NCBI RefSeq assembly: GCF_003946445.1
Contig: NZ_RHOF01000002.1
Location: 1 to 64,000 of the forward strand
DNA from: Loigolactobacillus jiayinensis
GTDB taxonomy: Bacteria; Bacillota; Bacilli; Lactobacillales; Lactobacillaceae
Length of the DNA stretch: 64,000 bases
Direction: 5' to 3'
The translations under genes and the position numbers were made by a program. The notes under the pieces were generated by a model. The model did not search any database, was not told the DNA's origin, and was given only the letters and a program-made list of their open reading frames with translations. Of this stretch, positions 1 through 64,000 are shown piece after piece (position 1 is the stretch's first letter; each line of letters opens with the position of its first letter).

Positions 1-225
1 TTCCCTTTTTCAATTCCCAATAAATCATTTACACATAATTATTTAAACACTCTTACTTAAAGTAAGCACAAATGATTTTTCTGATAAAAACTATAATGTA
101 AATGCTATCATAGTGCATGATTATACATGATAATTATGTAACCGTGCTCGTTACCGTTATAACAGTATTCATTATTTATTATAACTTTTTTGTATTTATC
201 GCTTACATTTATACTTATATGTACA

Positions 226-262
226 AAAACGGCCTGCCAAGTTGCCCTGCAGGCCGTTTTTT
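226..262. terminator. bidirectional intrinsic terminator after the MFS gene
   Basis: A perfect 12-bp stem (226-237 with 249-260) is flanked by A and T runs on both sides. It sits four bases past the stop codon of the minus-strand MFS gene, so it should end that operon. Bases 1-225 upstream hold no convincing gene, only AT-rich sequence. Confidence 0.85.
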
Positions 263-266
263 AAAC

Positions 267-1553
267 CTATTCGATAATTTTTTGCTTGGTTTCTGGGCCG
301 AAAACTTGAACGACAATTGCTGCAATCAAAGCTAAGGCAGCGATAAAATAGAAGATCAAGTTAGGGCTCACCCGGCTGATGGCCCATGCGGCTAAGTAAG
401 GTGTTAGCACGGTCAATAATTTTGCGACCCCATTGGCATAACCAGTTCCGCGGAAACGGAAATAAGTTGGGAACAACTCAGACATGTAGACACCGACAAC
501 GGAGGCCATTAGCACATAAAATCCTGTTGTTAATAAGAAGCCAACAATCAAAACGCCAGTCGTTGAATCTTGGTGTGCATACAATAAACCTAGCAAAGCA
601 GTAATAACAAAAGTAGGTGCGATCACCTTTTTCCGGCCGATCCGATCAACTAATGAAGCGCCAATAATTGCCCCAACTGGCGCACCAATCATCATGATCG
701 TGGAGAAGCTTAATGAATGGACCACGTTAATACCACGTTTAACCAGCAAAGTAGGTACCCAGGAGGTGAAGGTGTATTGGCAGAGCATAACCGCCGACAC
801 GGCGACGATAGCAACGAACAAGCCACGCCCGATATTAGTCTCTACCTTGGCTGCTGGTGCCACTTGATTTTCTCGTTTGTAACTGCCGTTTTCCTCTAGT
901 TTAGCGATAATTTCTTCGGCTTCGGCACAGCGATTACGCGCCAATAACCAGCGTGGTGACTCAGGAAAATGCCGCCGTGCTACCCATAAAATTAAAGCCA
1001 AAACACCGATTAAAATAAACATTGAGCGCCAGCCTAAATTGGGAATCATAAGGGTAGCAATCAACAACGTGACTGGTGCGCCCATGTTAGCGACTACGGC
1101 AGTGATCCCACTCCAACGACCACGCGTTTTAACTGGTGCAAATTCATTGATCAAGGCATAACCAGTGACGATTTCTGCGCCTAAACCAATGGCGGCAAAG
1201 AAACGCAACCCGATCAGAAATTCAATATTCGGCGCAAAGGCACCTGCTATTGTAAAAACACCGAAAATTAATAAATTCGTTTGGTAAGCGCGTTTGCGAC
1301 CGAAGAAATCACCGATAAAACCAGCAGCGATCGAACCGACGAACAAGCCTAGAAAACCAGCTGATAAGAATAATGACCCTTGAAAAAGCGTCGCAAAATG
1401 ATTTTGGATCAAGGTACTATTGATTGCGCTGGCCATATAAACATCCCCTGCGTCGAGGATCATCCCGGCAGCAATCATGGCGAATACCCGATAAAATAAT
1501 GGCGTTTCTTTAGTTAAATCTAAGCGTTGTTTCAAATTAGTTGCTTGTTCCAT
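267..1553 (-). CDS. MFS transporter (sugar/organic acid porter type)
   Basis: A 428-residue major facilitator with about 12 hydrophobic segments. The loop between helices 2 and 3 carries GDFFGRKR and the loop between helices 8 and 9 carries DRIGRKK, the paired MFS signatures. The start is supported by an AGGAGG site seven bases upstream. It is the last gene of an operon with two isocitrate lyase/PEP mutase family proteins, so it may import a carboxylic acid that they cleave or export their product; this is inference. The family includes sugar and aromatic/organic acid carriers, and the substrate cannot be read from the sequence. Transcription is probably governed by the T-box leader upstream of the operon. 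Confidence 0.85.
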   Translation of the reverse strand: MEQATNLKQRLDLTKETPLFYRVFAMIAAGMILDAGDVYMASAINSTLIQNHFATLFQGSLFLSAGFLGLFVGSIAAGFIGDFFGRKRAYQTNLLIFGVFTIAGAFAPNIEFLIGLRFFAAIGLGAEIVTGYALINEFAPVKTRGRWSGITAVVANMGAPVTLLIATLMIPNLGWRSMFILIGVLALILWVARRHFPESPRWLLARNRCAEAEEIIAKLEENGSYKRENQVAPAAKVETNIGRGLFVAIVAVSAVMLCQYTFTSWVPTLLVKRGINVVHSLSFSTIMMIGAPVGAIIGASLVDRIGRKKVIAPTFVITALLGLLYAHQDSTTGVLIVGFLLTTGFYVLMASVVGVYMSELFPTYFRFRGTGYANGVAKLLTVLTPYLAAWAISRVSPNLIFYFIAALALIAAIVVQVFGPETKQKIIE

Positions 1554-1608
1554 ATTGTTGCCTCCTTATTCTGTAATCAATTTGCGTGTGTTCGCAAAAT
1601 AACAATCA

Positions 1609-2514
1609 CTATTTCTGCATTTCAATTAGCATTTGTTCTGGCGCATACCGTGCTTCAAGTTGATTGACTTGATCTAACCCAACAAATTGGTTAAAACGGT
1701 CAAAAGTGACCATCGCCGCCTTGCTTTGACTAGTTGTTCCCTGAGTAGCTAATTCGTGTAACACTTGCTCATCCGCGTAAGTTTGTGCGTAAGTGAGTGC
1801 TGTCGGATGCACAACGATACTAAAACCGAGCTGCTGTAACTCACTACTAGAAAGTAGCGGCGTCGCACCATCCTCGATCATGTTGGCCATTAACGGCACC
1901 TCTGGAAAGGCCGCCGCAATCTGCTTAAGCTCGGCGACACTGCGCGGTGCCTCAATAAAAACAAGATCAGCACCAGCGGCATGGTAGGCTTTACTCCGTG
2001 CAATTGCGGTATCGAGATCGTACACTGCCCGTGCATCCGTTCGTGACATGATCAAGAAATCGTCGTGGCGGCGGGCGGCCGCTGCAGTTTTGATTTTTGC
2101 CACCATTTCAGCTTGCGGTACAACACTTTTGCCAGCCATATGCCCACAGCGCTTAGGCCACGTTTGATCTTCTAAAAAGAGGCCCGCTGCACCGATAGCT
2201 TCATAGTTGCGGACTGTCCGCTGTACATTAGCTAAGTCGCCATAGCCAGTGTCAGCATCGGCAAATACAGGAATATCAACAGCATTGACAATTTCACGAC
2301 ATTTATTAAGCATGATCCCAAAGTCAGCGATACCACGATCTGGCATGGCTAAATTGCTAGCACTTGTCGCATAGCCAGCGGCAAAAATTGCTTTAAAGCC
2401 CTGCTGTTGCGCCACCTTAGCGGCTAAACTATCCGGGGCAACAACCATATTGACCACCTGTTCACCGAAAACAGCCTGACGAAACTGCTGACGCATTTGC
2501 GTAAATTTTTTCAT
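1609..2514 (-). CDS. isocitrate lyase/PEP mutase family lyase (PrpB-like)
   Basis: A 301-residue cytoplasmic TIM-barrel enzyme of the isocitrate lyase/PEP mutase superfamily. It carries the metal-binding DADTGYG stretch (residues 86-92), EDQ (115-117) and the active-site loop KRCGH (121-125) that holds the catalytic cysteine of C-C bond lyases. Relatives include methylisocitrate lyase, 2,3-dimethylmalate lyase, oxaloacetate decarboxylase and phosphonopyruvate hydrolase; the presence of KRCGH favours a lyase over a PEP mutase. Its start overlaps the stop of the preceding paralogue by one base (TAATG), so the two are translationally coupled. No other methylcitrate-cycle gene is near, so a propionate role is not supported here. 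Confidence 0.8.
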   Translation of the reverse strand: MKKFTQMRQQFRQAVFGEQVVNMVVAPDSLAAKVAQQQGFKAIFAAGYATSASNLAMPDRGIADFGIMLNKCREIVNAVDIPVFADADTGYGDLANVQRTVRNYEAIGAAGLFLEDQTWPKRCGHMAGKSVVPQAEMVAKIKTAAAARRHDDFLIMSRTDARAVYDLDTAIARSKAYHAAGADLVFIEAPRSVAELKQIAAAFPEVPLMANMIEDGATPLLSSSELQQLGFSIVVHPTALTYAQTYADEQVLHELATQGTTSQSKAAMVTFDRFNQFVGLDQVNQLEARYAPEQMLIEMQK

Positions 2515-3200
2515 TATAGCTGCCTCCCGACCAGTTGATTTTTAGGCTGTAGTTGCTGAAAATAATCTAGATCCAACACAGCCTTAAATTTGTTTTTAAG
2601 TAATTGGGTCACGGTTTGACTAGTAGCTGTATGCTGAATAGCTAAGCCGGCTTGCCACATTGAAGCTGGTAGTTGATCTAGCGCAAGCTCAGTACAATGG
2701 CCAAGCAAAACGAGATCAGCGCCGGCCTTATAAGCTTGTGTCGTCCGTTCTTGTAAGCCACTTAAGCCATATGTCGTCCAGCCATCTAATTCCGCAATCA
2801 ATGTTATTGATTCATCCCTAAGCGCATCCTTAGCCGCTCGCAATTTACCAAAAAACTCAACTGGCGATACCGGCTGTGCTTGTCCCTGACTATGCGCTGG
2901 ATAACGCTGATCGTTAAGGACGATGCCAGCTGCGCCAGAGCGTGCCAATTCTTGCACCGTATAATATGTATTTAGCGCATTGCCGAAGCCGGATTGCGCA
3001 TCGGCCCAGATATCGCGGTCGGTTACCAAGCTCATATAGCGCAAATATTGCGCGTACTCGGATAATGCCAGTAATTCAGCATCCTGACTACCAAGTAATT
3101 GTTGTGCCACTAAACTACCAGCCAAAAACAAGCGCGGTTGCGTTGTCGCTTGGATCATTGGTGCATTTGCGAGCGCCGGAATGAGTTCTGTTTCTGTCAT
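2514..3200 (-). CDS. divergent isocitrate lyase/PEP mutase paralogue lacking the catalytic loop
   Basis: A 228-residue protein resembling the downstream lyase: DAQSGFG replaces DADTGYG, and it shares GAAGIVLNDQ and a matching barrel region. It has no KRCGH loop; the equivalent stretch reads RYPAHSQGQ. It is also about 70 residues shorter. It may be a non-catalytic partner or have another activity on a related substrate. The start is placed at the ATG at 3200, preceded by GAGGAG; an upstream in-frame TTG overlaps that ribosome site and is unlikely. It is the first gene of the T-box operon and is coupled to the next gene through TAATG. Function is not known from sequence alone. Confidence 0.7.
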   Translation of the reverse strand: MTETELIPALANAPMIQATTQPRLFLAGSLVAQQLLGSQDAELLALSEYAQYLRYMSLVTDRDIWADAQSGFGNALNTYYTVQELARSGAAGIVLNDQRYPAHSQGQAQPVSPVEFFGKLRAAKDALRDESITLIAELDGWTTYGLSGLQERTTQAYKAGADLVLLGHCTELALDQLPASMWQAGLAIQHTATSQTVTQLLKNKFKAVLDLDYFQQLQPKNQLVGRQL

Positions 3201-3221
3201 ATTGCACCATCTCCTCAAAAT

Positions 3222-3489
3222 TTAGGTCAAAAAAAGCACCCAGTGAGAGCTAAACTCTCAAAGGGCGCATTTGCGCGGTACCACCTTTATTTATGTATTC
3301 AAACCGAATACATCTCAACAGTTTTTAAACTGTTGCTGCGATAAGGGGCACCCACCCATGTCAGTACTGACATTAAACTCAAAGCTTACTTTCAATTTAC
3401 TTAATTACCGCGTCACATCGACCCGCGGCTCGCTTAAAATTAAAATAAATCTACTTTTCTTATCAAAGTTTTAATCTGTTTTTCATTTT
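3222..3489 (-). promoter_or_regulatory. T-box riboswitch leader
   Basis: Read on the minus strand, the leader has the conserved T-box sequence AGGTGGTACCGCG at 3286-3274, upstream of an intrinsic terminator (stem halves 3263-3268 and 3236-3241 plus an inner GAGAG/CTCTC, then seven U). The 5' part resembles Stem I, with AAAAGTAG and a distal GATGTGA loop. The Specifier side reads GAAAGTAAGCTTTGAG; depending on register the codon is GUA (Val) or AGU (Ser), and I cannot decide which. Binding of uncharged tRNA to this element switches transcription on, so the lyase/MFS operon should respond to starvation for one amino acid. Confidence 0.85.
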
Positions 3490-3495
3490 CTTATC

Positions 3496-3523
3496 ATAAT
3501 AGTCGTTTTTCAGAAAATGTCAA
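3496..3523 (-). promoter_or_regulatory. promoter of the T-box operon
   Basis: On the minus strand a perfect TTGACA (3523-3518) is followed 16 bases later by TATTAT (3501-3496). Transcription would start near 3489, just ahead of the T-box Stem I. Confidence 0.75.
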
Positions 3524-3544
3524 CCGCTTTTTTGTAAAAAAAAT

Positions 3545-3612
3545 AATGAGGCTGTGACATAAGTAATATTATGTCGCAGTCTCATTTTTATTATCGAACA
3601 TTATAGATTATG
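3545..3612. repeat. hairpin-plus-tail repeat, copy A
   Basis: A near-perfect 18-bp hairpin (3545-3562 with 3569-3586) is followed by a T-rich stretch and the tail ATTATCGAACATTATAG. Closely related hairpins with the same tail occur at about 20870 and 21418. It may also act as a terminator. It is probably a small dispersed repeat. Confidence 0.6.
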
Positions 3613-3646
3613 TGCTGAAAAACAGTTTATAACACCATCGCAGCAA

Positions 3647-3678
3647 AAGTTAAGCGCGCTTGAAAGTGCGCTTAACTT
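3647..3678 (-). terminator. terminator-like hairpin after the cation ATPase gene
   Basis: A 14-bp stem with one mismatch (3647-3660 with 3665-3678) lies directly after the stop codon of the ATPase gene on the minus strand. Its left arm contains the palindrome AAGCGCGCTT, which recurs across the window. The T tract is weak. Confidence 0.55.
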
Positions 3679-3682
3679 CGGA

Positions 3683-6406
3683 CTAACCCATTGCTGAGCC
3701 GCGATGCCGATCAATCATGATGCGAATGATCTTATCGATTTCCGTCACAACTAAGGTAACGAATCCTGCCACAATGGCGATACCCCATTGCCCCCAGCTC
3801 ATATTACCGGTTTTGAAAACACCCTGCATGAATGGTAAGTAAACCAACAATAGTTGTAACGCCAGCAATAAGGCGATGGTCGCAAAGGCCATCGGATTAC
3901 TCCAGAAGTGTCGTGAAAACGCCAAATGCGGTGTCCGAATATTGAATAGGTAGAACACCTTACCCAGCACAATGATATTAACCGTGATCGTACTAGCAAT
4001 TACGTGCGATACACCGCTACTAGTTAACCAATCGAAGGCCCATAAGCCCATACCGGCAATCAGTACCGAGACATAAGTCATTTGGAAAACATCGTGCTTA
4101 TTCAACAACGACGTCCCAGTCTTGCGCGGTGGCCGTTGCATAATACCTTGTTCTTCTGGTTCAAAAATGAAGGCGAACTGAATCGTGATCGCTGAAACCA
4201 TGTTGATCCATAACAATTGGGTCGGTACCAACGGCAGCGCTTGTTGCATTAAAATACTGAACGCCACGATCAAACCTTCCGCAAAACTAGTTGGTAATAG
4301 GAACGCAATTGTTTTCTTAATATTGGTATATAGATGCCGACCTTCACGAATCGCTTTAGTCATCGTTGTAAAGTTATCATCGACCAAAATCATATCAGCG
4401 GCATCTTTGGCAACGTCCGTTCCTTTGATCCCCATTGCCACACCAATATCAGCTTTCTTCAATGCTGGTGCGTCATTGACACCATCACCAGTCATTGCCG
4501 TGACCTTACCAGTTTGCTGATAAGCATCAATGATCGCCAATTTATTACTAGGTGTCGTTCGTGCAAAAACATCATAACGATTAATATTTTCGCGTAATTC
4601 TTTTGGTGACATTTGATCTAATTCCGCACCGGTGATCGACTGAATATCATCAGCTAAGCCTAACTGGCGACCAATTGCGGCCGCTGTATCAGGGTGATCC
4701 CCAGTGATCATTTTTACTTTAACCCCTGCAGTACGCATTTCTTTCAGGGCAGCAATCACTTCTTCACGCGGTGGATCAATAATGCCGACAATGCCGAGAA
4801 ATTCAATCCCCTGCTTTAAAATGTCATGAGTAACTTCAGTGACAGTATCGGCTACTAATTTATGCCCGACTGCCACTACACGCTTACCTTGGTGCGTTAG
4901 ATCCTGAATAACATCGTTCCAATGATTTTGATCGAAACTAGGATCAGCGGCCGCCGCCATGGCGTATAACTTATCTGGCGCGCCTTTGATGAAAATCTCA
5001 TGCTGCCCTGCTGCATCAACATCTAAACGCGCAATATACCGGTAATCAGAATCAAACGGAATTCGATCTAACTCGGTAACAGCAGGCTCTTCAACGCCAA
5101 GCCCCTTATGGTACAAGGTTAAAAAAGCCCCATCCGTAGGTTCACCGTTGATTATCCAATGACCATCTTCTTGTTGCAAAATAGTATCATTAGCCTCAAA
5201 ACCAGCAATCAACAACTTGGTTAATATCGCATCATTACTGACCGTGACTGGCTGCTGATCACGCATGATCTGCCCATCTGGCGCATACCCAGTCCCGGTA
5301 ACGGTATAGCGATGGCGGCGCGTAATAATATCTTGCGCTGTCATTTCATTTTTAGTTAACGTCCCTGTTTTATCAGTGGCGATCACATCCACTGCACCTA
5401 ACGTTTCGACAGCCGGTAGCGTCTTAACGATGGCATTGTGTTTCGCCATTCTATTGACACCCATGGCTAAAATCACTGAGGTCGATGCCGGTAATCCTTC
5501 TGGCAACGAGCCAACAACCATGGTTACTACCGCTAAAGCTAAGGTTGGCAAGGAATAAAGATTGATCCACCAACCAAAGACAAATAACGCGATTGCGATC
5601 CCAATAATGAAATAGGAAATCCACTTACCTAAATCATCGAGTTCTTTCATTAATGGTGTCTTGGCTGCCTTAACGTTACTAACGTCATCGGCGATTTGAC
5701 CTAATTCAGTATCGTGACCAGTTGCAACGACGATCCCAGTAGCACTACCGTTAGTCACAGCTGTACTAGCATAAGCCATATTGATTCGTTCAGCCAATGG
5801 TGTTTTCGCTGAGTCTAATGGCGCAAATGACTTCAGCACCGAATCAGCTTCACCGGTCAAGGCAGCTTCTTGGATCCGTAAATTATCAGCATCTAATAGT
5901 CGCATATCAGCTGGAACATTGTCACCAGCTTCCAAATAAACAATATCACCAATCACCAGTTGACTTGCTGGAATATCGGTTCGTTGCCCACCACGAATGA
6001 CGGTTGCCTCCGTGGATAGTAACGACTTGATTTTTTCTAATGAATTACTAGCGTTGACTTCTTGAAAATAACCAATCAATGCATTAATAATGACGACTAA
6101 GCCAATAACGATTGAATCAGAATAATGTTGTAACAACAGCGTTAACGCCGCCGCAAACAGCAAAATATAGATAATCACATTATTAAATTGCCGCAGAAAC
6201 ATCACCCATTTTGGCGTGACGTGTGCAGTTAGCTCGTTGGGTCCATGCTTGGCAAAACGCTCTGCCGCAACGGCCGTACTCAATCCTTGCTCAAGATCAC
6301 TATCAAACTTAGTTAACACCTGTGTTTCGGTTTGCGTAAATAACGGCGCCGGCCCAGGTTTCGCATCGGGTGGAACAATTGGTTGTTTTTCCATGAAGTA
6401 CATCAT
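3683..6406 (-). CDS. cation-transporting P-type ATPase (P2, Ca2+-type)
   Basis: A 907-residue P-type ATPase. In order it shows an N-terminal cation-ATPase domain, a TGEAD actuator motif, the fourth membrane segment with PEGLPA, the phosphorylation site DKTGTLT near residue 345, and the hinge MTGDGVNDAPALKKADIGVAMG split over the P domain, then four to six C-terminal membrane segments. PEGLPA and the absence of N-terminal CXXC metal domains point to a P2-type Ca2+ or Na+/K+-like pump rather than a heavy-metal exporter; Ca2+ efflux is the usual annotation. GGAGG directly abuts two ATG codons, while a third in-frame ATG at 6394 lies 12 bases downstream and may be the real start. It is a single-gene unit. 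Confidence 0.9.
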   Translation of the reverse strand: MMYFMEKQPIVPPDAKPGPAPLFTQTETQVLTKFDSDLEQGLSTAVAAERFAKHGPNELTAHVTPKWVMFLRQFNNVIIYILLFAAALTLLLQHYSDSIVIGLVVIINALIGYFQEVNASNSLEKIKSLLSTEATVIRGGQRTDIPASQLVIGDIVYLEAGDNVPADMRLLDADNLRIQEAALTGEADSVLKSFAPLDSAKTPLAERINMAYASTAVTNGSATGIVVATGHDTELGQIADDVSNVKAAKTPLMKELDDLGKWISYFIIGIAIALFVFGWWINLYSLPTLALAVVTMVVGSLPEGLPASTSVILAMGVNRMAKHNAIVKTLPAVETLGAVDVIATDKTGTLTKNEMTAQDIITRRHRYTVTGTGYAPDGQIMRDQQPVTVSNDAILTKLLIAGFEANDTILQQEDGHWIINGEPTDGAFLTLYHKGLGVEEPAVTELDRIPFDSDYRYIARLDVDAAGQHEIFIKGAPDKLYAMAAAADPSFDQNHWNDVIQDLTHQGKRVVAVGHKLVADTVTEVTHDILKQGIEFLGIVGIIDPPREEVIAALKEMRTAGVKVKMITGDHPDTAAAIGRQLGLADDIQSITGAELDQMSPKELRENINRYDVFARTTPSNKLAIIDAYQQTGKVTAMTGDGVNDAPALKKADIGVAMGIKGTDVAKDAADMILVDDNFTTMTKAIREGRHLYTNIKKTIAFLLPTSFAEGLIVAFSILMQQALPLVPTQLLWINMVSAITIQFAFIFEPEEQGIMQRPPRKTGTSLLNKHDVFQMTYVSVLIAGMGLWAFDWLTSSGVSHVIASTITVNIIVLGKVFYLFNIRTPHLAFSRHFWSNPMAFATIALLLALQLLLVYLPFMQGVFKTGNMSWGQWGIAIVAGFVTLVVTEIDKIIRIMIDRHRGSAMG

Positions 6407-6490
6407 CCTCCGTATTCTTAGTTATATTAGTATAGCATAGCCAGAAATAATCGCGAAAGTATTATTACTCTAAACTAATGTTAGAACTAA

Positions 6491-7420
6491 TTATTTCAAG
6501 TCACTTTTGTTATAAATTTGGGCCACTTGTGCTAAATATTTTTCAAAGCCAGCGCGAAATACATCGCCCGCGATAATTTCCGCTTTATTGCCTAACGATA
6601 AAATAAAGCGATAAGCTGCTTCATTATTTGGTAGCGTAATCGTTGCTTCAAAATGGCCATCCAGCAATTGTTTAATTGCAGTACTGCCATAACGTTCACT
6701 AAAAACATCACGAATGCTATTGGCGGCGCGCAAGGTTATTGACACTAAGTTAGCCGCCGAAAATTTATCGGTAAAGGCCAAGCGCTCAAGCGGCAATGTC
6801 CGCGGCGTAAATTCTTCTACTAATAATTGCACAGCTTGCATGCGCGCTAAGCGAAACGTTCGAAAGTCCTGCCGTTCGCGGCTATAAGCTTGTAAGTACC
6901 AGCGATCGCCTTTATAGGCTAAACGATAAGGTTCAACCCGCCGCTGACTAAGCGCACCTGTGCGGTCACTATACATAAAAGTCACCAACCGATGCTGCTT
7001 AATCGCCTGACTAAATTGCTGCGCCAGCACTTTAATTTCTGCTGCGCCCTGCCAATTAACATCCTCGATCAATAAATCCGTCGCCTCAGGATCAGTAGCA
7101 AACATTGCCTGCAATTTTTGCACCGTCGCTTTGATTTCCGGTGTTTCAATCAACGCCTGTACACTGGCCAATGCCGTCAACAAATTACGTACATCGGTCG
7201 CCGTTAAAAAGTTTTGGGCAATCTTATAATTAGGCAACAAGCCAATACCGCCCTGCCGACCTTGAACTGTATAAATTGGTAAACCAGCTAGACTCAACGC
7301 CTCTACATCACGGTAAATTGTACGCTCAGTGACTTCCAGTAAAACTGCCAGTTCACGTGCTGACACCAAGTCTTTGCGTAACAAAATCAGCATTATATTG
7401 ATCAAGCGAGCAATCCGCAT
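6491..7420 (-). CDS. YafY-type transcriptional regulator with WYL domain
   Basis: A 309-residue regulator. The first ~60 residues form a DeoR/HTH_11-type winged helix (LLEVTERTIYRDVEALSLAG), followed by a WYL domain (about residues 140-220) and a C-terminal WCX-like extension. WYL domains are thought to sense small ligands or nucleic acid. The gene is divergent from the GyrI-like protein at 7509, with an 88-base shared promoter region containing an inverted repeat, so control of that neighbour is likely. The ribosome site GAGGG lies six bases upstream of the ATG. Confidence 0.85.
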   Translation of the reverse strand: MRIARLINIMLILLRKDLVSARELAVLLEVTERTIYRDVEALSLAGLPIYTVQGRQGGIGLLPNYKIAQNFLTATDVRNLLTALASVQALIETPEIKATVQKLQAMFATDPEATDLLIEDVNWQGAAEIKVLAQQFSQAIKQHRLVTFMYSDRTGALSQRRVEPYRLAYKGDRWYLQAYSRERQDFRTFRLARMQAVQLLVEEFTPRTLPLERLAFTDKFSAANLVSITLRAANSIRDVFSERYGSTAIKQLLDGHFEATITLPNNEAAYRFILSLGNKAEIIAGDVFRAGFEKYLAQVAQIYNKSDLK

Positions 7421-7445
7421 CTTTTTCCCTCTTTTCCTTAAAACA

Positions 7446-7484
7446 TGACAGCTCTTTGTCAGGTATTATCTGTTATTCTACTAT
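7446..7484 (+). promoter_or_regulatory. promoter with inverted-repeat operator candidate
   Basis: TTGTCA (7456-7461) and TACTAT (7479-7484) are 17 bases apart, a good promoter for the GyrI-like gene. The inverted repeat TGACA-N6-TGTCA (7446-7461) overlaps the -35 box and is a plausible operator for the divergent WYL regulator. Confidence 0.5.
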
Positions 7485-7508
7485 CATCAACTGAAAGAAG
7501 GAATCCAT

Positions 7509-7988
7509 ATGACACAAACTTACAAAATCCAAAACTTCCCCGAACTGACAATCACTGGTTATGCCGCTAAACTGCCATTACCAACGATGGACAACCTTAA
7601 GGAAGTCTCTGCACAAAAAAGTCACCATTTCATGACTATCGGCCAAAGTGGTCAATTTCCCACCTTAATGCAAGCCAGTCGCGACAAAATCGGCTACGCA
7701 CTTAGTGGCGCGACGGACGATTACTTGGAATATTTTGCCGGTGCCAATACAACAGCTACGCCAGCCGACACGACAACTCGTACCTTACCAGCCGGTGATT
7801 ACATCGTGCTAAAAGGTCAAGGTGGTCCTAGCCGACAATTATTCGATCAACTAATTAGTCAGTTTTTTGGCACTATTTTACCAGCTGATCCTCACTTATA
7901 TCCAAAAGACAGCTTCGTCATTGAAGCACTATTAAATGGCAATCCTACTGATGCCGTGGTTGAATTACGTATTCCCGTAAGCCACTAA
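7509..7988 (+). CDS. GyrI-like small-molecule-binding domain protein
   Basis: A 159-residue soluble protein matching the GyrI-like/AraC effector-binding fold: it starts with a strand of the type YKIQNFPELTITGYAAK, has a central region ending in LPAGDYIVLKGQGG, and closes with VVELRIPV. Such stand-alone domains bind amphipathic or cationic drugs in multidrug regulators, or inhibit gyrase in E. coli SbmC. There is no DNA-binding domain. It is divergent from a WYL regulator that probably controls it, forming a possible ligand-sensing pair. The ligand is unknown. An AGAAGG ribosome site precedes the ATG. Confidence 0.75.
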   Translation: MTQTYKIQNFPELTITGYAAKLPLPTMDNLKEVSAQKSHHFMTIGQSGQFPTLMQASRDKIGYALSGATDDYLEYFAGANTTATPADTTTRTLPAGDYIVLKGQGGPSRQLFDQLISQFFGTILPADPHLYPKDSFVIEALLNGNPTDAVVELRIPVSH

Positions 7989-7989
7989 A

Positions 7990-8031
7990 AAAAGCATCTA
8001 GCAAATTTAACTGAATTTGCTAGATGCTTTT
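7990..8031. terminator. bidirectional terminator between convergent genes
   Basis: An 18-bp stem (7990-8007 with 8014-8031) lies between the plus-strand GyrI-like gene and the minus-strand GntR gene, with A and T runs on either side. Confidence 0.9.
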
Positions 8032-8708
8032 TAATTAGCGCGATCGACGCAAGCTTGTAATAGATGCATTGAACGCAACCAATTTTGGGTCATCCGCTCA
8101 CGAGCAGCAACAGCATCATCGGCTGCAATTGCGGTAATAATTTCGTTATGCTCGCGAACTGCATCTGGCTGTTGCACGTTCAATTGAGCAAGGTAGAAAT
8201 TCTCAATCCGTTGTGCGTGGGCATCGACTAATTGCGAGAATTCGTTAACGTACGGATTAGCGGCAATTTTCAAAATATAATCATGAAAAGCATTATCCGC
8301 TAGCAAGACGGCTTGAGGCTGATTTTGTTGTTGCGCTTGCTCATAGCGTTGATTTAACACATTGAGTTGTTCCACTTCAGCAGTCGTGATCGTTTCAGCC
8401 GCTAATTCTGCAGCTAAGCCTTGTAACGCAGCCAATGGACGATAAATCGTACTGATTCGATCGGTAGCAACAGCGGTAACGCGGGTAGCACTGCGCGGAA
8501 TCATTTCCACGAATTCTTGCGTGGCTAATAATTGCAACGCTTCACGCACCGGCGTCCGACTGACACCAAATAAAGCAGCAATTGCTTGGTCTGAAATCTT
8601 CTCTTTTGGTGCTAAGGTGCCAGTAATGATCCAGCTACGGAGTTGTTGATAAACACGATCCTTAGCATTTAATTCAGGTGAATTTGGCGTTTTTTTAGGT
8701 AATGGCAT
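8031..8708 (-). CDS. GntR family regulator, FadR/FCD subfamily
   Basis: A 225-residue regulator with an N-terminal GntR winged helix (residues ~15-80, including GVSRTPVREALQLLATQEF) and an all-helical FCD ligand-binding domain (about 95-215) with the typical FHDYILKIAANPYV and HNEIITAI stretches whose histidines usually bind a metal and a carboxylate. FCD regulators often control organic-acid use, but no target is obvious; the nearest minus-strand neighbour is the pentapeptide-repeat gene. The ribosome site AAAGGA precedes the ATG. Confidence 0.85.
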   Translation of the reverse strand: MPLPKKTPNSPELNAKDRVYQQLRSWIITGTLAPKEKISDQAIAALFGVSRTPVREALQLLATQEFVEMIPRSATRVTAVATDRISTIYRPLAALQGLAAELAAETITTAEVEQLNVLNQRYEQAQQQNQPQAVLLADNAFHDYILKIAANPYVNEFSQLVDAHAQRIENFYLAQLNVQQPDAVREHNEIITAIAADDAVAARERMTQNWLRSMHLLQACVDRAN

Positions 8709-8770
8709 CTCTAAGTCCTTTCATAACTTATTGTGATATATCAGAATTATAGTCTTTTTTACGCCAAGGC

Positions 8771-9412
8771 TCAAGGCGCATCATTGATCGTCACCCCCAG
8801 CGCTAACGCCAGATCCAACGCTTGCTGTGGTGAAATGATCATCCCACGTAACAAGTCTAAACTATAATTAATACCGTTAGTTTCATTATGACTGAAATCG
8901 AGTCCCTTTAAGCGCGTATGCAAAAAATTAGCGCGGGCTAGCTGACAATCCACGAATTTTAGTGCTTGCCAATTGACCTCGCTAAAATCAAGTTCACTTA
9001 AATCGGTTTGCTCAAAAAAAACATGCTTTAAGCGCGCACCAGCTAAGCTTAAATAATCAGCCTTACAATTAGTGAAGCTGAGCTCATTAAATACTGAGCC
9101 GGCAAAGTTACTACCAGTCAATTTACAATCATTAAAGGCCACCCGTTTGAAGCTAGCTTCGATCATTTCTGAATTTAAAAAAGTGCAATGATTAAAACTA
9201 ACATCTTGCAGCTCAAAGCGTTCAAAAATCATTTGGTCAAAGGTCACATGATCAAACTGTACCCCTTTAAAGTAGACGCCAGTAAAATCACCGTCACTAA
9301 CTTGTTGCTGCTGAAACTGCGTATCCTGCACGAACGCTTCATCGACTAATTTTAATGTATCGTTAGGTAAGTTAGGTACTAAGCGTGGCGCTGTAATTTT
9401 TGATTGAACCAT
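8771..9412 (-). CDS. pentapeptide-repeat protein
   Basis: A 213-residue protein built of pentapeptide repeats with the A(D/N)LXX pattern, seen as FTGVYFKGVQFDHVTFDQ, FNHCTFLNSEM and LSLAGARLKHVFFEQTDLSEL. These fold as a right-handed quadrilateral beta helix. Some relatives (Qnr, MfpA) mimic DNA and protect gyrase, others have unknown roles, and nothing here selects between them. The start is placed at the ATG at 9412, which has GGAGG five bases upstream; an upstream GTG lies inside that ribosome site. There is no signal peptide. It is a single gene whose upstream region abuts the T-box promoter of the divergent amino-acid transporter. Confidence 0.8.
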   Translation of the reverse strand: MVQSKITAPRLVPNLPNDTLKLVDEAFVQDTQFQQQQVSDGDFTGVYFKGVQFDHVTFDQMIFERFELQDVSFNHCTFLNSEMIEASFKRVAFNDCKLTGSNFAGSVFNELSFTNCKADYLSLAGARLKHVFFEQTDLSELDFSEVNWQALKFVDCQLARANFLHTRLKGLDFSHNETNGINYSLDLLRGMIISPQQALDLALALGVTINDAP

Positions 9413-9489
9413 GTTTTCCTCCACAAAGACTACTATAATATATTATAGTTTAGTTTACCGATTTTATCTGAGCTTGTAAAATCCGCCCG

Positions 9490-9779
9490 TTGACAGCACA
9501 AAAAAATAGTGTAGTATTAAAATTAAGTTAGAAACATTAAGCTATGAAGAGAAGAGTAACTTACGAAATGTCCCAGCGAGCTTCTATTCGGTGTGATGAA
9601 GCGTCATTTGGTAAGCGAAGATGAACTTGGAGCTTTACTGGCTAGAAGTAGCACAGTCGTTGCAGGCGTTATACTGCACAGTCTAAGACTGAATGAGGTT
9701 CAAATCGCGAGGTTTGAACAAAATCAGGGTGGTAACACGTCAAACGTCCCGGCACTGCTTTTTGCGGTGTCGGTTTTTT
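9490..9779 (+). promoter_or_regulatory. promoter and T-box leader of the amino-acid ABC operon
   Basis: TTGACA (9490-9495) and TAGTAT (9512-9517) form a promoter. The leader shows Stem I features (GAAGAGTAAC, distal GGTGTGATG), the T-box AGGGTGGTAACACG at 9726-9739, and a terminator (CCGGCAC 9749-9755 with GTGTCGG 9767-9773, then six T). The Specifier side reads GAAGATGAACTTGGAG; GAU (Asp) or AUG (Met) fits depending on register. Uncharged tRNA would induce the transporter. An Asp codon would match a polar amino-acid importer. Confidence 0.9.
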
Positions 9780-9795
9780 ATTTGGAGGTGTCTTT

Positions 9796-10455
9796 ATGAG
9801 TTGGATCGTTATCCAACAAAGTGTTCCAGTTTTTGCGCAGGCTTTCTGGCTAACACTAAAGCTGTCATTTTATGGTATTATCGGCGCCATTATCTTGGGC
9901 CTGATCGCCAGTTTTCTACGCTATTTCAAGGTTCCCGTACTCAGACAAATCAGCGCGGTGTACACAGAAGTTTCGCGGAACACGCCATTATTGATCCAAT
10001 TATTTTTTATTTATTATGCCTTTCCAGAAATTGGGATAAAAATGTCTGCCACCGCGGCCGGCATTAGTGGCTTGATTTTCCTGGGTGGTAGCTATATGGC
10101 TGAAGCAATTTTCGGTGGACTAAAAGGCGTCGCTAAAATTCAAGTCGAATCAGGCTTAGCCATTGGGCTGAGTCGTTGGCAATTAGCACGCTACGTGGTG
10201 TTCCCACAAGGCTTGACCTTAAGTGTTCCCGCAATTGCCGCTAACGTGATTTTTCTGATCAAAGAAACGTCAATTTTTACCGTTATCGCGATTCCAGAGC
10301 TAACTAATACCGCGCTGGATCAAATCGGCTTGTACTATCATACCGACGAATCATTGTTCGTCTTGGTCATTGCCTACGCAATCATCTTAATTCCATTGTC
10401 GTTAATACTGACTTGGTTAGAAAGGAGGGCGCGTCGTGGTGCATTCGGGAATTAG
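9796..10455 (+). CDS. amino-acid ABC transporter permease (HisM/GlnP type)
   Basis: A 219-residue inner-membrane permease of the polar amino-acid uptake family. It has about five membrane segments and the EAA loop, seen as VESGLAIGLSRWQLARYVVFPQG, which contacts the ATPase. It also has the typical FRNTPLLIQ-like segment, here SRNTPLLIQLFFIYYAFP. It starts 16 bases after the T-box terminator with an excellent GGAGG site. The second permease overlaps its end by 20 bases, so the two form a heterodimeric pore. Substrate is inferred to be Asp/Glu/Gln/Asn-like or another amino acid matching the T-box. Confidence 0.9.
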   Translation: MSWIVIQQSVPVFAQAFWLTLKLSFYGIIGAIILGLIASFLRYFKVPVLRQISAVYTEVSRNTPLLIQLFFIYYAFPEIGIKMSATAAGISGLIFLGGSYMAEAIFGGLKGVAKIQVESGLAIGLSRWQLARYVVFPQGLTLSVPAIAANVIFLIKETSIFTVIAIPELTNTALDQIGLYYHTDESLFVLVIAYAIILIPLSLILTWLERRARRGAFGN

Positions 10456-11119
10456 TATTTTATTTGCTGGTCAAAATTTCAGTCGCTTACTCGGTGGGCT
10501 CTGGATCTCAGCTAAGATCTCGATCGTTTCACTAGTCATCGGTATCGCCCTCGGCATTTTACTTGGGGCATTACGAACAGTAAAGAACCCTATTTTACGC
10601 GTGATCTTACGCTTATATTTGGAATTCTTCCGCATTGTGCCAACCGTTGTCTTACTATTTTTATTCTATTATATTCTACCGAAAAATTTCAACGTTAATT
10701 TAAACGCCCAAGCCGTGGCCATGTTGGTCTTCGCCTTGTGGGTCGGCGCCGAAATGAGCGATATTGTTCGTGGCGCCTTGATCTCTGTTCCGCAGCATCA
10801 GTGTGAAGCCGGCATCGCTATTGGCTTAAACGGTCCCCAGTTATTTCGTTATGTTTTATTGCCGCAAGCAATCGGACTGATGATTCCGGCAACAATCAAT
10901 TTAATGACGCGGGTGATCAAAACGACTTCGCTACTCTTACTGATCAGCGTTATGGATGTTATTAATATCGGTCAACAGATCATCGAAGCCAACCGTCAAA
11001 CTCATCCCGACGGTGCTTTCTGGGTGTACGGACTGATTTTCATTTTATATTTTCTGCTGTGCTATCCCCTTTCCGCTTGGGCGCGCCATCTGGAGCGGCA
11101 GCAAGACAATAATGCATAA
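10436..11119 (+). CDS. amino-acid ABC transporter permease, second subunit
   Basis: A 227-residue HisQ/GlnP-type permease with five predicted membrane segments and the EAA loop CEAGIAIGLNGPQLFRYVLLPQA. The start is a GTG (10436, or the adjacent GTG at 10439) with AAAGGAGG upstream, inside the end of the first permease gene, which implies translational coupling. It pairs with the first permease and the ATPase at 11134. Confidence 0.9.
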   Translation: MVHSGISILFAGQNFSRLLGGLWISAKISIVSLVIGIALGILLGALRTVKNPILRVILRLYLEFFRIVPTVVLLFLFYYILPKNFNVNLNAQAVAMLVFALWVGAEMSDIVRGALISVPQHQCEAGIAIGLNGPQLFRYVLLPQAIGLMIPATINLMTRVIKTTSLLLLISVMDVINIGQQIIEANRQTHPDGAFWVYGLIFILYFLLCYPLSAWARHLERQQDNNA

Positions 11120-11133
11120 AGGAGTTAATTACT

Positions 11134-11871
11134 ATGGCCACGCCATTATTACAAGTGGAACATCTCGAAAAATCATACGGCGATGTCCACATTTTACACG
11201 ATATTAATTTAACGGTTGCCACTGGCAGCGTCACTGTTTTACTTGGGCCATCTGGTTCTGGTAAAAGCACATTGATCCGCTGTCTTAATGGCCTAGAGGA
11301 TTTCCAAAGTGGGCAACTGACCTTTTCCGGTGAGCCAGTCACTCCTAGTCCAAAAGTATGGCAAAAGTTACGGCAAAAAATCGGTATGGTTTTTCAAAGT
11401 TACGATTTATTTCCCAATTTGACTGTACTCGATAATATTTTACTAGGGCCACTAAAAGTGCAGCATCGCGCTAAAGCAGAAGCTAAAGAACAAGCAATTA
11501 AATTATTAAAGGAGGTGGGGCTTGCTGATTACCAAGATTCCTATCCACGCCAACTATCCGGGGGCCAAAAACAACGGATCGCCATCGTGCGCGCACTAGC
11601 ATTAAATCCTGACTTTATGTTATTCGACGAAGTGACGGCATCATTAGATCCAGAAATGGTCCGCGGCGTGTTGGAAGTTTTACGCAACTTAGCTCAGCAA
11701 AAAATGACCATGTTAGTTGTCACCCACGAAATGAACTTTGCCCGTGAAATCGCGGACCAAGTTGTTTTCTTAGAAGAAGGTCACATTCTAGAGGTCACAC
11801 CGGGCAAGCAATTTTTCGAAAATCCACAAACAGAACGGGCGCAGATATTTCTGAATAGTATGGACTTTTAG
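11134..11871 (+). CDS. amino-acid ABC transporter ATP-binding protein (GlnQ type)
   Basis: A 245-residue ABC ATPase with Walker A GPSGSGKST, Q-loop in VFQSYDLFPNLTVLDN, signature LSGGQKQRIAIVRAL, Walker B FMLFDEVTASLDPE and the switch histidine in VVTHEMNFA. These are typical of the polar amino-acid importer ATPases. It lies 14 bases after the second permease. Its ribosome site AAAGGAGTT is complementary over nine bases to the AACUCCUUU segment of the candidate tandem sRNAs at 26.6-27.4 kb, which makes it a testable target. Confidence 0.92.
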   Translation: MATPLLQVEHLEKSYGDVHILHDINLTVATGSVTVLLGPSGSGKSTLIRCLNGLEDFQSGQLTFSGEPVTPSPKVWQKLRQKIGMVFQSYDLFPNLTVLDNILLGPLKVQHRAKAEAKEQAIKLLKEVGLADYQDSYPRQLSGGQKQRIAIVRALALNPDFMLFDEVTASLDPEMVRGVLEVLRNLAQQKMTMLVVTHEMNFAREIADQVVFLEEGHILEVTPGKQFFENPQTERAQIFLNSMDF

Positions 11872-11894
11872 TATTGTATTTTAAAAAGCACCTA

Positions 11895-11957
11895 AGTTAG
11901 TCAGCGCGCCAATAAACGATCCGCAATGATCTTTTGGCGCGCAACTAACTGGTCTTT
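11895..11957 (+). terminator. terminator after the ABC ATPase
   Basis: A long imperfect stem (about 11895-11912 with 11934-11950) is followed by TTTTT. It separates the permease/ATPase genes from the binding-protein gene, which therefore may be transcribed separately or by read-through. Confidence 0.65.
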
Positions 11958-12015
11958 TTAAACCCGTTTATATCAGCACTAATTTTGGTTACACTTAATT
12001 TGGGGGGAACTTATA

Positions 12016-12846
12016 ATGAAGAAACACACACGTTTGATTGCTGCTTTCTTAGCAGTAGTAACATTATTCGGTTTATTCGCTGGGTTTGCACAACCAGCAC
12101 AGGCAGCAGAAACAACTAGCGTCAGCGCGATCAAGAAACGCGGCACAATCAAAATTGCCGTTTTCGGCGACTTGCCACCTTATGGCTGGGTCGACAAAAA
12201 CGGTAAGCGCCAAGGCTACGATATTGCCTTAGCTAAACAAGTTGGTAAAGATCTTGGCGTTAAAGTTAAATACGTTCAAGTCAACGCTGACAGCCGGGTC
12301 GACGCCCTTAACTCTAACAAAGTTGATTTAGTCTTAGCCAACTTCACCGTTACACCTGAACGCAAACAAGTAATTTCGTTTGCTAAACCTTACATGAAAG
12401 TCTCGATCGGGGTTATTTCACCTAAGAGCAAACCCATTACTAAGGTTAGCCAATTAAAAGGTAAAAATTTGATCGTCAATAAAGGCACTACAGCAGAACA
12501 ATACTTCACCAAAGATTCTAAGGGTGCCACATTACAAAAGTACGATTCAAAAACGCAGCAATTTAACGCTTTGAAAAATGGTCGTGCGGCTGCTTTAGCT
12601 GATGATAATTCCTACTTGTATGCTTGGGTCAAAGATAATCCTAAATACACCGTTGGCATCAAGCATTTAGGTCCCAACCAATACATCGCACCAGGGATCA
12701 AAAAAGGCAACAAGAGCTTGTTGAAGTGGACCAACAAAGAAATTACTAAGTTAAATAACAATGGTTTCTTTGACAAGAACTACACTAATAATTTGAAGCC
12801 ATACTTTGGTTCTGACGTTACCGCTAAGGATATCGTCATCAAATAA
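12016..12846 (+). CDS. amino-acid ABC transporter substrate-binding protein
   Basis: A 276-residue family 3 solute-binding protein. The N-terminus is a signal peptide (basic KKHTR, hydrophobic core, AQA cleavage motif near residue 30). The mature part shows the family pattern, with FGDLPPYGWVDKNGKRQGYDIALAKQ and later DLVLANFTVTPERK. There is no lipobox cysteine, although in Gram-positive bacteria such proteins are normally lipid-anchored. It follows the transporter genes and presumably feeds them. A strong GGGGGG ribosome site precedes the ATG. Confidence 0.9.
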   Translation: MKKHTRLIAAFLAVVTLFGLFAGFAQPAQAAETTSVSAIKKRGTIKIAVFGDLPPYGWVDKNGKRQGYDIALAKQVGKDLGVKVKYVQVNADSRVDALNSNKVDLVLANFTVTPERKQVISFAKPYMKVSIGVISPKSKPITKVSQLKGKNLIVNKGTTAEQYFTKDSKGATLQKYDSKTQQFNALKNGRAAALADDNSYLYAWVKDNPKYTVGIKHLGPNQYIAPGIKKGNKSLLKWTNKEITKLNNNGFFDKNYTNNLKPYFGSDVTAKDIVIK

Positions 12847-12853
12847 TAACGAT

Positions 12854-12903
12854 AAAAAAGCCTCATTCAAGCGCGCTTAACTGCCGCTGAATGAGGCTTT
12901 TTT
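12854..12903. terminator. bidirectional terminator
   Basis: A 16-bp stem (12854-12869 with 12888-12903) lies between the convergent binding-protein and VOC genes. Its loop includes the recurrent palindrome AAGCGCGCTT at 12869-12878. Confidence 0.9.
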
Positions 12904-13283
12904 TAAATCGTGATCTCAATTTGATTGCCTTCAGGATCGAGTACAACGCTTTCGTAGTAACCGTCACCGGTAGTTCTAGGCCCGCTGATGACTTGATAAT
13001 CGGCAGCCGCTAACTTAGTCGTCAGTGCATCGACTGCTGCTGAATCCCCAACGCTAAACGCCAAATGCGTATAACCTTGCACTAATTGAGTTGGGTGTTC
13101 AGTCACATCCGGGCGCTGCATAATTTCCAAGCGCGCTTGATCACCAAAACTAAGGAAATAAGTTGCTAAGCCAGTGTGCGAATTAAAGTATTTCGTGTTA
13201 GCCTGCGCCCCAAAATAAGTTTCGTAGAATTCACGCGTATTTTCTAAATCATTAACATATACCGCTACATGAGAGATTTTCAT
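12903..13283 (-). CDS. glyoxalase/VOC superfamily protein
   Basis: A 126-residue vicinal-oxygen-chelate protein made of two beta-alpha-beta-beta-beta modules. The start MKISHVAVYVNDLENTREFY, the central TYFLSFGDQARLEIMQ and the end LDPEGNQIEITI place metal ligands at H5, E53 (approx.) and the terminal glutamate, as in glyoxalase I-like and fosfomycin/bleomycin-resistance-like proteins. Many lactobacilli carry such small VOC proteins annotated as lactoylglutathione lyase; the actual substrate is unknown. It is a single gene, convergent with the binding-protein gene. Confidence 0.8.
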   Translation of the reverse strand: MKISHVAVYVNDLENTREFYETYFGAQANTKYFNSHTGLATYFLSFGDQARLEIMQRPDVTEHPTQLVQGYTHLAFSVGDSAAVDALTTKLAAADYQVISGPRTTGDGYYESVVLDPEGNQIEITI

Positions 13284-13478
13284 TTAATCACATCCTAATG
13301 CTATTTTTTTCTTGTTAGTCATGCGTTAAGCATCACAATTGTAACCGATATTATGAAAGATTACCACCTACGTACTAGGTAGACCAATATTTGGAAATTA
13401 AATAAATTATTCCGGTCAAAAAGGCGTATATATGTGAAATGATTAACTATACCATTTAAAATTAATTAGTTAAAATGA

Positions 13479-13507
13479 TTGAATTCGCTTTCTGTAACCG
13501 CTATAAT
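13479..13507 (+). promoter_or_regulatory. promoter of the aldehyde dehydrogenase gene
   Basis: TTGAAT (13479-13484) and TATAAT (13502-13507) are separated by exactly 17 bases, and the ATG is 29 bases downstream of the -10 box. Confidence 0.7.
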
Positions 13508-13535
13508 CGAAGGTACATGAAAGGGAGGTTACACA

Positions 13536-14909
13536 ATGGCATATCAATCAATTAATCCTTACTCGAATGAAGTTTTGAAATCATACCCTGACGCAACTGA
13601 CGCTGATCTTGAACAAGCGTTGGCTGCTGGAGATAAATTATATCACCAATGGCGTAATGATGCAGTTTCATCACGGGCACCTTATTTGAAGAAAGTCGCT
13701 GAACTGTTACGGGCGGAAAAACAAGAATTAGCGACTATTATGACCAAAGAAATGGGCAAATTGATCAGCGAGGCTAACGCTGAAGTTGATCTTTGTGCCG
13801 ATATTGTAGATTACTACGCAGACCATGCAGTAGCACTTTTAAAACCAGTTCCATTAAAGACTGATGCTGGTGCTGCTTACTACGCTAAGCAAGCGACTGG
13901 GGTTATTTTTGCAGTTGAACCATGGAATTTCCCACTATATCAAATCGTGCGTGTTTTCGCACCAAACTTTATGGTTGGTAACCCAATGATTCTCAAGCAC
14001 GCTTCCAACACTCCAGGCTCAGCTGATGCGTTCGATAAATTAGTTCAAAAAGCTGGTGCACCTGCTGGCAGCTTCAAGAACTTATTCGTTAACTATGATC
14101 AAGTTTCTAAAGCCATTGCAGATCCGCGGGTCTCTGGTGTTGCTTTAACTGGTTCCGAACGTGGCGGTAGCTCAGTCGCTAAAGAAGCTGGCGCTAACTT
14201 GAAGAAATCAACCATGGAGTTAGGCGGTAATGATGCCTTTATCGTGCTCAATGACGCTGATCTCGATCTAGTTAATAAAGTCTCAACCCAAGCGCGGTTG
14301 TTTAACGCTGGCCAAGTCTGCACTTCATCCAAACGGTTCATCGTTTTAGCAGAACATTACGATGAATTCTTGAAGAACTTAAAGGCTGGCTTTGCTGCAG
14401 TTAAACCAGGCGATCCCTTAGCTAAGGACACAACTTTAGCCCCATTATCTTCTAAGCGCGCTAAAGAAAAATTAGTCGGCCAAGTTAAAAAAGCCGTCGA
14501 CGGTGGCGCTAATGTCTACTTTGGCAATGAACCAATTGACTTACCTGGTCAATTCTTCCCACCAACGATTTTAACTGACATCGCTAAAGATAACCCAATT
14601 TACAACGAAGAAATGTTTGGTCCAGTTGCCACCGTTTATAAGGTCGACAACGAAGACGAAGCAGTTGCTTTAGCCAATGATTCTAGTTATGGCCTAGGTG
14701 GTTCTGTCTTCTCGAAGAACCCTAAGCATGCCGCTTATATTTCCGAACGTGTAGAAACTGGGATGTCCTTCGTCAATTCAAGCTGGTTATCCTTACCAGA
14801 ATTACCATTTGGTGGCGTCAAGAACTCTGGTTATGGCCGTGAATTAAGCGATCTTGGCCTTAATGCCTTCGTTAATGAACACTTAGTCATTAACGCAACT
14901 GACAAATAA
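13536..14909 (+). CDS. gabD: NAD(P)-dependent aldehyde dehydrogenase (succinate-semialdehyde dehydrogenase-like)
   Basis: A 457-residue cytoplasmic aldehyde dehydrogenase. Visible are the cofactor segment EPWNFPLYQIVR, the glycine-rich GSERGGS, the general-base glutamate in MELGGND and the catalytic cysteine in GQVCTSSKR. The short length without an N-terminal extension and the EPWNFPLYQ stretch are typical of the succinate-semialdehyde dehydrogenase group common in lactobacilli. No GABA-pathway gene lies nearby, so the substrate is inferred and could be another short aldehyde. It has its own strong promoter and a GGGAGG ribosome site, and it is followed by a terminator. Confidence 0.85.
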   Translation: MAYQSINPYSNEVLKSYPDATDADLEQALAAGDKLYHQWRNDAVSSRAPYLKKVAELLRAEKQELATIMTKEMGKLISEANAEVDLCADIVDYYADHAVALLKPVPLKTDAGAAYYAKQATGVIFAVEPWNFPLYQIVRVFAPNFMVGNPMILKHASNTPGSADAFDKLVQKAGAPAGSFKNLFVNYDQVSKAIADPRVSGVALTGSERGGSSVAKEAGANLKKSTMELGGNDAFIVLNDADLDLVNKVSTQARLFNAGQVCTSSKRFIVLAEHYDEFLKNLKAGFAAVKPGDPLAKDTTLAPLSSKRAKEKLVGQVKKAVDGGANVYFGNEPIDLPGQFFPPTILTDIAKDNPIYNEEMFGPVATVYKVDNEDEAVALANDSSYGLGGSVFSKNPKHAAYISERVETGMSFVNSSWLSLPELPFGGVKNSGYGRELSDLGLNAFVNEHLVINATDK

Positions 14910-14919
14910 AGCGCTACTA

Positions 14920-14948
14920 ACGATCTGCCCTTGCGACAGATCGTTTTT
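14920..14948 (+). terminator. terminator after the aldehyde dehydrogenase
   Basis: ACGATCTG (14920-14927) pairs with CAGATCGT (14937-14944), followed by a T run. Confidence 0.75.
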
Positions 14949-14976
14949 CTATCTCAAAATACAAGGAGTCCTAACG

Positions 14977-15507
14977 ATGCCTAAAAAAGTTATTCTCCAA
15001 CTAGCGATGACTATCGATGGCTATATTGCCGATCAAAATGGCAGCGTTGATTGGATCGATGCAACAGTTGGCTTTGACCTCGACTGGGGTTACGATCAAT
15101 TTATCGCTGGTATCGACACTATTGTTATGGGCGCCACCTCATACCACGCGGCTTTGAAAATGAGCCCCACCTACCCTTACGCCGAACAAGAAAATTATAT
15201 TTTGACCCACCACCCACAACCTGATCAGACTAAGCGCCATTTCGTCAATGGTTCAGTCACTGACCTAGTCCGTAACTTACGACAAGGTAGTGGCAAAGCC
15301 ATTTGGATCTTTGGTGGTGGTTCCGTGATTCAACCGTTGATTGCGGCTGACTTGATCGATGAATACCAACTATTCACTGCACCCGTTATTCTTGGCCAAG
15401 GTGTGCCTTTATTTGGTCACCGACCTCAGCCATTACTTTTACAACTAAAATCAACCACTGTTTTCGGTCCGGGCGTAATGGCAACCTATATTCGGCAACA
15501 AGCTTAG
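14977..15507 (+). CDS. dihydrofolate reductase/RibD-fold reductase family protein
   Basis: A 176-residue protein of the RibD C-terminal/DHFR-like fold. It begins KKVILQLAMTIDGYIADQNGSVDW, typical of YyaP/YwjB-type proteins, and has the NADPH-binding IWIFGGGSVI motif and the closing QGVPLFG stretch. It is probably an NADPH-dependent reductase of unknown substrate and not the essential DHFR. It starts with a good AGGAG site just after the aldehyde dehydrogenase terminator and overlaps the end of the convergent PucR-type gene by four bases. Confidence 0.8.
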   Translation: MPKKVILQLAMTIDGYIADQNGSVDWIDATVGFDLDWGYDQFIAGIDTIVMGATSYHAALKMSPTYPYAEQENYILTHHPQPDQTKRHFVNGSVTDLVRNLRQGSGKAIWIFGGGSVIQPLIAADLIDEYQLFTAPVILGQGVPLFGHRPQPLLLQLKSTTVFGPGVMATYIRQQA

Positions 15508-16988
15508 TGAATTACGCTTGCTTTATCATGAAAACTAGCAAGTAATTGCTGCATCTGCAGGCTGCACTCTAACTGGAACCATAATTGGCTGTCCTTCAGA
15601 TCCAAACCTGTTAAAAGCTTGATTTTGTTCAATCGATTTAGCAGCGTATTGCGATGAATAAACAAACGCTCAGCCGTTATAGTTTGGTTGCCGCCGCAAT
15701 TAATGAATTGCGCCAGCGTAGCCATCAATTCAGTTTGATTAACTAGATCGTATTCGTGTAATTGCTGTACGCTAGGATCAATGAACGCCGTTAACACATC
15801 ACGCTGCTTGATCCGATCTAGCATGATTGCAAAGTAATAATCACGACAAAAAAGTAGTTGCGCTTGATCCTGGAGTTGCAAACTTAATTTTTCAGCGTGC
15901 CGGGCAATCACATACTGCGCTTTGGTCGCAAAGAAATCACGATAACAATTAGAAACGATTACTTGGCATTGCAGCTGTTGTTGTAACTGCAGCCAAGTAG
16001 TCTTTTTTAATGTCGGTAATTCACCGGGAACTAGGGCTACAACGCGCTCCTGATAAACCACAACTAGTGCCGCTGGAAACTGTGTCCGCATTTTTTGACA
16101 TAGTTGGGTTAAATGCTGCTGGGCCTTAAGCACAACTAGGCACATACTACTCGGCACCTGATAATTAATGACCTGCGTATTAACCTTTATAGCGTTGATA
16201 TTGATGCCTTCCAATAAATCATTTAATAATTGTGCTTTGACTGAGACTTGATAATCTTTAAACGCAGCCGCCTTACCTAACATATTGCTTAAAACCTGAC
16301 CAACTCGCGGTAATAGTTGGCGCTGGTTAAGGGAAAATTCTTGTTGGTCATTAAACATCACAATATAACCAACCAATTCATGTTGAAAATACAAGCGGGC
16401 TACTAGGCGTTGATAAGTTGACGCTGGACAGGGAAACCGATAACTACCCTGTGCTGAAGTTTCAGTTTGAACCAACATCTTTTTAATGCCGCGGATAAAA
16501 TCTAACTTCGAATAACCTTGATCAATATTTTGCTGCCACAACGGATCCGGAAAAGGAAATGTACGCGAATAGGCTAATACGCGATAATTATCATCAATGA
16601 TCATCAAAGTATTCTTTAGCTGTTTAGCTACAAAGTCGATCACATCCTGATAATCGTGGGTCAAACTCCGCTGCAAAACTTCAGTAAATTGCACTTCTTG
16701 TTGCTGCTCAACGGCTAAAAGTTGATTGGCCTCATTAAATAGCACTACCACTGCTTGATTACTCAAATTAGTTGACGCTTGACCACCACATGGACACCGC
16801 ACTAGCGCACGATCACCACCTGAACTAACTAATTTCAATGCGCCAGTCGCCGATTGTTCGATATACAATATATGATTTTGATTACCTGTACCAATTTGTA
16901 TCATGTTGATTTCATTATCTTGGGCCACTTGAATTTTAGTCAAAATAAATTTTTTTGCCAGTTTGTGTAATAATTCGCTATATTTCAT
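15504..16988 (-). CDS. PucR/CdaR-type transcriptional regulator
   Basis: A 494-residue regulator. The C-terminal ~60 residues (NCGGNQTITAERLFIHRNTLLNRLNKIKLLTGLDL) form the PucR-type helix-turn-helix characteristic of PucR, CdaR and PrpR-like activators. The long N-terminal and central parts contain GAF/GGDEF-like sensory regions (for example DYQDVIDFVAKQLKNTLMIIDDNYRVLAYSR). Such regulators sense metabolites or purines. The gene is divergent from the enoate reductase-SDR-ADC operon, with repeated TTCAC/GTGAA sites in between, so it is the likely activator of that operon. The ribosome site is GGGG before the ATG. Confidence 0.8.
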   Translation of the reverse strand: MKYSELLHKLAKKFILTKIQVAQDNEINMIQIGTGNQNHILYIEQSATGALKLVSSGGDRALVRCPCGGQASTNLSNQAVVVLFNEANQLLAVEQQQEVQFTEVLQRSLTHDYQDVIDFVAKQLKNTLMIIDDNYRVLAYSRTFPFPDPLWQQNIDQGYSKLDFIRGIKKMLVQTETSAQGSYRFPCPASTYQRLVARLYFQHELVGYIVMFNDQQEFSLNQRQLLPRVGQVLSNMLGKAAAFKDYQVSVKAQLLNDLLEGININAIKVNTQVINYQVPSSMCLVVLKAQQHLTQLCQKMRTQFPAALVVVYQERVVALVPGELPTLKKTTWLQLQQQLQCQVIVSNCYRDFFATKAQYVIARHAEKLSLQLQDQAQLLFCRDYYFAIMLDRIKQRDVLTAFIDPSVQQLHEYDLVNQTELMATLAQFINCGGNQTITAERLFIHRNTLLNRLNKIKLLTGLDLKDSQLWFQLECSLQMQQLLASFHDKASVIH

Positions 16989-17079
16989 ATCCCATACCCC
17001 TTATCAGTTCTAGCAACCTAGGCAACTTGCACAGTTCACTTTAATAAAGACTGGACTAACTGTACCTTAATCATAGCAA

Positions 17080-17143
17080 TTCACTGTGCTATTGTGAAGA
17101 TGTATTCAAAAAAGATTAAATAATCAAGTTCATTTTTTCACAA
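17080..17143 (+). promoter_or_regulatory. candidate operator of the divergent promoter region
   Basis: The region contains the inverted repeat TTCAC-N9-GTGAA (17080-17098), a third half-site TTCACAA (17137-17143) and a small palindrome GATTAAATAATC (17114-17125). It lies between the PucR-type regulator and the operon it probably controls. Binding is inferred. Confidence 0.4.
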
Positions 17144-17161
17144 TTTAAGGAGGTTTTCTTA

Positions 17162-19111
17162 ATGACTGTCTTTCCAAAACTTTTTCAATCTGGAAGAATT
17201 GGTAAATTAGCCTTGAAAAATCACGTCGTCATGCCAGCAATGGGCGTATCACTGGCGCGTACCAATGGTGAAGCAAGTGATGATATTATTCGCTACTATG
17301 CTGAACGTGCACGTGGCGGTGTTGGTTTGATCATTACTGAAGTGACTCGAATTGACGATAAATACGGCGTAGCAACCTACAAACAATTAGCCGTCACTGA
17401 TCCAAAACAAATTCCCCAACTACAACGCTTAGCTGATGCTGTGCATAAATACGATACAAAAATTTTTGTTCAATTACATCATCCTGGTCGCGAAACTACC
17501 GCTCAACTGATCAACGGTCAACAAATTGTTGCGCCGTCAGCAATTGCCGATAAAACCGTTAAAGAAGTGCCGCGTGCTTTGACCACTGATGAAGTGCAAG
17601 CACTAATTAAGGCCTACATTAAAGGGGCTGTGATTGCGAAAACTGCAGGTATTGACGGCATTGAAATCCATGCTGCTCATGGTTACTTGATCAACGAATT
17701 TCTTTCACCTTATTCCAATCACCGAACGGATCGCTATGGTGGTAGTTTCCACAATCGTCTCCGCATCCTTCAAGAAATTATCACCGGTATCAAATACATG
17801 TGCGGTGCTGATTTTCCAATTAGCGTCCGCATTAGCGCCGATGAATTTGTCGCTGGCGGTTTGAAAATCGCCGATAGCGTAAAAATTGCACGTACTCTGG
17901 AAAGCTATGGTATCGACGCCATCAACGTTTCCAGCGGGATTTATGAAAGTGCCCCAACCATTGTCGAGCCTGGTTCATACGCTCAAGGATGGAAACAAAA
18001 TCTGGCCAAGACAATTAAAGCTAATGTGAAAATTCCAGTCATCGCCGTCAACAACATTAAAACCCCAGAAGTTGCTGAGCAGCTGCTTGATACCGCTGTT
18101 TGTGACTACATCGGTGTAGCGCGGGCAACTTTAGCTGATCCAGATTGGGCGCGTAAAGCTGAAACTGGTCATAGTGATCAGATCACAACTTGTATCGGCT
18201 GCCTACTCTGCTTTGGCGCTTTACAAGCTGGCCAACATATTATCTGTGCCGTCAATCCACGTTTAGGTCGTGAACGTGAATTTGCCTGCTTGAATAAAAA
18301 TGGTGCGCAACGGTCCGTCGCCGTTATCGGTGGTGGCCCTGGTGGCATGACTGCAGCTAAAACATTAGCTGAACGTGGCTTCAAGGTAGCACTATTTGAA
18401 CAGCGCAAAGTCTTAGGTGGTACGTTAAATATTGCCGATAAAACACCACTCAAAGATAAAATTACTTTATTAGATCATCAGTTGATCAATCAAGTTGAGG
18501 CTAATTCAAATATTGACATTCATTTAAACGAAAAAGCGACGGTTGAAAAGGTTCAAGCCTTGAAGCCAGCCGGCGTCTTCATCGCTAGTGGCGCGAAACC
18601 AATCGTCCCACAAGTCCCAGGTATGGCCGGTAAAAATGTCGTTATTGCTGGCGCTTATTTGGCGGGTAAAGCACCTGTCACCGGTAAAGTGGCCGTAATC
18701 GGCGGTAGTATGACTGGTTTAGAAACTGCGGAAAAACTCGCCAGTGAAGGTCATGAAGTCACAATTGTAGAAATGCAGGCTAAAGTCGGTGTCGGCGTTA
18801 ATGCAACCATTTTAATCGACTTAATGCAACGATTGAATAAATATCAACCAACAATTTTAACTGGTAAACGACTAGTTGGGGCTGGTGAACATGGAATTAA
18901 GGTGCTCGACATGATCAATCATGGCATGTCAGATATTGCTGCCGATACCGTTGTTCTCGCTTTAGGCGTTACACCTGATACCAGCGTTAGTGCACCATTC
19001 ACCGAAGCTTTTGAGCAAACAAAAGTGATTGGTGACGCACAAGCTAGTGGCAGAATTGCCGAAGCGATGCGCGACGGCTACACGAAAGCTTACGTTTTTG
19101 ATAACGATTAA
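17162..19111 (+). CDS. FMN/FAD/Fe-S enoate reductase (Old Yellow Enzyme, 2,4-dienoyl-CoA reductase type)
   Basis: A 649-residue multidomain flavoenzyme. Residues 1-340 form the FMN-binding TIM barrel of the Old Yellow Enzyme family, with QLHHPGRET, HAAHGYLINEFLSPYSNHR split over the active site and RISADEF. A cysteine cluster at 344, 347, 350 and 362 should hold a 4Fe-4S centre. Two Rossmann motifs, IGGGPGGMTAAK near 386 and IGGSMTGLETAE near 511, bind FAD and NAD(P)H. Relatives are FadH, bacterial 2-enoate reductases and bile-acid BaiCD/BaiH, all reducing activated C=C bonds. It heads an operon with an SDR and an ADC-family protein, so I infer a role as enone reductase in fatty-acid or related enone metabolism. 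A perfect AAGGAGG site precedes the ATG. Confidence 0.88.
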   Translation: MTVFPKLFQSGRIGKLALKNHVVMPAMGVSLARTNGEASDDIIRYYAERARGGVGLIITEVTRIDDKYGVATYKQLAVTDPKQIPQLQRLADAVHKYDTKIFVQLHHPGRETTAQLINGQQIVAPSAIADKTVKEVPRALTTDEVQALIKAYIKGAVIAKTAGIDGIEIHAAHGYLINEFLSPYSNHRTDRYGGSFHNRLRILQEIITGIKYMCGADFPISVRISADEFVAGGLKIADSVKIARTLESYGIDAINVSSGIYESAPTIVEPGSYAQGWKQNLAKTIKANVKIPVIAVNNIKTPEVAEQLLDTAVCDYIGVARATLADPDWARKAETGHSDQITTCIGCLLCFGALQAGQHIICAVNPRLGREREFACLNKNGAQRSVAVIGGGPGGMTAAKTLAERGFKVALFEQRKVLGGTLNIADKTPLKDKITLLDHQLINQVEANSNIDIHLNEKATVEKVQALKPAGVFIASGAKPIVPQVPGMAGKNVVIAGAYLAGKAPVTGKVAVIGGSMTGLETAEKLASEGHEVTIVEMQAKVGVGVNATILIDLMQRLNKYQPTILTGKRLVGAGEHGIKVLDMINHGMSDIAADTVVLALGVTPDTSVSAPFTEAFEQTKVIGDAQASGRIAEAMRDGYTKAYVFDND

Positions 19112-19139
19112 TTAAGCCTTAATGGGAGGAGTTTATAAC

Positions 19140-20000
19140 ATGAAAGATTTCAAAGATCGCGTTGCGCTGATCACTGGTGCAGCCCATGGTTTCGGTGCTG
19201 AATTAGCCCAAGAAGCAGCGCGCCGCGGCATGAAGTTAGTCTTAGCAGATATCGATGAACCAGCTTTAAAACGGTCCGTTCAACAAGTCGCTGATCTAGG
19301 CGCCCAAGTGGAAAGCATTACCGTTGATGTTTCATTAGAAGAAGACGTCGATAAAATGGTTAAAGCCGCTATGGCGCGTTTTGGCCAAATCGATTTGCTG
19401 ATCAATGACGCAGGAATCGCCTTGCCGGGGACTGTTTGGCAGTTACCTTCCCGCGACTGGGAATGGATCATGCACATCAACTTAATGAGCCAAGTTTACG
19501 CGCTACAACGCGTGATCCCAATTATGTTGAAGCAAAAAACAGCCTGTCATATTGTCAACGTCGCTTCGATTGCTGGTTTGATCGACACACCAGGAATGCC
19601 TGCGTATCACGCTAGCAAATTCGCCAGTGTCGGTTTAACGGAAGCCACCGCCTATGATCTACAACGGGCCGGCGCAAACATCAAACTATCCGTTATGTGC
19701 CCTGGCTTTGTCCAAACTGATCTCTATCATACCGAAGATCGCCGGCCCGAACGTTATCAAGCCCCAGATGATCCTTACTATCAAAGTGATATCTTTAAGG
19801 GTGGCCAGCAATTCGCTAAATACGTTATCGAAAGTGGCATGCCAATCGACTCAATTGCACTAACCGTATTCCAAGCAATTGAAGATGACGAGTTTTATAT
19901 TCTAACTCACCCTGTTTTCAACACATTAATTGGCGATCGTGTTAAACGTATCGTTAATGGTGACGGCCCTGATGTTTCGGTTATGGACGGTTTAATGTAG
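19140..20000 (+). CDS. short-chain dehydrogenase/reductase, CLA-DH-like
   Basis: A 286-residue classical SDR: cofactor motif TGAAHGFG at the N-terminus, NDAG in place of NNAG, catalytic Ser near 143 and YHASK with Tyr156 and Lys160. An extended C-terminal tail follows the catalytic core. The start is the ATG at 19140 preceded by GGGAGGAG; an upstream in-frame ATG is itself the start of that ribosome site and is rejected. Adjacent to an ADC-family gene it matches the arrangement of CLA-DH and CLA-DC, which oxidise 10-hydroxy fatty acids and shift enone double bonds in Lactiplantibacillus plantarum. This assignment is inferred from size and context, not proven. Confidence 0.8.
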   Translation: MKDFKDRVALITGAAHGFGAELAQEAARRGMKLVLADIDEPALKRSVQQVADLGAQVESITVDVSLEEDVDKMVKAAMARFGQIDLLINDAGIALPGTVWQLPSRDWEWIMHINLMSQVYALQRVIPIMLKQKTACHIVNVASIAGLIDTPGMPAYHASKFASVGLTEATAYDLQRAGANIKLSVMCPGFVQTDLYHTEDRRPERYQAPDDPYYQSDIFKGGQQFAKYVIESGMPIDSIALTVFQAIEDDEFYILTHPVFNTLIGDRVKRIVNGDGPDVSVMDGLM

Positions 20001-20020
20001 CCTAAAAGGAGGTTCCAATA

Positions 20021-20866
20021 ATGAGTAGTTTTCGCGTTGATCCTAGTGAAATGAAACAGTTTCTGGTACGGCCACGGCTTGATGATCAAGAAGGTATCAT
20101 GTTTGCCTATGCAGCACCAGCTGAAGTCTTAGCCAAGTTATTACCACCGCCATTAAAGTTAGTTGCTCCTATGGTCTGTGGCTATGTCGTACAAATGGGC
20201 AAACCCAGCTTCGGTGGCCCCTATCTGGAATCGGTACTCTACGTTTTAGCCAATTACCGTGATAAAGTCGTTGGCGCTTATCCATTTAATTTAATGCTTC
20301 ACGGCCCAGGTGCAGAAACAGGTATTATTTCTGGCCGCGAGGGTGCCGGCATCCCTAAAAAGTTCGCCGACCATATGGAGATTCGCCGCAATGACCAATC
20401 AGCGACAGCTATCGTTGAACGGCACGGTGTTCGTTTATTGGAAGTCAATTGGACTGCAGGCACACCAAATGATCCGCAAACAGCGCAACAGGTTTTTAGT
20501 CAACTGAAGCTAAACAGTCAAGTTGAGCAAGCTAGCTTATTCTATAAATATCAACTAGATCAAGCCCCAGACGGCACTAATACATTCCATGATGCTAAAT
20601 TAGTCAGCACACAACAAGCCGTCATTACTGACCGTTTGGAACCAGGTAGTCTAGAAATCAAAGTAGCCTCCTCTGCCGATGACCCTTATGGCGAATTAAA
20701 AGTAGTTAAACCACTAGGGGCCGCCTGGTATCATGTGGCTTCCTCCGTAATGCATAACACAATTGATTTGGAAGCTGCTGACGCCGATGAAGTTGTTCCA
20801 TACTTATTAACTGGTCGCTACGACCGTGGTATTGTTAATCCGCGTGCAACAACCTTTATCATCTAA
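20021..20866 (+). CDS. acetoacetate decarboxylase family protein, CLA-DC-like
   Basis: A 281-residue protein of the acetoacetate decarboxylase fold. The segment SGREGAGIPKKFAD carries the catalytic lysine pair (Lys113/Lys114), which in acetoacetate decarboxylase forms a Schiff base and tunes its pKa. In L. plantarum a homologous protein, CLA-DC, acts as an isomerase on 10-oxo fatty acids and not as a decarboxylase. The gene follows the SDR by 20 bases with AAAGGAGG upstream, so SDR, ADC-family protein and enoate reductase are one operon. Function in fatty-acid metabolism is inferred; a genuine beta-keto acid decarboxylase remains possible. Confidence 0.85.
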   Translation: MSSFRVDPSEMKQFLVRPRLDDQEGIMFAYAAPAEVLAKLLPPPLKLVAPMVCGYVVQMGKPSFGGPYLESVLYVLANYRDKVVGAYPFNLMLHGPGAETGIISGREGAGIPKKFADHMEIRRNDQSATAIVERHGVRLLEVNWTAGTPNDPQTAQQVFSQLKLNSQVEQASLFYKYQLDQAPDGTNTFHDAKLVSTQQAVITDRLEPGSLEIKVASSADDPYGELKVVKPLGAAWYHVASSVMHNTIDLEAADADEVVPYLLTGRYDRGIVNPRATTFII

Positions 20867-20869
20867 CTT

Positions 20870-20965
20870 TAGAGACTGTGATATAAATAAAATTATGTCG
20901 CAGTCTCATTTTTATTGCCAAATATTATAGTTTAACCGTCTTATGCCACACTCTCGTTCAAGCTA
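20870..20965. repeat. hairpin-plus-tail repeat, copy B
   Basis: A hairpin (GAGACTGTGA... with ...TCGCAGTCTC) is followed by ATTGCCAAATATTATAG and then by TTAACCGTCTTATGCCACAC. The first part matches copy A at 3545, while the last part matches the right end of copy C at 21418. It also serves as a terminator candidate for the ADC operon. Confidence 0.6.
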
Positions 20966-21034
20966 AATAAATTGCCAGTATCGGCTAAACGCTCTATACT
21001 TAAGCCACTTCTAAATAAAAACGAGGTGAGACGC

Positions 21035-21415
21035 ATGCAAATCCGTTTTGATGACGCCGCAGTGGCTAAGTTACAACAGCATTTAGTCCCCGGCAAAAAA
21101 CTTTTATTTACCTTTGAAGATGGTGTTGGCCCGTATTCGCAGCACGCAATGATCCACATGCAAGTTCAATTCTCAATCAACATTATTACTGACGACATGG
21201 ACATTACTGGTTACGATCAAACAATTACCAGTAATATCGGCGATCTACTAGTTAAGGGCTATTCGATGGATAGTCTCGACGAAAATATGGTGGTCCATTT
21301 AAACACTCACTTAAACACACTTAGTCTCTCTGGTGATGGCGGATTAATCGACAATAATCTTGGCTTGATTGATTTCACCGAAGCAGATGGACTTAAAGAA
21401 AATCCTGCCCGCTAA
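21035..21415 (+). CDS. iron-sulfur cluster biosynthesis-like (HesB/YqkB) small protein
   Basis: A 126-residue soluble protein beginning MQIRFDDAAVAKLQQHL and containing KLLFTFEDGVGPYS, DMDITGYDQ and LIDNNLGLIDF. It fits the HesB/YqkB-like family annotated in lactobacilli as iron-sulfur cluster biosynthesis family protein. It has no cysteine, so it lacks the three cysteines of genuine A-type Fe-S scaffolds and its function is open. The start is the ATG at 21035 with GAGGTGAG upstream; the longer upstream frame is unsupported. The gene is sandwiched between copies B and C of the hairpin repeat. Confidence 0.65.
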   Translation: MQIRFDDAAVAKLQQHLVPGKKLLFTFEDGVGPYSQHAMIHMQVQFSINIITDDMDITGYDQTITSNIGDLLVKGYSMDSLDENMVVHLNTHLNTLSLSGDGGLIDNNLGLIDFTEADGLKENPAR

Positions 21416-21417
21416 AA

Positions 21418-21613
21418 AAAGCGAGAGTGCGACCTAAGTAAACTTAGATCGCACTCTCGCTTTTTTATTGCCGAACATTATAGTCAAAACGTGTGCCATA
21501 AGACAGCTCCTTCCGCTTAGCTACGATCGCCAAATAATCCACTACATGGATTATTCGTCAATCTATGCTAATGCTCAGGAGCTAACCGTCTTATGGCACA
21601 CTCTCGTTTTTAT
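21418..21613. repeat. hairpin-plus-tail repeat, copy C (full-length)
   Basis: The element starts with a hairpin (GCGAGAGTGCGACC with its complement ending near 21463), then ATTGCCGAACATTATAG, then a long inverted repeat: GTGTGCCATAAGAC at about 21490 pairs with GTCTTATGGCACAC at about 21587. An inner palindrome TAATCCACTACATGGATTA lies in the loop. It ends TCTCGTTTTTATT at the end of the Crp-family gene. Copy B looks like this element with an internal deletion. Confidence 0.6.
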
Positions 21614-22290
21614 TATTCAATTAACGCTAATCCGTCAGCGTCTAAAATGCGGAAACGGTTGACCGCTAATTTTTCGATCAAACCAGCATCAGTAAAGTCG
21701 CGGAACTTGCGACTGATTGTTTCTGGTGTAGTGCCTAAATAACTGGCAATATCTTTTTTCTTCATTGGTAATTTGAATTCATCAGTTTGATCCCCTGCTG
21801 TTTCCAGTAAGTAGTTGGCTAAACGTTCTTCAATCGAAGCAGTGGTTGCTTGGGTTGATTGTTCGGCTACACTAGCCAATCGTTGGCCAAAGGCATTCAA
21901 AATATTCAAAGCTAATTGGGGCGAGGTTTGGAGTTGTTTTTGGAAATCTTGACGCCGAATCATGCAGACATCCGTTGCTGCTAACGCTGTGCCAAAGTTT
22001 TGGCGCGTACTCGCAGTAAACAGCGCCGCTTCACCATCGAAATCGCCAGGATTCAGCAGATACAGTAGCTGTTCTTTCCCATTTGCCGCAATTTGCGTGA
22101 TTTTTACTTGTCCGTGCGCAACGATCATCAGTGAGCCCACAATGTCACCAGCCGCAAAGACACTTTCCCCTGATGCGTAGTGGCGATGCTGTACTAGTGG
22201 CGCAATTTGTGCGCGCTCAGCGTCAGACAACGTTTGAAAGATCGGAACTAATTTTATGCACTGTTCTGCATGATCTGCATCGTGTACCAT
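21613..22290 (-). CDS. flp: Crp/Fnr family regulator, Flp type
   Basis: A 225-residue regulator with an N-terminal cyclic-nucleotide-binding-like beta roll (to about 120) and a C-terminal winged helix whose recognition helix reads TTPETISRKFRDF. The E..SR pattern is that of FNR, which recognises TTGAT-N4-ATCAA, and exactly such a site lies in its own promoter. Two cysteines, C11 and C109, occupy positions like the redox pair of Lactobacillus casei FLP (Cys5/Cys112), so a thiol-disulfide switch is likely instead of an Fe-S cluster. The start is the ATG at 22290 with GGAGGCGG upstream; the earlier ATG overlaps that site. Confidence 0.82.
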   Translation of the reverse strand: MVHDADHAEQCIKLVPIFQTLSDAERAQIAPLVQHRHYASGESVFAAGDIVGSLMIVAHGQVKITQIAANGKEQLLYLLNPGDFDGEAALFTASTRQNFGTALAATDVCMIRRQDFQKQLQTSPQLALNILNAFGQRLASVAEQSTQATTASIEERLANYLLETAGDQTDEFKLPMKKKDIASYLGTTPETISRKFRDFTDAGLIEKLAVNRFRILDADGLALIE

Positions 22291-22320
22291 GATTTCCGCC
22301 TCCATTTATATTTTAGTTCT

Positions 22321-22362
22321 ATTATAGTCCCAAACTAAAATAAAAAAATTGATTGAAATCAA
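22321..22362 (-). promoter_or_regulatory. flp promoter with perfect FNR box
   Basis: TTGATTGAAATCAA (22349-22362) is a perfect FNR consensus palindrome. On the minus strand a TATAAT box lies at 22326-22321, giving a start near 22314. The FNR box is then centred at -41.5, the classic class II activator position, in place of a good -35 hexamer. Autoregulation is inferred. Confidence 0.75.
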
Positions 22363-22477
22363 GAATTCCACTTAATGTACATCTATTTGTAATTCCATTG
22401 TGTGCCGGCTGTATTGTGAATGATGCCTTTAACCAAAATGACAAAATAGTGCTATTTATAATCCCTATAGTTGCCTA

Positions 22478-23314
22478 TCAATCATTAATTTTCGGCCGCT
22501 GAATTTCCCACCAAACTAACCCGGCGATGGCGATCAGCAGCACCAATAAAATGACGAAGCCGCCTTCGAAACCGAAGCTACCACCGTTAACTAAGTCAAA
22601 GCCTAAATGTGATGTGGTCTTCAGCACTAGTGCATCACTAACCCCGCCAGAAACAGGCACACCAAACAGTGGCCCTTCCGCAAAATTCCAAGCACTATGA
22701 AAAGCGATGGCGACCCATAGGTTATCAAAACGCAGCCGTAACAGCGTTAGCAGAATACTAAAGGCTAAAATATTGATAAACGCCAATCCGTTAATACCAG
22801 TATTCATTAAATGTAAACCGGCAAAAACCAGTGAATTAATAATGATCACAACATAGACACGCTCAGTTTTTAATAATTTACCGACCATATAGCCGCGAGT
22901 TAGTAATTCTTCACTAATCGCCTGAATCACGTAACCAACAAATAAAATTAATAACCAAAACCAAGCTTGAGTGTGTAAAACGACATGAACTGACGCTGCA
23001 TTGAGACCTAAAGTTCCCAACCAAACTAAGGTAAAGAAGAATAAGCCAGCAAGATAACCCAAGCCACAGTAGCGAAACCATTTTTGCCGTGGTAGTGGCA
23101 AGACTTGTGGATCGCGGCGCCGATAATAGAAATATAGTAATAGCACTAAAATACCTGTACTGAATAATTGTGTTGCTACCGCACCTAAACCTTGATTTAA
23201 CACTGCTATGTGCCGTAAAAGTAGGTACTGGAGTAGTAGCGTCAGTAATTGCGCCAAAATAAACCAGCCTAGCGCAATCAAGATTACTTGCACAATTTTT
23301 TTAACGTGTTGCAT
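22478..23314 (-). CDS. CPBP family intramembrane metalloprotease
   Basis: A 278-residue integral membrane protein with about eight hydrophobic segments. It carries the three CPBP (Abi) motifs: EELLTRGYMVG (EExxxR), FAGLHLMN (FxxxH) and HSAWNF (HxxxN), which form the metal-binding active site of type II CAAX prenyl endopeptidase-like proteases. In lactobacilli such proteins are linked to bacteriocin immunity or membrane-protein processing, but no bacteriocin gene is visible here. The start is the ATG at 23314 with GGAGG six bases upstream; the longer upstream frame has no ribosome site. Confidence 0.85.
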   Translation of the reverse strand: MQHVKKIVQVILIALGWFILAQLLTLLLQYLLLRHIAVLNQGLGAVATQLFSTGILVLLLYFYYRRRDPQVLPLPRQKWFRYCGLGYLAGLFFFTLVWLGTLGLNAASVHVVLHTQAWFWLLILFVGYVIQAISEELLTRGYMVGKLLKTERVYVVIIINSLVFAGLHLMNTGINGLAFINILAFSILLTLLRLRFDNLWVAIAFHSAWNFAEGPLFGVPVSGGVSDALVLKTTSHLGFDLVNGGSFGFEGGFVILLVLLIAIAGLVWWEIQRPKIND

Positions 23315-23544
23315 GTTTTTCCTCCGTCTAACTAGTGTGTGTCCATTTTTAGCGCACTCTATACTTTTATATACAAATATTGCGTGAACTAATTTCTGAT
23401 ACACACTAACTTTGGCCAAAATTGACCCTTAACTAGCTTACGCTAAATATGGGGTGTTGTGCAATTATTTTTTATTTAATCGTAATATTAAAATAACGCA
23501 ATAAAATAAGACGCCGCAACAAAATTCGTTTTAGCGCCTTACTG

Positions 23545-24618
23545 TTAATACGTTGTATTGGTGTAATACTGCGTCACAGCACCATCTGTGTCGTAACTCG
23601 TGCTGTTATCATCGTTAAAGAAAGCAGCATTTAATTTGTTCAAACGTGTATTTTGATTACTCAACGTTTCCTTAGATAAGCCTAACTGAGTTCGTAATTC
23701 ATCAGAAACTGACTGCAAGGTTTCCGTCGATGGTACTTGATAAGAACTCCCGTTAATCGTTGCCGATTTTTCTTCCAATTGCTTTGAAGTCACATTATCT
23801 AAATTACCGCGATAATCAGTTGCTAATTTTACTGCGTCATCTAACGTAATATCCGTACGTAAATAAGGTTCCAATTCCTTCATTAACGTATTGTACTTAG
23901 TAATGCCGCTTGGTGTCGCCAATTTTTTCAAAACAGCCATCATTACTTGTTGCTGGCGTAATTGCCGGCCATAGTCACCACGTGGATCTTGATAACGCAT
24001 CCGTGAATAGGCCAAAGCTTGCTTCCCGTTTAAATGGTGCTTGCCTTTTGTGATCGTCGTGCCGTCAAATGTGACATCAATTGACGTTGTGATCGTTATG
24101 CCATCAACGGCGTCAACAATTTTCTCTAATCCGCCCATGTTGATCGCCGCATAATAATTAATTGGTACATTTACTAATTTTTTAACACTAGCTTTAGCCA
24201 TTTTTGACTCGCCAATATTGTAAGCTGCATTTAACTTTTGAACGTTTAATGACTTAGTACCAACCATCTCTGCCATCGTATCGCGGGCCACACTATAAAC
24301 TAATGTCTTGTGTGTGTTCGGATTTATCGTAACCACCATGATCGTATCGGAATTACCACGACTGATACGGCCATCAGCGCCCGTATCGGCACCTAGCAGC
24401 AAAATTGAAAATGGCTTTTTCTGCTTAATTGTCGTATCATGCTTGGCACCATTATTGTCATAAATCTTATTAAACGTTGACTGTGTTTGGTGCCACATCA
24501 TACCAAAAACTGCACCAACCCCAATGACTAACAATGCAACGATCGTCAATGTAATTTTCAAACCTAAATGTTTGCGTTTTTTATTGCCGTGCTGATCACG
24601 CCGTGTTTGCTGATCCAT
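23545..24618 (-). CDS. LytR-CpsA-Psr (LCP) family cell-wall glycopolymer ligase
   Basis: A 357-residue membrane-anchored protein with a basic N-terminus (KKRKHLGLK), one membrane helix (about 20-42) and an extracellular LCP domain. LLLGADTGADGRISRGNSDT, VYSVARDTMAEM and the later MRYQDPRGDYGRQLRQQQV supply the conserved Asp and Arg residues that bind polyprenyl pyrophosphate and Mg2+. LCP enzymes attach teichoic acids or polysaccharides to peptidoglycan. The C-terminal tail is Asn/Thr rich. It is a single gene, and the ribosome site GGGG before the ATG is moderate. Confidence 0.9.
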   Translation of the reverse strand: MDQQTRRDQHGNKKRKHLGLKITLTIVALLVIGVGAVFGMMWHQTQSTFNKIYDNNGAKHDTTIKQKKPFSILLLGADTGADGRISRGNSDTIMVVTINPNTHKTLVYSVARDTMAEMVGTKSLNVQKLNAAYNIGESKMAKASVKKLVNVPINYYAAINMGGLEKIVDAVDGITITTSIDVTFDGTTITKGKHHLNGKQALAYSRMRYQDPRGDYGRQLRQQQVMMAVLKKLATPSGITKYNTLMKELEPYLRTDITLDDAVKLATDYRGNLDNVTSKQLEEKSATINGSSYQVPSTETLQSVSDELRTQLGLSKETLSNQNTRLNKLNAAFFNDDNSTSYDTDGAVTQYYTNTTY

Positions 24619-24753
24619 TTTCCCCTAACCTACCTTATATTAAAGTCACATCATCATTAGTTTAACCGTTTTTAATCGGTATAGCTGTAACTTTTTAACA
24701 AATTTAATCTTTTACTTGGAAAAAATTACTATACGTGGTATTTTATAGCTAAC

Positions 24754-24780
24754 GTTAACCGTAAAAATAAACAGGTTAAC
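24754..24780 (+). promoter_or_regulatory. BirA operator upstream of bioY
   Basis: GTTAACC (24754-24760) and GGTTAAC (24774-24780) form a perfect inverted repeat with a 13-base spacer, matching the Firmicute biotin-repressor (BirA) operator. It lies 18 bases ahead of the bioY start, so biotin should repress BioY. Confidence 0.88.
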
Positions 24781-24798
24781 GAAAAAGGAGTGCCTCTT

Positions 24799-25338
24799 AT
24801 GCACATCAAAACGCACGATATTACTTACATAGCGATCACAATTGCGGTAATCATTATTCTTGGTTATATTCCACCAATTCCAATCGGCCTAATTCCTGTA
24901 CCCTTGGTCTTACAAAATATGGGTATTATTTTAGCCAGTTTGTTATTAGGTCGTAAAAATGGTAGCTTCGCCGTTGGTTTGTTCGTCGTGCTCGCCTTTA
25001 TCGGCTTCCCCGTATTATCCGGTGGCCACGGCGGTGCAGCCGTTTTTGTTGGCCCCACTGCTGGCTACATCTACGCTTGGTTGGTGACACCTTTCCTATT
25101 AGGAACCTTGTTGCGCGGCCATCACTATTTAGGTTGGGAAATTGGTGCCACCATTTTGATCGGCGTTTTATTTATCAATCTCTGCGGTGTACTTTGGCTC
25201 AGCTTCACAACCAATTTAGCGTTACCCAAAGCGATATTAGCGGGCTTAGTCTTCATTCCTGGTGACTTGTTAAAATCAGGCGTAGCAATTGCACTACACC
25301 GGCGCTTACGGCAATTAAATATGGTGCCAGAAAGTTGA
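24799..25338 (+). CDS. bioY: biotin transporter BioY (ECF S component)
   Basis: A 179-residue membrane protein with about six helices. It has the BioY features PIPIGLIPVPLVLQNMG and GGHGGAAVFVGPTAGYI, where biotin binds. It would work with the shared ECF module (EcfA1A2T) encoded elsewhere. The start is the ATG at 24799, eight bases after AAAGGAG; the GTG nine bases earlier overlaps that site. A BirA operator lies immediately upstream. A CHY zinc finger gene begins within its stop codon (TTGA overlap). Confidence 0.9.
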   Translation: MHIKTHDITYIAITIAVIIILGYIPPIPIGLIPVPLVLQNMGIILASLLLGRKNGSFAVGLFVVLAFIGFPVLSGGHGGAAVFVGPTAGYIYAWLVTPFLLGTLLRGHHYLGWEIGATILIGVLFINLCGVLWLSFTTNLALPKAILAGLVFIPGDLLKSGVAIALHRRLRQLNMVPES

Positions 25339-25652
25339 GCGCGCTGATTTATGGTCTAGCGCTGGACGCAGCTGGCCGTTGCCAACATTATCACACTGAT
25401 AATGACATCGTGGCTAACAAATGTGCACAGTGTCAGCAATACTTTGCCTGTTACCACTGTCACGATGCTTTGCGTGATCATCATTTTGTGCCGCTACCAA
25501 CTACGACCACCGGAAAAGTCGTTTGCTGCGGTAATTGTCAACACGAACTGACCTGGAGGCAATACCAAACTGGCGCGTGCCCTTTTTGCCAGCATGCGTT
25601 TAATCCCCGCTGCGCATTACATCACGCTATTTATTTTACAGCGTCAAAATGA
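25335..25652 (+). CDS. CHY zinc finger protein
   Basis: A 105-residue cysteine- and histidine-rich protein. The order CQHYHTDNDIVANKCAQC, then CYHCHDALRDHHF, CCGNC, and CPFCQHAFNPRCALHH gives the nine or so metal ligands of the CHY zinc finger, also found in plant and animal RCHY1-type proteins. Bacterial stand-alone versions have no established role. The start is a TTG that overlaps the bioY stop (TTGA), so translation is probably coupled to bioY. Its 3' end overlaps the convergent quinone reductase gene by 17 bases. Confidence 0.8.
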   Translation: MSALIYGLALDAAGRCQHYHTDNDIVANKCAQCQQYFACYHCHDALRDHHFVPLPTTTTGKVVCCGNCQHELTWRQYQTGACPFCQHAFNPRCALHHAIYFTASK

Positions 25653-26589
25653 TTTTACCGGTATGTTCATTTAGTAAGGCCTGATAGGCTGCACGGCCAT
25701 CCGCTAAGGAAAATTGTTGTGCAGCTGTTAACTGAATTTTACCAGCTTGAAAATAACTAAATAGGCGCTGGCTGCGTTTCAAGCGCGCTTGACCACTATC
25801 TAAATAATCCCATAAATCGCCTGTCAGTAGACTTTTAGAACTATTTAACATTTTCACTGGATCAAGTGGTGCTGGGTCACCAGCGGCCATACCGAAGAAA
25901 ACAACTTTACCGCGTGGTTGTACGATAGCTAAACTATCCGCTAAGGTTGCGCCTACACCGTCATATACCGTCATGATCGGCGTTCCAACTTGGACCTGTT
26001 TTATCCAGTCGTCTGTTCGCAAGAAAACTTGTTGCGCGCCTTGTTTTAATGCCAGTTGTCGTTTCGTTTCGCTACCGGTAACGCCAACCACATTAATGCC
26101 ATCAGCAGTCAACATTTGCGCTAATATTTGGCCCACACCACCAGTTAAACCATGTACAAAAACAGTGGTCCCCGGCTGATCACAACCTAGATCATGGGCT
26201 AAGAAATCAGCAGTTAGGCCCTGTAAGGCGATGCTAGCCGCTAATTTAAAACTGATTGTATCTGGTAACGGAATTAATTTTTCTGGCTGTGTAACGACAT
26301 ATTCTGCCTGCGCCAACGGCACGTCAGCAAAGAAAACCCGCTGCCCAACCTGATACTCAGTTACAGCCGTCCCAACTGCAGCAATCACCCCAGCACCCTC
26401 GTAACCATTAATATAAGGGGTATGCGGCGCAATATGATAATTGCCACGCAAGCGATAAATATCGGCAAAGTTTAAGCCACAGGCCTTGATCCTAATTAAA
26501 ACTTGATCATCGTGTGGCTGCGGTTGCGGTAGCTCACCGTACTTCAGCTGTTCCACCCCACCGAATTGCTCAAAATATAAAGCCTGCAT
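25636..26589 (-). CDS. NADPH:quinone reductase-like zinc-independent MDR
   Basis: A 317-residue medium-chain dehydrogenase/reductase of the quinone oxidoreductase group. The N-terminal GroES-like part has KACGLNFADIYRLRGNY and NGYEGAGVI, and the Rossmann part has HGLTGGVGQILAQML. Zinc-binding cysteines are absent, as expected for this subgroup. The protein probably reduces quinones or alkenals with NADPH. The start follows AGAAAGGA by eight bases. Nucleotides 25781-25790 carry one copy of the AAGCGCGCTT palindrome inside the coding sequence. Confidence 0.88.
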   Translation of the reverse strand: MQALYFEQFGGVEQLKYGELPQPQPHDDQVLIRIKACGLNFADIYRLRGNYHIAPHTPYINGYEGAGVIAAVGTAVTEYQVGQRVFFADVPLAQAEYVVTQPEKLIPLPDTISFKLAASIALQGLTADFLAHDLGCDQPGTTVFVHGLTGGVGQILAQMLTADGINVVGVTGSETKRQLALKQGAQQVFLRTDDWIKQVQVGTPIMTVYDGVGATLADSLAIVQPRGKVVFFGMAAGDPAPLDPVKMLNSSKSLLTGDLWDYLDSGQARLKRSQRLFSYFQAGKIQLTAAQQFSLADGRAAYQALLNEHTGKIILTL

Positions 26590-26633
26590 TGCTCGTCATT
26601 CCTTTCTGAATAATTCCCAGTATAGCATGGCAC

Positions 26634-26751
26634 AAAAAAACCAGCGTATGGGCTTACGCTGGAAAAAGGAGTTGGGTTTTCATCACTTTGGGGAAATGAT
26701 GAAAAATTAAGTTTTGGGTTAGGGATTTAGGTGGGGTCCTTCATCTCTATG
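26634..26751 (-). ncRNA. candidate C-rich small RNA, copy 1
   Basis: On the minus strand a TATAGT box (26763-26758) would start transcription near 26751; the transcript ends at the hairpin CCAGCGTA/TACGCTGG followed by a run of U at about 26634. It carries C-rich single-stranded motifs (GGACCCCACC, AUCCCUAACCC, AACCCAACUCC) and a hairpin with a CCCCA loop. See copy 3 for the structural evidence. Confidence 0.7.
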
Positions 26752-26851
26752 TAGACTACTATACCCACAGAATATGAATAATGCGTGATGAAATCAGTGT
26801 ATTAAATTGAAAAAATGCTTATAGAAAAGTAAAGCTTCACATTGAAGCAAA

Positions 26852-26968
26852 TAAAAAACCAGCGTATGGGCTTACGCTGGAAAAGGAGTTGGGTTCTCAT
26901 CACTTTGGGGAAATGATGAAAAATTAAGTTTTGGGTTAGGGATTTAGGTGGGGTCCTTCATCTCTATG
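26852..26968 (-). ncRNA. candidate C-rich small RNA, copy 2
   Basis: Same organisation as copy 1: TATAGT at 26980-26975, predicted start near 26968, intrinsic terminator ending near 26852. It differs from copy 1 by a base in the central stem (U-G instead of U-A pair) and one fewer A after the terminator stem. Confidence 0.7.
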
Positions 26969-27068
26969 TAGACTACTATACCCACAGAATATGAATAATG
27001 CGTGATGAAATCAGTGTATTAAATTGAAAAAATGCTTATAGAAAAGTAAAGCTTCACGTTGAAACAAA

Positions 27069-27185
27069 TAAAAAACCAGCGTATGGGCTTACGCTGGAAA
27101 AGGAGTTGGGTTCTCATCACTTTGGGGAAATGATGAAAAATTAAGTTTTGGGTTAGGGATTTAGGTGGGGTCCTTCATCTCTATG
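27069..27185 (-). ncRNA. candidate C-rich small RNA, copy 3
   Basis: TATAGT lies at 27197-27192 and the predicted start is near 27185. The central hairpin (27136-27128 with 27122-27114) pairs nine bases, UCAUCAUUU with AAGUGAUGA, and displays a CCCCA loop. Differences between copies keep pairing only when the minus strand is read (A-U versus G-U), whereas the plus strand would have C-A mismatches. The 3' part contains ACUCCUUU, complementary to Shine-Dalgarno sequences, then a terminator with a C-rich AGCCCA loop. These are hallmarks of sRNAs that block ribosome binding sites. Confidence 0.72.
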
Positions 27186-27285
27186 TAGACTACTATACCC
27201 ACAGAATATGAATAATGCGTGATGAAATCAGTGTATTAAATTGAAAAAATGCTTATAGAAAAGTAAAGCTTCACATTGAAGCAAA

Positions 27286-27402
27286 TAAAAAACCAGCGTA
27301 TGGGCTTACGCTGGAAAAGGAGTTGGGTTTTCATCATTTTGGGGAAATAATGAAAAATTAAGTTTTGGGTTAGGGAATCAGGTGGGGTCCTTCATCTCTA
27401 TA
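27286..27402 (-). ncRNA. candidate C-rich small RNA, copy 4 (diverged)
   Basis: TATAGT lies at 27414-27409, predicted start 27402, terminator ending near 27286. The copy has about a dozen substitutions, but the C-rich motifs, the CCCC loop, both stems and the TATAGT box are intact. Similarity to the other copies stops at about -43 relative to the predicted start, which marks the likely limit of a functional promoter. Confidence 0.7.
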
Positions 27403-27577
27403 TGGACTACTATACCCACAGAATATGAATAATACGTGACGAAATAACAAGATTAATTTGAAAATTACTAAATAATAACAAATACGCAAACGTAATCGCC
27501 AGTGTGCATATTTCTTTCTTTACATCGTTGATCTCGCTTAAACTTGGATTAGAACAACGATTAAGGAGGTTCCAACT

Positions 27578-28027
27578 ATGCCTTGGAATATGCGCGACTA
27601 CCCTACCTCAATGAAAAACTTGCCTGAATTGGTCCGTAAAAAAGCAATCGATATCGGCAATGCCCTTTTAGCAAGCGGTTATCCTGATGAGCGCGCGATC
27701 CCTATCGCCATCAGTCAAGCCGAAAAGTGGCACGATAATGCTAGCAATCAAGAAAAAGCGGCCTACCGCAAAGAAGCAAACCCAGCAAAACATGACCAAC
27801 ACGAACAACGTAGTAATCCAGAACTAATTGATGCTAATGAAATCGTCCGTCATCAAGAAGACGGCTGGGCGGTAATGGCAGAAGGCGCAAAACAAGCCAG
27901 TGAAGTGCTTGCCAGCAAGGAAGCAGCCATTAAGCGTGCCCGCGAGATTGCCCGCAATAAAGATTCAGCGATCAAAATTTATCGTAAAGATGGCAGCCTA
28001 CAAGATGAAGTCACACCACGGAAATAG
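27578..28027 (+). CDS. DUF2188 domain stress-type protein (YdaT-like)
   Basis: A 149-residue soluble, charged protein. The N-terminal part (MPWNMRDYPTSMKNLPELVRKKAIDIGNALL split across residues 1-31) is the ChaB/YdaT-like module, and the C-terminal ~55 residues (RHQEDGWAVMAEGAKQAS ... IKIYRKDGSLQDE) form a DUF2188 domain. In B. subtilis the related YdaT is a general stress protein; the function is unknown. An AAGGAGG site precedes the ATG. It directly follows the divergent promoter end of the tandem sRNA cluster. Confidence 0.75.
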   Translation: MPWNMRDYPTSMKNLPELVRKKAIDIGNALLASGYPDERAIPIAISQAEKWHDNASNQEKAAYRKEANPAKHDQHEQRSNPELIDANEIVRHQEDGWAVMAEGAKQASEVLASKEAAIKRAREIARNKDSAIKIYRKDGSLQDEVTPRK

Positions 28028-28034
28028 TTTGACT

Positions 28035-28067
28035 AAAAAAATCCCATTACATGGGATTTTCTTTTTT
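28035..28067. terminator. bidirectional terminator
   Basis: AAAATCCCA (28038-28046) pairs with TGGGATTTT (28052-28060), with a T-rich tail. It overlaps the last codons of the convergent hydrolase gene. Confidence 0.75.
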
Positions 28068-28784
28068 ATTAATACCTTTAAGCCACTTGATCAGATTTTG
28101 GGCAACTTGTTTTTGTTGTGCTTGATTACTGATTGTGGCGGTGTGATCGCCTTTTTGTTTACCATAATTACCAAAACCAGCGTGATTACCACCTTTGATC
28201 TGCACATACTTAGTCTGCTTAGGTAAATTGCGCTTTGCTTTGCGGTAAGCGGATTGGTCCAATACACCATCCCGACTAGCTGTGATCGATAAAACTGGTA
28301 GAACCGTCGAACGCAGGCTACCCTTCGCATCCGGATAGCTGGCAAGGAAGAAGACACCCTTTAGGCGCTCTTGATTTTGTTGCGCATAGCGACTAGCAAT
28401 AACACCGCCGAGCGAATGACCGCCAATCACGTAATCACGCTTAGATTCCTTCAACACGTGATCAGCCTTGTTGGGTGCCAACACGGCAAGATCCATGGGA
28501 AAGCGCACGATATAAACCGGATAACCCGCGGCGGCTACTTGCTTAGCCCAAACACTATAACTAGCTGGTTCTACTAATGCACCAGGATAAAAAACGACCA
28601 TTGGTGTTGTTGTTAATTTACTTTTGAAAATTAATTCTGGCTGCGTCGTACTGGCCTGTTTAGCAGCTGTTTCAGCGGCTGGCTGGGGCTGATGAATTTG
28701 ACTACGCAAATAAAACCAGCCACCAGACAACAAAACTAACAATGCTACAACGACCCCGAGCAGAATTTTGGTGCGCTTTTTCAT
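28047..28784 (-). CDS. membrane-anchored alpha/beta hydrolase
   Basis: A 245-residue protein with an N-terminal membrane anchor (residues ~5-27, KILLGVVVALLVLLSGGWFYL) and an alpha/beta hydrolase domain facing outside. The nucleophile elbow is GGHSLGG, a strand PMVVFYPGALVEP forms the oxyanion region, and a late histidine appears in GGNHAGFGNYG. The family (alpha/beta hydrolase_5, DUF like) acts on unknown esters. Ribosome site AGAGGGG lies nine bases ahead of the ATG. It is a single gene. Confidence 0.8.
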   Translation of the reverse strand: MKKRTKILLGVVVALLVLLSGGWFYLRSQIHQPQPAAETAAKQASTTQPELIFKSKLTTTPMVVFYPGALVEPASYSVWAKQVAAAGYPVYIVRFPMDLAVLAPNKADHVLKESKRDYVIGGHSLGGVIASRYAQQNQERLKGVFFLASYPDAKGSLRSTVLPVLSITASRDGVLDQSAYRKAKRNLPKQTKYVQIKGGNHAGFGNYGKQKGDHTATISNQAQQKQVAQNLIKWLKGINKKENPM

Positions 28785-28869
28785 GAAGTTAACCCCTCTT
28801 AACGATATACTTCATGATACCATATTCACCAGAAGCCGTAAGTTGAATCAGGGCTTTGTTAAGCTTAAT

Positions 28870-29194
28870 TTAAGCGATTAACCATAATAATAAATAAATC
28901 ACTAAGGCACTAAATAAGCCGACAGTTACAATAAAACTAGCGGTCAAACGTAATTTAAGCTGATATCGGCTAAGTGGGTCATCTAATTCTGGCACAATCA
29001 GGTGGTGCCGGCGCAAAATAATATCGGCAAACAAACTAGTCAGCCAAATGAATACTGCGTTCAATATCCAGATAGCTTCGTGAATTTTCCCAATTAGAAA
29101 TTGCCTGCCGCGACACATTTAATTTCACAGCAATAGCCGCTTGTGTTAAATTCTGCTGCTGGCGACATTGCTGCAACTGCTCACCAATAATCAT
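28870..29194 (-). pseudogene. frameshifted XRE-family regulator with membrane tail
   Basis: From an ATG at 29194, with GAGGCGGG upstream, the minus strand encodes a clear HTH_3 domain (IIGEQLQQCRQQQNLTQ, then LNVSRQAISNWENSRSYLDI) that runs to residue 52 and stops at TAG (29036). The expected continuation of this family, a linker (DIILRRHHLIVPELDD) and two membrane helices, is present in the next frame down to 28870. A single-base frameshift around 29040 would restore one ~107-residue protein. The gene is therefore probably broken in this strain, unless a sequencing error or programmed frameshift is involved. Confidence 0.65.
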
Positions 29195-29330
29195 TAGCAT
29201 CCCGCCTCATGTTCACAATCTAAGTATATAAAGCTATCCTCTATTTACCTCGCAAATTCGTTTGACAAACTAGTTTTGCAGGCATAATCTTTGCTAAAAT
29301 AAAGATAATTACTAAATGCGGGGTTTACTC

Positions 29331-30071
29331 ATGAAAATCATTATCGCCCCAGCTAAGAAAATGAAAATTGACACTGACTCATTTGCTATCGCGGCCTTAC
29401 CCCAATATTTAGCTGCCACGCAGCAAATCTTAGCCAGCATGCGCCAGCGCTCTTTCGCTGAATTACAAACGTTATGGCAATGCAATGACAAATTAGCCCA
29501 CAGTAACTATGATTGGCTGCAACAACTTGATCTCCAGCAACAACTAACACCAGCGCTGATCGCTTTTAGTGGTATTCAATATCAGTACATGGCCCCAGAT
29601 GTTTTTTCCGCGCCAGCATTAGCTTACGTTCAAGCTAATTTACGGATTCTCTCCGGTTTTTATGGTATTTTGCGGCCCTTTGACGGTGTCGTTCCCTATC
29701 GTTTAGAAATGCAAGCGCGCTTAACTGTCGGTCAAAGCGTCAACCTATATGATTTTTGGGGTGCGAAACCCTATCAGGCACTACAAACCCAGCCAGAACC
29801 CATCGTTAATTTAGCCTCACAAGAATATGCTAAAATTATTCGCCGTTATCTGCAACCAAACACTGAAATGGTCGATATCATTTTCGGTCACTGGATCGAT
29901 GGTAAAATCAAAACGCGCGCCACCTTAGCTAAAATGGCGCGCGGCGAAATGGTTCGTTTTATGGCGGAAAACAAGGTTCAACAACTCACTGAATTACACG
30001 AATTCACACATTTAAGCTACCATTATATGCCTGACTTATCGACACCAACTAAATTAGTTTTTCTTGACTAA
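29331..30071 (+). CDS. yaaA: peroxide stress protein YaaA (DUF328/UPF0246)
   Basis: A 246-residue soluble protein beginning MKIIIAPAKKMKI and containing LRILSGFYGILRPFDGVVPYRLEM, NLASQEYAKIIRR and the end RGEMVRFMAENK, all typical of YaaA. In E. coli YaaA limits free iron and DNA damage during hydrogen peroxide stress and binds DNA. The start is placed at the ATG at 29331; an ATG 15 bases earlier is possible and no strong ribosome site decides. Nucleotides 29713-29722 hold one AAGCGCGCTT palindrome. Confidence 0.88.
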   Translation: MKIIIAPAKKMKIDTDSFAIAALPQYLAATQQILASMRQRSFAELQTLWQCNDKLAHSNYDWLQQLDLQQQLTPALIAFSGIQYQYMAPDVFSAPALAYVQANLRILSGFYGILRPFDGVVPYRLEMQARLTVGQSVNLYDFWGAKPYQALQTQPEPIVNLASQEYAKIIRRYLQPNTEMVDIIFGHWIDGKIKTRATLAKMARGEMVRFMAENKVQQLTELHEFTHLSYHYMPDLSTPTKLVFLD

Positions 30072-30455
30072 ACTACATACGTTTAGTCTTTTTTATTTGC
30101 TCAGCGCGCTTAACTTTATAAAACTTCAGCGTTGCAACAAATATTCGAGTTGCCGTTAACTTTCATTCATGCCTGCCACAAAAAGTTGTGCCAATGACTG
30201 ATCACTGTAGTAAGTTTAACCGCCACAAACCACACACTAAAATCCCAACACTGACGTTATTTTATACGTCCGCAGCATTAATTTTGAAATGCAACAAGTG
30301 TCTATCTATAAGCATTTGTAAAGGCTCGCACGGTAATAAAAGTCTATAATGGACATCCAAAGTAATTGACAAACATAAAAAAATGAGTAAGATAGTTGCA
30401 TACAAACATTGTAGAATTGGTGGTTTCAGTGGGTATTTTCATTTAGTAAAAATTA
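30072..30455. other. intergenic region with promoter for the MMPL gene
   Basis: The 384-base gap contains a T-rich end after yaaA, one near-copy of the palindrome (AGCGCGCTTAA, 30103) and a TTGACA (30366-30371) with TAAGAT 16 bases later (30388-30393), a plausible promoter for the large transporter. A TATAAT at 30345 lacks a spaced -35 box. I see no gene or RNA structure in the rest. Confidence 0.5.
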
Positions 30456-30464
30456 GTGAGAGAG

Positions 30465-33400
30465 ATGAGTCGAGTGAAACGTTTTTTGGAACGCCATGTT
30501 GGGGCGTTGGTGGCTTGGCTAGTGGTGGTTATTATCGCCCTAGTTGCCATGCCCAATACGACACGATTAATTCGTGAATATGGTCAAACCAAGATTCCTG
30601 CATCAGCGCAAAGCCAAGTAGCCAGCGTCATGCAAGACAGTTGGGGCCGTGGACAGGGTAATACGCGGCAAGTTGTTGTTGTTTTCAGCAATGGCAATCA
30701 TAAATTAACCGCTACACAAAAGGACAATGTTGCCCAGACAGTGCATAAATTACGCACCAATAAGCAGCAGTACCATGTTAAATCAGTCACCGCCGCCAAC
30801 GATAATGCTGCGACGCGCAAACAACTGATTTCTAAAGATAAGTCAACACAGTTGGTTCAATTAATGGTCAGCAAGAAATCGACCGTTCGTAAAATGAATA
30901 TCGATATCACTAAAGCAGCTAAAACTGCTGGGGTCAAAACATATGTGACTGGTAGTGATATTCTAACTGATGCTTTCAGTCAAGCAACTGAAGAAGGTAT
31001 CAAAAAAACAGAGGTTATCGCCGCGATATTCATTTTCATCGTTTTGATTCTCGTGTTCCGTTCACCAATTGTGCCGATTGTCTCTCTATTAACTGTTGGG
31101 GTTTCTGTGGTAACCTCGCTTAGTATCGTCATGAACCTAGTCAATTACTTTAACTTCCCCTTATCTTCATTCACACAGGTCTTTATGGTTGTGGTGTTGT
31201 TCGGGATTGGGACCGACTATAACATTCTGCTGTACGATCAATTCAAGGCCGAGCTGAGTCAGGGACTCGATTCGGTGGCGGCGACTAAGAATGCTCGGCG
31301 AATCGCCGGTCGAACAATTCTGTATAGTGGCTCGACAATTCTCATCGGCTTTACGGCGTTGGGCCTAGCCAAGTTTTCAGTCTACCGTTCAGCCGTCGGG
31401 GTCGCCGTTGGGGTCGCAGTCTTATTATTGGTTCTCTTAACGCTGAACCCCTTTTTCATGGCAACCTTAGGTCAGCGGATGTTCTGGCCGATCAAATCCT
31501 TTGATGGCGCTAGTAATAGTAAGTTGTGGCACGGTTTGTCTAAACATTCCGTTTTACATCCTTTCATCGCATTAGGTCTCGTGTTGTTGGTGACGTTACC
31601 GTTTTTGTTCACTTACAATAACAAGCTTAACTACGATACACTGGCCGAGTTAAGTGATAGTTTACCGGCCAAGCAAGGGTTCAAAGTAGTGCAGGATCAT
31701 TTCTCTAAGGGTACTGCAGAACCATCGACGCTTTACATTCAAACTAATAAAAAACTGGATCAAGAACAGTATCTGAAGTTAATTGATCAAGTCACACGTA
31801 AATTACAAAAAGAAAAAGGTGTCAAAACTGTCGCTTCGGTGACGCAACCTGGTGGTAGTAAAATCAAGGCACTGTACGCAAATCAACAGTTAGGAACGGT
31901 TACTAGCGGTATGAAAACTGCTGGTAAAGGACTCAAAACGATCAATAGTGGCTTAAATCAAGCCAGCACCAAACTCGGCCAAAGCAATATGAGTAGTGGC
32001 TTAGGTAGCGTGCAACAGTTGATCAGCGGTACCGATCAACTGGTTGATGGCAGCCAGCAACTTAGTAGTGGTACTGGCCAACTAGCCAGTGGTGCGAATA
32101 CTTTGAGCAACGGTCTCGGTACCTTGAGCAGTTCAACTGGGACGCTAGCTAGTGGTGTAAATCAGTTAACCAGTGGCGCTTACGTCCTACAAAATGGTCT
32201 CGGCCAATACACAACTGGCGTTAGTCAGCTAAATAGCGGCTTATCTAAGCTGGCTGGTAGTTCTGACCAAGTTACTAGTGGTGTGCAAAGTTTAGTTAGT
32301 CAAAGTAGCCAGCTACCATTAGCTGTCGCTGGTTTGACTGCCTATAATAGTGGCATTGCTAGTGGCGTGAACCAGATCAATAGCGCACTAACTGCTAATC
32401 AATCGAAATTAGCAGCCTTGAGCAGTGCGCAAAGTCAGTTACAAAGCCTTAGCAGCCAGAGTGCGACTTTGAAAAAAGAAGTCGCCCAAGCTAAGACAAT
32501 CGAACCACAATTGACGAAAATGCTCACGCTACTTGATAGTTTACAGGACGCAAAATCGCAAATTAGCGCGCTACAAACGCAAGCAAGTACGCTGGCAACA
32601 ACACAAAGTACTTTAAAGAGTTCGTTACAACAGATCGGCACCAACGATACCGCCGCAGCAACAGCTGATAAAGCTGTCATCGCCGCAGCACAAAAAATAG
32701 TTGATGATACCACCGCGACAGCTGATTCAAAGGCTCAAGCGCAAACGATCATTAAAACGGCTAGTGCAAGCTTGACTAACAACTTATCCGCTAATGGCAC
32801 AACATTAACGAAGTTACAGCAACAAGCTAGCTCAACCCAGCTACCTGATTTATCTGGCTTAACGACCTTGGCTGATCAATTACCAAGTGACAGCGACATT
32901 AGTAGCTTAAAGAGTCAATTATCCGGCATGCAAACCATGCTCAATAATGCTGATTCGTTATTAAGTGAAACCGATAATTTAGCCAGCGCTACCAGCGGCC
33001 TCAGCGACTTACAAAGCCAAATGACTACCTTAACGCAGTCGTTGGCTCAGTTACAAACTGCCGCTAATCAAGCTTCCAGCGTCGCTACGCAATTAAATGC
33101 TGGCGTCAATGGTAGTGGTGTCGATACGACGAGCCAAAGCACGATCAACGCTACAATCGGTCAATCGCAAATGCTAAGTCAGATCAACCAATTGGCAGCC
33201 GGCTTACAACAATATACTGGCGGGGTTGATTCTGCTGCCAGCGGTGCTAGTCAATTAAATGCTAATTCAGCCGCATTAACTAGCGGTACCAGTCAATTAG
33301 CTGGTGGGCTCGGTACATTAAGTAGCAAGGTACCTGCTTTGACCAGCGGCGTCAATCAATTAAACAGCGGTGCAACGCAATTAGCTAGTGGTGCCAATCA

Positions 33401-34409
33401 GTTGAACGCACAAACACCACAATTAACTGCCGGCTTGATTAAAGTCGACAACGGCCAACGTACGATGTACACCACGCTACAAGGCCTAGTTAGTCAAATG
33501 CAGACCTTGCATAATGGCTTAGTCGATGCCAGCGGTGGGATTACCAAAGTTAATACTGGCGTTTCCAGTGCCGATGATTACTTAACCGGCCTGAAAAACT
33601 CAGCTGCAGCTAAAAACTTCTATATCCCTGCAAATGTCTTGCACGGTAAAACGTTCGCCGCTGCAATCAAGACTTACATGTCTGCCAATAAACACACGAC
33701 TAAGTTGACGATCGTATTGGATTCCAATCCAAGTTCAGCTAAATCAATGGCACGGATCGATAATTTGCAAACCGAAGTTCAAAACGAATTGAAAGGCACC
33801 CCATTATCTGGCGCCAAAGTCGCAATCGGTGGCCAAACAGCTTCGATCTCTGATACGCATCATATTGCCAGCAGCGACTTTACACGGACAGCGGCAATCA
33901 TGTTGATTGGTATCTTGTTAGCTTTGATCGTGATCACACGTTCAATTCTACAGCCGTTCTACATTTTAGGTACTTTGTTATTAGCCTATGTCACGTCATT
34001 AAGCTTGACGCGCTGGGTCAGTACCGCAGTGCTCGGTGAGAATATGCTAACTTGGAACACACCATTCTTCGCCTTTGTCATGTTAGTAGCCCTAGGTGTT
34101 GACTACAGTATCTTCCTGATGATGAAGTATCGTGAGTTTGGGCTCACAGAAGGTACTCCAAGTGCCCGCATCATTGCTGCTTCAGGTGTGATCGGTGCCG
34201 TAGTGATCTCCGCTGCAATCATCTTAAGCGGAACCTTCGCCGCATTGATTCCATCAGGTGTGTTAACGCTGATTCAAGTCGCGTTAGCTGTCATCATCGG
34301 ACTGATCATCCTAGTGATTATCTTGCCGGTTGTGATTTCCAGCTTGATCCATCTCACTTATCCGTTAAAAGATAAGTTGAACGACAATATTAAGAAACGT
34401 AAGCATTAA
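30465..34409 (+). CDS. very large MMPL/RND family membrane protein with YhgE/Pip-like stalk
   Basis: A ~1314-residue RND-superfamily MMPL protein. One membrane helix near residue 15 is followed by an outer domain, then a block of about five helices (near 180-370, with GIGTDYNILLYDQF), a huge extracellular insert of ~600 residues, and a second block (near 1130-1300, with LGVDYSIFLMMKYREFG). The insert is made of heptad-like LxxG repeats (QLSSGTGQLASGANTLSNG), as in the YhgE/Pip phage-infection protein stalk. The paired GxxxDY motifs suggest proton-coupled lipid or surface-molecule export; the substrate is unknown. ATG 30465 is preferred weakly over GTG 30456, and neither has a strong ribosome site. 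Confidence 0.85.
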   Translation: MSRVKRFLERHVGALVAWLVVVIIALVAMPNTTRLIREYGQTKIPASAQSQVASVMQDSWGRGQGNTRQVVVVFSNGNHKLTATQKDNVAQTVHKLRTNKQQYHVKSVTAANDNAATRKQLISKDKSTQLVQLMVSKKSTVRKMNIDITKAAKTAGVKTYVTGSDILTDAFSQATEEGIKKTEVIAAIFIFIVLILVFRSPIVPIVSLLTVGVSVVTSLSIVMNLVNYFNFPLSSFTQVFMVVVLFGIGTDYNILLYDQFKAELSQGLDSVAATKNARRIAGRTILYSGSTILIGFTALGLAKFSVYRSAVGVAVGVAVLLLVLLTLNPFFMATLGQRMFWPIKSFDGASNSKLWHGLSKHSVLHPFIALGLVLLVTLPFLFTYNNKLNYDTLAELSDSLPAKQGFKVVQDHFSKGTAEPSTLYIQTNKKLDQEQYLKLIDQVTRKLQKEKGVKTVASVTQPGGSKIKALYANQQLGTVTSGMKTAGKGLKTINSGLNQASTKLGQSNMSSGLGSVQQLISGTDQLVDGSQQLSSGTGQLASGANTLSNGLGTLSSSTGTLASGVNQLTSGAYVLQNGLGQYTTGVSQLNSGLSKLAGSSDQVTSGVQSLVSQSSQLPLAVAGLTAYNSGIASGVNQINSALTANQSKLAALSSAQSQLQSLSSQSATLKKEVAQAKTIEPQLTKMLTLLDSLQDAKSQISALQTQASTLATTQSTLKSSLQQIGTNDTAAATADKAVIAAAQKIVDDTTATADSKAQAQTIIKTASASLTNNLSANGTTLTKLQQQASSTQLPDLSGLTTLADQLPSDSDISSLKSQLSGMQTMLNNADSLLSETDNLASATSGLSDLQSQMTTLTQSLAQLQTAANQASSVATQLNAGVNGSGVDTTSQSTINATIGQSQMLSQINQLAAGLQQYTGGVDSAASGASQLNANSAALTSGTSQLAGGLGTLSSKVPALTSGVNQLNSGATQLASGANQLNAQTPQLTAGLIKVDNGQRTMYTTLQGLVSQMQTLHNGLVDASGGITKVNTGVSSADDYLTGLKNSAAAKNFYIPANVLHGKTFAAAIKTYMSANKHTTKLTIVLDSNPSSAKSMARIDNLQTEVQNELKGTPLSGAKVAIGGQTASISDTHHIASSDFTRTAAIMLIGILLALIVITRSILQPFYILGTLLLAYVTSLSLTRWVSTAVLGENMLTWNTPFFAFVMLVALGVDYSIFLMMKYREFGLTEGTPSARIIAASGVIGAVVISAAIILSGTFAALIPSGVLTLIQVALAVIIGLIILVIILPVVISSLIHLTYPLKDKLNDNIKKRKH

Positions 34410-34413
34410 CCAA

Positions 34414-34456
34414 AATAAGCTCGCCAACCAGAATGGTTGACGGGCTTATTTTTATA
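34414..34456 (+). terminator. terminator after the MMPL gene
   Basis: A 17-bp stem with mismatches (34414-34430 with 34434-34450) is followed by TTTTTAT. Confidence 0.8.
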
Positions 34457-34463
34457 CGGTTAA

Positions 34464-35955
<1,492 letters not shown>

Positions 35956-35967
35956 CTAAATCCTCCC

Positions 35968-37575
35968 TTATTCTAACTCAGAATTATCAAATCCTAATGC
36001 TTCATCAACTGCATTACGCACCGCAGTTACTTTAAGTCCATAAACAACATGGACATTCTTGCCATTAATAATGACGGCATTAGCACCTGTCTCATTCTTT
36101 AATGTTGTTTCATCAACCACTGAAGGATCCTTTAAAACAGTACGTAATCTGGTATAACAATTAGTTACACTTTCAAAGTTATCAGCCCCACCCATCGCTT
36201 CAATAATTGTAGCAACAGGAACTGCATCTCCAGCCTTACCGCGCTTCTGATCCTCCTTAACAACTTCTTTCTCTTTGAGATCTTTTTTAGAATATAGACG
36301 AGTTTCTTCCGAGCTATCTTCACGACCAACTGTTTTTAAATTAAAACGAAGAATTAAGAACCTGAACAGGACAAAATAGATAAAGAAAAATGCTATGCCG
36401 ACAACGATATACATTGGCCAATGTGTCTTGGCAATACCCAATGGCACATTATAAAGTAGAAAATCTAGGAATCCATTTGGTCCAATAGCACGAACGTTCA
36501 AAACATTTAAAGCAACCATACTTAGTCCGCTTAATCCTGCATGTAAAACGAACAATACAGGTGCTAAGAACATAAAGGAGAATTCAATTGGTTCAGTGAC
36601 TCCCGCCACAAATGAAGTAACCACTGCAGGAATCAAAATTGCTTTAACTTTAGCTTTATTTTCTGGTTTTGCAGTTTGATACATAGCTAAGCAGGCACCA
36701 ATCAAGCCAAACATCTTAGAGATTCCACGAGCATCCCAGATAACTGAACGAGATAGTAAATGAATATTAGGATCCGCCATTTCTGCGTAGTAGATGTTAC
36801 GGGCTCCTTCATAAACATGACCACCAATAGTTTCTACACCACCAAGAGAAGTGTATAAGAACGGTGTATAAACTAAATGATGTAGCCCTGTAGGAATAAG
36901 TAACCGTTCCAACGCACCATAGAGGAACAGACCAAAGTTACCAGATTGATTGATAAAATGGCCTAGACTGGTGATTCCAGATTGGATAAATGGCCATACA
37001 GAAGTTAGAATAATTGCCAATAACACAGTAACAGGAATAAGAACAATAAATACAAAACGACTACCACCATAAATTTGAAAAGCACTATGAAATTCAGTAT
37101 CAACAAATCTATTGTGTACTACCCCTACAGTGATACCAAGAATAATACCTAGGAAAACGCCCATATCAAGAATTTGAATGCCTAAAACACTTGCCTGGCC
37201 AGTTCCTTGTAAATCCTCTGCTTTGACCAGCATTCCTCTAAGTTCCAAAAACTTATTCATGGCATTAATGAAAACCAGAAATGCTAACAAAGCTGTAAAA
37301 CCAGCTTCAGCCTTTTTCTTTTTAGCCAAACCAACCGCTAAACCAACACAGAAAATCACTCCCAGGTTAGTTAAAATCGAAACTAGCGATCCAGAAAGTA
37401 TCGTTCCAAAACCGGTTGTAATCGGATTGTCCATAAAAGGGACAACTTCTAATAAACGTTGATTAGTAAATATATTTCCTACAGCAATTAAAATACCGGC
37501 AATCGGTAAAATAAGTACCGGTACGAACATTGCTTTTGAAAAACGTTGAAGGCCATCCATTACTTTTTCCTTCAT
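35968..37575 (-). CDS. alpha-glucoside PTS transporter EIICB
   Basis: A 535-residue PTS permease with a membrane EIIC domain (residues ~1-430, ten hydrophobic segments, GxxxPTGLHHLVYTP-type motif here seen as LIPTGLHHLVYTPFLY) and a C-terminal EIIB domain whose phosphorylation cysteine is in TNCYTRLRTVL. It belongs to the glucose/alpha-glucoside (MalB/GlvC) class. It has no EIIA domain; that function is supplied by the separate EIIA gene at 38562. The start ATG at 37575 lies eight bases after AGGTG. A cre box sits 56 bases upstream. Confidence 0.92.
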   Translation of the reverse strand: MKEKVMDGLQRFSKAMFVPVLILPIAGILIAVGNIFTNQRLLEVVPFMDNPITTGFGTILSGSLVSILTNLGVIFCVGLAVGLAKKKKAEAGFTALLAFLVFINAMNKFLELRGMLVKAEDLQGTGQASVLGIQILDMGVFLGIILGITVGVVHNRFVDTEFHSAFQIYGGSRFVFIVLIPVTVLLAIILTSVWPFIQSGITSLGHFINQSGNFGLFLYGALERLLIPTGLHHLVYTPFLYTSLGGVETIGGHVYEGARNIYYAEMADPNIHLLSRSVIWDARGISKMFGLIGACLAMYQTAKPENKAKVKAILIPAVVTSFVAGVTEPIEFSFMFLAPVLFVLHAGLSGLSMVALNVLNVRAIGPNGFLDFLLYNVPLGIAKTHWPMYIVVGIAFFFIYFVLFRFLILRFNLKTVGREDSSEETRLYSKKDLKEKEVVKEDQKRGKAGDAVPVATIIEAMGGADNFESVTNCYTRLRTVLKDPSVVDETTLKNETGANAVIINGKNVHVVYGLKVTAVRNAVDEALGFDNSELE

Positions 37576-37630
37576 CACATGTTCACCTCTTTTTTCTTGT
37601 TGAACTAAATCTATCAGAAAATCATCTTCT

Positions 37631-37645
37631 TGTTAACGGTTTCAT
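37631..37645 (-). promoter_or_regulatory. cre site (CcpA binding) upstream of the PTS gene
   Basis: The minus strand reads ATGAAACCGTTAACA, which matches the cre consensus WTGNAANCGNWNNCW at every fixed position. It lies between the RpiR regulator and the PTS gene, so glucose repression of the alpha-glucoside operon is expected. Confidence 0.8.
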
Positions 37646-37683
37646 CATATTTGAAAACAGATTACTCTAATTAGTAACCTGTT

Positions 37684-38445
37684 TTAGATATTAGTAGATT
37701 CATTTTGCATTTTTTCATAACAAGCAATAACGTATTCAAATGCTTCCAAAACTTGGGGGAAGAAATTATTAGCATGTTGATTATACTCATCTAATTTATA
37801 TCTATCTTCAATTTTTATTGCACAATCTGCAGTCTTAGCAACGGTATTGATAATCTCACTAGTAAAGCTGATAATGTTAACCGGTTCATCTTTAAGCATA
37901 TTAATTTTATCGATTACCGCTTGGGTTTCACCTGATTTAGATACTGTTATAAAAACGCCCATCATATCTAAATTATTCTCTAAAACGCCAACTGAGTCTG
38001 AGGGTGTTGCCAATAGACAGCGCTTACCTAACACGAGCATCTTTTTGTAAATATAATTCGCGATTACCGACGAAAATCCTGCTGCGTAAATAAAAATTAT
38101 CTTCTCTTCGCAATCGTTTAGAATCTTGGCTGCTTCCTCAAATGTAGCTTTAGAATTGTATTGGAATAGTGTTTGTATCTGATCATCATTCATAAAATTG
38201 GCTTGATTCATTGCATTAACTGGGTTCTCTATCATTGTCGATAGTTTGTATTGTAATTCTACAAATCCCCGAAAGCCCATTTTATGGGCCAGACGCATAA
38301 CTGTTGACGTTGATGTGAAATTCTTTTTTGCTACACCGCGCACGCCAAGTTCTAAAACAGAATCGATATTCTTAATAATATAGTTCAATACTTCAGTTTC
38401 TGTTACCGTTAATTTTTTTCCAGCAGTCAATTTATTAATTTGCAT
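37684..38445 (-). CDS. RpiR/MurR family regulator (GlvR-like)
   Basis: A 253-residue regulator with an N-terminal RpiR helix-turn-helix (GVAKKNFTSTSTVMRLAHKMGF) and a C-terminal SIS sugar-phosphate-binding domain (IIFIYAAGFSSVIANYIYKK, ITVSKSGETQAVIDKI). It probably senses a phosphorylated alpha-glucoside and controls the adjacent PTS/GH4 genes, as GlvR/YfiA does in B. subtilis. GGAGG lies seven bases ahead of the ATG. It is transcribed in the same direction as the operon. Confidence 0.88.
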   Translation of the reverse strand: MQINKLTAGKKLTVTETEVLNYIIKNIDSVLELGVRGVAKKNFTSTSTVMRLAHKMGFRGFVELQYKLSTMIENPVNAMNQANFMNDDQIQTLFQYNSKATFEEAAKILNDCEEKIIFIYAAGFSSVIANYIYKKMLVLGKRCLLATPSDSVGVLENNLDMMGVFITVSKSGETQAVIDKINMLKDEPVNIISFTSEIINTVAKTADCAIKIEDRYKLDEYNQHANNFFPQVLEAFEYVIACYEKMQNESTNI

Positions 38446-38561
38446 TTAAATTCCTCCAAGGTGTTTTTCAGCCAAATAAAAAAACTAAATTGTAGCATTA
38501 TTGATATCATACTAATAGTCTGACATCAGTTCTACAATCTAGCTTAAATATTTAAATCAAC

Positions 38562-39050
38562 TTATTTATGCAACGAAAATTGGCCAACTTGATCACCGTG
38601 TGTAATCTCTTTTTCTGTGATCGTTGGTATATCCTGTAATTTATCAGAATCAGTAATCACTATCACAATTGTGGTTGGCTTCCCCATCTGCTTGACCGTA
38701 TCAAGATCCATTTGCATTAAAGGTTGACCAGCCTCTACTTGATCCCCTTCCTCCACTAATTCAGAAAAGGCTTTCCCTTCTAATTCAACTGTATCAAGCC
38801 CCATATGAACTAAAACTTCTAAACCATTTTTGGTCGTGATACCGAGTGCATGCTTAGTTGGAAAAATAGATTTAACAGTGCCTGCTACAGGTGAATAAAT
38901 TTGATTTTCTGTAGGAACAACAGCGAAACCTTCTCCCATTATCTTTTGCGAGAATACTTCATCATCAACTTTTTCTATAGGGATGAGCTGACCAGTAACT
39001 GGGGCAACAAATACCTCTGTTGGCGTTTTTTTACCAAATAATTTAAACAT
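38562..39050 (-). CDS. PTS glucose-type EIIA component
   Basis: A 162-residue EIIA-Glc domain protein. MFKLFGKK starts the protein, followed by VTGQLIPIEKVDDEVFSQKIMG and the active-site histidine in LEVLVHMGLDTVELEG. The start is the ATG at 39050 with AGGAGAGG upstream; the longer upstream frame would have no ribosome site. It supplies the phosphoryl group to the EIIA-less EIICB at 35968, so the alpha-glucoside PTS is split over two genes. Confidence 0.9.
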   Translation of the reverse strand: MFKLFGKKTPTEVFVAPVTGQLIPIEKVDDEVFSQKIMGEGFAVVPTENQIYSPVAGTVKSIFPTKHALGITTKNGLEVLVHMGLDTVELEGKAFSELVEEGDQVEAGQPLMQMDLDTVKQMGKPTTIVIVITDSDKLQDIPTITEKEITHGDQVGQFSLHK

Positions 39051-39066
39051 ACTAAACCATCCTCTC

Positions 39067-39552
39067 CTAAGTAAGAAAAATAAAGTTAACCATACCACAT
39101 ATCAAGTATATAAGAGCTATCACGAGTAAAGCGAATTTAAACATCAGTTTTTGCTGTTGATATTTGATGGGCTCTTCTGTCAATACAACCAATTCTAGAC
39201 CACCAATAATAAACAAAATGGGATTTAAGGATAAAGCTTGCTGAATAAGTTGCATGATTAGAATAATTTTCAATCCGTAACGATTATTCAACAATCGTTG
39301 TCTGTAATATAACAAAGTAGCCCCACTTATAAAGTTCATTGAAACTAGAATTATCATGATCGGAAATTCTAAATTTGACTGTAGCAGTGTATTAAAATCT
39401 GTTTTATTATACGTTGCAGTCATCATCAGAAATGCAATATATACTACAGCAGAGGCCATAAGCAATACCGAATTTAAAAAATACACAGATTTAATTTTTA
39501 CTCCCCAGGCCGTTAACAATCGTCGAATCCAATAAAGTATTTTGTTATACAT
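39067..39552 (-). CDS. small membrane protein of unknown function
   Basis: A 161-residue protein with about four hydrophobic helices (near 22-46, 62-80, 95-118, 135-158) and a basic N-terminus (NKILYWIRRLL). I do not recognise the family. It lies 16 bases upstream of the PTS EIIA gene and is co-oriented with it, so it may belong to the sugar operon. Its A+T content is higher than that of the neighbours. A GGAG site precedes the ATG. Confidence 0.6.
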   Translation of the reverse strand: MYNKILYWIRRLLTAWGVKIKSVYFLNSVLLMASAVVYIAFLMMTATYNKTDFNTLLQSNLEFPIMIILVSMNFISGATLLYYRQRLLNNRYGLKIILIMQLIQQALSLNPILFIIGGLELVVLTEEPIKYQQQKLMFKFALLVIALIYLICGMVNFIFLT

Positions 39553-39581
39553 TCTGAACTCCTTTATATAAAATATATCTA

Positions 39582-41120
39582 CTATTTGCGTGATAGTTCT
39601 TGTTGTAACGCCGCAATCTTCGCATACTCCGCGGTTAGTTTTTCAGTCACTTCAGCCCACAGCGGCATGATTTTCTGATAAACCGCGACATTAGCAGCAA
39701 GCGGCTGCACTTGCCGTGTCGTGGTCACTAACGTCTTTACTTCGTCTAAGCTATCGATATAACCTAGACTTTTCATCCCCACAATTACCGCGCCTAACGC
39801 CGAACTTTCAATACTAGCGGGAATGTTGATCGGCTGCCCAAAGACGTCAGCTAAGATTTGACACCATAGCTGGCTGTGGGCAAAGCCACCACTAGCTTGG
39901 ATCGTTAAGGGCATGTCAGTCAATGCCTGTAGCAATTGCAATACCGCATTCAAATTATAAACGATGCCTTCTAGTGTTGCGCGTACAATGTGCGCGCGCG
40001 TATGACTTTGCGTTAAGCCAAAATAGCTGCCACGCGCAGCGGCGTTCCATAATGGCGCCCGTTCACCACCAAAGTATGGCTGACAAAGTAGGCCATTAGA
40101 ACCGGCAGGAATCGCTGCTGCCAGCTGGGTCAATTTTTCATACAAATCGGTACCATCACGTTGTGCTTGTGCCTGTTCGGCAGGAAATAGCTGATCACGT
40201 ACCCATTGAAATACAACACCACCATTATTCACAGGGCCGCCGATCACCCAATGCGTGCGATCTAAATAATAAGTGAATAACCGGCCGGCTGGGTCAACTT
40301 GAGGCGTTGGTGCAACCATACGCACGGCACCAGAAGTACCAATCGTAACGGCCACTGCGCCAGGTTGAATCGCATTTAACCCTAAATTACTCAGTGTCCC
40401 ATCACTTGCGCCGATAATAACTGGCGTATCCATAGCTAGGCCAATTTTAGTAGCAATTGCTGGGTTCATTCCCTTTAGCTGATAGTCAGTATCGACCAAC
40501 TGTGGAAGTTGAGCACGCTTGATACCAGCTAGCGCCAAGGCTGGCTCGTCCCAATCCAAGGTGTTGAGGTTAAATAAGCCGGTGGCGTTGGCAATTGAAT
40601 AATCCTCCACGTAGCGACCAAATAAACGCCACAACACGTACTCCTTGATGCCAATAATCTGTTTAGCTTGCGCCAATAATTGCGGCTGATTTTGTTTAAA
40701 CCACATCAATTTAGTCAGCGGGGACATCGGATGAATTGGTACACCAGTTCGGGTAAATAACGCATTCGCTTGTGTTGCTGTCTTTAGCTGTTCAGCTTCC
40801 TTTTCGGCACGATTATCAGCACAGGTCAACACCCGCGTCAACGGCTGATCAGCTTGATCCATTAAGATCACGCTATGCATTGCGCTGGAAAATGCGATTC
40901 CTTTGATATCTGCTGGCAACAGTTGCTGCTTTTGAATGACTTCAATCAATCCCGTGACAACAGCGGTAAAAATTTCATTTGGATCCTCTTCCGCAAAATC
41001 TGGCTGATCATGATATAACGGATATAACTGCCGGCTAACCGCCTGCATTTGCCCTTTTAAATCGAATAACACAACTTTCGTACTAGTGGTGCCAATGTCC
41101 ACACCAATCATAAAGTCCAT
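39582..41120 (-). CDS. gntK: gluconokinase (FGGY family)
   Basis: A 512-residue FGGY-family sugar kinase. The N-terminal ATPase motif is MIGVDIGTTSTKVVLFD; QAVSRQLYPLYHDQPDFAEEDP is typical of gluconate kinases, and the C-terminal half has IQASGGFAHSQLWCQILADVFGQPI, the FGGY signature region. It phosphorylates gluconate to 6-phosphogluconate, feeding the phosphoketolase or pentose phosphate route. The start is the ATG at 41120 (GGGGG upstream); the longer frame is unlikely. No gluconate permease is adjacent. Confidence 0.88.
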   Translation of the reverse strand: MDFMIGVDIGTTSTKVVLFDLKGQMQAVSRQLYPLYHDQPDFAEEDPNEIFTAVVTGLIEVIQKQQLLPADIKGIAFSSAMHSVILMDQADQPLTRVLTCADNRAEKEAEQLKTATQANALFTRTGVPIHPMSPLTKLMWFKQNQPQLLAQAKQIIGIKEYVLWRLFGRYVEDYSIANATGLFNLNTLDWDEPALALAGIKRAQLPQLVDTDYQLKGMNPAIATKIGLAMDTPVIIGASDGTLSNLGLNAIQPGAVAVTIGTSGAVRMVAPTPQVDPAGRLFTYYLDRTHWVIGGPVNNGGVVFQWVRDQLFPAEQAQAQRDGTDLYEKLTQLAAAIPAGSNGLLCQPYFGGERAPLWNAAARGSYFGLTQSHTRAHIVRATLEGIVYNLNAVLQLLQALTDMPLTIQASGGFAHSQLWCQILADVFGQPINIPASIESSALGAVIVGMKSLGYIDSLDEVKTLVTTTRQVQPLAANVAVYQKIMPLWAEVTEKLTAEYAKIAALQQELSRK

Positions 41121-41152
41121 AACTAGCCCCCGCTTACGTGCACAAAAATTAA

Positions 41153-41181
41153 AAACCGCCAGCAATTACTGTTGGCGGTTT
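41153..41181 (-). terminator. hairpin upstream of gluconokinase
   Basis: A 12-bp stem (41153-41164 with 41170-41181) with a minus-strand T-rich tail lies 33 bases before the gluconokinase start. It may stop transcription from upstream or act as an attenuator. The right arm overlaps a weak cre-like sequence (one mismatch). Confidence 0.5.
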
Positions 41182-41468
41182 CATTATATGAAAATAGTTT
41201 TCCGATAGCAATTAAAAAATCAAGTTATTTATTTTCAAGCGCGCTTAACATCGCGCTTGAAAGTTTATTCAGCAACGTTTCAATTGCTCTTTAACAATAT
41301 TTTTAAAGCCAGCTGTTAGGTCCTTATTTTCGGTTGGCTGAAATCACCTTAGGTCGGCTACGTCACTAATTGAAGCAGATTTAGTTTGCCCACACCATTA
41401 TAGCGCGCCTATTAATCGTACCCCAGGCCATTATTTTTGCTGCATTAGTCCATGTGCCCACCTGGTCG
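41182..41468. other. gene-free interval with palindromic hairpin
   Basis: A hairpin at 41233-41262 (TTTCAAGCGCG with CGCGCTTGAAA) contains one AAGCGCGCTT palindrome. The rest of the ~290 bases shows no gene, RNA structure or clear promoter. Confidence 0.5.
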
Positions 41469-42050
41469 CTAATTCAAAATCCGCCGTATATCCCGCTGTA
41501 GCGCTGGCACCACTTGTTCCGCAAACCATTCATTGCGGTGCATCCACCCATAATTCAATGGCGAGGGATGGACCAATGGAAAATAGTTTGGCAAATAATC
41601 GGCATAATGGCGCACCGTTTCCGTTAACGTTTTTTGCCGCGTTTTCTGTAGATAATACTTCTGTGCATATTGGCCAATCAATAATGTTAATTGGACTTTC
41701 GGCATTAACTCTAGTAACGGTTCATGCCACTTTTCAGCAAAGCCTTTACGTGGTGGTAAATCACCGTGCGGACCCTTACCAGGGTAATAAAAATCTAATG
41801 GCACAACACCAATTTTACCAGAATGATAGAACTCGTCCTTGGTTACTCCCATCCACTCGCGTAGCCGATCGCCACTGGGGTCATTCCAAAAAATCATTGA
41901 TTCCTGGGCTTTACGACTAGGTGCTTGACTAATGATCAAAATCTCGGCTGTGGGAATAACATTATACAACGGCTGAATTCCCTGCGCCGTAAATTCCTGA
42001 TTTTGTGGATCGGCTTGAATTGCCTTAAAAATCTGTGTCGCACTTTGCAT
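41469..42050 (-). CDS. uracil-DNA glycosylase family protein
   Basis: A 193-residue protein of the uracil-DNA glycosylase superfamily. The N-terminal active-site loop reads IISQAPSRKAQES, in the place of the GxxPG motif, and the DNA-intercalating C-terminal motif reads LVHPSPLN. It lacks the four cysteines of family 4 iron-sulfur enzymes. It resembles the UdgX/TDG-like 'uracil-DNA glycosylase family protein' seen in many lactobacilli; activity on uracil is plausible but unproven. It is a single gene with GGGAAGGG upstream. Confidence 0.8.
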   Translation of the reverse strand: MQSATQIFKAIQADPQNQEFTAQGIQPLYNVIPTAEILIISQAPSRKAQESMIFWNDPSGDRLREWMGVTKDEFYHSGKIGVVPLDFYYPGKGPHGDLPPRKGFAEKWHEPLLELMPKVQLTLLIGQYAQKYYLQKTRQKTLTETVRHYADYLPNYFPLVHPSPLNYGWMHRNEWFAEQVVPALQRDIRRILN

Positions 42051-42167
42051 GAAACAACCCTTCCCTACTCACTTATAGTATGAAGCTAACCTAATTTTAG
42101 GATATCAGCGTTTTCAATACAAGGACAAAGAAATAGACAACCTCGTTATGAAGTTGTCTACTTATTA

Positions 42168-42389
42168 TCAATTATATTGTTGACTACGCAAGCGGCGATA
42201 TCGGCTTAACTGCACGATAAGTCCAACTAAAAAGAAGACAACGACTACCGTAAAAGCAATCATTTTTGCCAGCGGCGTTTGTTGCACACCAGCGCCATCA
42301 ACACGACGTAATGACACTAGGAACAGGCTACTTAAAAATAACACTAACCCAAAGCCGTTCATGATCCACCAATTTTTCAAGTGCATCAT
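42168..42389 (-). CDS. small two-helix membrane protein
   Basis: A 73-residue protein with two hydrophobic helices (GFGLVLFLSSLFLVSL and MIAFTVVVVFFLVGLIVQL) and a basic tail (RYRRLRSQQ). Its family is unknown to me. The start ATG at 42389 has GGAGGTGC immediately upstream. It stands alone, followed by a weak hairpin (AGACAACCTCG with GTTGTCT). Confidence 0.55.
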   Translation of the reverse strand: MMHLKNWWIMNGFGLVLFLSSLFLVSLRRVDGAGVQQTPLAKMIAFTVVVVFFLVGLIVQLSRYRRLRSQQYN

Positions 42390-42606
42390 TTGCACCTCCG
42401 ATCTTTTAAAAAGTTATTTTACTAAGTTAACCAACTTGTAATCAGTATAAAAACTGGCTGTCGTCACATTAGTTGTCTTGTATTATTCATTTACAGCCTA
42501 ATCCTAAGCTGTTTTCATGAATATTTCAATATATATGATTGGTTATTTCCAAATTTTCTGAAAAAAACGGTTTACTAGCTCAAATAACTAAAAGTAGCAT
42601 TAGAAA

Positions 42607-43251
42607 TTATAAGTATTTGCTAGCCTCGCGCACCGCCAGTGGGCTAAGTTGCTGCGCATTTAAAAATTGCATCACCCAACTCGGATTGAACTTGCTATAT
42701 TGCCGCAGCGCCCACCCAATCGCCTTTTGGATGAAAAACTCAGCGGTGTATTGATCATACAAGATTGCTTGCACTAACAAATCGATATCGACAGCATCCT
42801 TTTCTTTTAGCTGTAATGTGATAGCGATGCGCCGTTCCCACATATTGGAACTGCCGAAAAAAAGTTGAAAAACAGCTTGTTTTTCCTCAGGATGTAGCTG
42901 GATGTATTTGCCAAACACAGTACACCAATGATCAACGCTATCCCACCAACTTTTTTGAGTTACAAATTGCTTAAAAATGACAATATCGGCTAATTGCCAT
43001 TTTCTGACGTTCCGTTCCGCTAGATCCAGTGCGACATACTGGTATTCACGTGGTTCCCGTACATAAAGTTCCGCGATCCAATTATGGAGCGTAGCAGAAT
43101 CTAGTTGGCGACTGGCTTGCATCAGTGGCTTGCTCTGTTCTCTTCTGGCTACCGACTTAACACCGAGGAACATGAATTTATTTTTCATGTAGCGCGCCAT
43201 TGCTGGAGCGTTACTAGGATCAGCAGTTAAAGTGAACTTTAATTTTGCCAT
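42607..43251 (-). CDS. DNA alkylation repair protein (AlkD-like HEAT repeats)
   Basis: A 214-residue all-helical protein of the AlkC/AlkD family. Typical segments are YQYVALDLAERN, SWWDSVDHWCTVFGKYI, NMWERRIAITLQL and FIQKAIGWALRQYSKFNPSWVMQFL, which form the HEAT-like repeat groove that binds alkylated DNA. The catalytic Trp/Asp of AlkD correspond to SWWDSVD. It would excise cationic 3- and 7-alkyl purines. It stands alone on the minus strand. The ribosome site is weak (AGGGGCG). Confidence 0.85.
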   Translation of the reverse strand: MAKLKFTLTADPSNAPAMARYMKNKFMFLGVKSVARREQSKPLMQASRQLDSATLHNWIAELYVREPREYQYVALDLAERNVRKWQLADIVIFKQFVTQKSWWDSVDHWCTVFGKYIQLHPEEKQAVFQLFFGSSNMWERRIAITLQLKEKDAVDIDLLVQAILYDQYTAEFFIQKAIGWALRQYSKFNPSWVMQFLNAQQLSPLAVREASKYL

Positions 43252-43419
43252 GTAGATGCACGCCCCTAATTAATTTAGTCCTAAAAGTATATCATACAAA
43301 CCAAACGGCCCACACTGCATTTTTTTATTGATAAAAATAATTAGTGCGCGTAGGTTCATTTTCCAAGTTATAAGTAAAAAGCTGATATTAATTTTTAAAA
43401 TTAATATCAGCTTTGAATT

Positions 43420-44304
43420 TTAGTCGTTAGCTGTTAACCAGTGATCCAGCACATCAATAAATTCATCGTGCTGATCCAATAACGCTAGATGTCGACTGTT
43501 CGCAAATAAATGCCACTTAACACCTGGAATATGATCATAAACGGATTTGGCAACTAGCGGTGTACATAAATCATCAGTTCCGCTGGTCACTAATACAGGT
43601 ACGTGCACGTTTTTTAGCTGATCGGTGACGTCAAAATCACTGATCGTACCGTTTTCAGTAAACTCATTTGGTCCTTCAGCAATTAAGCTAGCGCGCTTAC
43701 CATTCGTTGGCCGGCGCAATGGTTCCGGTGAGTTTTCATCCGGATCATCCCAGCAATAACGCTCCATATAACGATCATTCGCCGCTAAATATTTAGGCCC
43801 ACTAAAGTCACCAGTACGTTCAGCTTCGGCGATTGCTTCCCGATCTTCGTAGCTTAAATACGAAATCAAGCGATGTTGTTCTTGCGTCCACAATTTAATT
43901 GAAGCTGGCGAACCGTCGATCATGACACTTTTAATTCCCGGCGTCTCGTAATGAGTCAAATAATACATTTCCAGCATGCCGCCCCAAGATTGGCCAAGCA
44001 TGTGGACTTGATCCAAATGCAGATATTTGCGTAAAGCGATTAACTCCGCCGTCCAAGTTTCTTCAACATAAAGTGCTGGATCCTCAGGTAGGGAGGATTT
44101 ACCGCAGCCAACTTGGTCATACATAATTAATTGTCGGCCAGTATCAGCATAATCATCGAGCAATTCAAAATAATTATGTGAGGAACCAGGACCGCCATGG
44201 ATCAAAAGTAGCGGCGCCTTATCTGGATTAGCCTCGCCAACGATACGATAGTACGTTTTGAAACCGCGAAACGGCATGTAACCTTCTTCAATTTTCATCA
44301 GCAA
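43420..44304 (-). CDS. pip: proline iminopeptidase
   Basis: A 294-residue alpha/beta hydrolase of the S33 peptidase family. The oxyanion HGGPG motif appears in LLLIHGGPGSSHNYF, the nucleophile serine in GQSWGGMLEM, the acid near TSGTDDLCTP and the histidine in FANSRHLALLD. It removes N-terminal proline from peptides in the cytoplasm, a common trait of lactobacilli adapted to casein or plant peptides. The start could be the TTG at 44304, six bases after AAAGGA, or the ATG at 44298. Confidence 0.92.
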   Translation of the reverse strand: MLMKIEEGYMPFRGFKTYYRIVGEANPDKAPLLLIHGGPGSSHNYFELLDDYADTGRQLIMYDQVGCGKSSLPEDPALYVEETWTAELIALRKYLHLDQVHMLGQSWGGMLEMYYLTHYETPGIKSVMIDGSPASIKLWTQEQHRLISYLSYEDREAIAEAERTGDFSGPKYLAANDRYMERYCWDDPDENSPEPLRRPTNGKRASLIAEGPNEFTENGTISDFDVTDQLKNVHVPVLVTSGTDDLCTPLVAKSVYDHIPGVKWHLFANSRHLALLDQHDEFIDVLDHWLTAND

Positions 44305-44361
44305 TTCAAGTCCTTTTATAGTGTTGTTAAGTTCAATTGTACGCCTAATTGAAGCAATCGT

Positions 44362-46317
44362 TCATTTGAATTTTGCTAAGTCAGTCGCTGAATAAACATA
44401 TGGTACGTGCGCTGTTTGCGGTACTTGATCCCAAGGCACTGGATAGCCGGCACCATGTGCACAGAAAACGGAACCTGGCGCATTAGCCACATCAGCGACT
44501 GGATCATATTGCGCCGCGGCGACCACTTTTGCTTCATCGTGGCACGGCCGATAGCCATCAATGATGCACTCCAACTGCCCTTGGCCATGGGTATAGGCGT
44601 AAACCGTCTGCGCGTAACCCTGCATTTCAGAAACTGGCGCGGTCCCAGTTAAGCGTGCGCCAGTAGCTGTGGTGACTGGTGCATCAAAATGACCACTCAT
44701 CTGTTGAATATCCGTCATTGCACGCCCAATTTGTTCTTGACCAACTTCTAAACGAAATTGATACCACGGCTCCAATAACTGGCAACCAGCCTGCGCTTTA
44801 AGTGTCATCAATCCTTGCCGCAATGCCCGCCAAGTTGCTTCACGAAAGTCACCGCCGACCGTGTGGACATTGCTAGCTTTACCACCAACTAACGTGATCC
44901 GCATATCCGTAATTGGCGCGCCGACCAACACGCCAAGCTGTTCTTTGGCCTGTAAATTTGCCAACACTTGATGCTGCCAATTACGACCTAATACATCGAT
45001 TGGACAGTCAGCAGCGAAGGTCAAGCCACTCCCGCGCGGCGCTGGTTGCAGTAACAAGTGCACCTCAGCATAATGTCGCAGCGGTTCAAAATGGCCGACA
45101 CCTTCCACTGCTTGTGTGATCGTTTCTTTGTACAAAATACTGCCGACGCCAAAAGTAACATCCAAATTAAACCGCGTTGCTAGTAATTGCTGCAAAATTT
45201 CCAACTGAACAGTTCCCATAAGCTGAACGCGAATTTCCTGTAACTCCTTGGACCAAACAACGTGTAGCTGCGGATCCTCGTCTTCCAATTGTCGCAAAGC
45301 CGTTAAACAAGTGTGCAGCTCATTGCCGTCAGGATCAAGCGTATAATTAAGCACCGGCTGAATCAGCGGTGTCGCCGCAGCCACAGCCTTGCCTAGTCCT
45401 TGACCAGGATGTGTACCCGTTAATCCAGGAATCGCACAAACTTCACCAGCAGAAATTTCTGAACTAATCGTAAATTTAGTGCCATTATAAATGCGCAATT
45501 GATTAACTTTTTGGTCATCCAACAACACATCTTTCGTCCGCAAAATACCTCCAGTTACCCGTAGCCAAGTTAATCGTTCACCTTTTTCATCATAAGAAAT
45601 TTTAAAAACTTGTGCCCCAAAATCAGACTGATAGGTAGTTGCCACTGTCCAGCGTTCTAAGCCATTTAGTAATGTAGCCACACCATCCAACTTCAGTGCC
45701 GCGCCAAAATAGCAGGGAAAAATTTTGCGCCGCTGAATCATTTGCCGTACTGTATCATCGGTTATAGTACCAGTTGCCAAAAAATCCGCTAGTACAGTAT
45801 CATCATTTAAAGCAATTTCCTCATAGGCGTCAGCAATTTGCTCGGTATCAAAGGCCAGACAACCTTCCGCAAGCTGACTTTGCAATTGATCAAGTACCTG
45901 CTGCCGCTCAGTACCGGGTGCATCCATTTTATTCACGAAAATAAATGTCGGCACGTGATATCGCTCAAGTAAGCGCCACAACGTCCGCGTATAACCTTGC
46001 ACACCATCCAGCGCTGAAACCACCAGCACCGCATAATCGAGCACGCTTAACACCTGTTCCGTTTGACTAGCAAAATCCACGTGTCCCGGTGTATCCAGCA
46101 GCGTTAAATCAAGCGCCTGATATTGCAAACTTGCTTGGTGTGAAAAAATCGTGATGCCGCGCTGCTTTTCTAAATCATCAGGATCAAGAAAAGCATCCCC
46201 ATTATCAACTCGCCCGAGCTGCCGCAGTTCACCTGAACGATAAAGTAATGCTTCAGATAATGTCGTTTTTCCCGCATCAACATGGGCGATAATACCTGCT
46301 ACAATGTGCTTTGTCAT
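44362..46317 (-). CDS. TetM-like ribosomal protection GTPase (EF-G paralogue)
   Basis: A 651-residue translational GTPase of the TetM/TetO/EF-G family. It has the P loop AHVDAGKTTL, G2 RGIT, G3 DTPGH and G4 NKMD, followed by beta-barrel and EF-G domains III-V. Length and the DNGDAFLDPDDLEKQRGIT switch region resemble the chromosomal TetM-like proteins of lactobacilli more than the mobile tet(M)/tet(W) genes. Whether it gives tetracycline resistance cannot be told. No mobile element flanks it. GGAGTGG precedes the ATG. Confidence 0.85.
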   Translation of the reverse strand: MTKHIVAGIIAHVDAGKTTLSEALLYRSGELRQLGRVDNGDAFLDPDDLEKQRGITIFSHQASLQYQALDLTLLDTPGHVDFASQTEQVLSVLDYAVLVVSALDGVQGYTRTLWRLLERYHVPTFIFVNKMDAPGTERQQVLDQLQSQLAEGCLAFDTEQIADAYEEIALNDDTVLADFLATGTITDDTVRQMIQRRKIFPCYFGAALKLDGVATLLNGLERWTVATTYQSDFGAQVFKISYDEKGERLTWLRVTGGILRTKDVLLDDQKVNQLRIYNGTKFTISSEISAGEVCAIPGLTGTHPGQGLGKAVAAATPLIQPVLNYTLDPDGNELHTCLTALRQLEDEDPQLHVVWSKELQEIRVQLMGTVQLEILQQLLATRFNLDVTFGVGSILYKETITQAVEGVGHFEPLRHYAEVHLLLQPAPRGSGLTFAADCPIDVLGRNWQHQVLANLQAKEQLGVLVGAPITDMRITLVGGKASNVHTVGGDFREATWRALRQGLMTLKAQAGCQLLEPWYQFRLEVGQEQIGRAMTDIQQMSGHFDAPVTTATGARLTGTAPVSEMQGYAQTVYAYTHGQGQLECIIDGYRPCHDEAKVVAAAQYDPVADVANAPGSVFCAHGAGYPVPWDQVPQTAHVPYVYSATDLAKFK

Positions 46318-46649
46318 GTACCACTCCTCTTTTCTACTCTGTTTGTCATATTTACTAATTAAGAAAATTGATTTTTCAATGTCGTTTTGAAATGATCACT
46401 AGGATCCCTCATTGTATTTCTTTAGTTACCTAATTAATATACTTTTGTAGCAAGCTCTGTCAAAGATATTGCTGAAGATACTCATAAAGTAACTCCATGC
46501 CCAAGGATACACTCTAAAGTATTTTTTCTTCTAATTATTAGTTAACATGTCACGGAACTATTTTTATACAAAGCAAAACACTAAATCAAATTTATTTAGT
46601 GTTAGTATATTGGCATTGATGATACCTTACTGATTCTCCATTCGCTATT
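46318..46649. other. gap with rlmH terminator
   Basis: A hairpin AACACTAAAT/ATTTAGTGTT (46577-46586 with 46594-46603) lies downstream of rlmH on the minus strand and, followed by TTTTG, is its likely terminator. The remaining AT-rich sequence, which must include the TetM-like promoter, shows nothing else I can support. Confidence 0.5.
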
Positions 46650-47132
46650 TCACTTATGATATGGACTACCTGCATTGATCATAAATCCACGATAAACCTG
46701 CTCAATCAGCACTAGCCGCATTAACTGATGTGGTAGCGTTAGTTTACCAAAGCTTAACTGATCGTCACTGCGCTTCATGACGGCTGGCGACAGACCAAGT
46801 GATCCGCCGATAACAAACGTGATTGCTGAATGACCATACGTTGCTAAATGATCCAGCTCTGCAGCAAATTCTTCGGAGGCGCGCTGTTTACCTTCAATTG
46901 CCAGCGCATAAACGTACTCACGCTCCTTGATTTTTGCTAGGATGCGCGTCCCTTCTTTTTCCTTTACTGTTGCCATTTCAGCGGCGCTTAACTTTTCTGG
47001 CGCCTTTTCGTCCGCAACTTCAACTAATTCCAGCTTACAAAAGGTATCCAGCCGCTTAGCGTACTCCGCAATACCTTGTTTCAAATATTTTTCCTTTAAT
47101 TTACCGACACCGATAATTTTGATATTCAGCAT
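46650..47132 (-). CDS. rlmH: 23S rRNA (pseudouridine1915-N3)-methyltransferase RlmH
   Basis: A 160-residue SPOUT methyltransferase, full length for the family. It starts [20 protein letters not shown], and the SAM-binding knot is formed by [13 protein letters not shown] and the C-terminal [21 protein letters not shown]. It methylates pseudouridine 1915 in helix 69 of 23S rRNA on the assembled ribosome. In many Firmicutes it lies next to htrA near the origin, as here. CGGAGG lies seven bases ahead of the ATG. Confidence 0.97.
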
Positions 47133-47205
47133 ATTATTCCTCCGTTATCTTTTAGCGCGCTGAATGATGAAGAACTGCTGCTAGAAAGTCACCAACATGC
47201 ACAAG

Positions 47206-47513
47206 TTGTCCACAAGAGTTATCAACATGTTGACAACTTGTTAAACTAAATGTAGGGGCGAACTTTTTTTCGCGTACTAAATCATGTAACTCAAAAAAAG
47301 CTAAACTTTTTTGTTTAATAGTTATCCACAGTTTATTTATCGTTCGTCAAAGCGCGCTTAATTAGCTATAACCCCTATTATATCAGACTTAGCGTGAATT
47401 TAATTCGTTAAATTAATAAAGTTACGCACAGAACGTTTTTCAACATGTGGATAACTTTGCATGCTATTTTCGCCTTGTTTAAGCAGTTTAAAGTTATCCA
47501 CAGCTGTGTAAAA
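47206..47513. other. DnaA-box cluster between rlmH and htrA
   Basis: Three perfect TTATCCACA boxes (47322-47330 and 47494-47502 forward, 47446-47454 reverse), one degenerate-consensus box (47505-47513, reverse) and three one-mismatch boxes (47206-47214, 47219-47227, 47422-47430) fall within ~310 bases of AT-rich, gene-free DNA. No dnaA gene is adjacent. The cluster may titrate DnaA or influence initiation near the origin. Confidence 0.75.
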
Positions 47514-47728
47514 GACTGTTCACAACTTTTATGAACATTGACAAATCTATTTCTTAACATTGCGCCACTATTTTGGTTTACTTTTAATTCCTATTGCTAC
47601 GGTATTTTACGGGAACTTATCCGCTTACGTTTTCCTAGACCAGTTAACCAGTTACCGAACGTTCAGATTCTCCGCGCTTGAATTGATCCGTGCTACGCTG
47701 AATCTTCGCGCTTGATTTAGTGCAAAAA

Positions 47729-47760
47729 AATAAGGCCCACTGATTTCAGTAGGTCTTATT
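47729..47760 (-). terminator. htrA terminator
   Basis: A stem of about 14 bp (AATAAGGCCCACTGA with TCAGTAGGTCTTATT) directly follows the htrA stop on the minus strand, with an A run on its left that reads as U in the transcript. Confidence 0.8.
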
Positions 47761-47768
47761 GACAGTAA

Positions 47769-49031
47769 CTATTCAGTTACGTTTAATTGGGTCGTGTTTT
47801 CGCTTAAGGTAATTGTTCCTGACTTCTTGGTGCCACCACGGTAATAGCTAACCGCTACCTTATCGCCAACACTGTGATTATATAACTCAGTCCGTAGATC
47901 AGCACTGTTAGTGACTTTCTTACCACCAAGTGATGTAATCACATCGTACTTCTTTAACCCAGCATTAGCTGCTGGTGAACTACTTTTAACTGACATCAGC
48001 ACCACACCACCGGTAACGCTAGCAGGTAGATCTAAAATTGATTTCTGCTGTGTTGCAGAAATATTGGATAGATCAGCCATCGAAACACCTAACGCTGGTC
48101 GAACGATTTTACCATTGCTGACCAACTGGTCGATGATTTTAACAACTTCATTACTTGGGATGGCAAAGCCCATACCTTCAACTGTTGCCGTGCTGGAACT
48201 GCCAGAGCTACTTAATTTCATTGAATTGATCCCAATAACCTGCCCTTGAATATTGAGCAAAGGACCACCAGAATTACCAGAGTTAATTGCTGCATCCGTC
48301 TGGATAACCGTTGCTTCACCGGTTTCTTGCCCAGTGGTTTCATCAGTAACTGCTACTGTCCGATTCTTCGCGGAAATAATTCCTTGAGTAACTGATGTAG
48401 CGTACTCAGAACCTAATGGTGACCCAATTGCAATTGCTGGTTCGCCAACTTTAATACTGTCGGAATTACCGAAACTGGCTACCTGTGTCACTTTATCCGC
48501 GCTAATACTCAAAACGGCCAAATCAGTAACTGAGTCAGTCCCAACTTTTTTAGCGGTTAACTTCGTACCGTCGCTAAGAATAACTTCTAGCTTGGCCGAG
48601 CCGGTAACCACGTGATTATTCGTTACGATGTAGGCTTTACCGTCTGCTTTTTTATAAATCACGCCGGAGCCTTCACTATATTCTTCAAGGCTACTGCTAC
48701 TAGAACTACCTGATGAATCGGATGACGAATCAGAACTACCGCCAAAAAACTCACTTAAGCCACTATCGTCACTACTACTTTGATTTTGTAGGTTAATTAC
48801 CGAAACAACAGCATTCTTTGTATGTTTAAACACATTGGAAACCTGTGAATTAGTGCTCACTTTTACATTGCTGACTTGAGTGGTACCTGCTTTAGTGGTA
48901 TTAACAACGCTACCATTCGAACTACTACCATTGTCCAAAAGGTTAACGCCACCGTAGACTACGCCCCCACCCACAACGGCTGCCACTAGCGCGACAACTG
49001 CAGTCTTAACTAAACTATTTGATTGTTTCAT
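47769..49031 (-). CDS. htrA: HtrA/DegP-type membrane serine protease
   Basis: A 420-residue surface protease. One membrane helix (about 9-30) is followed by a Ser/Gly-rich linker (SSDSSSDSSGSSSSS), a trypsin-like domain with the triad His in TNNHVVTG, Asp in SVTDLAVL and Ser in NSGNSGGPLL, and a C-terminal PDZ domain (AGLKKYDVITSLGG). It degrades misfolded secreted proteins and is often in the WalR or stress regulon. It lies downstream of the walRKHIJ genes after a ~190-base gap with its own TGGAGG site. Confidence 0.95.
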   Translation of the reverse strand: MKQSNSLVKTAVVALVAAVVGGGVVYGGVNLLDNGSSSNGSVVNTTKAGTTQVSNVKVSTNSQVSNVFKHTKNAVVSVINLQNQSSSDDSGLSEFFGGSSDSSSDSSGSSSSSSLEEYSEGSGVIYKKADGKAYIVTNNHVVTGSAKLEVILSDGTKLTAKKVGTDSVTDLAVLSISADKVTQVASFGNSDSIKVGEPAIAIGSPLGSEYATSVTQGIISAKNRTVAVTDETTGQETGEATVIQTDAAINSGNSGGPLLNIQGQVIGINSMKLSSSGSSSTATVEGMGFAIPSNEVVKIIDQLVSNGKIVRPALGVSMADLSNISATQQKSILDLPASVTGGVVLMSVKSSSPAANAGLKKYDVITSLGGKKVTNSADLRTELYNHSVGDKVAVSYYRGGTKKSGTITLSENTTQLNVTE

Positions 49032-49219
49032 AACAAACCTCCAGTTTTTTCAGAACTTGCTTATGTTATTAGAATAGCGCAAAATTTTGAAAAATTATTG
49101 AACAAGTTGCGATTAAATCATAATAAATTTAGCCTAAACGCAACTTACTTCCACAGTAATAGTGGCTTATTGCAAAGTGAAATCGGCACGTTTTTTCAAG
49201 CGCAAGCATCCATTTCACC

Positions 49220-50032
49220 CTAGAGGCTTAGTAATGGTAATGCCGCATCTGGCTCAGTATCGTATAAGTTGAAGTCATGACCGACACCAAAATCGTGCTC
49301 TTTCAACATTGAAGCCACCGTTAAATGGCAGAGTTCCTTCATGTTATTATGCAAACTGCGATGGCCCAGAAAAACGTTTTTCGTACGGTTGCCGATCACA
49401 TCCATTAAGCCATCGGCACCTGCTTCGTTGCTTAAATGGCCTTTATCGCCAAGGATCCGCTGTTTTAGCGGCCATGGGTACATGCCCATCCGCAACATTT
49501 CGACATCATGATTACACTCGAATAAGTAAGCATCGGCATCGCTGATCTGCGCGCTTAACCGTTCAGAAACGTAGCCAGTATCAGTTAAAATGACAAAGGT
49601 TTTGCCATTATGCTGAAATTCATAAAACTGCGGTGCCGCAGCATCATGGGAAACGCCAAAACTCTGAATATCAAGGTCAGCAAAGCTTTTTAGCGCACCC
49701 ATTTCAAAAATATGTTGTTGCGCTACCGGTACTTTACCGATTTTTGGTAACATAGCATCCCAAGTTGGCTGATTTGCGTAAACGTTGAGCTGCGGATAAC
49801 GGCGCGCTAAAATACCAACACTTTTAATATGATCCGTGTGTTCATGGGTCACCAATAAATCATCAACCTCAGTCATATCGTGACCAATTGACTGTATCAA
49901 GCCTTCAATTTTTTTACCACTTAAGCCGGCATCAACTAACACCTTGCGCTTTGGCGTTTCAATGTATGTTACGTTGCCTGTACTACCGCTACTCAAAATA
50001 CTGATCTTCATATGATCGTCATTTTGCACCAT
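49220..50032 (-). CDS. walJ: WalJ/YycJ metallo-beta-lactamase fold nuclease
   Basis: A 270-residue metallo-beta-lactamase protein with the metal motif THEHTDH (LLVTHEHTDHIKSVG), a DTGYVSE-type strand and late LGHRSLHNN. YycJ/WalJ proteins are 5'-3' exonucleases linked to mismatch repair and cell division coordination. It is the last gene of the wal cluster. GGAG seven bases upstream supports the ATG at 50032; a second ATG (MKISILSSGSTGN) 21 bases downstream is where many homologues begin. Confidence 0.93.
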   Translation of the reverse strand: MVQNDDHMKISILSSGSTGNVTYIETPKRKVLVDAGLSGKKIEGLIQSIGHDMTEVDDLLVTHEHTDHIKSVGILARRYPQLNVYANQPTWDAMLPKIGKVPVAQQHIFEMGALKSFADLDIQSFGVSHDAAAPQFYEFQHNGKTFVILTDTGYVSERLSAQISDADAYLFECNHDVEMLRMGMYPWPLKQRILGDKGHLSNEAGADGLMDVIGNRTKNVFLGHRSLHNNMKELCHLTVASMLKEHDFGVGHDFNLYDTEPDAALPLLSL

Positions 50033-50111
50033 GCTTGTTCTCCATTCTCACTAAAAGCTTATATCAAGTCTATTATACTTAGTTTGGCCAACAATGCACG
50101 CACTGCTGTTC

Positions 50112-50939
50112 CTAGCTACTCGTTGAGCTAGATAAATTCGCGTCATCACTGGCTTTCATCAAGACACTGGAAAAAGCATTGATGCGTTTGATCTGAATAT
50201 TACCGCTATTTTTATTTTCAACAGCAATAAACCAAGTCGGAATATACACTGAACTATTATTCGCATCTAGCAACCGCGAGTAACCCAACGTAGTCCATTT
50301 GATCGTCGCACCATTCGCAAGTGCATTATTGCTATACAAAGCTAAAACAGCTTGCTTCTCGGTAATCGTTGGCTCTTTTTCACGTAATGTGGTGACCTTA
50401 TTAATATAAGTTTGTTCGTAGCTGACGATTTGCTTATTAGTAACTTGGAAAATAATTTCACCTTGAGCATCATATAGATCGCCTTCAGGTAATTTTTGCG
50501 TATACACAATACGGTCAGTCGTCGAAAATAACTTAGAGTAGCGATAATGTTTGCCTAGCGCGACCATGCGGGGATTATCGATAATCTCTTTTATAGCAGT
50601 CGTATATTTCCCATTTTTAGCACTGAGCGGCCGCACTAAGCGACTGTACAAGCGTTGGTCACTGAAGCTGTAACGTTGGTTTTCCAAACGCTGACTAGCT
50701 GTTTGTAAGGCCTGATTCGCTTGGCTAGATAAATAATAACCTGATAGTACTTTAGTCGATAACTTCTTAGGTACCGTAATTTGATCGTCATGCATTTCCT
50801 GCAAAGCCAGCGTACTTTGGCTGACGTCATCGTTGTTGACCGTCTCTACGTGCTGATTTTGCTTGTACGATGTAAATAGGAAAATGTTCAAACAGACAAA
50901 AACGATCAAGAAAATAACTTCGATCCGTTTAAAATCCAT
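50112..50939 (-). CDS. walI: WalI/YycI two-component regulatory protein
   Basis: A 275-residue protein with one N-terminal membrane helix (about 6-24, VIFLIVFVCLNIFLF) and an extracytoplasmic YycI domain. With YycH it forms a membrane complex that modulates the WalK kinase. Its ATG overlaps the walH stop by one base (TAATG), so the two are translationally coupled and should be made in equal amounts. Confidence 0.9.
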   Translation of the reverse strand: MDFKRIEVIFLIVFVCLNIFLFTSYKQNQHVETVNNDDVSQSTLALQEMHDDQITVPKKLSTKVLSGYYLSSQANQALQTASQRLENQRYSFSDQRLYSRLVRPLSAKNGKYTTAIKEIIDNPRMVALGKHYRYSKLFSTTDRIVYTQKLPEGDLYDAQGEIIFQVTNKQIVSYEQTYINKVTTLREKEPTITEKQAVLALYSNNALANGATIKWTTLGYSRLLDANNSSVYIPTWFIAVENKNSGNIQIKRINAFSSVLMKASDDANLSSSTSS

Positions 50940-52261
50940 TAGCTTGCACTCCCCTCATTCGCATTTGGCGTGGTGTCTAACATTTGCTGATAACTCAACC
51001 ATTTACCATTATATTTAAAATAATAGGTCGGCGTTAGGTCGATCACTGAAGAAGAGCTGGAATTAACTGCCCAATGATAGCCCAACTTAAATGAACCAAT
51101 ATCTGCCATATCGTAGCCTGCCGCCGCCAAGTTGTCTAGCGCAGTTTGCGTTGTCGGCAACGGTGTCGCGGTACTGCTGGCTGGTAGCGGTACTTGTAAC
51201 GTATAAACTGAGAAATTCAACTTAACACCAGTGGTCAATAGTTGGACTTTGACCGCGCCAAAATCAGTTTGGTTAAACACCGGTAACCCTTCAACATAGC
51301 TCCGATAAATGACTGTCCGCGTTTTATGCTCATAGTCAAAATAACGCATATTCCCTGGGGCGCTACCAATTTTTGCCAATGTTTTATAAGCACCATTTAG
51401 GATCTTAGTTGGTGTCGTACTGGAAACATCACTGGAATAGTCTTCAAATTCAATCGTTGAATTTTGATGATCAACCTGCAGACTCTTATACGTGCCATCA
51501 TTATAAGTCGTAATGTGATTTTGCTCTTTTGTCTCAAGCGCGCTTGGATCAGTGCCGCTTAATAATGACGTTACAAAGTCAGTTGGATTCTGTTTAGTGA
51601 CCAAATAACTATACTGCGTGACCTTTACATTACTAGTGTAATAGAGCTCCGGTTGATTATTAAAGAGCTTTTCGGTCACGGGCAACTGAATTGTTGTCTT
51701 CTTCAAGCGCGCTTGAAGCGCCGCTAGATCAGCATGACTCGCCTTAGCACTAAAGCCTGTTTTACGTTGATCATCTAAAAAATAAATTGTCCCTGACTTC
51801 TTAGTTGGAATAATGATTCGGTTAAAGAAACGCTGCCGATTAGCTTTAGTCACCTTTTGCTTAAACGTTTTTGCGAACACCGCATAGGTAATGTTCCGCG
51901 GATAAACTAAACTCAGCGCGCTTTTTTGATTAATCGTAGTTAAATAGTTTTTACTCGTGAGTGGCATTTTCTTTAAGCCAGATAGCTGCCATTTAGATAA
52001 TTGTTTATGCAGCGCATCAACGATATTTTCTTTATTGTTATACACCATATATTGATTACCGTTAGCATCGCTGGTCAAGATCTGCGTCGGTAAATAAACA
52101 TCCTCGGTGTTCTTAGTCTCCGTTTGTGTTGTCGACGTGGTCGCATCCGTGGTATTACGCTGAAAACGCGCATTATTGGTCCAAATTAGCCACGACAAAA
52201 CAAGGCTGACCGCAATCATTGCCAACAAGCTGATTTTTAGTAATAAATGACTAATTTTCAT
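50939..52261 (-). CDS. walH: WalH/YycH two-component regulatory protein
   Basis: A 440-residue protein with one N-terminal membrane helix (LLLKISLLAMIAVSLVL) and an outer YycH domain of three subdomains. Its start codon at 52261 lies inside the 3' end of walK (11-base overlap). GGAGG lies 12 bases upstream; an ATG at 52273 directly abuts that site. Two exact AAGCGCGCTT palindromes (51536 and 51705) lie within this gene 169 bases apart. It works with WalI to restrain or activate WalK. Confidence 0.9.
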   Translation of the reverse strand: MKISHLLLKISLLAMIAVSLVLSWLIWTNNARFQRNTTDATTSTTQTETKNTEDVYLPTQILTSDANGNQYMVYNNKENIVDALHKQLSKWQLSGLKKMPLTSKNYLTTINQKSALSLVYPRNITYAVFAKTFKQKVTKANRQRFFNRIIIPTKKSGTIYFLDDQRKTGFSAKASHADLAALQARLKKTTIQLPVTEKLFNNQPELYYTSNVKVTQYSYLVTKQNPTDFVTSLLSGTDPSALETKEQNHITTYNDGTYKSLQVDHQNSTIEFEDYSSDVSSTTPTKILNGAYKTLAKIGSAPGNMRYFDYEHKTRTVIYRSYVEGLPVFNQTDFGAVKVQLLTTGVKLNFSVYTLQVPLPASSTATPLPTTQTALDNLAAAGYDMADIGSFKLGYHWAVNSSSSSVIDLTPTYYFKYNGKWLSYQQMLDTTPNANEGSAS

Positions 52262-54137
52262 CCCAAAGATCATCCTCCTCGTAGGCTTCTTGATACGGTA
52301 AGGAAATATAGAACGTTGAGCCTTTACCTTCTTTACTGTCCGCCCAGATTCGACCATTGAGTTTTTCAATGACTTCTTTAGATATAGCTAAGCCAAGCCC
52401 AGTACCACCTTGCGCCCGCGACCGTGCTTTGTCCACGCGGTAGAAACGATCAAAGACATGCGGTAAGTCCTTTTTAGGAATTCCCAAGCCTTGATCAGAA
52501 ATACTGAGGATCACATGGTTATTAGTTTCAAGCAGCCGACAGGTGATCACACCGCCATCCGGTGAATATTTGATGGCATTATTGATAATGTTATCCACCA
52601 CCTGCATGAACTTATCCGTGTCGATTTCCACCCAGAGATCACGCTTAGTAAATTCCCGCTTGATTGAATATTGCTTCGGCGTAGTGGTTTCAGTCCGATT
52701 ATTATCGCCTGCCGTAGCATCAGCCTCTGACTTGATCATCATGTCGAAACGATTCAATGTGTAATTAAATAACTCATTCAAGTTAACTAATTCCATATCT
52801 AACTTTGCTGTGCCAGAATCCATTCGTGACAAGCTGAGTAAGTCGTTGATCATCCGAATCATCCGCTCCGTCTCTTCTTGTGTAACATTCAAGAAGTTTG
52901 GCGCCACTTCAGGATCTTTCCAGGCACCATCGGTCAAAGCTTCCAAATAACTGCGCATTGAAGTCAGTGGTGTCCGCAACTCATGCGACACGTTGGAAAC
53001 AAACTGGCGCCGTTCACGTTCATTTTTCTGCTGTTCAGTGACATCATGCAAGACACAAACGATCCCACTGATAAATCCAGTTTCGCGTTGAATCAGCGAA
53101 AATTCGGCATGTAAAATCAAATTATGTTCTGGCGCCGAAAAGTCTAGCATGAGCTCAGTTTGGTTTTCTAATAAATCACGAATTGTATGCTTATCCTCAA
53201 TTTTCAAGATTTTCAAAATTGACTGCCCAATCACTTCTTCATCGTTGAGGTTTAAAAATTCTGCCGCTGCTTCATTGATAATGATCACATTACCGCGCCG
53301 ATCCGTTGAGATCACGCCATCAGTCATATGGGATAAGACACTGTCCAACCGCCGCCGCTCAGCTTCAGAGGCCTCCTGTGCTTCTTCAACTCGCACTGAT
53401 AAGTTATTGACTGCGACCGCTAATTGACCTAATTCATCACGCCCATAAATGCGCACCTGACCCGAGTAATCGCCGCGCGCCATTCGAATGGCTTGCTTTT
53501 TCATTTCATCAATTGGTCGCGTGATCGCCCGCGAAATAACCACCGCAATAATGGATGAGAATAATGCCGCCACCAGTGATGCCGTCAAGAAAATCAGCGT
53601 AATATTATTGATATTGCGGTAAACACTTTGCATATTTGCCCGCACATAAATAACCCCAACAATACTGCTACTATCGCTGTTAGGATTGACTAACGGTACG
53701 ACGCTAACATAATAACTGGCGTGGTTTTTTTCATCGTATGATAACGTTTCGTACGAACGATTATTGTACAGCACGCTCTTAATGTTGTTATCAGCTGTCT
53801 TCTGCCCAATCACGCGTTGATCATTTAGATCACTGGTTCCACGAACAGTCCCTTTACTATCAACGACCCGAATATCAGCAGAATTATTTAAGTCCGTCAA
53901 AATATTAGCGATTGCCTTATTAGCCGCCGCCGTATCGCTTTTTAATAATTGACTACTCAACTGATTATCAACATAAACTGGTGTCTGCACCTGTTGTTTA
54001 AACGTTTCAATATTCTGTTCTTCCAATTGCTTAACGAAATAAGCACCAATAATCTCCAACGTGATCATCAATAATAAAATAAAAACGATCGCGATTTTAA
54101 AATTAATCGATTGAAAGAAATGAATTTTTTTATTCAT
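52251..54137 (-). CDS. walK: cell-wall sensor histidine kinase WalK
   Basis: A 628-residue kinase: membrane helix about 12-32, an extracellular Cache/PAS-like loop, a second helix near 180-205, HAMP linker, a cytoplasmic PAS (DSVLSHMTDGVISTDRRGNV), then HisKA with phospho-accepting His in VSNVSHELRTPLTSM and an ATPase with DNIINNAIKYS and GTGLGLAIS. With WalR it controls autolysins and cell-wall growth and is usually essential. The start is the ATG at 54137 (GGGGA upstream); an in-frame GTG lies 21 bases earlier. Confidence 0.96.
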   Translation of the reverse strand: MNKKIHFFQSINFKIAIVFILLLMITLEIIGAYFVKQLEEQNIETFKQQVQTPVYVDNQLSSQLLKSDTAAANKAIANILTDLNNSADIRVVDSKGTVRGTSDLNDQRVIGQKTADNNIKSVLYNNRSYETLSYDEKNHASYYVSVVPLVNPNSDSSSIVGVIYVRANMQSVYRNINNITLIFLTASLVAALFSSIIAVVISRAITRPIDEMKKQAIRMARGDYSGQVRIYGRDELGQLAVAVNNLSVRVEEAQEASEAERRRLDSVLSHMTDGVISTDRRGNVIIINEAAAEFLNLNDEEVIGQSILKILKIEDKHTIRDLLENQTELMLDFSAPEHNLILHAEFSLIQRETGFISGIVCVLHDVTEQQKNERERRQFVSNVSHELRTPLTSMRSYLEALTDGAWKDPEVAPNFLNVTQEETERMIRMINDLLSLSRMDSGTAKLDMELVNLNELFNYTLNRFDMMIKSEADATAGDNNRTETTTPKQYSIKREFTKRDLWVEIDTDKFMQVVDNIINNAIKYSPDGGVITCRLLETNNHVILSISDQGLGIPKKDLPHVFDRFYRVDKARSRAQGGTGLGLAISKEVIEKLNGRIWADSKEGKGSTFYISLPYQEAYEEDDLWDEN

Positions 54138-54211
54138 TACATAATATCCCCAAATCACTTTAAAAATAGCGCATTTATTTAATAGCCAGCCAGCTGCTCA
54201 GTGATATAGAA

Positions 54212-54243
54212 AACCGAGTCCGGCTAAAGTCACGAACTCGGTT
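54212..54243 (-). terminator. hairpin between walR and walK
   Basis: AACCGAGT (54212-54219) pairs with ACTCGGTT (54236-54243), followed on the minus strand by only four T. It may partly attenuate transcription from walR into walK or be an RNA-processing site. Confidence 0.45.
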
Positions 54244-54273
54244 CAATACTGGCATGTGGCGGACGTTTAACGA

Positions 54274-54984
54274 CTAATCTTGATCAGGATTGCGCAGATA
54301 ATAACCAACACCACGCCGCGTTACTAACCATTCAGGGTGACTTGGGTTATCTTCGATTTTTTCCCGTAAACGACGTACAGTCACGTCCACGGTCCGCACA
54401 TCACCAAAATAATCATAGCCCCACACCGTCTGCAGTAAATGCTCACGGGTCATAACTTGGCCAATGTGTTGGGCTAAATAGTGCAACAACTCAAACTCAC
54501 GGTGAGTCAATTCGATTTTGTCGCCACGCTTAGACACAATATAAGCATCTGGATGGATCGTTAAATCACCAATTTCAATTTCACTGTTTTCATCAGCTTC
54601 ATTTTGCGCACTGTTGATCGTCCCCTGGCGCCGAAGATTAGCCTTGACCCGTGCCACTAGCTCACGATTAGAGAAAGGCTTAGTAACATAATCATCAGCG
54701 CCCATCTCTAGACCCAAGACTTTATCGATTTCTGAGTCCTTGGCCGTCAACATAATAATTGGCATATCATGATCTTTGCGCACTTCACGCGCAACTTCCA
54801 AACCATCAATTTTTGGTAACATGAGATCCAATACAATTAAATCTGGCTTTTCATCATTAACTTTAGCCAACGCTTCCTCGCCATCATAGGCGGTTACCAC
54901 GTCATAGCCTTCCTTGTTCAGATTAAATTTAACGATATCCGAAATCGGTTTTTCGTCATCTACAACTAATATTTTTTTTGCCAT
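54274..54984 (-). CDS. walR: response regulator WalR (OmpR family)
   Basis: A 236-residue regulator. The receiver domain has the acidic pair in VVDDEKP, the phospho-Asp in [14 protein letters not shown] and Lys in [13 protein letters not shown]-terminal winged helix ([25 protein letters not shown] split over the domain; [12 protein letters not shown]) binds TGTWAH-type repeats. It is the first gene of the wal cluster. The ATG at 54984 starts the conserved [16 protein letters not shown] lies 12 bases ahead, and the longer frame is unlikely. Confidence 0.97.
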
Positions 54985-55326
54985 AAATCGGTCGTTCCTC
55001 CCTCGTGAAGTCATGTTTAAAACTTCACTGACTCATTCATATTTTAGCCCGCGGTGCATAACTTTTTACCGCCACTAAATTACCATGTTCATAGAACCTG
55101 CTTTACTTTAGCATTTTTGCCATTCGAGCTGATCGATTCTGAATTCGACATCGCACGCGATGTGCTTCGTTTCAATTATACTCATTCCGAACAAAATTGG
55201 CAAAGACCACTGTGAAAACGTGTGCGTCAGCAACAATTACCTTAAAAATCGCTAATTAAAATTTTTTCTCAAAAAACCATTGCGCAGCATGCGTATTTTT
55301 GATATACTATTATTCGTTGATGACAT
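54985..55326. other. intergenic region with tRNA promoter and palindrome
   Basis: TTGCGC (55280-55285) and TATACT (55303-55308), 17 bases apart, form a promoter for the tRNA. A 16-base palindrome ACATCGCACGCGATGT (55148-55163) may be an operator for one of the divergent transcripts. I find no gene in the gap. Confidence 0.5.
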
Positions 55327-55399
55327 GGAGCGCTAGCTCAGCTGGCAGAGCAACGGACTCTTAATCCGTGGGTCCAGGGTTCGATCCCCTGGCGCTCCA
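55327..55399 (+). tRNA. tRNA-Lys (CTT)
   Basis: A 73-base cloverleaf: acceptor GGAGCGC (55327-55333) pairs with GCGCTCC (55392-55398), discriminator A at 55399. The D arm has AGCTCAGCTGGCAGAGC, the anticodon stem ACGGA/TCCGT encloses the loop CTCTTAA with anticodon CTT, and the T arm has GGTTCGATCC. CCA is not encoded. No integrase is near. Confidence 0.97.
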
Positions 55400-55407
55400 T
55401 CTTAGTA

Positions 55408-55446
55408 AATACCTTAATTCACTTAGTGAGTTGAGGTATTTTTTTA
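55408..55446 (+). terminator. tRNA-Lys terminator
   Basis: A 17-bp stem with one mismatch (55408-55424 with 55425-55441) and a T run directly after the tRNA. Confidence 0.85.
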
Positions 55447-55618
55447 TTACCTAACTAAGACAATTAGTTTACCATACCTGTCCAGAAATGTAACTGTCAA
55501 CTGCCCAATCAGGCGACCTTTTAAGCTTTCTTAAGTAATTGAACAACTCGCTTGCTATATTAAATTATTTGCTTTATAGTGTGCCTATTATTAAATTTAA
55601 ATGAGAGGGGACTCATTC

Positions 55619-56416
55619 ATGAGACCAAGAATCGCAATACCTGCCGATACATTAACCGAAGCTACTAAGGTGATCAACGAACGAAACGCTGACTTTGCGC
55701 CACGAATGGCGGTTAATGCGATTCTAAAATCCGGTGGTATCCCGATAATTTTACCAAATAGTGCTCCTGAAAACGTAACTGACTATATTGATACGTTTGA
55801 CGGTGTTTTATTTCTCGGTGGCTTCGATGTTGATCCCACTTTCTATCATGAAGAGCCACATATGGACTTGGGTCAAACTTACATCCCCCGTGATCAATTT
55901 GAAATTGAATTAGTTAAGCAGTCTTTGTTAGCTGGTAAAAGTATTTTCGGTATTTGTCGTGGTATGCAAGTGATCAACGTCGCCTTAGGTGGTACGTTGT
56001 ATCAGGATCTATCCGAAGATCCCGCCGCAAAAATGAAGCATGCGCAAACATCACCAGGCAATTTACCAACGCATCACATCACGGTAGAACCTGATTCACA
56101 CTTGCGTTCAATTCTCGGTGAACGCCCCTACGTTAACTCCCGCCACCATGAAGCAGTTAAGGAACTGGCGCCGAGTTTACGTAGCGTTGCCTACGCCGAT
56201 GATCACGTGATCGAAGCAATTGAATCAATCGACAGCGAACAAATTCTAGCTGTTCAATGGCATCCCGAGAATATGTATAAGCATTACGTTGAAATGCAAG
56301 GTCTCTTCAAAGACTTCATTCAGCGCAGTGAAAAATTAGCGACTCAAGCACCACAACAGCCATTAAAAATCGTGCATAAAATTGGCGAAGGTTATCCCAA
56401 AGAATACTTTGGATAA
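55619..56416 (+). CDS. class I glutamine amidotransferase (gamma-glutamyl-GABA hydrolase type)
   Basis: A 265-residue class I amidotransferase of the PuuD/peptidase C26 family. The nucleophile cysteine is in FGICRGMQVINVALGG, and the His-Glu pair in VQWHPEN. Such enzymes hydrolyse gamma-glutamyl amides. No putrescine pathway genes are nearby, so the substrate is open. The start is the ATG at 55619, seven bases after GAGAGGGGA; an earlier ATG overlaps that site. It has its own promoter region and a terminator overlapping its 3' end. Confidence 0.85.
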   Translation: MRPRIAIPADTLTEATKVINERNADFAPRMAVNAILKSGGIPIILPNSAPENVTDYIDTFDGVLFLGGFDVDPTFYHEEPHMDLGQTYIPRDQFEIELVKQSLLAGKSIFGICRGMQVINVALGGTLYQDLSEDPAAKMKHAQTSPGNLPTHHITVEPDSHLRSILGERPYVNSRHHEAVKELAPSLRSVAYADDHVIEAIESIDSEQILAVQWHPENMYKHYVEMQGLFKDFIQRSEKLATQAPQQPLKIVHKIGEGYPKEYFG

Positions 56417-56424
56417 CCTTTTTT
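56388..56424 (+). terminator. terminator overlapping the amidotransferase gene end
   Basis: AAGGTTATCC...AAAG (56388-56402) pairs with CTTTGGATAACCTT (56407-56420), followed by a T run. The stem includes the last codons and the stop of the gene. Confidence 0.8.
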
Positions 56425-56485
56425 CTTTGGCTTTCTTTTTGTTATAATACAGTTGTAGCTAAATTTGTATCTGGAGCTGATCAGT

Positions 56486-57250
56486 TTGATTAAGAAGTTG
56501 CCACTTTTTGTAAGCGTATTCCTAATTACTGTTATTGGTTTACTCACACTCCCAACCGCCGCACATGCTGTCACGATCCACTACTCCGCCGCCGCTAGCC
56601 TCAAAGATACATTAACTGAGCTTGCCCAAAACTATCAAAAAACCCATCACAATACTGATATTGAGCTAGATTTCGCTGGTTCTGGTCAAATCAAACAAAA
56701 AGTCCTCAGCGGCGCCCCAATCGATGGGGTACTGACTGCCAGCAAGACTGATATGCAGGCACTAACTAAAACCGATAAAGCCACTCACAGCCAAATTTTA
56801 TTAAAAAATGACTTGGTGGTGATTCAAAATAAACAAGCGCCGCAATTGAAAGGTACGTTGAAGCAACAATTAACGGCCGCCAATAAAATTGCCCTCGGCG
56901 AGCCTAAATTAGTCCCTGCTGGTAATTATGCCATGGAAAGTTTAGCGAGCTTGAACTTACAATTGAAAGATAAATTTGTTTACGCCAACGACGTTCGCCA
57001 AGTTCTAGCCTTCGTCGCTAGTGGTAATGCTGAAATTGGCTTTGTTTATCGCACTGATGCTAAAATTAGTGATAAAGTCCGCATTAGCGCTAAAGTGCCA
57101 GCCAAAACGCATAGTCCAATTCGCTATTACGTCGGCGTTAGCGCCACTGACAAAGCAAAACAACAAGCGACACAACAGTTTAACCACTATTTAACCGGTA
57201 AGCCTGCACAGAAAATTTTCAAGCAAGCCGGTTTTAAAATGGCCAATTAA
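56486..57250 (+). CDS. modA: molybdate-binding protein ModA
   Basis: A 254-residue solute-binding protein. A signal peptide ends AAHA before VTIHYSAAASLKDTLTEL; the SAAASL segment plus ELDFAGSGQIKQKVLSGAPIDG and the late NAEIGFVYRTDA are ModA hallmarks that bind the molybdate oxyanion. It lacks a lipobox cysteine. The start is most likely the TTG at 56486, nine bases after GGAG; a TTG 21 bases earlier has no ribosome site. It leads the modABC operon. Molybdate import implies a molybdoenzyme elsewhere. Confidence 0.9.
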   Translation: MIKKLPLFVSVFLITVIGLLTLPTAAHAVTIHYSAAASLKDTLTELAQNYQKTHHNTDIELDFAGSGQIKQKVLSGAPIDGVLTASKTDMQALTKTDKATHSQILLKNDLVVIQNKQAPQLKGTLKQQLTAANKIALGEPKLVPAGNYAMESLASLNLQLKDKFVYANDVRQVLAFVASGNAEIGFVYRTDAKISDKVRISAKVPAKTHSPIRYYVGVSATDKAKQQATQQFNHYLTGKPAQKIFKQAGFKMAN

Positions 57251-57272
57251 TCGTTGTTAATGAGGTGCCGTC

Positions 57273-57938
57273 ATGCCAATTATTCATTCTTTAATTATCG
57301 CGATCAGCGCTACACTGATCACCTTTTTAGTCGCATTACCAGTGGCCTACTTTTTAATCCGCCGGCATACTCATTTTGGTTGGGTATTAGAAAGCTTATT
57401 GCTATTACCACTGGTCTTACCGCCAACTGTGGTCGGTTTATTTCTCTTGCAATTATTTGGTAAATTCGGCTTTGGTGGCCGTTTTTTAGCTTTATTTCAT
57501 AACTATAGCCTTATTTTCACACTTAGTGGTGCGGTCTTGGCTACAATTATTGTTGTTTTACCGATCATGTATCAAGCCCTGAAGGCGGCGTTACTCAGTG
57601 TTGACAGCAACTTAATCGAGGCGGCTACTGTAATGGGCGCCACACCATTTGAAACACTACGCCTAGTCGTTATACCCAATGCTTATCAAGGCTTGATTAT
57701 CGGCCTACTACTGACTTTTTGTCGGGGGCTAGGTGAATTTGGCGCATCCTTGATGGTCGCCGGTTATATTGAAGGGAAAACGGACACCATCGCAACTAGT
57801 ATTTATTTTTCGATTCAAGGTGGTGACACGTCAACGGCTCTGCTATTAAGTGGCGTCAATATTTTGATTGGCGTTTGCGCCTTGCTACTGATCCACTTAC
57901 TTAATCAACAAATTGAAAGGAAGAAGCAGCAATTATGA
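57273..57938 (+). CDS. modB: molybdate ABC permease ModB
   Basis: A 221-residue permease with about five membrane segments. LLPLVLPPTVVGLFLL and the EAA loop IEAATVMGATPFETLRLVVIPNA with the later RGLGEFGASLMVAG are typical of ModB. It lies 22 bases after modA with GAGGTG upstream, and its stop overlaps the modC ATG (ATGA), giving coupled translation. Confidence 0.93.
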   Translation: MPIIHSLIIAISATLITFLVALPVAYFLIRRHTHFGWVLESLLLLPLVLPPTVVGLFLLQLFGKFGFGGRFLALFHNYSLIFTLSGAVLATIIVVLPIMYQALKAALLSVDSNLIEAATVMGATPFETLRLVVIPNAYQGLIIGLLLTFCRGLGEFGASLMVAGYIEGKTDTIATSIYFSIQGGDTSTALLLSGVNILIGVCALLLIHLLNQQIERKKQQL

Positions 57939-58570
57939 CGCTAGCTATCGCGATCCACAAGCAAATGAATGCGCGCCAGCTGAATTTTACCGCTACGCTC
58001 ACTGAACAGATCTATGGCTTAATGGGACCATCTGGCGTTGGTAAAACGACGTTACTACGGATCATTGCTGGCCTAACCACCGCTGAAACTGGCCGAATCA
58101 CTTGCCAAGAGCAAGTATGGTTTGACGCTGCACAAAAAATCAATTTACCACCAAAAACACGCCGACTTGGCTTCATGTTTCAAGATTTGGCATTATTTCC
58201 CCATTTAACCGCCCAGGCTAATATTGAATTTTATCGGCGTTTAAAGGCTCAACCGCGCCAAGTCGATACTGAATTTGAGCAACAATTGATCACTGAACTT
58301 GAATTAGAGGCATATTTAACGCGGCCAGTAACCCAACTTTCTGGTGGTCAGCGGCAACGAGTTGCGTTGTGTCGGGCATTGATTTCACGACCACAATTAT
58401 TACTACTAGATGAACCATTTACTGGTCTGGATGATCAATTACGGCAGCGAGCAATTGACCTCACTAAAAACGTATTGGCCAAAACACCAGGGACTCAAGT
58501 TATCATTGTTTCTCATCGCCGCGACGAAATTACGGCTTTTACTGATAATATTTTAGCGTTGGAACGTTGA
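57935..58570 (+). CDS. modC: molybdate ABC ATPase ModC, short form without TOBE domain
   Basis: A 211-residue ABC ATPase with Walker A GPSGVGKTT, Q-loop FMFQDLALFPHL, signature LSGGQRQRVALCRAL, Walker B LLLLDEPFTGLDD and H-loop IIVSHRRDE. Usual ModC proteins are ~350 residues with a C-terminal molybdate-binding (TOBE/Mop) domain that gives trans-inhibition; it is absent here, so this importer would lack that feedback. Its ATG overlaps the modB stop. Confidence 0.92.
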   Translation: MTLAIAIHKQMNARQLNFTATLTEQIYGLMGPSGVGKTTLLRIIAGLTTAETGRITCQEQVWFDAAQKINLPPKTRRLGFMFQDLALFPHLTAQANIEFYRRLKAQPRQVDTEFEQQLITELELEAYLTRPVTQLSGGQRQRVALCRALISRPQLLLLDEPFTGLDDQLRQRAIDLTKNVLAKTPGTQVIIVSHRRDEITAFTDNILALER

Positions 58571-58580
58571 TCGAATGTAC

Positions 58581-58610
58581 AAAAATAGCCGCAATTGCGG
58601 CTATTTTTTT
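58581..58610. terminator. bidirectional terminator between modC and purA
   Basis: AAAAATAGCCGCAATTGCGG (58581-58600) forms a compact self-complementary hairpin with the following CTATTTTTTT, between convergent genes. Confidence 0.9.
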
Positions 58611-58624
58611 GACACTTTATCTCA

Positions 58625-59917
58625 CTAAGCTTCATTCCAGATTTCAGTTAATACATTGGTTTGATCACGATCAGGACCAACTGAGAAAGTGGCGATATCG
58701 ACGCCAACTAAGGCAGCTACTCGTTCAACATAATGGCGCGCGTTTTCTGGAAGTTCAGCTAATGTTTTAACACCAGTGATATCTTCCTTCCAACCAGGCA
58801 TTTCTTCGTAAATTGGTTTGCATTTAGCCAATTCATCTAGACTAGCAGGATAATGATAAATCGTTTCGCCATCACGGTCATAGGCAGTACAAATCTTAAC
58901 CGTGTCTAGGCCCGTTAAAACGTCGATTGAATTCAAGCAAAGGTCAGTCAAGCCCGAAACACGCTTGGCATGGCGCATAACAACGGAATCAAACCAGCCG
59001 ATCCGCCGTGGCCGCTTCGTTACGGTACCATATTCGTGGCCCGCTTCACGTAAGAAATCGCCGGTTTCGTTCAATAATTCAGTTGGGAATGGCCCATCGC
59101 CAACCCGTGAGGTGTAAGCCTTGCAGACACCAACAACACGATTGATATGGGTTGGCCCAACGCCATTACCGACTGTGACACCGCCAGCAACAGGATTTGA
59201 AGAAGTAACAAAAGGATACGTACCTTGGTCGATATCCAACATGACCCCTTGAGCACCTTCAAATAAAACATTTTTACCAGCGTCTAAAGCATCGTTTAAA
59301 ATAACTGATGTATCCGCAACAAATTGTTTTAGGCGTTGTCCATAAGCGTAATAAGTGTCGAAAATATCGTCAAATTTCAGCGCTGAACCGCCATAGATTT
59401 TAGTAAATAATTGATTCTTAAAGTCGAGATTTTCACGTAATTTCTTTGCAAAAACATCCTTATCGAGTAGATCGACCATCCGAATCCCAGTACGGGCTGC
59501 TTTATCCATATAAGCTGGGCCAATACCGCGATTGGTGGTACCGATTTTTTGATCGCCTTTACTTGCTTCTTGCAAGCGGTCAAGTTCGATATGGTAGGGT
59601 AAAATTACGTGGGCGCGGTCGGAAATCCGTAGATTATCCGCCGTTACCCCATTCTCAGCTAAGTAGTCCAATTCTGCTACCAACGATTCTGGATTGACCA
59701 CCACACCGTTACCGATGATCGAGATTTTATTGGGATACAGAATACCGGATGGAATTAAGCGAAGTTTCAAGACTTTGCCTAGCCCGTGGATTGTATGCCC
59801 CGCGTTGTCGCCGCCTTGTGACCGAGCAATAATGTCGGCGTTTTCGCCCAAGAAATCGGTGATTTTCCCTTTTCCTTCATCGCCCCATTGGGATCCTACT
59901 ACAACAACTGATGCCAT
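58625..59917 (-). CDS. purA: adenylosuccinate synthetase PurA
   Basis: A 430-residue enzyme, full length, that converts IMP, aspartate and GTP to adenylosuccinate. The P-loop variant GDEGKGK ([17 protein letters not shown]), the IMP-binding [11 protein letters not shown] and [20 protein letters not shown] are all present. The start is the ATG at 59917 with GAGGTG upstream; a longer upstream frame is spurious. In lactobacilli purA commonly sits near dnaB, as here. Confidence 0.97.
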
Positions 59918-60149
59918 ATGATAACACCTCATTGAATTAGTGTATGCCTTGCTGCATTGCAACAACACACCAAGACTCATTCTAACAAGAAAAGCGTGTC
60001 ACTTCAAGTTAAATCCGAATGAAATTATTTAAATTTGCAAATTATTAACTAAAATCCGAACATTAATTAAATATCACTATTTGGTTGTAAAAATTACCAA
60101 ACTTACGTAAAATAATATCAGTTTCATTTTTAAGTAGGAGGCTTCAAAT

Positions 60150-61112
60150 TTGTCTAGATTTTTGAAATCAATTCCGTTGCCAATTTGTGGCCTAATTTTA
60201 GCGATCGTTTCGTTAGGTAATCTGTTTAAAGACTATCAACACTTAATTATCGGCGATTTTTTAGGTGCTATTGGAACCGTTTTAATTATTATTATCGTGT
60301 TAAAAATTATTAGTGCACCACAAACAACCTTAACTGATCTGCAGGATCCAATTATTGCGTCCGTCGCGCCTAATTTGCCAATGGCGCTGCTGGTTACGGC
60401 TACTTTTTTCACCGCTTATCCACTACTAGCCAATAGTATTTGGTACATTGGCGTTGGCTTGCAGTACGGCTTATTGATTTATTTCACCTGGCACTTTGTT
60501 AGCAACCGCCATTTAAAGTTAGCGCAAATTTATCCCAGTTGGTTTATCGTTTATGTCGGTATTGGCGTTATTCCGCTGACCGCCGCTAACTTTAATCCAC
60601 TAGTGGGCCAAATTACATTTTGGTTGGCTTTAAGTGCTTATTTAGTCTTACTACCGCTGGTTTTGTGGCGCGTTTTATTTATGCATCAAATGCCGGAAGC
60701 TACGTTACCACTGATTACAGTTATCGCGGCCCCTGGTTCCCTATGCCTAGCTGGGTACCTACGCGACTTCGCTCATCCACAAGCTGGCTTACTATTAGCT
60801 CTGGTTATTTTGGCGCAATCTGCTTACTTGCTTGTCCTATTTTTAATGCCACGGCTAGCTCAGGTTCCATTTTACCCCAGCTATGCGGCCTTCACCTTCC
60901 CACTGGTGATCAGTGCCTTAGCCATGACCTACTTAGTCGACTACTTGCAAAAAGGCGGTCAGCACGTTATCTGGCTACAAATGGCGGCTCGTGGTGAAAG
61001 CTTAATTGCCTTAGTCGTTGTTGGCTGTATTTCGTTACGTTATCTCCGCTACTTATGGCGGCAAAATGAACCAATGACCCAGAAACGAATGACAAAAAAG
61101 TCTAGCGATTAA
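60150..61112 (+). CDS. TDT family transporter (TehA/dicarboxylate type)
   Basis: A 320-residue membrane protein with ten hydrophobic segments, of the tellurite-resistance/dicarboxylate transporter (TDT) family. PLPICGLILAIVSLGNLF and GAPGSLCLAGYL-like (here AAPGSLCLAGYLRDF) match the SLAC1/TehA fold, an anion-channel-like trimer. Substrates in the family include malate and sulfite. The TTG start follows AGGAGG by eight bases. A terminator overlaps its stop codon. It is divergent from purA across a 232-base gap. Confidence 0.85.
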   Translation: MSRFLKSIPLPICGLILAIVSLGNLFKDYQHLIIGDFLGAIGTVLIIIIVLKIISAPQTTLTDLQDPIIASVAPNLPMALLVTATFFTAYPLLANSIWYIGVGLQYGLLIYFTWHFVSNRHLKLAQIYPSWFIVYVGIGVIPLTAANFNPLVGQITFWLALSAYLVLLPLVLWRVLFMHQMPEATLPLITVIAAPGSLCLAGYLRDFAHPQAGLLLALVILAQSAYLLVLFLMPRLAQVPFYPSYAAFTFPLVISALAMTYLVDYLQKGGQHVIWLQMAARGESLIALVVVGCISLRYLRYLWRQNEPMTQKRMTKKSSD

Positions 61113-61128
61113 ATCGCTAGACTTTTTT
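61094..61128. terminator. bidirectional terminator after the TDT gene
   Basis: A 17-bp stem (61094-61110 with 61112-61128) flanked by A and T runs overlaps the stop codon. Confidence 0.85.
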
Positions 61129-61137
61129 AATTTACGC

Positions 61138-61626
61138 TTAATTTACTTTTTCAAAAACGGCTTTTCCTTTGACTTGTCCCTGACCAGCTTGCGCAATTTG
61201 ATAAGTAAAGCTTCGCGCCGTGAATTTGTTACTAGTGGCTAGAATCTTATTATATTGCCATTGCGAAACCTTGTTCGCCTTAAGTTGCGCCAACGTTAAC
61301 GTACCACCTTCAGCTTTGTAGCTCCAGTTGATCGTCTTTGACTGCGTTGTGTATTCTTTATCAAAGGCACTCTGACTTTGCGCAGCATCTAGTGCAATTG
61401 TTTTATTTTGATTAACAACTACTTTATTGTCATTTTTCGAAAAAGTCAGATAAAGTGATTTATCATTAGCGGTACTCTGATACCGATAAGTATTACCTGG
61501 AATACGTTTGGCCACAGAATGACCCATATTCCAATAATAACCGCCACCAACGGCCAAGATAATCACGATCAACACACCGATGATTGCCCAGCGCTTTTTA
61601 TGGCTCGCCTTTTTTGTTGTCCGCAT
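61138..61626 (-). CDS. membrane-anchored extracellular protein of unknown function
   Basis: A 162-residue protein with a basic N-terminus (KKASHKKR), one membrane helix (WAIIGVLIVIILAVGGGYYW) and an outer beta-rich region (GNTYRYQSTANDKSLYLTFSKNDNK split over residues 44-68). There is no lipobox. It resembles small lactobacillus surface proteins without a named domain. It lies 20 bases downstream of the LysM surface protein on the same strand, suggesting a shared envelope task. Confidence 0.6.
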   Translation of the reverse strand: MRTTKKASHKKRWAIIGVLIVIILAVGGGYYWNMGHSVAKRIPGNTYRYQSTANDKSLYLTFSKNDNKVVVNQNKTIALDAAQSQSAFDKEYTTQSKTINWSYKAEGGTLTLAQLKANKVSQWQYNKILATSNKFTARSFTYQIAQAGQGQVKGKAVFEKVN

Positions 61627-61646
61627 TAGTTTGCCAACTCCCTCAA

Positions 61647-62966
61647 TTATTCGTCAACATCTGTCGTATTAACAGTGGTCTCTGAATCAGTAGTCACACT
61701 ATCATTACTGTCTTCGTCTTCACTAGAAGTGGAATCTGAATCTGATTCTGATTCAGAATCTGTATTTGAATCACTAGCTTCATCAGCATCGGTTGTACTT
61801 TCTGAGCTATCGTTATCAGCCGCTGCTTCAGTCGTTAATGTTACGTTAAAATCAAAGCCATCAGCAGTTGCAGTGACCGTCACTTCGATTTCGTCAGCAG
61901 CATCCAAATCACTTAGTTTATCGTCAGCCTTTAATTGCTTATAGATTTTCTTAGCAACCTTGTTCGCATTTTTCGTCGTCAAAGTCGTGCTATTAGTCGT
62001 GATCGTCTGATCTTCAGTATAAACCGTTTGGGTATCATTATCCTCAGTATCAGTATCGGTGTCTTCATCACTAGCAGCTGCGTCGTCGTCCGTAACAGTC
62101 GATTCAGCATCATCATTACTTTCAGTATCAGTGGTGGCATCATCATCAGTAGCCGCTGTAAAATCAACCGTCAGCTTATCAGTTGTCTCGTCATCAAGAT
62201 CTAATTTGGTCGCTAATTTATCATTGATTGCTTCGCCGAATTCATCTTCATCTAAGCGATTAGTTGTTGTCGTACTGTTAGTTTCTTTGTCAGATGAAGT
62301 GCTATCAGCTTCCTTAGTTGTAGAACTTGTACTTGTTGTCGCTGCGGAATCACTTAGTGCAGTCGAATCATTATCAGTTTCATCAGCCTCGCTAGTACCA
62401 GTTGCTGTTTTCCCTGAACTAGACTCATCAGCAGGTGATTGATAATTATTCGTCGTCTTACTGTGATCATCAACGCTCACTGGTGATACATCAATATGGG
62501 TCGAATTATCAGAATTTTCGGTAAAATTATTGATGGTGACCTTGGTATTCGCAACTTGCCACCCATCACCATAGTAATACCAATCAGTTGGTACATAGCC
62601 ATCGCGATTCAGCATTAAAGTGTCACCTGCATAAATCAAATCAATATTCCGAATATTGTTGTCATACGCTAATTGGCGCACAGAAATACCAGTTGCCGCA
62701 GAGATACCTGATAATGTATCGCCCCACTGGATCACGTATTTATTCTGATCGCTTTGATTTAAATTATTGACGTCGATGTGCTGTGCACTAATATTACTGC
62801 TAATTTGTTCTGATGTATTAGCTACCCAATTGGTAATATCAGCTCGCTCAGCATTCGTCTGATTAGCATAGAAACTATCGGCCAATACAGTTGTTGTTTG
62901 CGCAATGAGCGGTGCAAACAATAAAGCACTCGCAATTGTTGCCCCAACAATTTGTTTTTTATTCAT
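61647..62966 (-). CDS. LysM-domain surface protein with acidic Ser/Thr/Asp/Glu-rich tail
   Basis: A 439-residue secreted protein. A signal peptide (cleavage near ADS, about residue 31) is followed by a region of unknown fold, one LysM domain (about 75-121, YVIQWGDTLSGISAATGISV to YAGDTLMLN) that binds peptidoglycan, and about 270 residues extremely rich in Ser, Thr, Asp and Glu, ending in Ser-Asp/Ser-Glu runs. There is no LPXTG anchor, so LysM should hold it to the wall while the acidic tail projects outward. The tail contains short structured stretches (LDEDEFGEAINDKLATKLD). GGAGG precedes the ATG. Confidence 0.82.
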   Translation of the reverse strand: MNKKQIVGATIASALLFAPLIAQTTTVLADSFYANQTNAERADITNWVANTSEQISSNISAQHIDVNNLNQSDQNKYVIQWGDTLSGISAATGISVRQLAYDNNIRNIDLIYAGDTLMLNRDGYVPTDWYYYGDGWQVANTKVTINNFTENSDNSTHIDVSPVSVDDHSKTTNNYQSPADESSSGKTATGTSEADETDNDSTALSDSAATTSTSSTTKEADSTSSDKETNSTTTTNRLDEDEFGEAINDKLATKLDLDDETTDKLTVDFTAATDDDATTDTESNDDAESTVTDDDAAASDEDTDTDTEDNDTQTVYTEDQTITTNSTTLTTKNANKVAKKIYKQLKADDKLSDLDAADEIEVTVTATADGFDFNVTLTTEAAADNDSSESTTDADEASDSNTDSESESDSDSTSSEDEDSNDSVTTDSETTVNTTDVDE

Positions 62967-63106
62967 TTTTTGTCCTCCGCTTGATTTAAAAGGCTTTTTT
63001 TATACTTTCATAATAACTAATTTATTAAAATAACTCAAGCTTTGTTTAATTCATAGGCAATAGATCACTCGATAATTGCGTTGGTATCTGTTTTAAGCGA
63101 AAAAAA

Positions 63107-63144
63107 ATAAGCGTGTGACCTAAAACTAGATCGCAGGCTTATTT
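63107..63144 (-). terminator. terminator downstream of dnaB and the TMEM175 stub
   Basis: AAATAAGC (63107-63114) pairs with GCTTATTT (63137-63144), with an inner imperfect stem. The loop portion TGTGACCTAAAACTAGATCG resembles the hairpin of repeat copy C. Confidence 0.65.
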
Positions 63145-63160
63145 CGAACTGTTTCCATCT

Positions 63161-63307
63161 TTAAATCCCAACTGCATGAAATAACTGCGCATAATGAACA
63201 CTTTGTCCCTGAATTTCCACTGGTAATTCTAAGACCATAATTGTGATCAAAATGGCAATGATCGCATCACTAAAAACGTCCAAGCGTTCTTTCAATTTTT
63301 CTTTCAT
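63161..63307 (-). pseudogene. truncated TMEM175/DUF1211 potassium-channel-like protein
   Basis: A 48-residue open frame starting MKEKLKERLDVFSDAIIAIL and continuing ITIMVLELPVE matches the N-terminal helix of TMEM175 family K+ channels, in which RxxxFSDAIxAIxxTxMVLE is the signature. Full proteins have ~200 residues and five more helices; this one stops after QLFHAVGI. AGGTGA four bases ahead of the ATG is intact, and the gene begins nine bases after dnaB. It is most likely a decayed gene, although a translated micro-protein cannot be excluded. Confidence 0.65.
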
Positions 63308-63315
63308 AACGTCAC

Positions 63316-64000
63316 CTATTGCGCTTCCGGCACGTAAGCAATCGAGGAAAATTTATTATATTGCTTCACGAATAATAATTTTACCGTACCGCGCGCGCCA
63401 CTTCGGTTTTTCTCAATAATGATTTCAACTTCGCCAACTTCTTGATCCTCGTCACGCTGACCACCAGCGGCACTATTTTGGGCGAATTTACTATTGTCGT
63501 CGTCATCGCCACCATCTTCATCACGATAATAATCTTCACGATACAAGAAAGCAACGATATCAGCATCCTGTTCGATCGACCCTGATTCACGAATATCAGA
63601 CAGCACTGGCCGCTTATCTTGCCGCTGTTCAACACCACGGGAAAGCTGTGATAACGCAATTACTGGCACTCGTAACTCTTTGGCTAATTTTTTAAGTTGC
63701 CGCGAAATACCAGACACTTCTTGTTGCCGGCTTTCTTTATTGCTACCTTCGATCAGCTGTAAATAATCGACCACAACTAAGCCTAGATTACCCTTTTCCT
63801 TAGCCAAGCGGCGGCATTTAGCGCGGATCTCGGACATTTTATTGCCTGGCGTATCGTCAATATAGATCGATGCCTTGGACAAGCTACCCATGGCGATGAT
63901 CAAGTTTTGCCATTCCTCTTCGGATAACTGACCTGTTCGCAAATGACTCGCATCGATACTGCCTTCTGCGCACAACATCCGGTTGACCAACGACTCAGCA
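63316..64000 (-). CDS. dnaB: replicative DNA helicase DnaB, C-terminal part (cut by window edge)
   Basis: The frame is open to the right end of the window, so only the last ~228 residues are seen. They include the RecA-like core: IYIDDTPGNKMSEIRAKCRR, Walker B LVVVDYLQLI, the IALSQLSRGVEQR segment and DIRESGSIEQDADIVAFLYR, then an acidic insertion (GGDDDDNSKFAQNSAAGGQ) and a closing EKNRSGARGTVKLLF. DnaB unwinds DNA at the replication fork. Its presence supports proximity to the origin. Confidence 0.96.
   Translation of the reverse strand, partial: AESLVNRMLCAEGSIDASHLRTGQLSEEEWQNLIIAMGSLSKASIYIDDTPGNKMSEIRAKCRRLAKEKGNLGLVVVDYLQLIEGSNKESRQQEVSGISRQLKKLAKELRVPVIALSQLSRGVEQRQDKRPVLSDIRESGSIEQDADIVAFLYREDYYRDEDGGDDDDNSKFAQNSAAGGQRDEDQEVGEVEIIIEKNRSGARGTVKLLFVKQYNKFSSIAYVPEAQ

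Follow-up and report, generated by a model that had tools for sequence, protein, structure and literature searches.

A tandem array of four candidate small RNA genes in Loigolactobacillus jiayinensis, with C-rich anti-ribosome-binding-site segments and a putative PieR promoter box

What is encoded by four direct repeats of about 217 bp that stand one behind the other on a contig of Loigolactobacillus jiayinensis? The window analysed here comprises the first 64,000 nucleotides of that contig, which is 153 kb long in a genome of 3.04 Mb. A preliminary description read the repeats as minus-strand genes for C-rich regulatory small RNAs (sRNAs) of a family it did not recognize. The repeats are indeed in register with a period of 217-218 bp (26634-27445), and each of the four minus-strand units contains, in this order, a direct-repeat box, a TATAGT hexamer, the RNA start ATAGAGATGAAGGACCCCACC, a hairpin whose loop is rich in C, the linker AACCCAACUCCUUUU and an intrinsic terminator (Table 1). 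The RNA of each unit is 116-117 nt long, begins with ATAGAGATGAAGG and ends in an 8-bp stem followed by T6. A terminator is present in all four units; six terminator-like sites occur in the array region against 0.7 expected, the two extra ones being weak stems between units.

Table 1. Positions in the window of the parts of the array and of the weak box upstream of htrA.
Feature	Positions	Strand	Scores
sRNA copy 1 (most diverged; probable ancestral unit), 116 nt	27286..27401	-	R1 covariance model 116.2 bits; fold z -6.5
sRNA copy 2	27069..27184	-	R1 119.8 bits; fold z -6.2
sRNA copy 3	26852..26967	-	R1 119.8 bits; fold z -6.2
sRNA copy 4, 117 nt	26634..26750	-	R1 124.5 bits; fold z -7.0
Direct-repeat (putative PieR) box, copy 1	27419..27444	-	PWM 25.2
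Direct-repeat (putative PieR) box, copy 2	27202..27227	-	PWM 24.1
Direct-repeat (putative PieR) box, copy 3	26985..27010	-	PWM 24.1
Direct-repeat (putative PieR) box, copy 4	26768..26793	-	PWM 24.1
-10 element TATAGT, copy 1	27409..27414	-	
-10 element TATAGT, copy 2	27192..27197	-	
-10 element TATAGT, copy 3	26975..26980	-	
-10 element TATAGT, copy 4	26758..26763	-	
Central hairpin with CAU...CCCC (anti-start/anti-SD), copy 1	27328..27356	-	
Central hairpin, copy 2	27111..27139	-	
Central hairpin, copy 3	26894..26922	-	
Central hairpin, copy 4	26677..26705	-	
Terminator stem, copy 1	27293..27314	-	
Terminator stem, copy 2	27076..27097	-	
Terminator stem, copy 3	26859..26880	-	
Terminator stem, copy 4	26641..26662	-	
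Weak box upstream of htrA, same spacing to a TATTCT -10	49084..49103	-	PWM 6.3

Three of the copies are about 99% identical, and copy 1 is 92% identical to the others over 178 bases. The likeness of copy 1 to the rest begins at -43, as the preliminary description had noted, and the direct-repeat box starts at exactly this base. Being the most diverged copy and lying on the promoter-distal side, copy 1 is probably the ancestral unit. The 5′ ends had been placed at 27402, 27185, 26968 and 26751; conservation moves each of them one base inward, to an A at 27401, 27184, 26967 and 26750. Elsewhere in the window, a T-box leader (115.6 bits) is found at 3258-3475 on the minus strand.

Type-1 orthologues of the array RNA occur in four of the seven Loigolactobacillus congeners examined, with one copy each in L. 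rennini, L. zhaoyuanensis and a third congener (G004), and two in L. binensis. Homologous arrays lacking the terminator, the C-rich loops and the pairing had been named beforehand as evidence against sRNA genes; the type-1 orthologues retain terminator, C-rich segments and stem. The gene that follows the orthologous locus is quinone-oxidoreductase-like in three of these species and LytR-CpsA-Psr-like in L. rennini. Since the locus is the same in the relatives, the array represents the amplification, in one lineage, of an old sRNA locus. Downstream of the single sRNA copy of G004, the tblastn match does not include the first 79 codons of the quinone-oxidoreductase-like gene, and unrelated sequence lies in between. 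A longer type-2 form is found in two further congeners (G006 and G007), with two copies in each, and two boxed type-2 sRNAs lie elsewhere in the L. jiayinensis genome (L039:1537-1734 and L042:1537-1746), one of them on the contig of the window at 124.9 kb. The remaining congener, G005, has no DNA match to the array and one doubtful match (L075) to the array covariance model R1.

The same comparison bears on whether the units might be a mobile or selfish repeat, or a gene for a small peptide. Tandem 217-bp repeats could suggest the former, and the window copies contain ATGAAGGACCCCACCTAA, a frame of five codons, which could suggest the latter. Both were rejected, and together they are scarcely credible: the array occupies the identical chromosomal locus in relatives, searches of phage and plasmid collections gave no match to it, and the five-codon frame is lost in the orthologues of two other species, reading ATGTAG in one (L003) and having no ATG at that place in the other (L005).

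Folding favors an RNA gene on the minus strand. For all four copies, none of 200 shuffled sequences folds as well as the minus-strand RNA (z of -6.2 to -7.0). The plus strand, tested for two copies, gives z of -3.7 and -2.6, so that the minus strand is favored while the plus strand is not free of structure. Pairing of the central hairpin is maintained in all four copies, which differ by C-G versus U-G at one pair and U-A versus U-G at another. In the plus strand these U-G pairs would be A-C mismatches, in agreement with the earlier claim that the differences among copies keep pairing only in the minus-strand RNA. Nine type-1 RNAs aligned in a hand-set register extend this pattern, with C-G/U-G/U-A, U-G/U-A/C-G and U-A/C-G at three pairs of the central stem; with the register set by CAU, a hand count finds changes on both sides at 3 of 10 pairs, and none is broken. 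A covariance-model alignment of the type-1 RNAs (A9) gives seven pairs with changes on both sides, an inflated count because A9 places some window copies two columns out of register. RNAalifold run on a plain MAFFT alignment (A4), in which the window copies stand in another register, missed the central hairpin.

The cleanest covariation count comes from 15 relatives in Lactiplantibacillus, identified through model R1 or a pattern search. Among these RNAs 99.4% of 509 cells pair, and 6 of 34 pairs have changed on both sides; this signal was reached by none of 500 shuffles and is lost when the partner is slid. All six two-sided pairs lie within one helix (helix 3), and the core hairpin and the terminator are almost invariant and thus silent on pairing. 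On this comparative evidence, the structure of the RNA is kept by selection. Four Lactiplantibacillus loci (L059, L063, L066 and L069) belong to a second kind of boxed sRNA, with an extra GUGAACGUCCCCCCGC segment.

How would these genes be switched on? The TATAGT element named in the preliminary description is present in each unit, but it does not belong to an ordinary sigma-70 promoter: there is no -35 hexamer, and no sigma-70-like promoter site was found in the array region. The array promoters (TTTCRTCACGNATTATTCATATTCTG) carry a direct repeat, NTCACN-N5-TTCAYA, with a period of 11 bp and at a fixed distance from the -10 element, covering about -43 to -23. The 26-mer box has four matches in the window, where none is expected. 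Aligned across three genera (Loigolactobacillus, Lactiplantibacillus and g12), 29 distinct promoters share a single grammar, in which NTCACN-N5-TTCAYA is followed after 9 nt by a TATRRT-like -10 and after a further 6-7 nt by ATAG, with no gap between box and -10; one additional row of that alignment matches by chance, and its pattern missed five sRNA loci whose boxes are weaker. The units are presumably transcribed.

A weight matrix (PWM) was built from 20 boxes. It also matches coding sequence, with scores of 12-17 inside several pieR genes, and a single score in that range is therefore no proof of a site. A strong match at 46156 (21.8) falls within a GTPase gene and is regarded as fortuitous; the open reading frame that holds it (44362-46317, minus strand) resembles ribosomal-protection proteins by eye. 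Another box-like site (L182), which may likewise be due to chance, precedes the start of a translation-GTPase-like gene by 26 nt.

Among the eight OmpR-family regulator genes of this genome, the box is found in the flanking intergenic stretch of one only (PWM 15.8), the best score at the other seven loci being 11.1. The best NCBIfam model for this regulator is PieR, at 305 bits and thus below the cutoff of 450, which Listeria PieR itself passes with 481 bits. The two proteins are reciprocal best hits with about 57% identity, and the genome therefore has a PieR orthologue. A box also stands upstream of pieR in four Listeriaceae genomes (scores of 18.7, 18.7, 17.2 and 13.1), between pieRS and a divergent gene, which encodes an FtsX-type permease at the one locus tested. 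We infer that this permease gene is lmo1506, the ABC permease gene of the Listeria PieRS regulon; that regulon also comprises prsA1, prsA2, lmo0442, lmo0881 and lmo1505, and the authors call the signal of the system unknown (PMC12234432, available text). The L. jiayinensis system thus resembles PieRS of Listeria in its reciprocal-best response regulator and in the kind of box, which in Listeria stands between pieRS and the divergent gene for an FtsX-type permease. It differs in output: the regulon as named in the available text of that source contains no sRNA (PMC12234432), whereas the genes most often boxed here are those for sRNAs. The region upstream of prsA in this genome has no box (best score 1.3), which ruled out prsA as a conserved boxed target. 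Of the pieR loci looked at in Lactobacillaceae, 15 in number, nine have an upstream box that scores at least 10 and one has a box of 8.7; at the other five the box is weak, missing or beyond the end of the contig. The six low or missing boxes belong to two Lactiplantibacillus genomes (G281, 8.7; G296, 5.7), three g12 genomes and L. rennini, whose contig gives only 282 bp upstream. The window itself encodes, at 54295-54525 on the minus strand, the DNA-binding domain of a WalR/YycF orthologue, about 80% identical to WalR-like proteins of Listeriaceae; no box is found at this locus.

Co-occurrence also ties the box to PieR. A PieR-like regulator is present in 291 of 397 Lactobacillaceae genomes and 29 of 40 genera (E at most 1e-75), and box plus -10 sites, with one mismatch allowed, are found in 282 of the 397 among the matches listed. 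When the matches listed were tallied by hand for each genus, the 8 Loigolactobacillus genomes had 38 sites and the 21 Lactiplantibacillus genomes 82, with 2 in either genus for the reversed pattern that served as control. In the same tally the 11 genera that lack a PieR hit, comprising 55 genomes, had 2 sites (control 12). Genus g23 is split, with 16 sites in 14 PieR-positive and 1 in 11 PieR-negative genomes; 17 genomes of genus g17 that lack a PieR hit have 13 sites (control 3), which may reflect a diverged PieR, another regulator or chance. A covariance-model search of related genomes, as proposed in the preliminary description, was made with R1 and found matches in 37 genomes, 36 of them with PieR; the exception (G182) has a match without a box. 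Besides L075, the doubtful R1 matches are L061 (genus g23, no box, in a genome without a PieR hit) and L065 (genus g6).

The sRNA cluster could be of the same kind and yet be driven by another OmpR-family activator, such as WalR or PhoP, or by a global factor, with the co-occurrence of PieR due to shared ancestry. Several OmpR-family regulators recognize 6-5-6 direct repeats, and direct repeats of the TTCACA type are not unique to PieR among them; the g17 sites and the pieR loci without a box point the same way. WalR and PhoP were nonetheless set aside, as the WalR (L108) and PhoP-like (L109) loci have no box above 4.6. The near absence of sites from the PieR-less genera, the split within g23 and the recurrence of the box at Listeria pieR loci make any other activator unlikely. 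Binding of the box by the PieR orthologue is accordingly the reading adopted below, as a presumption drawn from gene distribution and from the boxes at pieR loci.

The array was compared with known sRNA families. No Rfam family reaches its gathering score over the array, which bears out the impression of an unrecognized family, and no description of these RNAs was found in the literature searched, which took in few subscription papers. Membership in Ref84 (RF02846), an Enterococcus sRNA, was rejected at 31.4-34 bits for all four copies (E of 0.024-0.07) against a gathering score of 52; the literature searched yielded nothing on Ref84. The streptococcal csRNAs of the CiaRH system offer a close parallel, with several sRNAs per genome, anti-SD and anti-AUG (CAU) segments, a C just before the start, htrA within the same regulon, and a 6-5-6 direct repeat that replaces the -35 at 10 nt from the -10, against 9 nt in the array (PMC3091779, available text). 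The csRNA promoters read NTTAAG-N5-TTTAAG, or NTTAAG-N5-WTTAAG (PMC3091779, available text). The CiaR box is absent from the array promoters, which have NTCACN-N5-TTCAYA and a PieR orthologue as putative regulator, and the RNA sequences differ; the array RNAs are thereby set apart from the csRNAs.

The other parallel is LhrC1-5 of Listeria, controlled by the envelope-stress two-component system LisRK, which is likewise tandem and multicopy, has redundant UCCC sites in a loop, a single strand and the terminator loop, and shows a very similar hairpin-linker-terminator order (PMC4132741, available text). The array RNA places its own UCCC-type sites in the hairpin loop (UUUCCCCA), the linker (AACCCAACUCC) and the terminator loop (AAGCCCAU). 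It has an extra C-rich 5′ segment, and its box covers a region closer to the start than the LisR-responsive element, which lies upstream of -53 (PMC4132741, available text). Descent of the repeats from a common ancestor with LhrC, as true members of that family, would explain the order UUUUCAU-C-rich loop-AUGAAAA-UCCCAAACUCCCUUUUU-terminator common to both, and all four copies give full-length, sub-threshold matches to Rfam LhrC (RF00616; 33.0-37.1 bits, E of 0.0008-0.006 in a 901-base search). These scores, and the 39.5 bits of the G004 orthologue (L004), are far under the gathering score of 110, on which membership was rejected, and the box is absent from the three LhrC promoters that were read in the correct orientation. 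Furthermore, in a draw of 395 genomes from the order, LhrC exceeds its cutoff in 28 and at E 0.01 is found in 34 Listeriaceae-coded (f8) genomes and, weakly, in three outside; under strict filters no Lactobacillaceae genome matched at E 0.01. Common descent with LhrC is thus quite improbable. The comparison with LhrC and the csRNAs is apt as an analogy: the array RNAs would work like CiaRH-csRNA or LisRK-LhrC and belong to neither.

What lies downstream of the box is most often sRNA-like. Of 50 box loci read among the matches listed (30 chosen by program, 20 by the authors), 39 have a C-rich stretch and a terminator and no RBS-led open reading frame, six have a gene and five have neither. The sRNA-like rate at controls was 40 in 3000 random positions and 11 in 883 AT-rich TATNNT positions. 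Two of the six boxed protein genes, in two other genomes, are htrA-like. The window has its own htrA (47769-49031), with Trypsin_2 and PDZ domains, whose weak upstream box (Table 1) has two mismatches to the box pattern, and htrA of this genome is tentatively counted as a regulon member. A low-homology operon (L040) has a box with one mismatch, and neither of its proteins matches Pfam at 1e-5.

The boxed RNAs share one short motif, made up of CAU and, 2-8 nt further on, CUCC, UCCC or CCCC; such a segment is complementary to an RBS and start codon (GGAG-N-AUG). The motif is present in 30 of 41 boxed RNA bodies, against a mean of 9.0 and a maximum of 16 after shuffling, although many of the 41 are mutually related and hence not independent. 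The window copies carry it as CAU-N-CCC, uniting anti-SD and anti-AUG segments as csRNAs do. When duplex energies were computed for 53 translation starts of the window, the array RNA showed a preference of 3.45 kcal/mol for the starts over coding sequence from the same genes, compared with about 0.52 kcal/mol (sd 0.97) for shuffled RNAs; absolute energies at the starts were alike (-14.65 for the array RNA, -14.66 shuffled), and only the start-versus-coding contrast is unusual. This preference supports the earlier suggestion of a C-rich RNA aimed at ribosome binding sites. The RNA could instead act mainly by binding a protein or by sponging another RNA, as a C-rich decoy that does not block translation starts. 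The 5′ segment GGACCCCACCUAAUCCCUAACCC, nearly invariant in the type-1 orthologues and longer than a seed requires, would suit such a decoy; the element common across genera is the CAU-N-CUCC anti-RBS motif, however, and not the 5′ segment, so that a decoy appears a slim prospect. Repression of translation initiation is the likely mode of action by analogy, because csRNAs and LhrC share the design and binding of LhrC, with its similar C-rich segments, to its targets has been tested (PMC4132741, available text).

Taken together, the four repeats would be four complete genes for a trans-acting sRNA of about 116 nt, tandem-amplified at one ancestral locus. An OmpR-family response regulator, most likely the PieR orthologue of a PieRS envelope- and secretion-stress system, would switch them on by binding the 11-bp-period direct repeat that stands in the place of the -35 hexamer, with such stress as the presumed inducing signal. 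The RNA would then pair with the Shine-Dalgarno and AUG regions of mRNAs through its 5′ GGACCCCACC/AUCCCUAACCC segments, the CAU-N-CCCC hairpin, CCAACUCCUUUU and the terminator loop, and repress translation of these putative targets, while PieR would raise the expression of other genes, probably including htrA. The tandem copies would raise the dose. We consider this proposal of four PieR-switched sRNA genes, repressing translation through C-rich anti-RBS sites, to be highly probable as a whole.

The array is one locus of a large, family-wide and seemingly undescribed set of boxed sRNAs in lactic acid bacteria. They would be two-component-driven anti-translation-start sRNAs, a known kind, here with another regulator, another box and other RNA sequences. 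We favor, with some reserve, a broader reading in which the main output of the PieRS-type envelope-stress system of Lactobacillaceae is not proteins but fast-evolving anti-translation-start sRNAs together with htrA, as a counterpart of CiaRH-csRNA-htrA and LisRK-LhrC with another regulator and box; with the same reserve, the boxed RNAs, often several per genome, would undergo sequence turnover but retain the promoter grammar and the CAU-N-CUCC motif. The box plus -10 pattern is a simple means of finding such RNAs without sequence similarity. If the reading is true, the PieRS system gains an sRNA arm, and PieR joins CiaR and LisR as the third OmpR-family stress regulator within one order to be paired independently with C-rich anti-RBS sRNAs, which would make convergent rewiring directly testable. 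Food and probiotic lactic acid bacteria, including L. plantarum, would then possess a large and hitherto unrecognized layer of stress-controlled translational repression.
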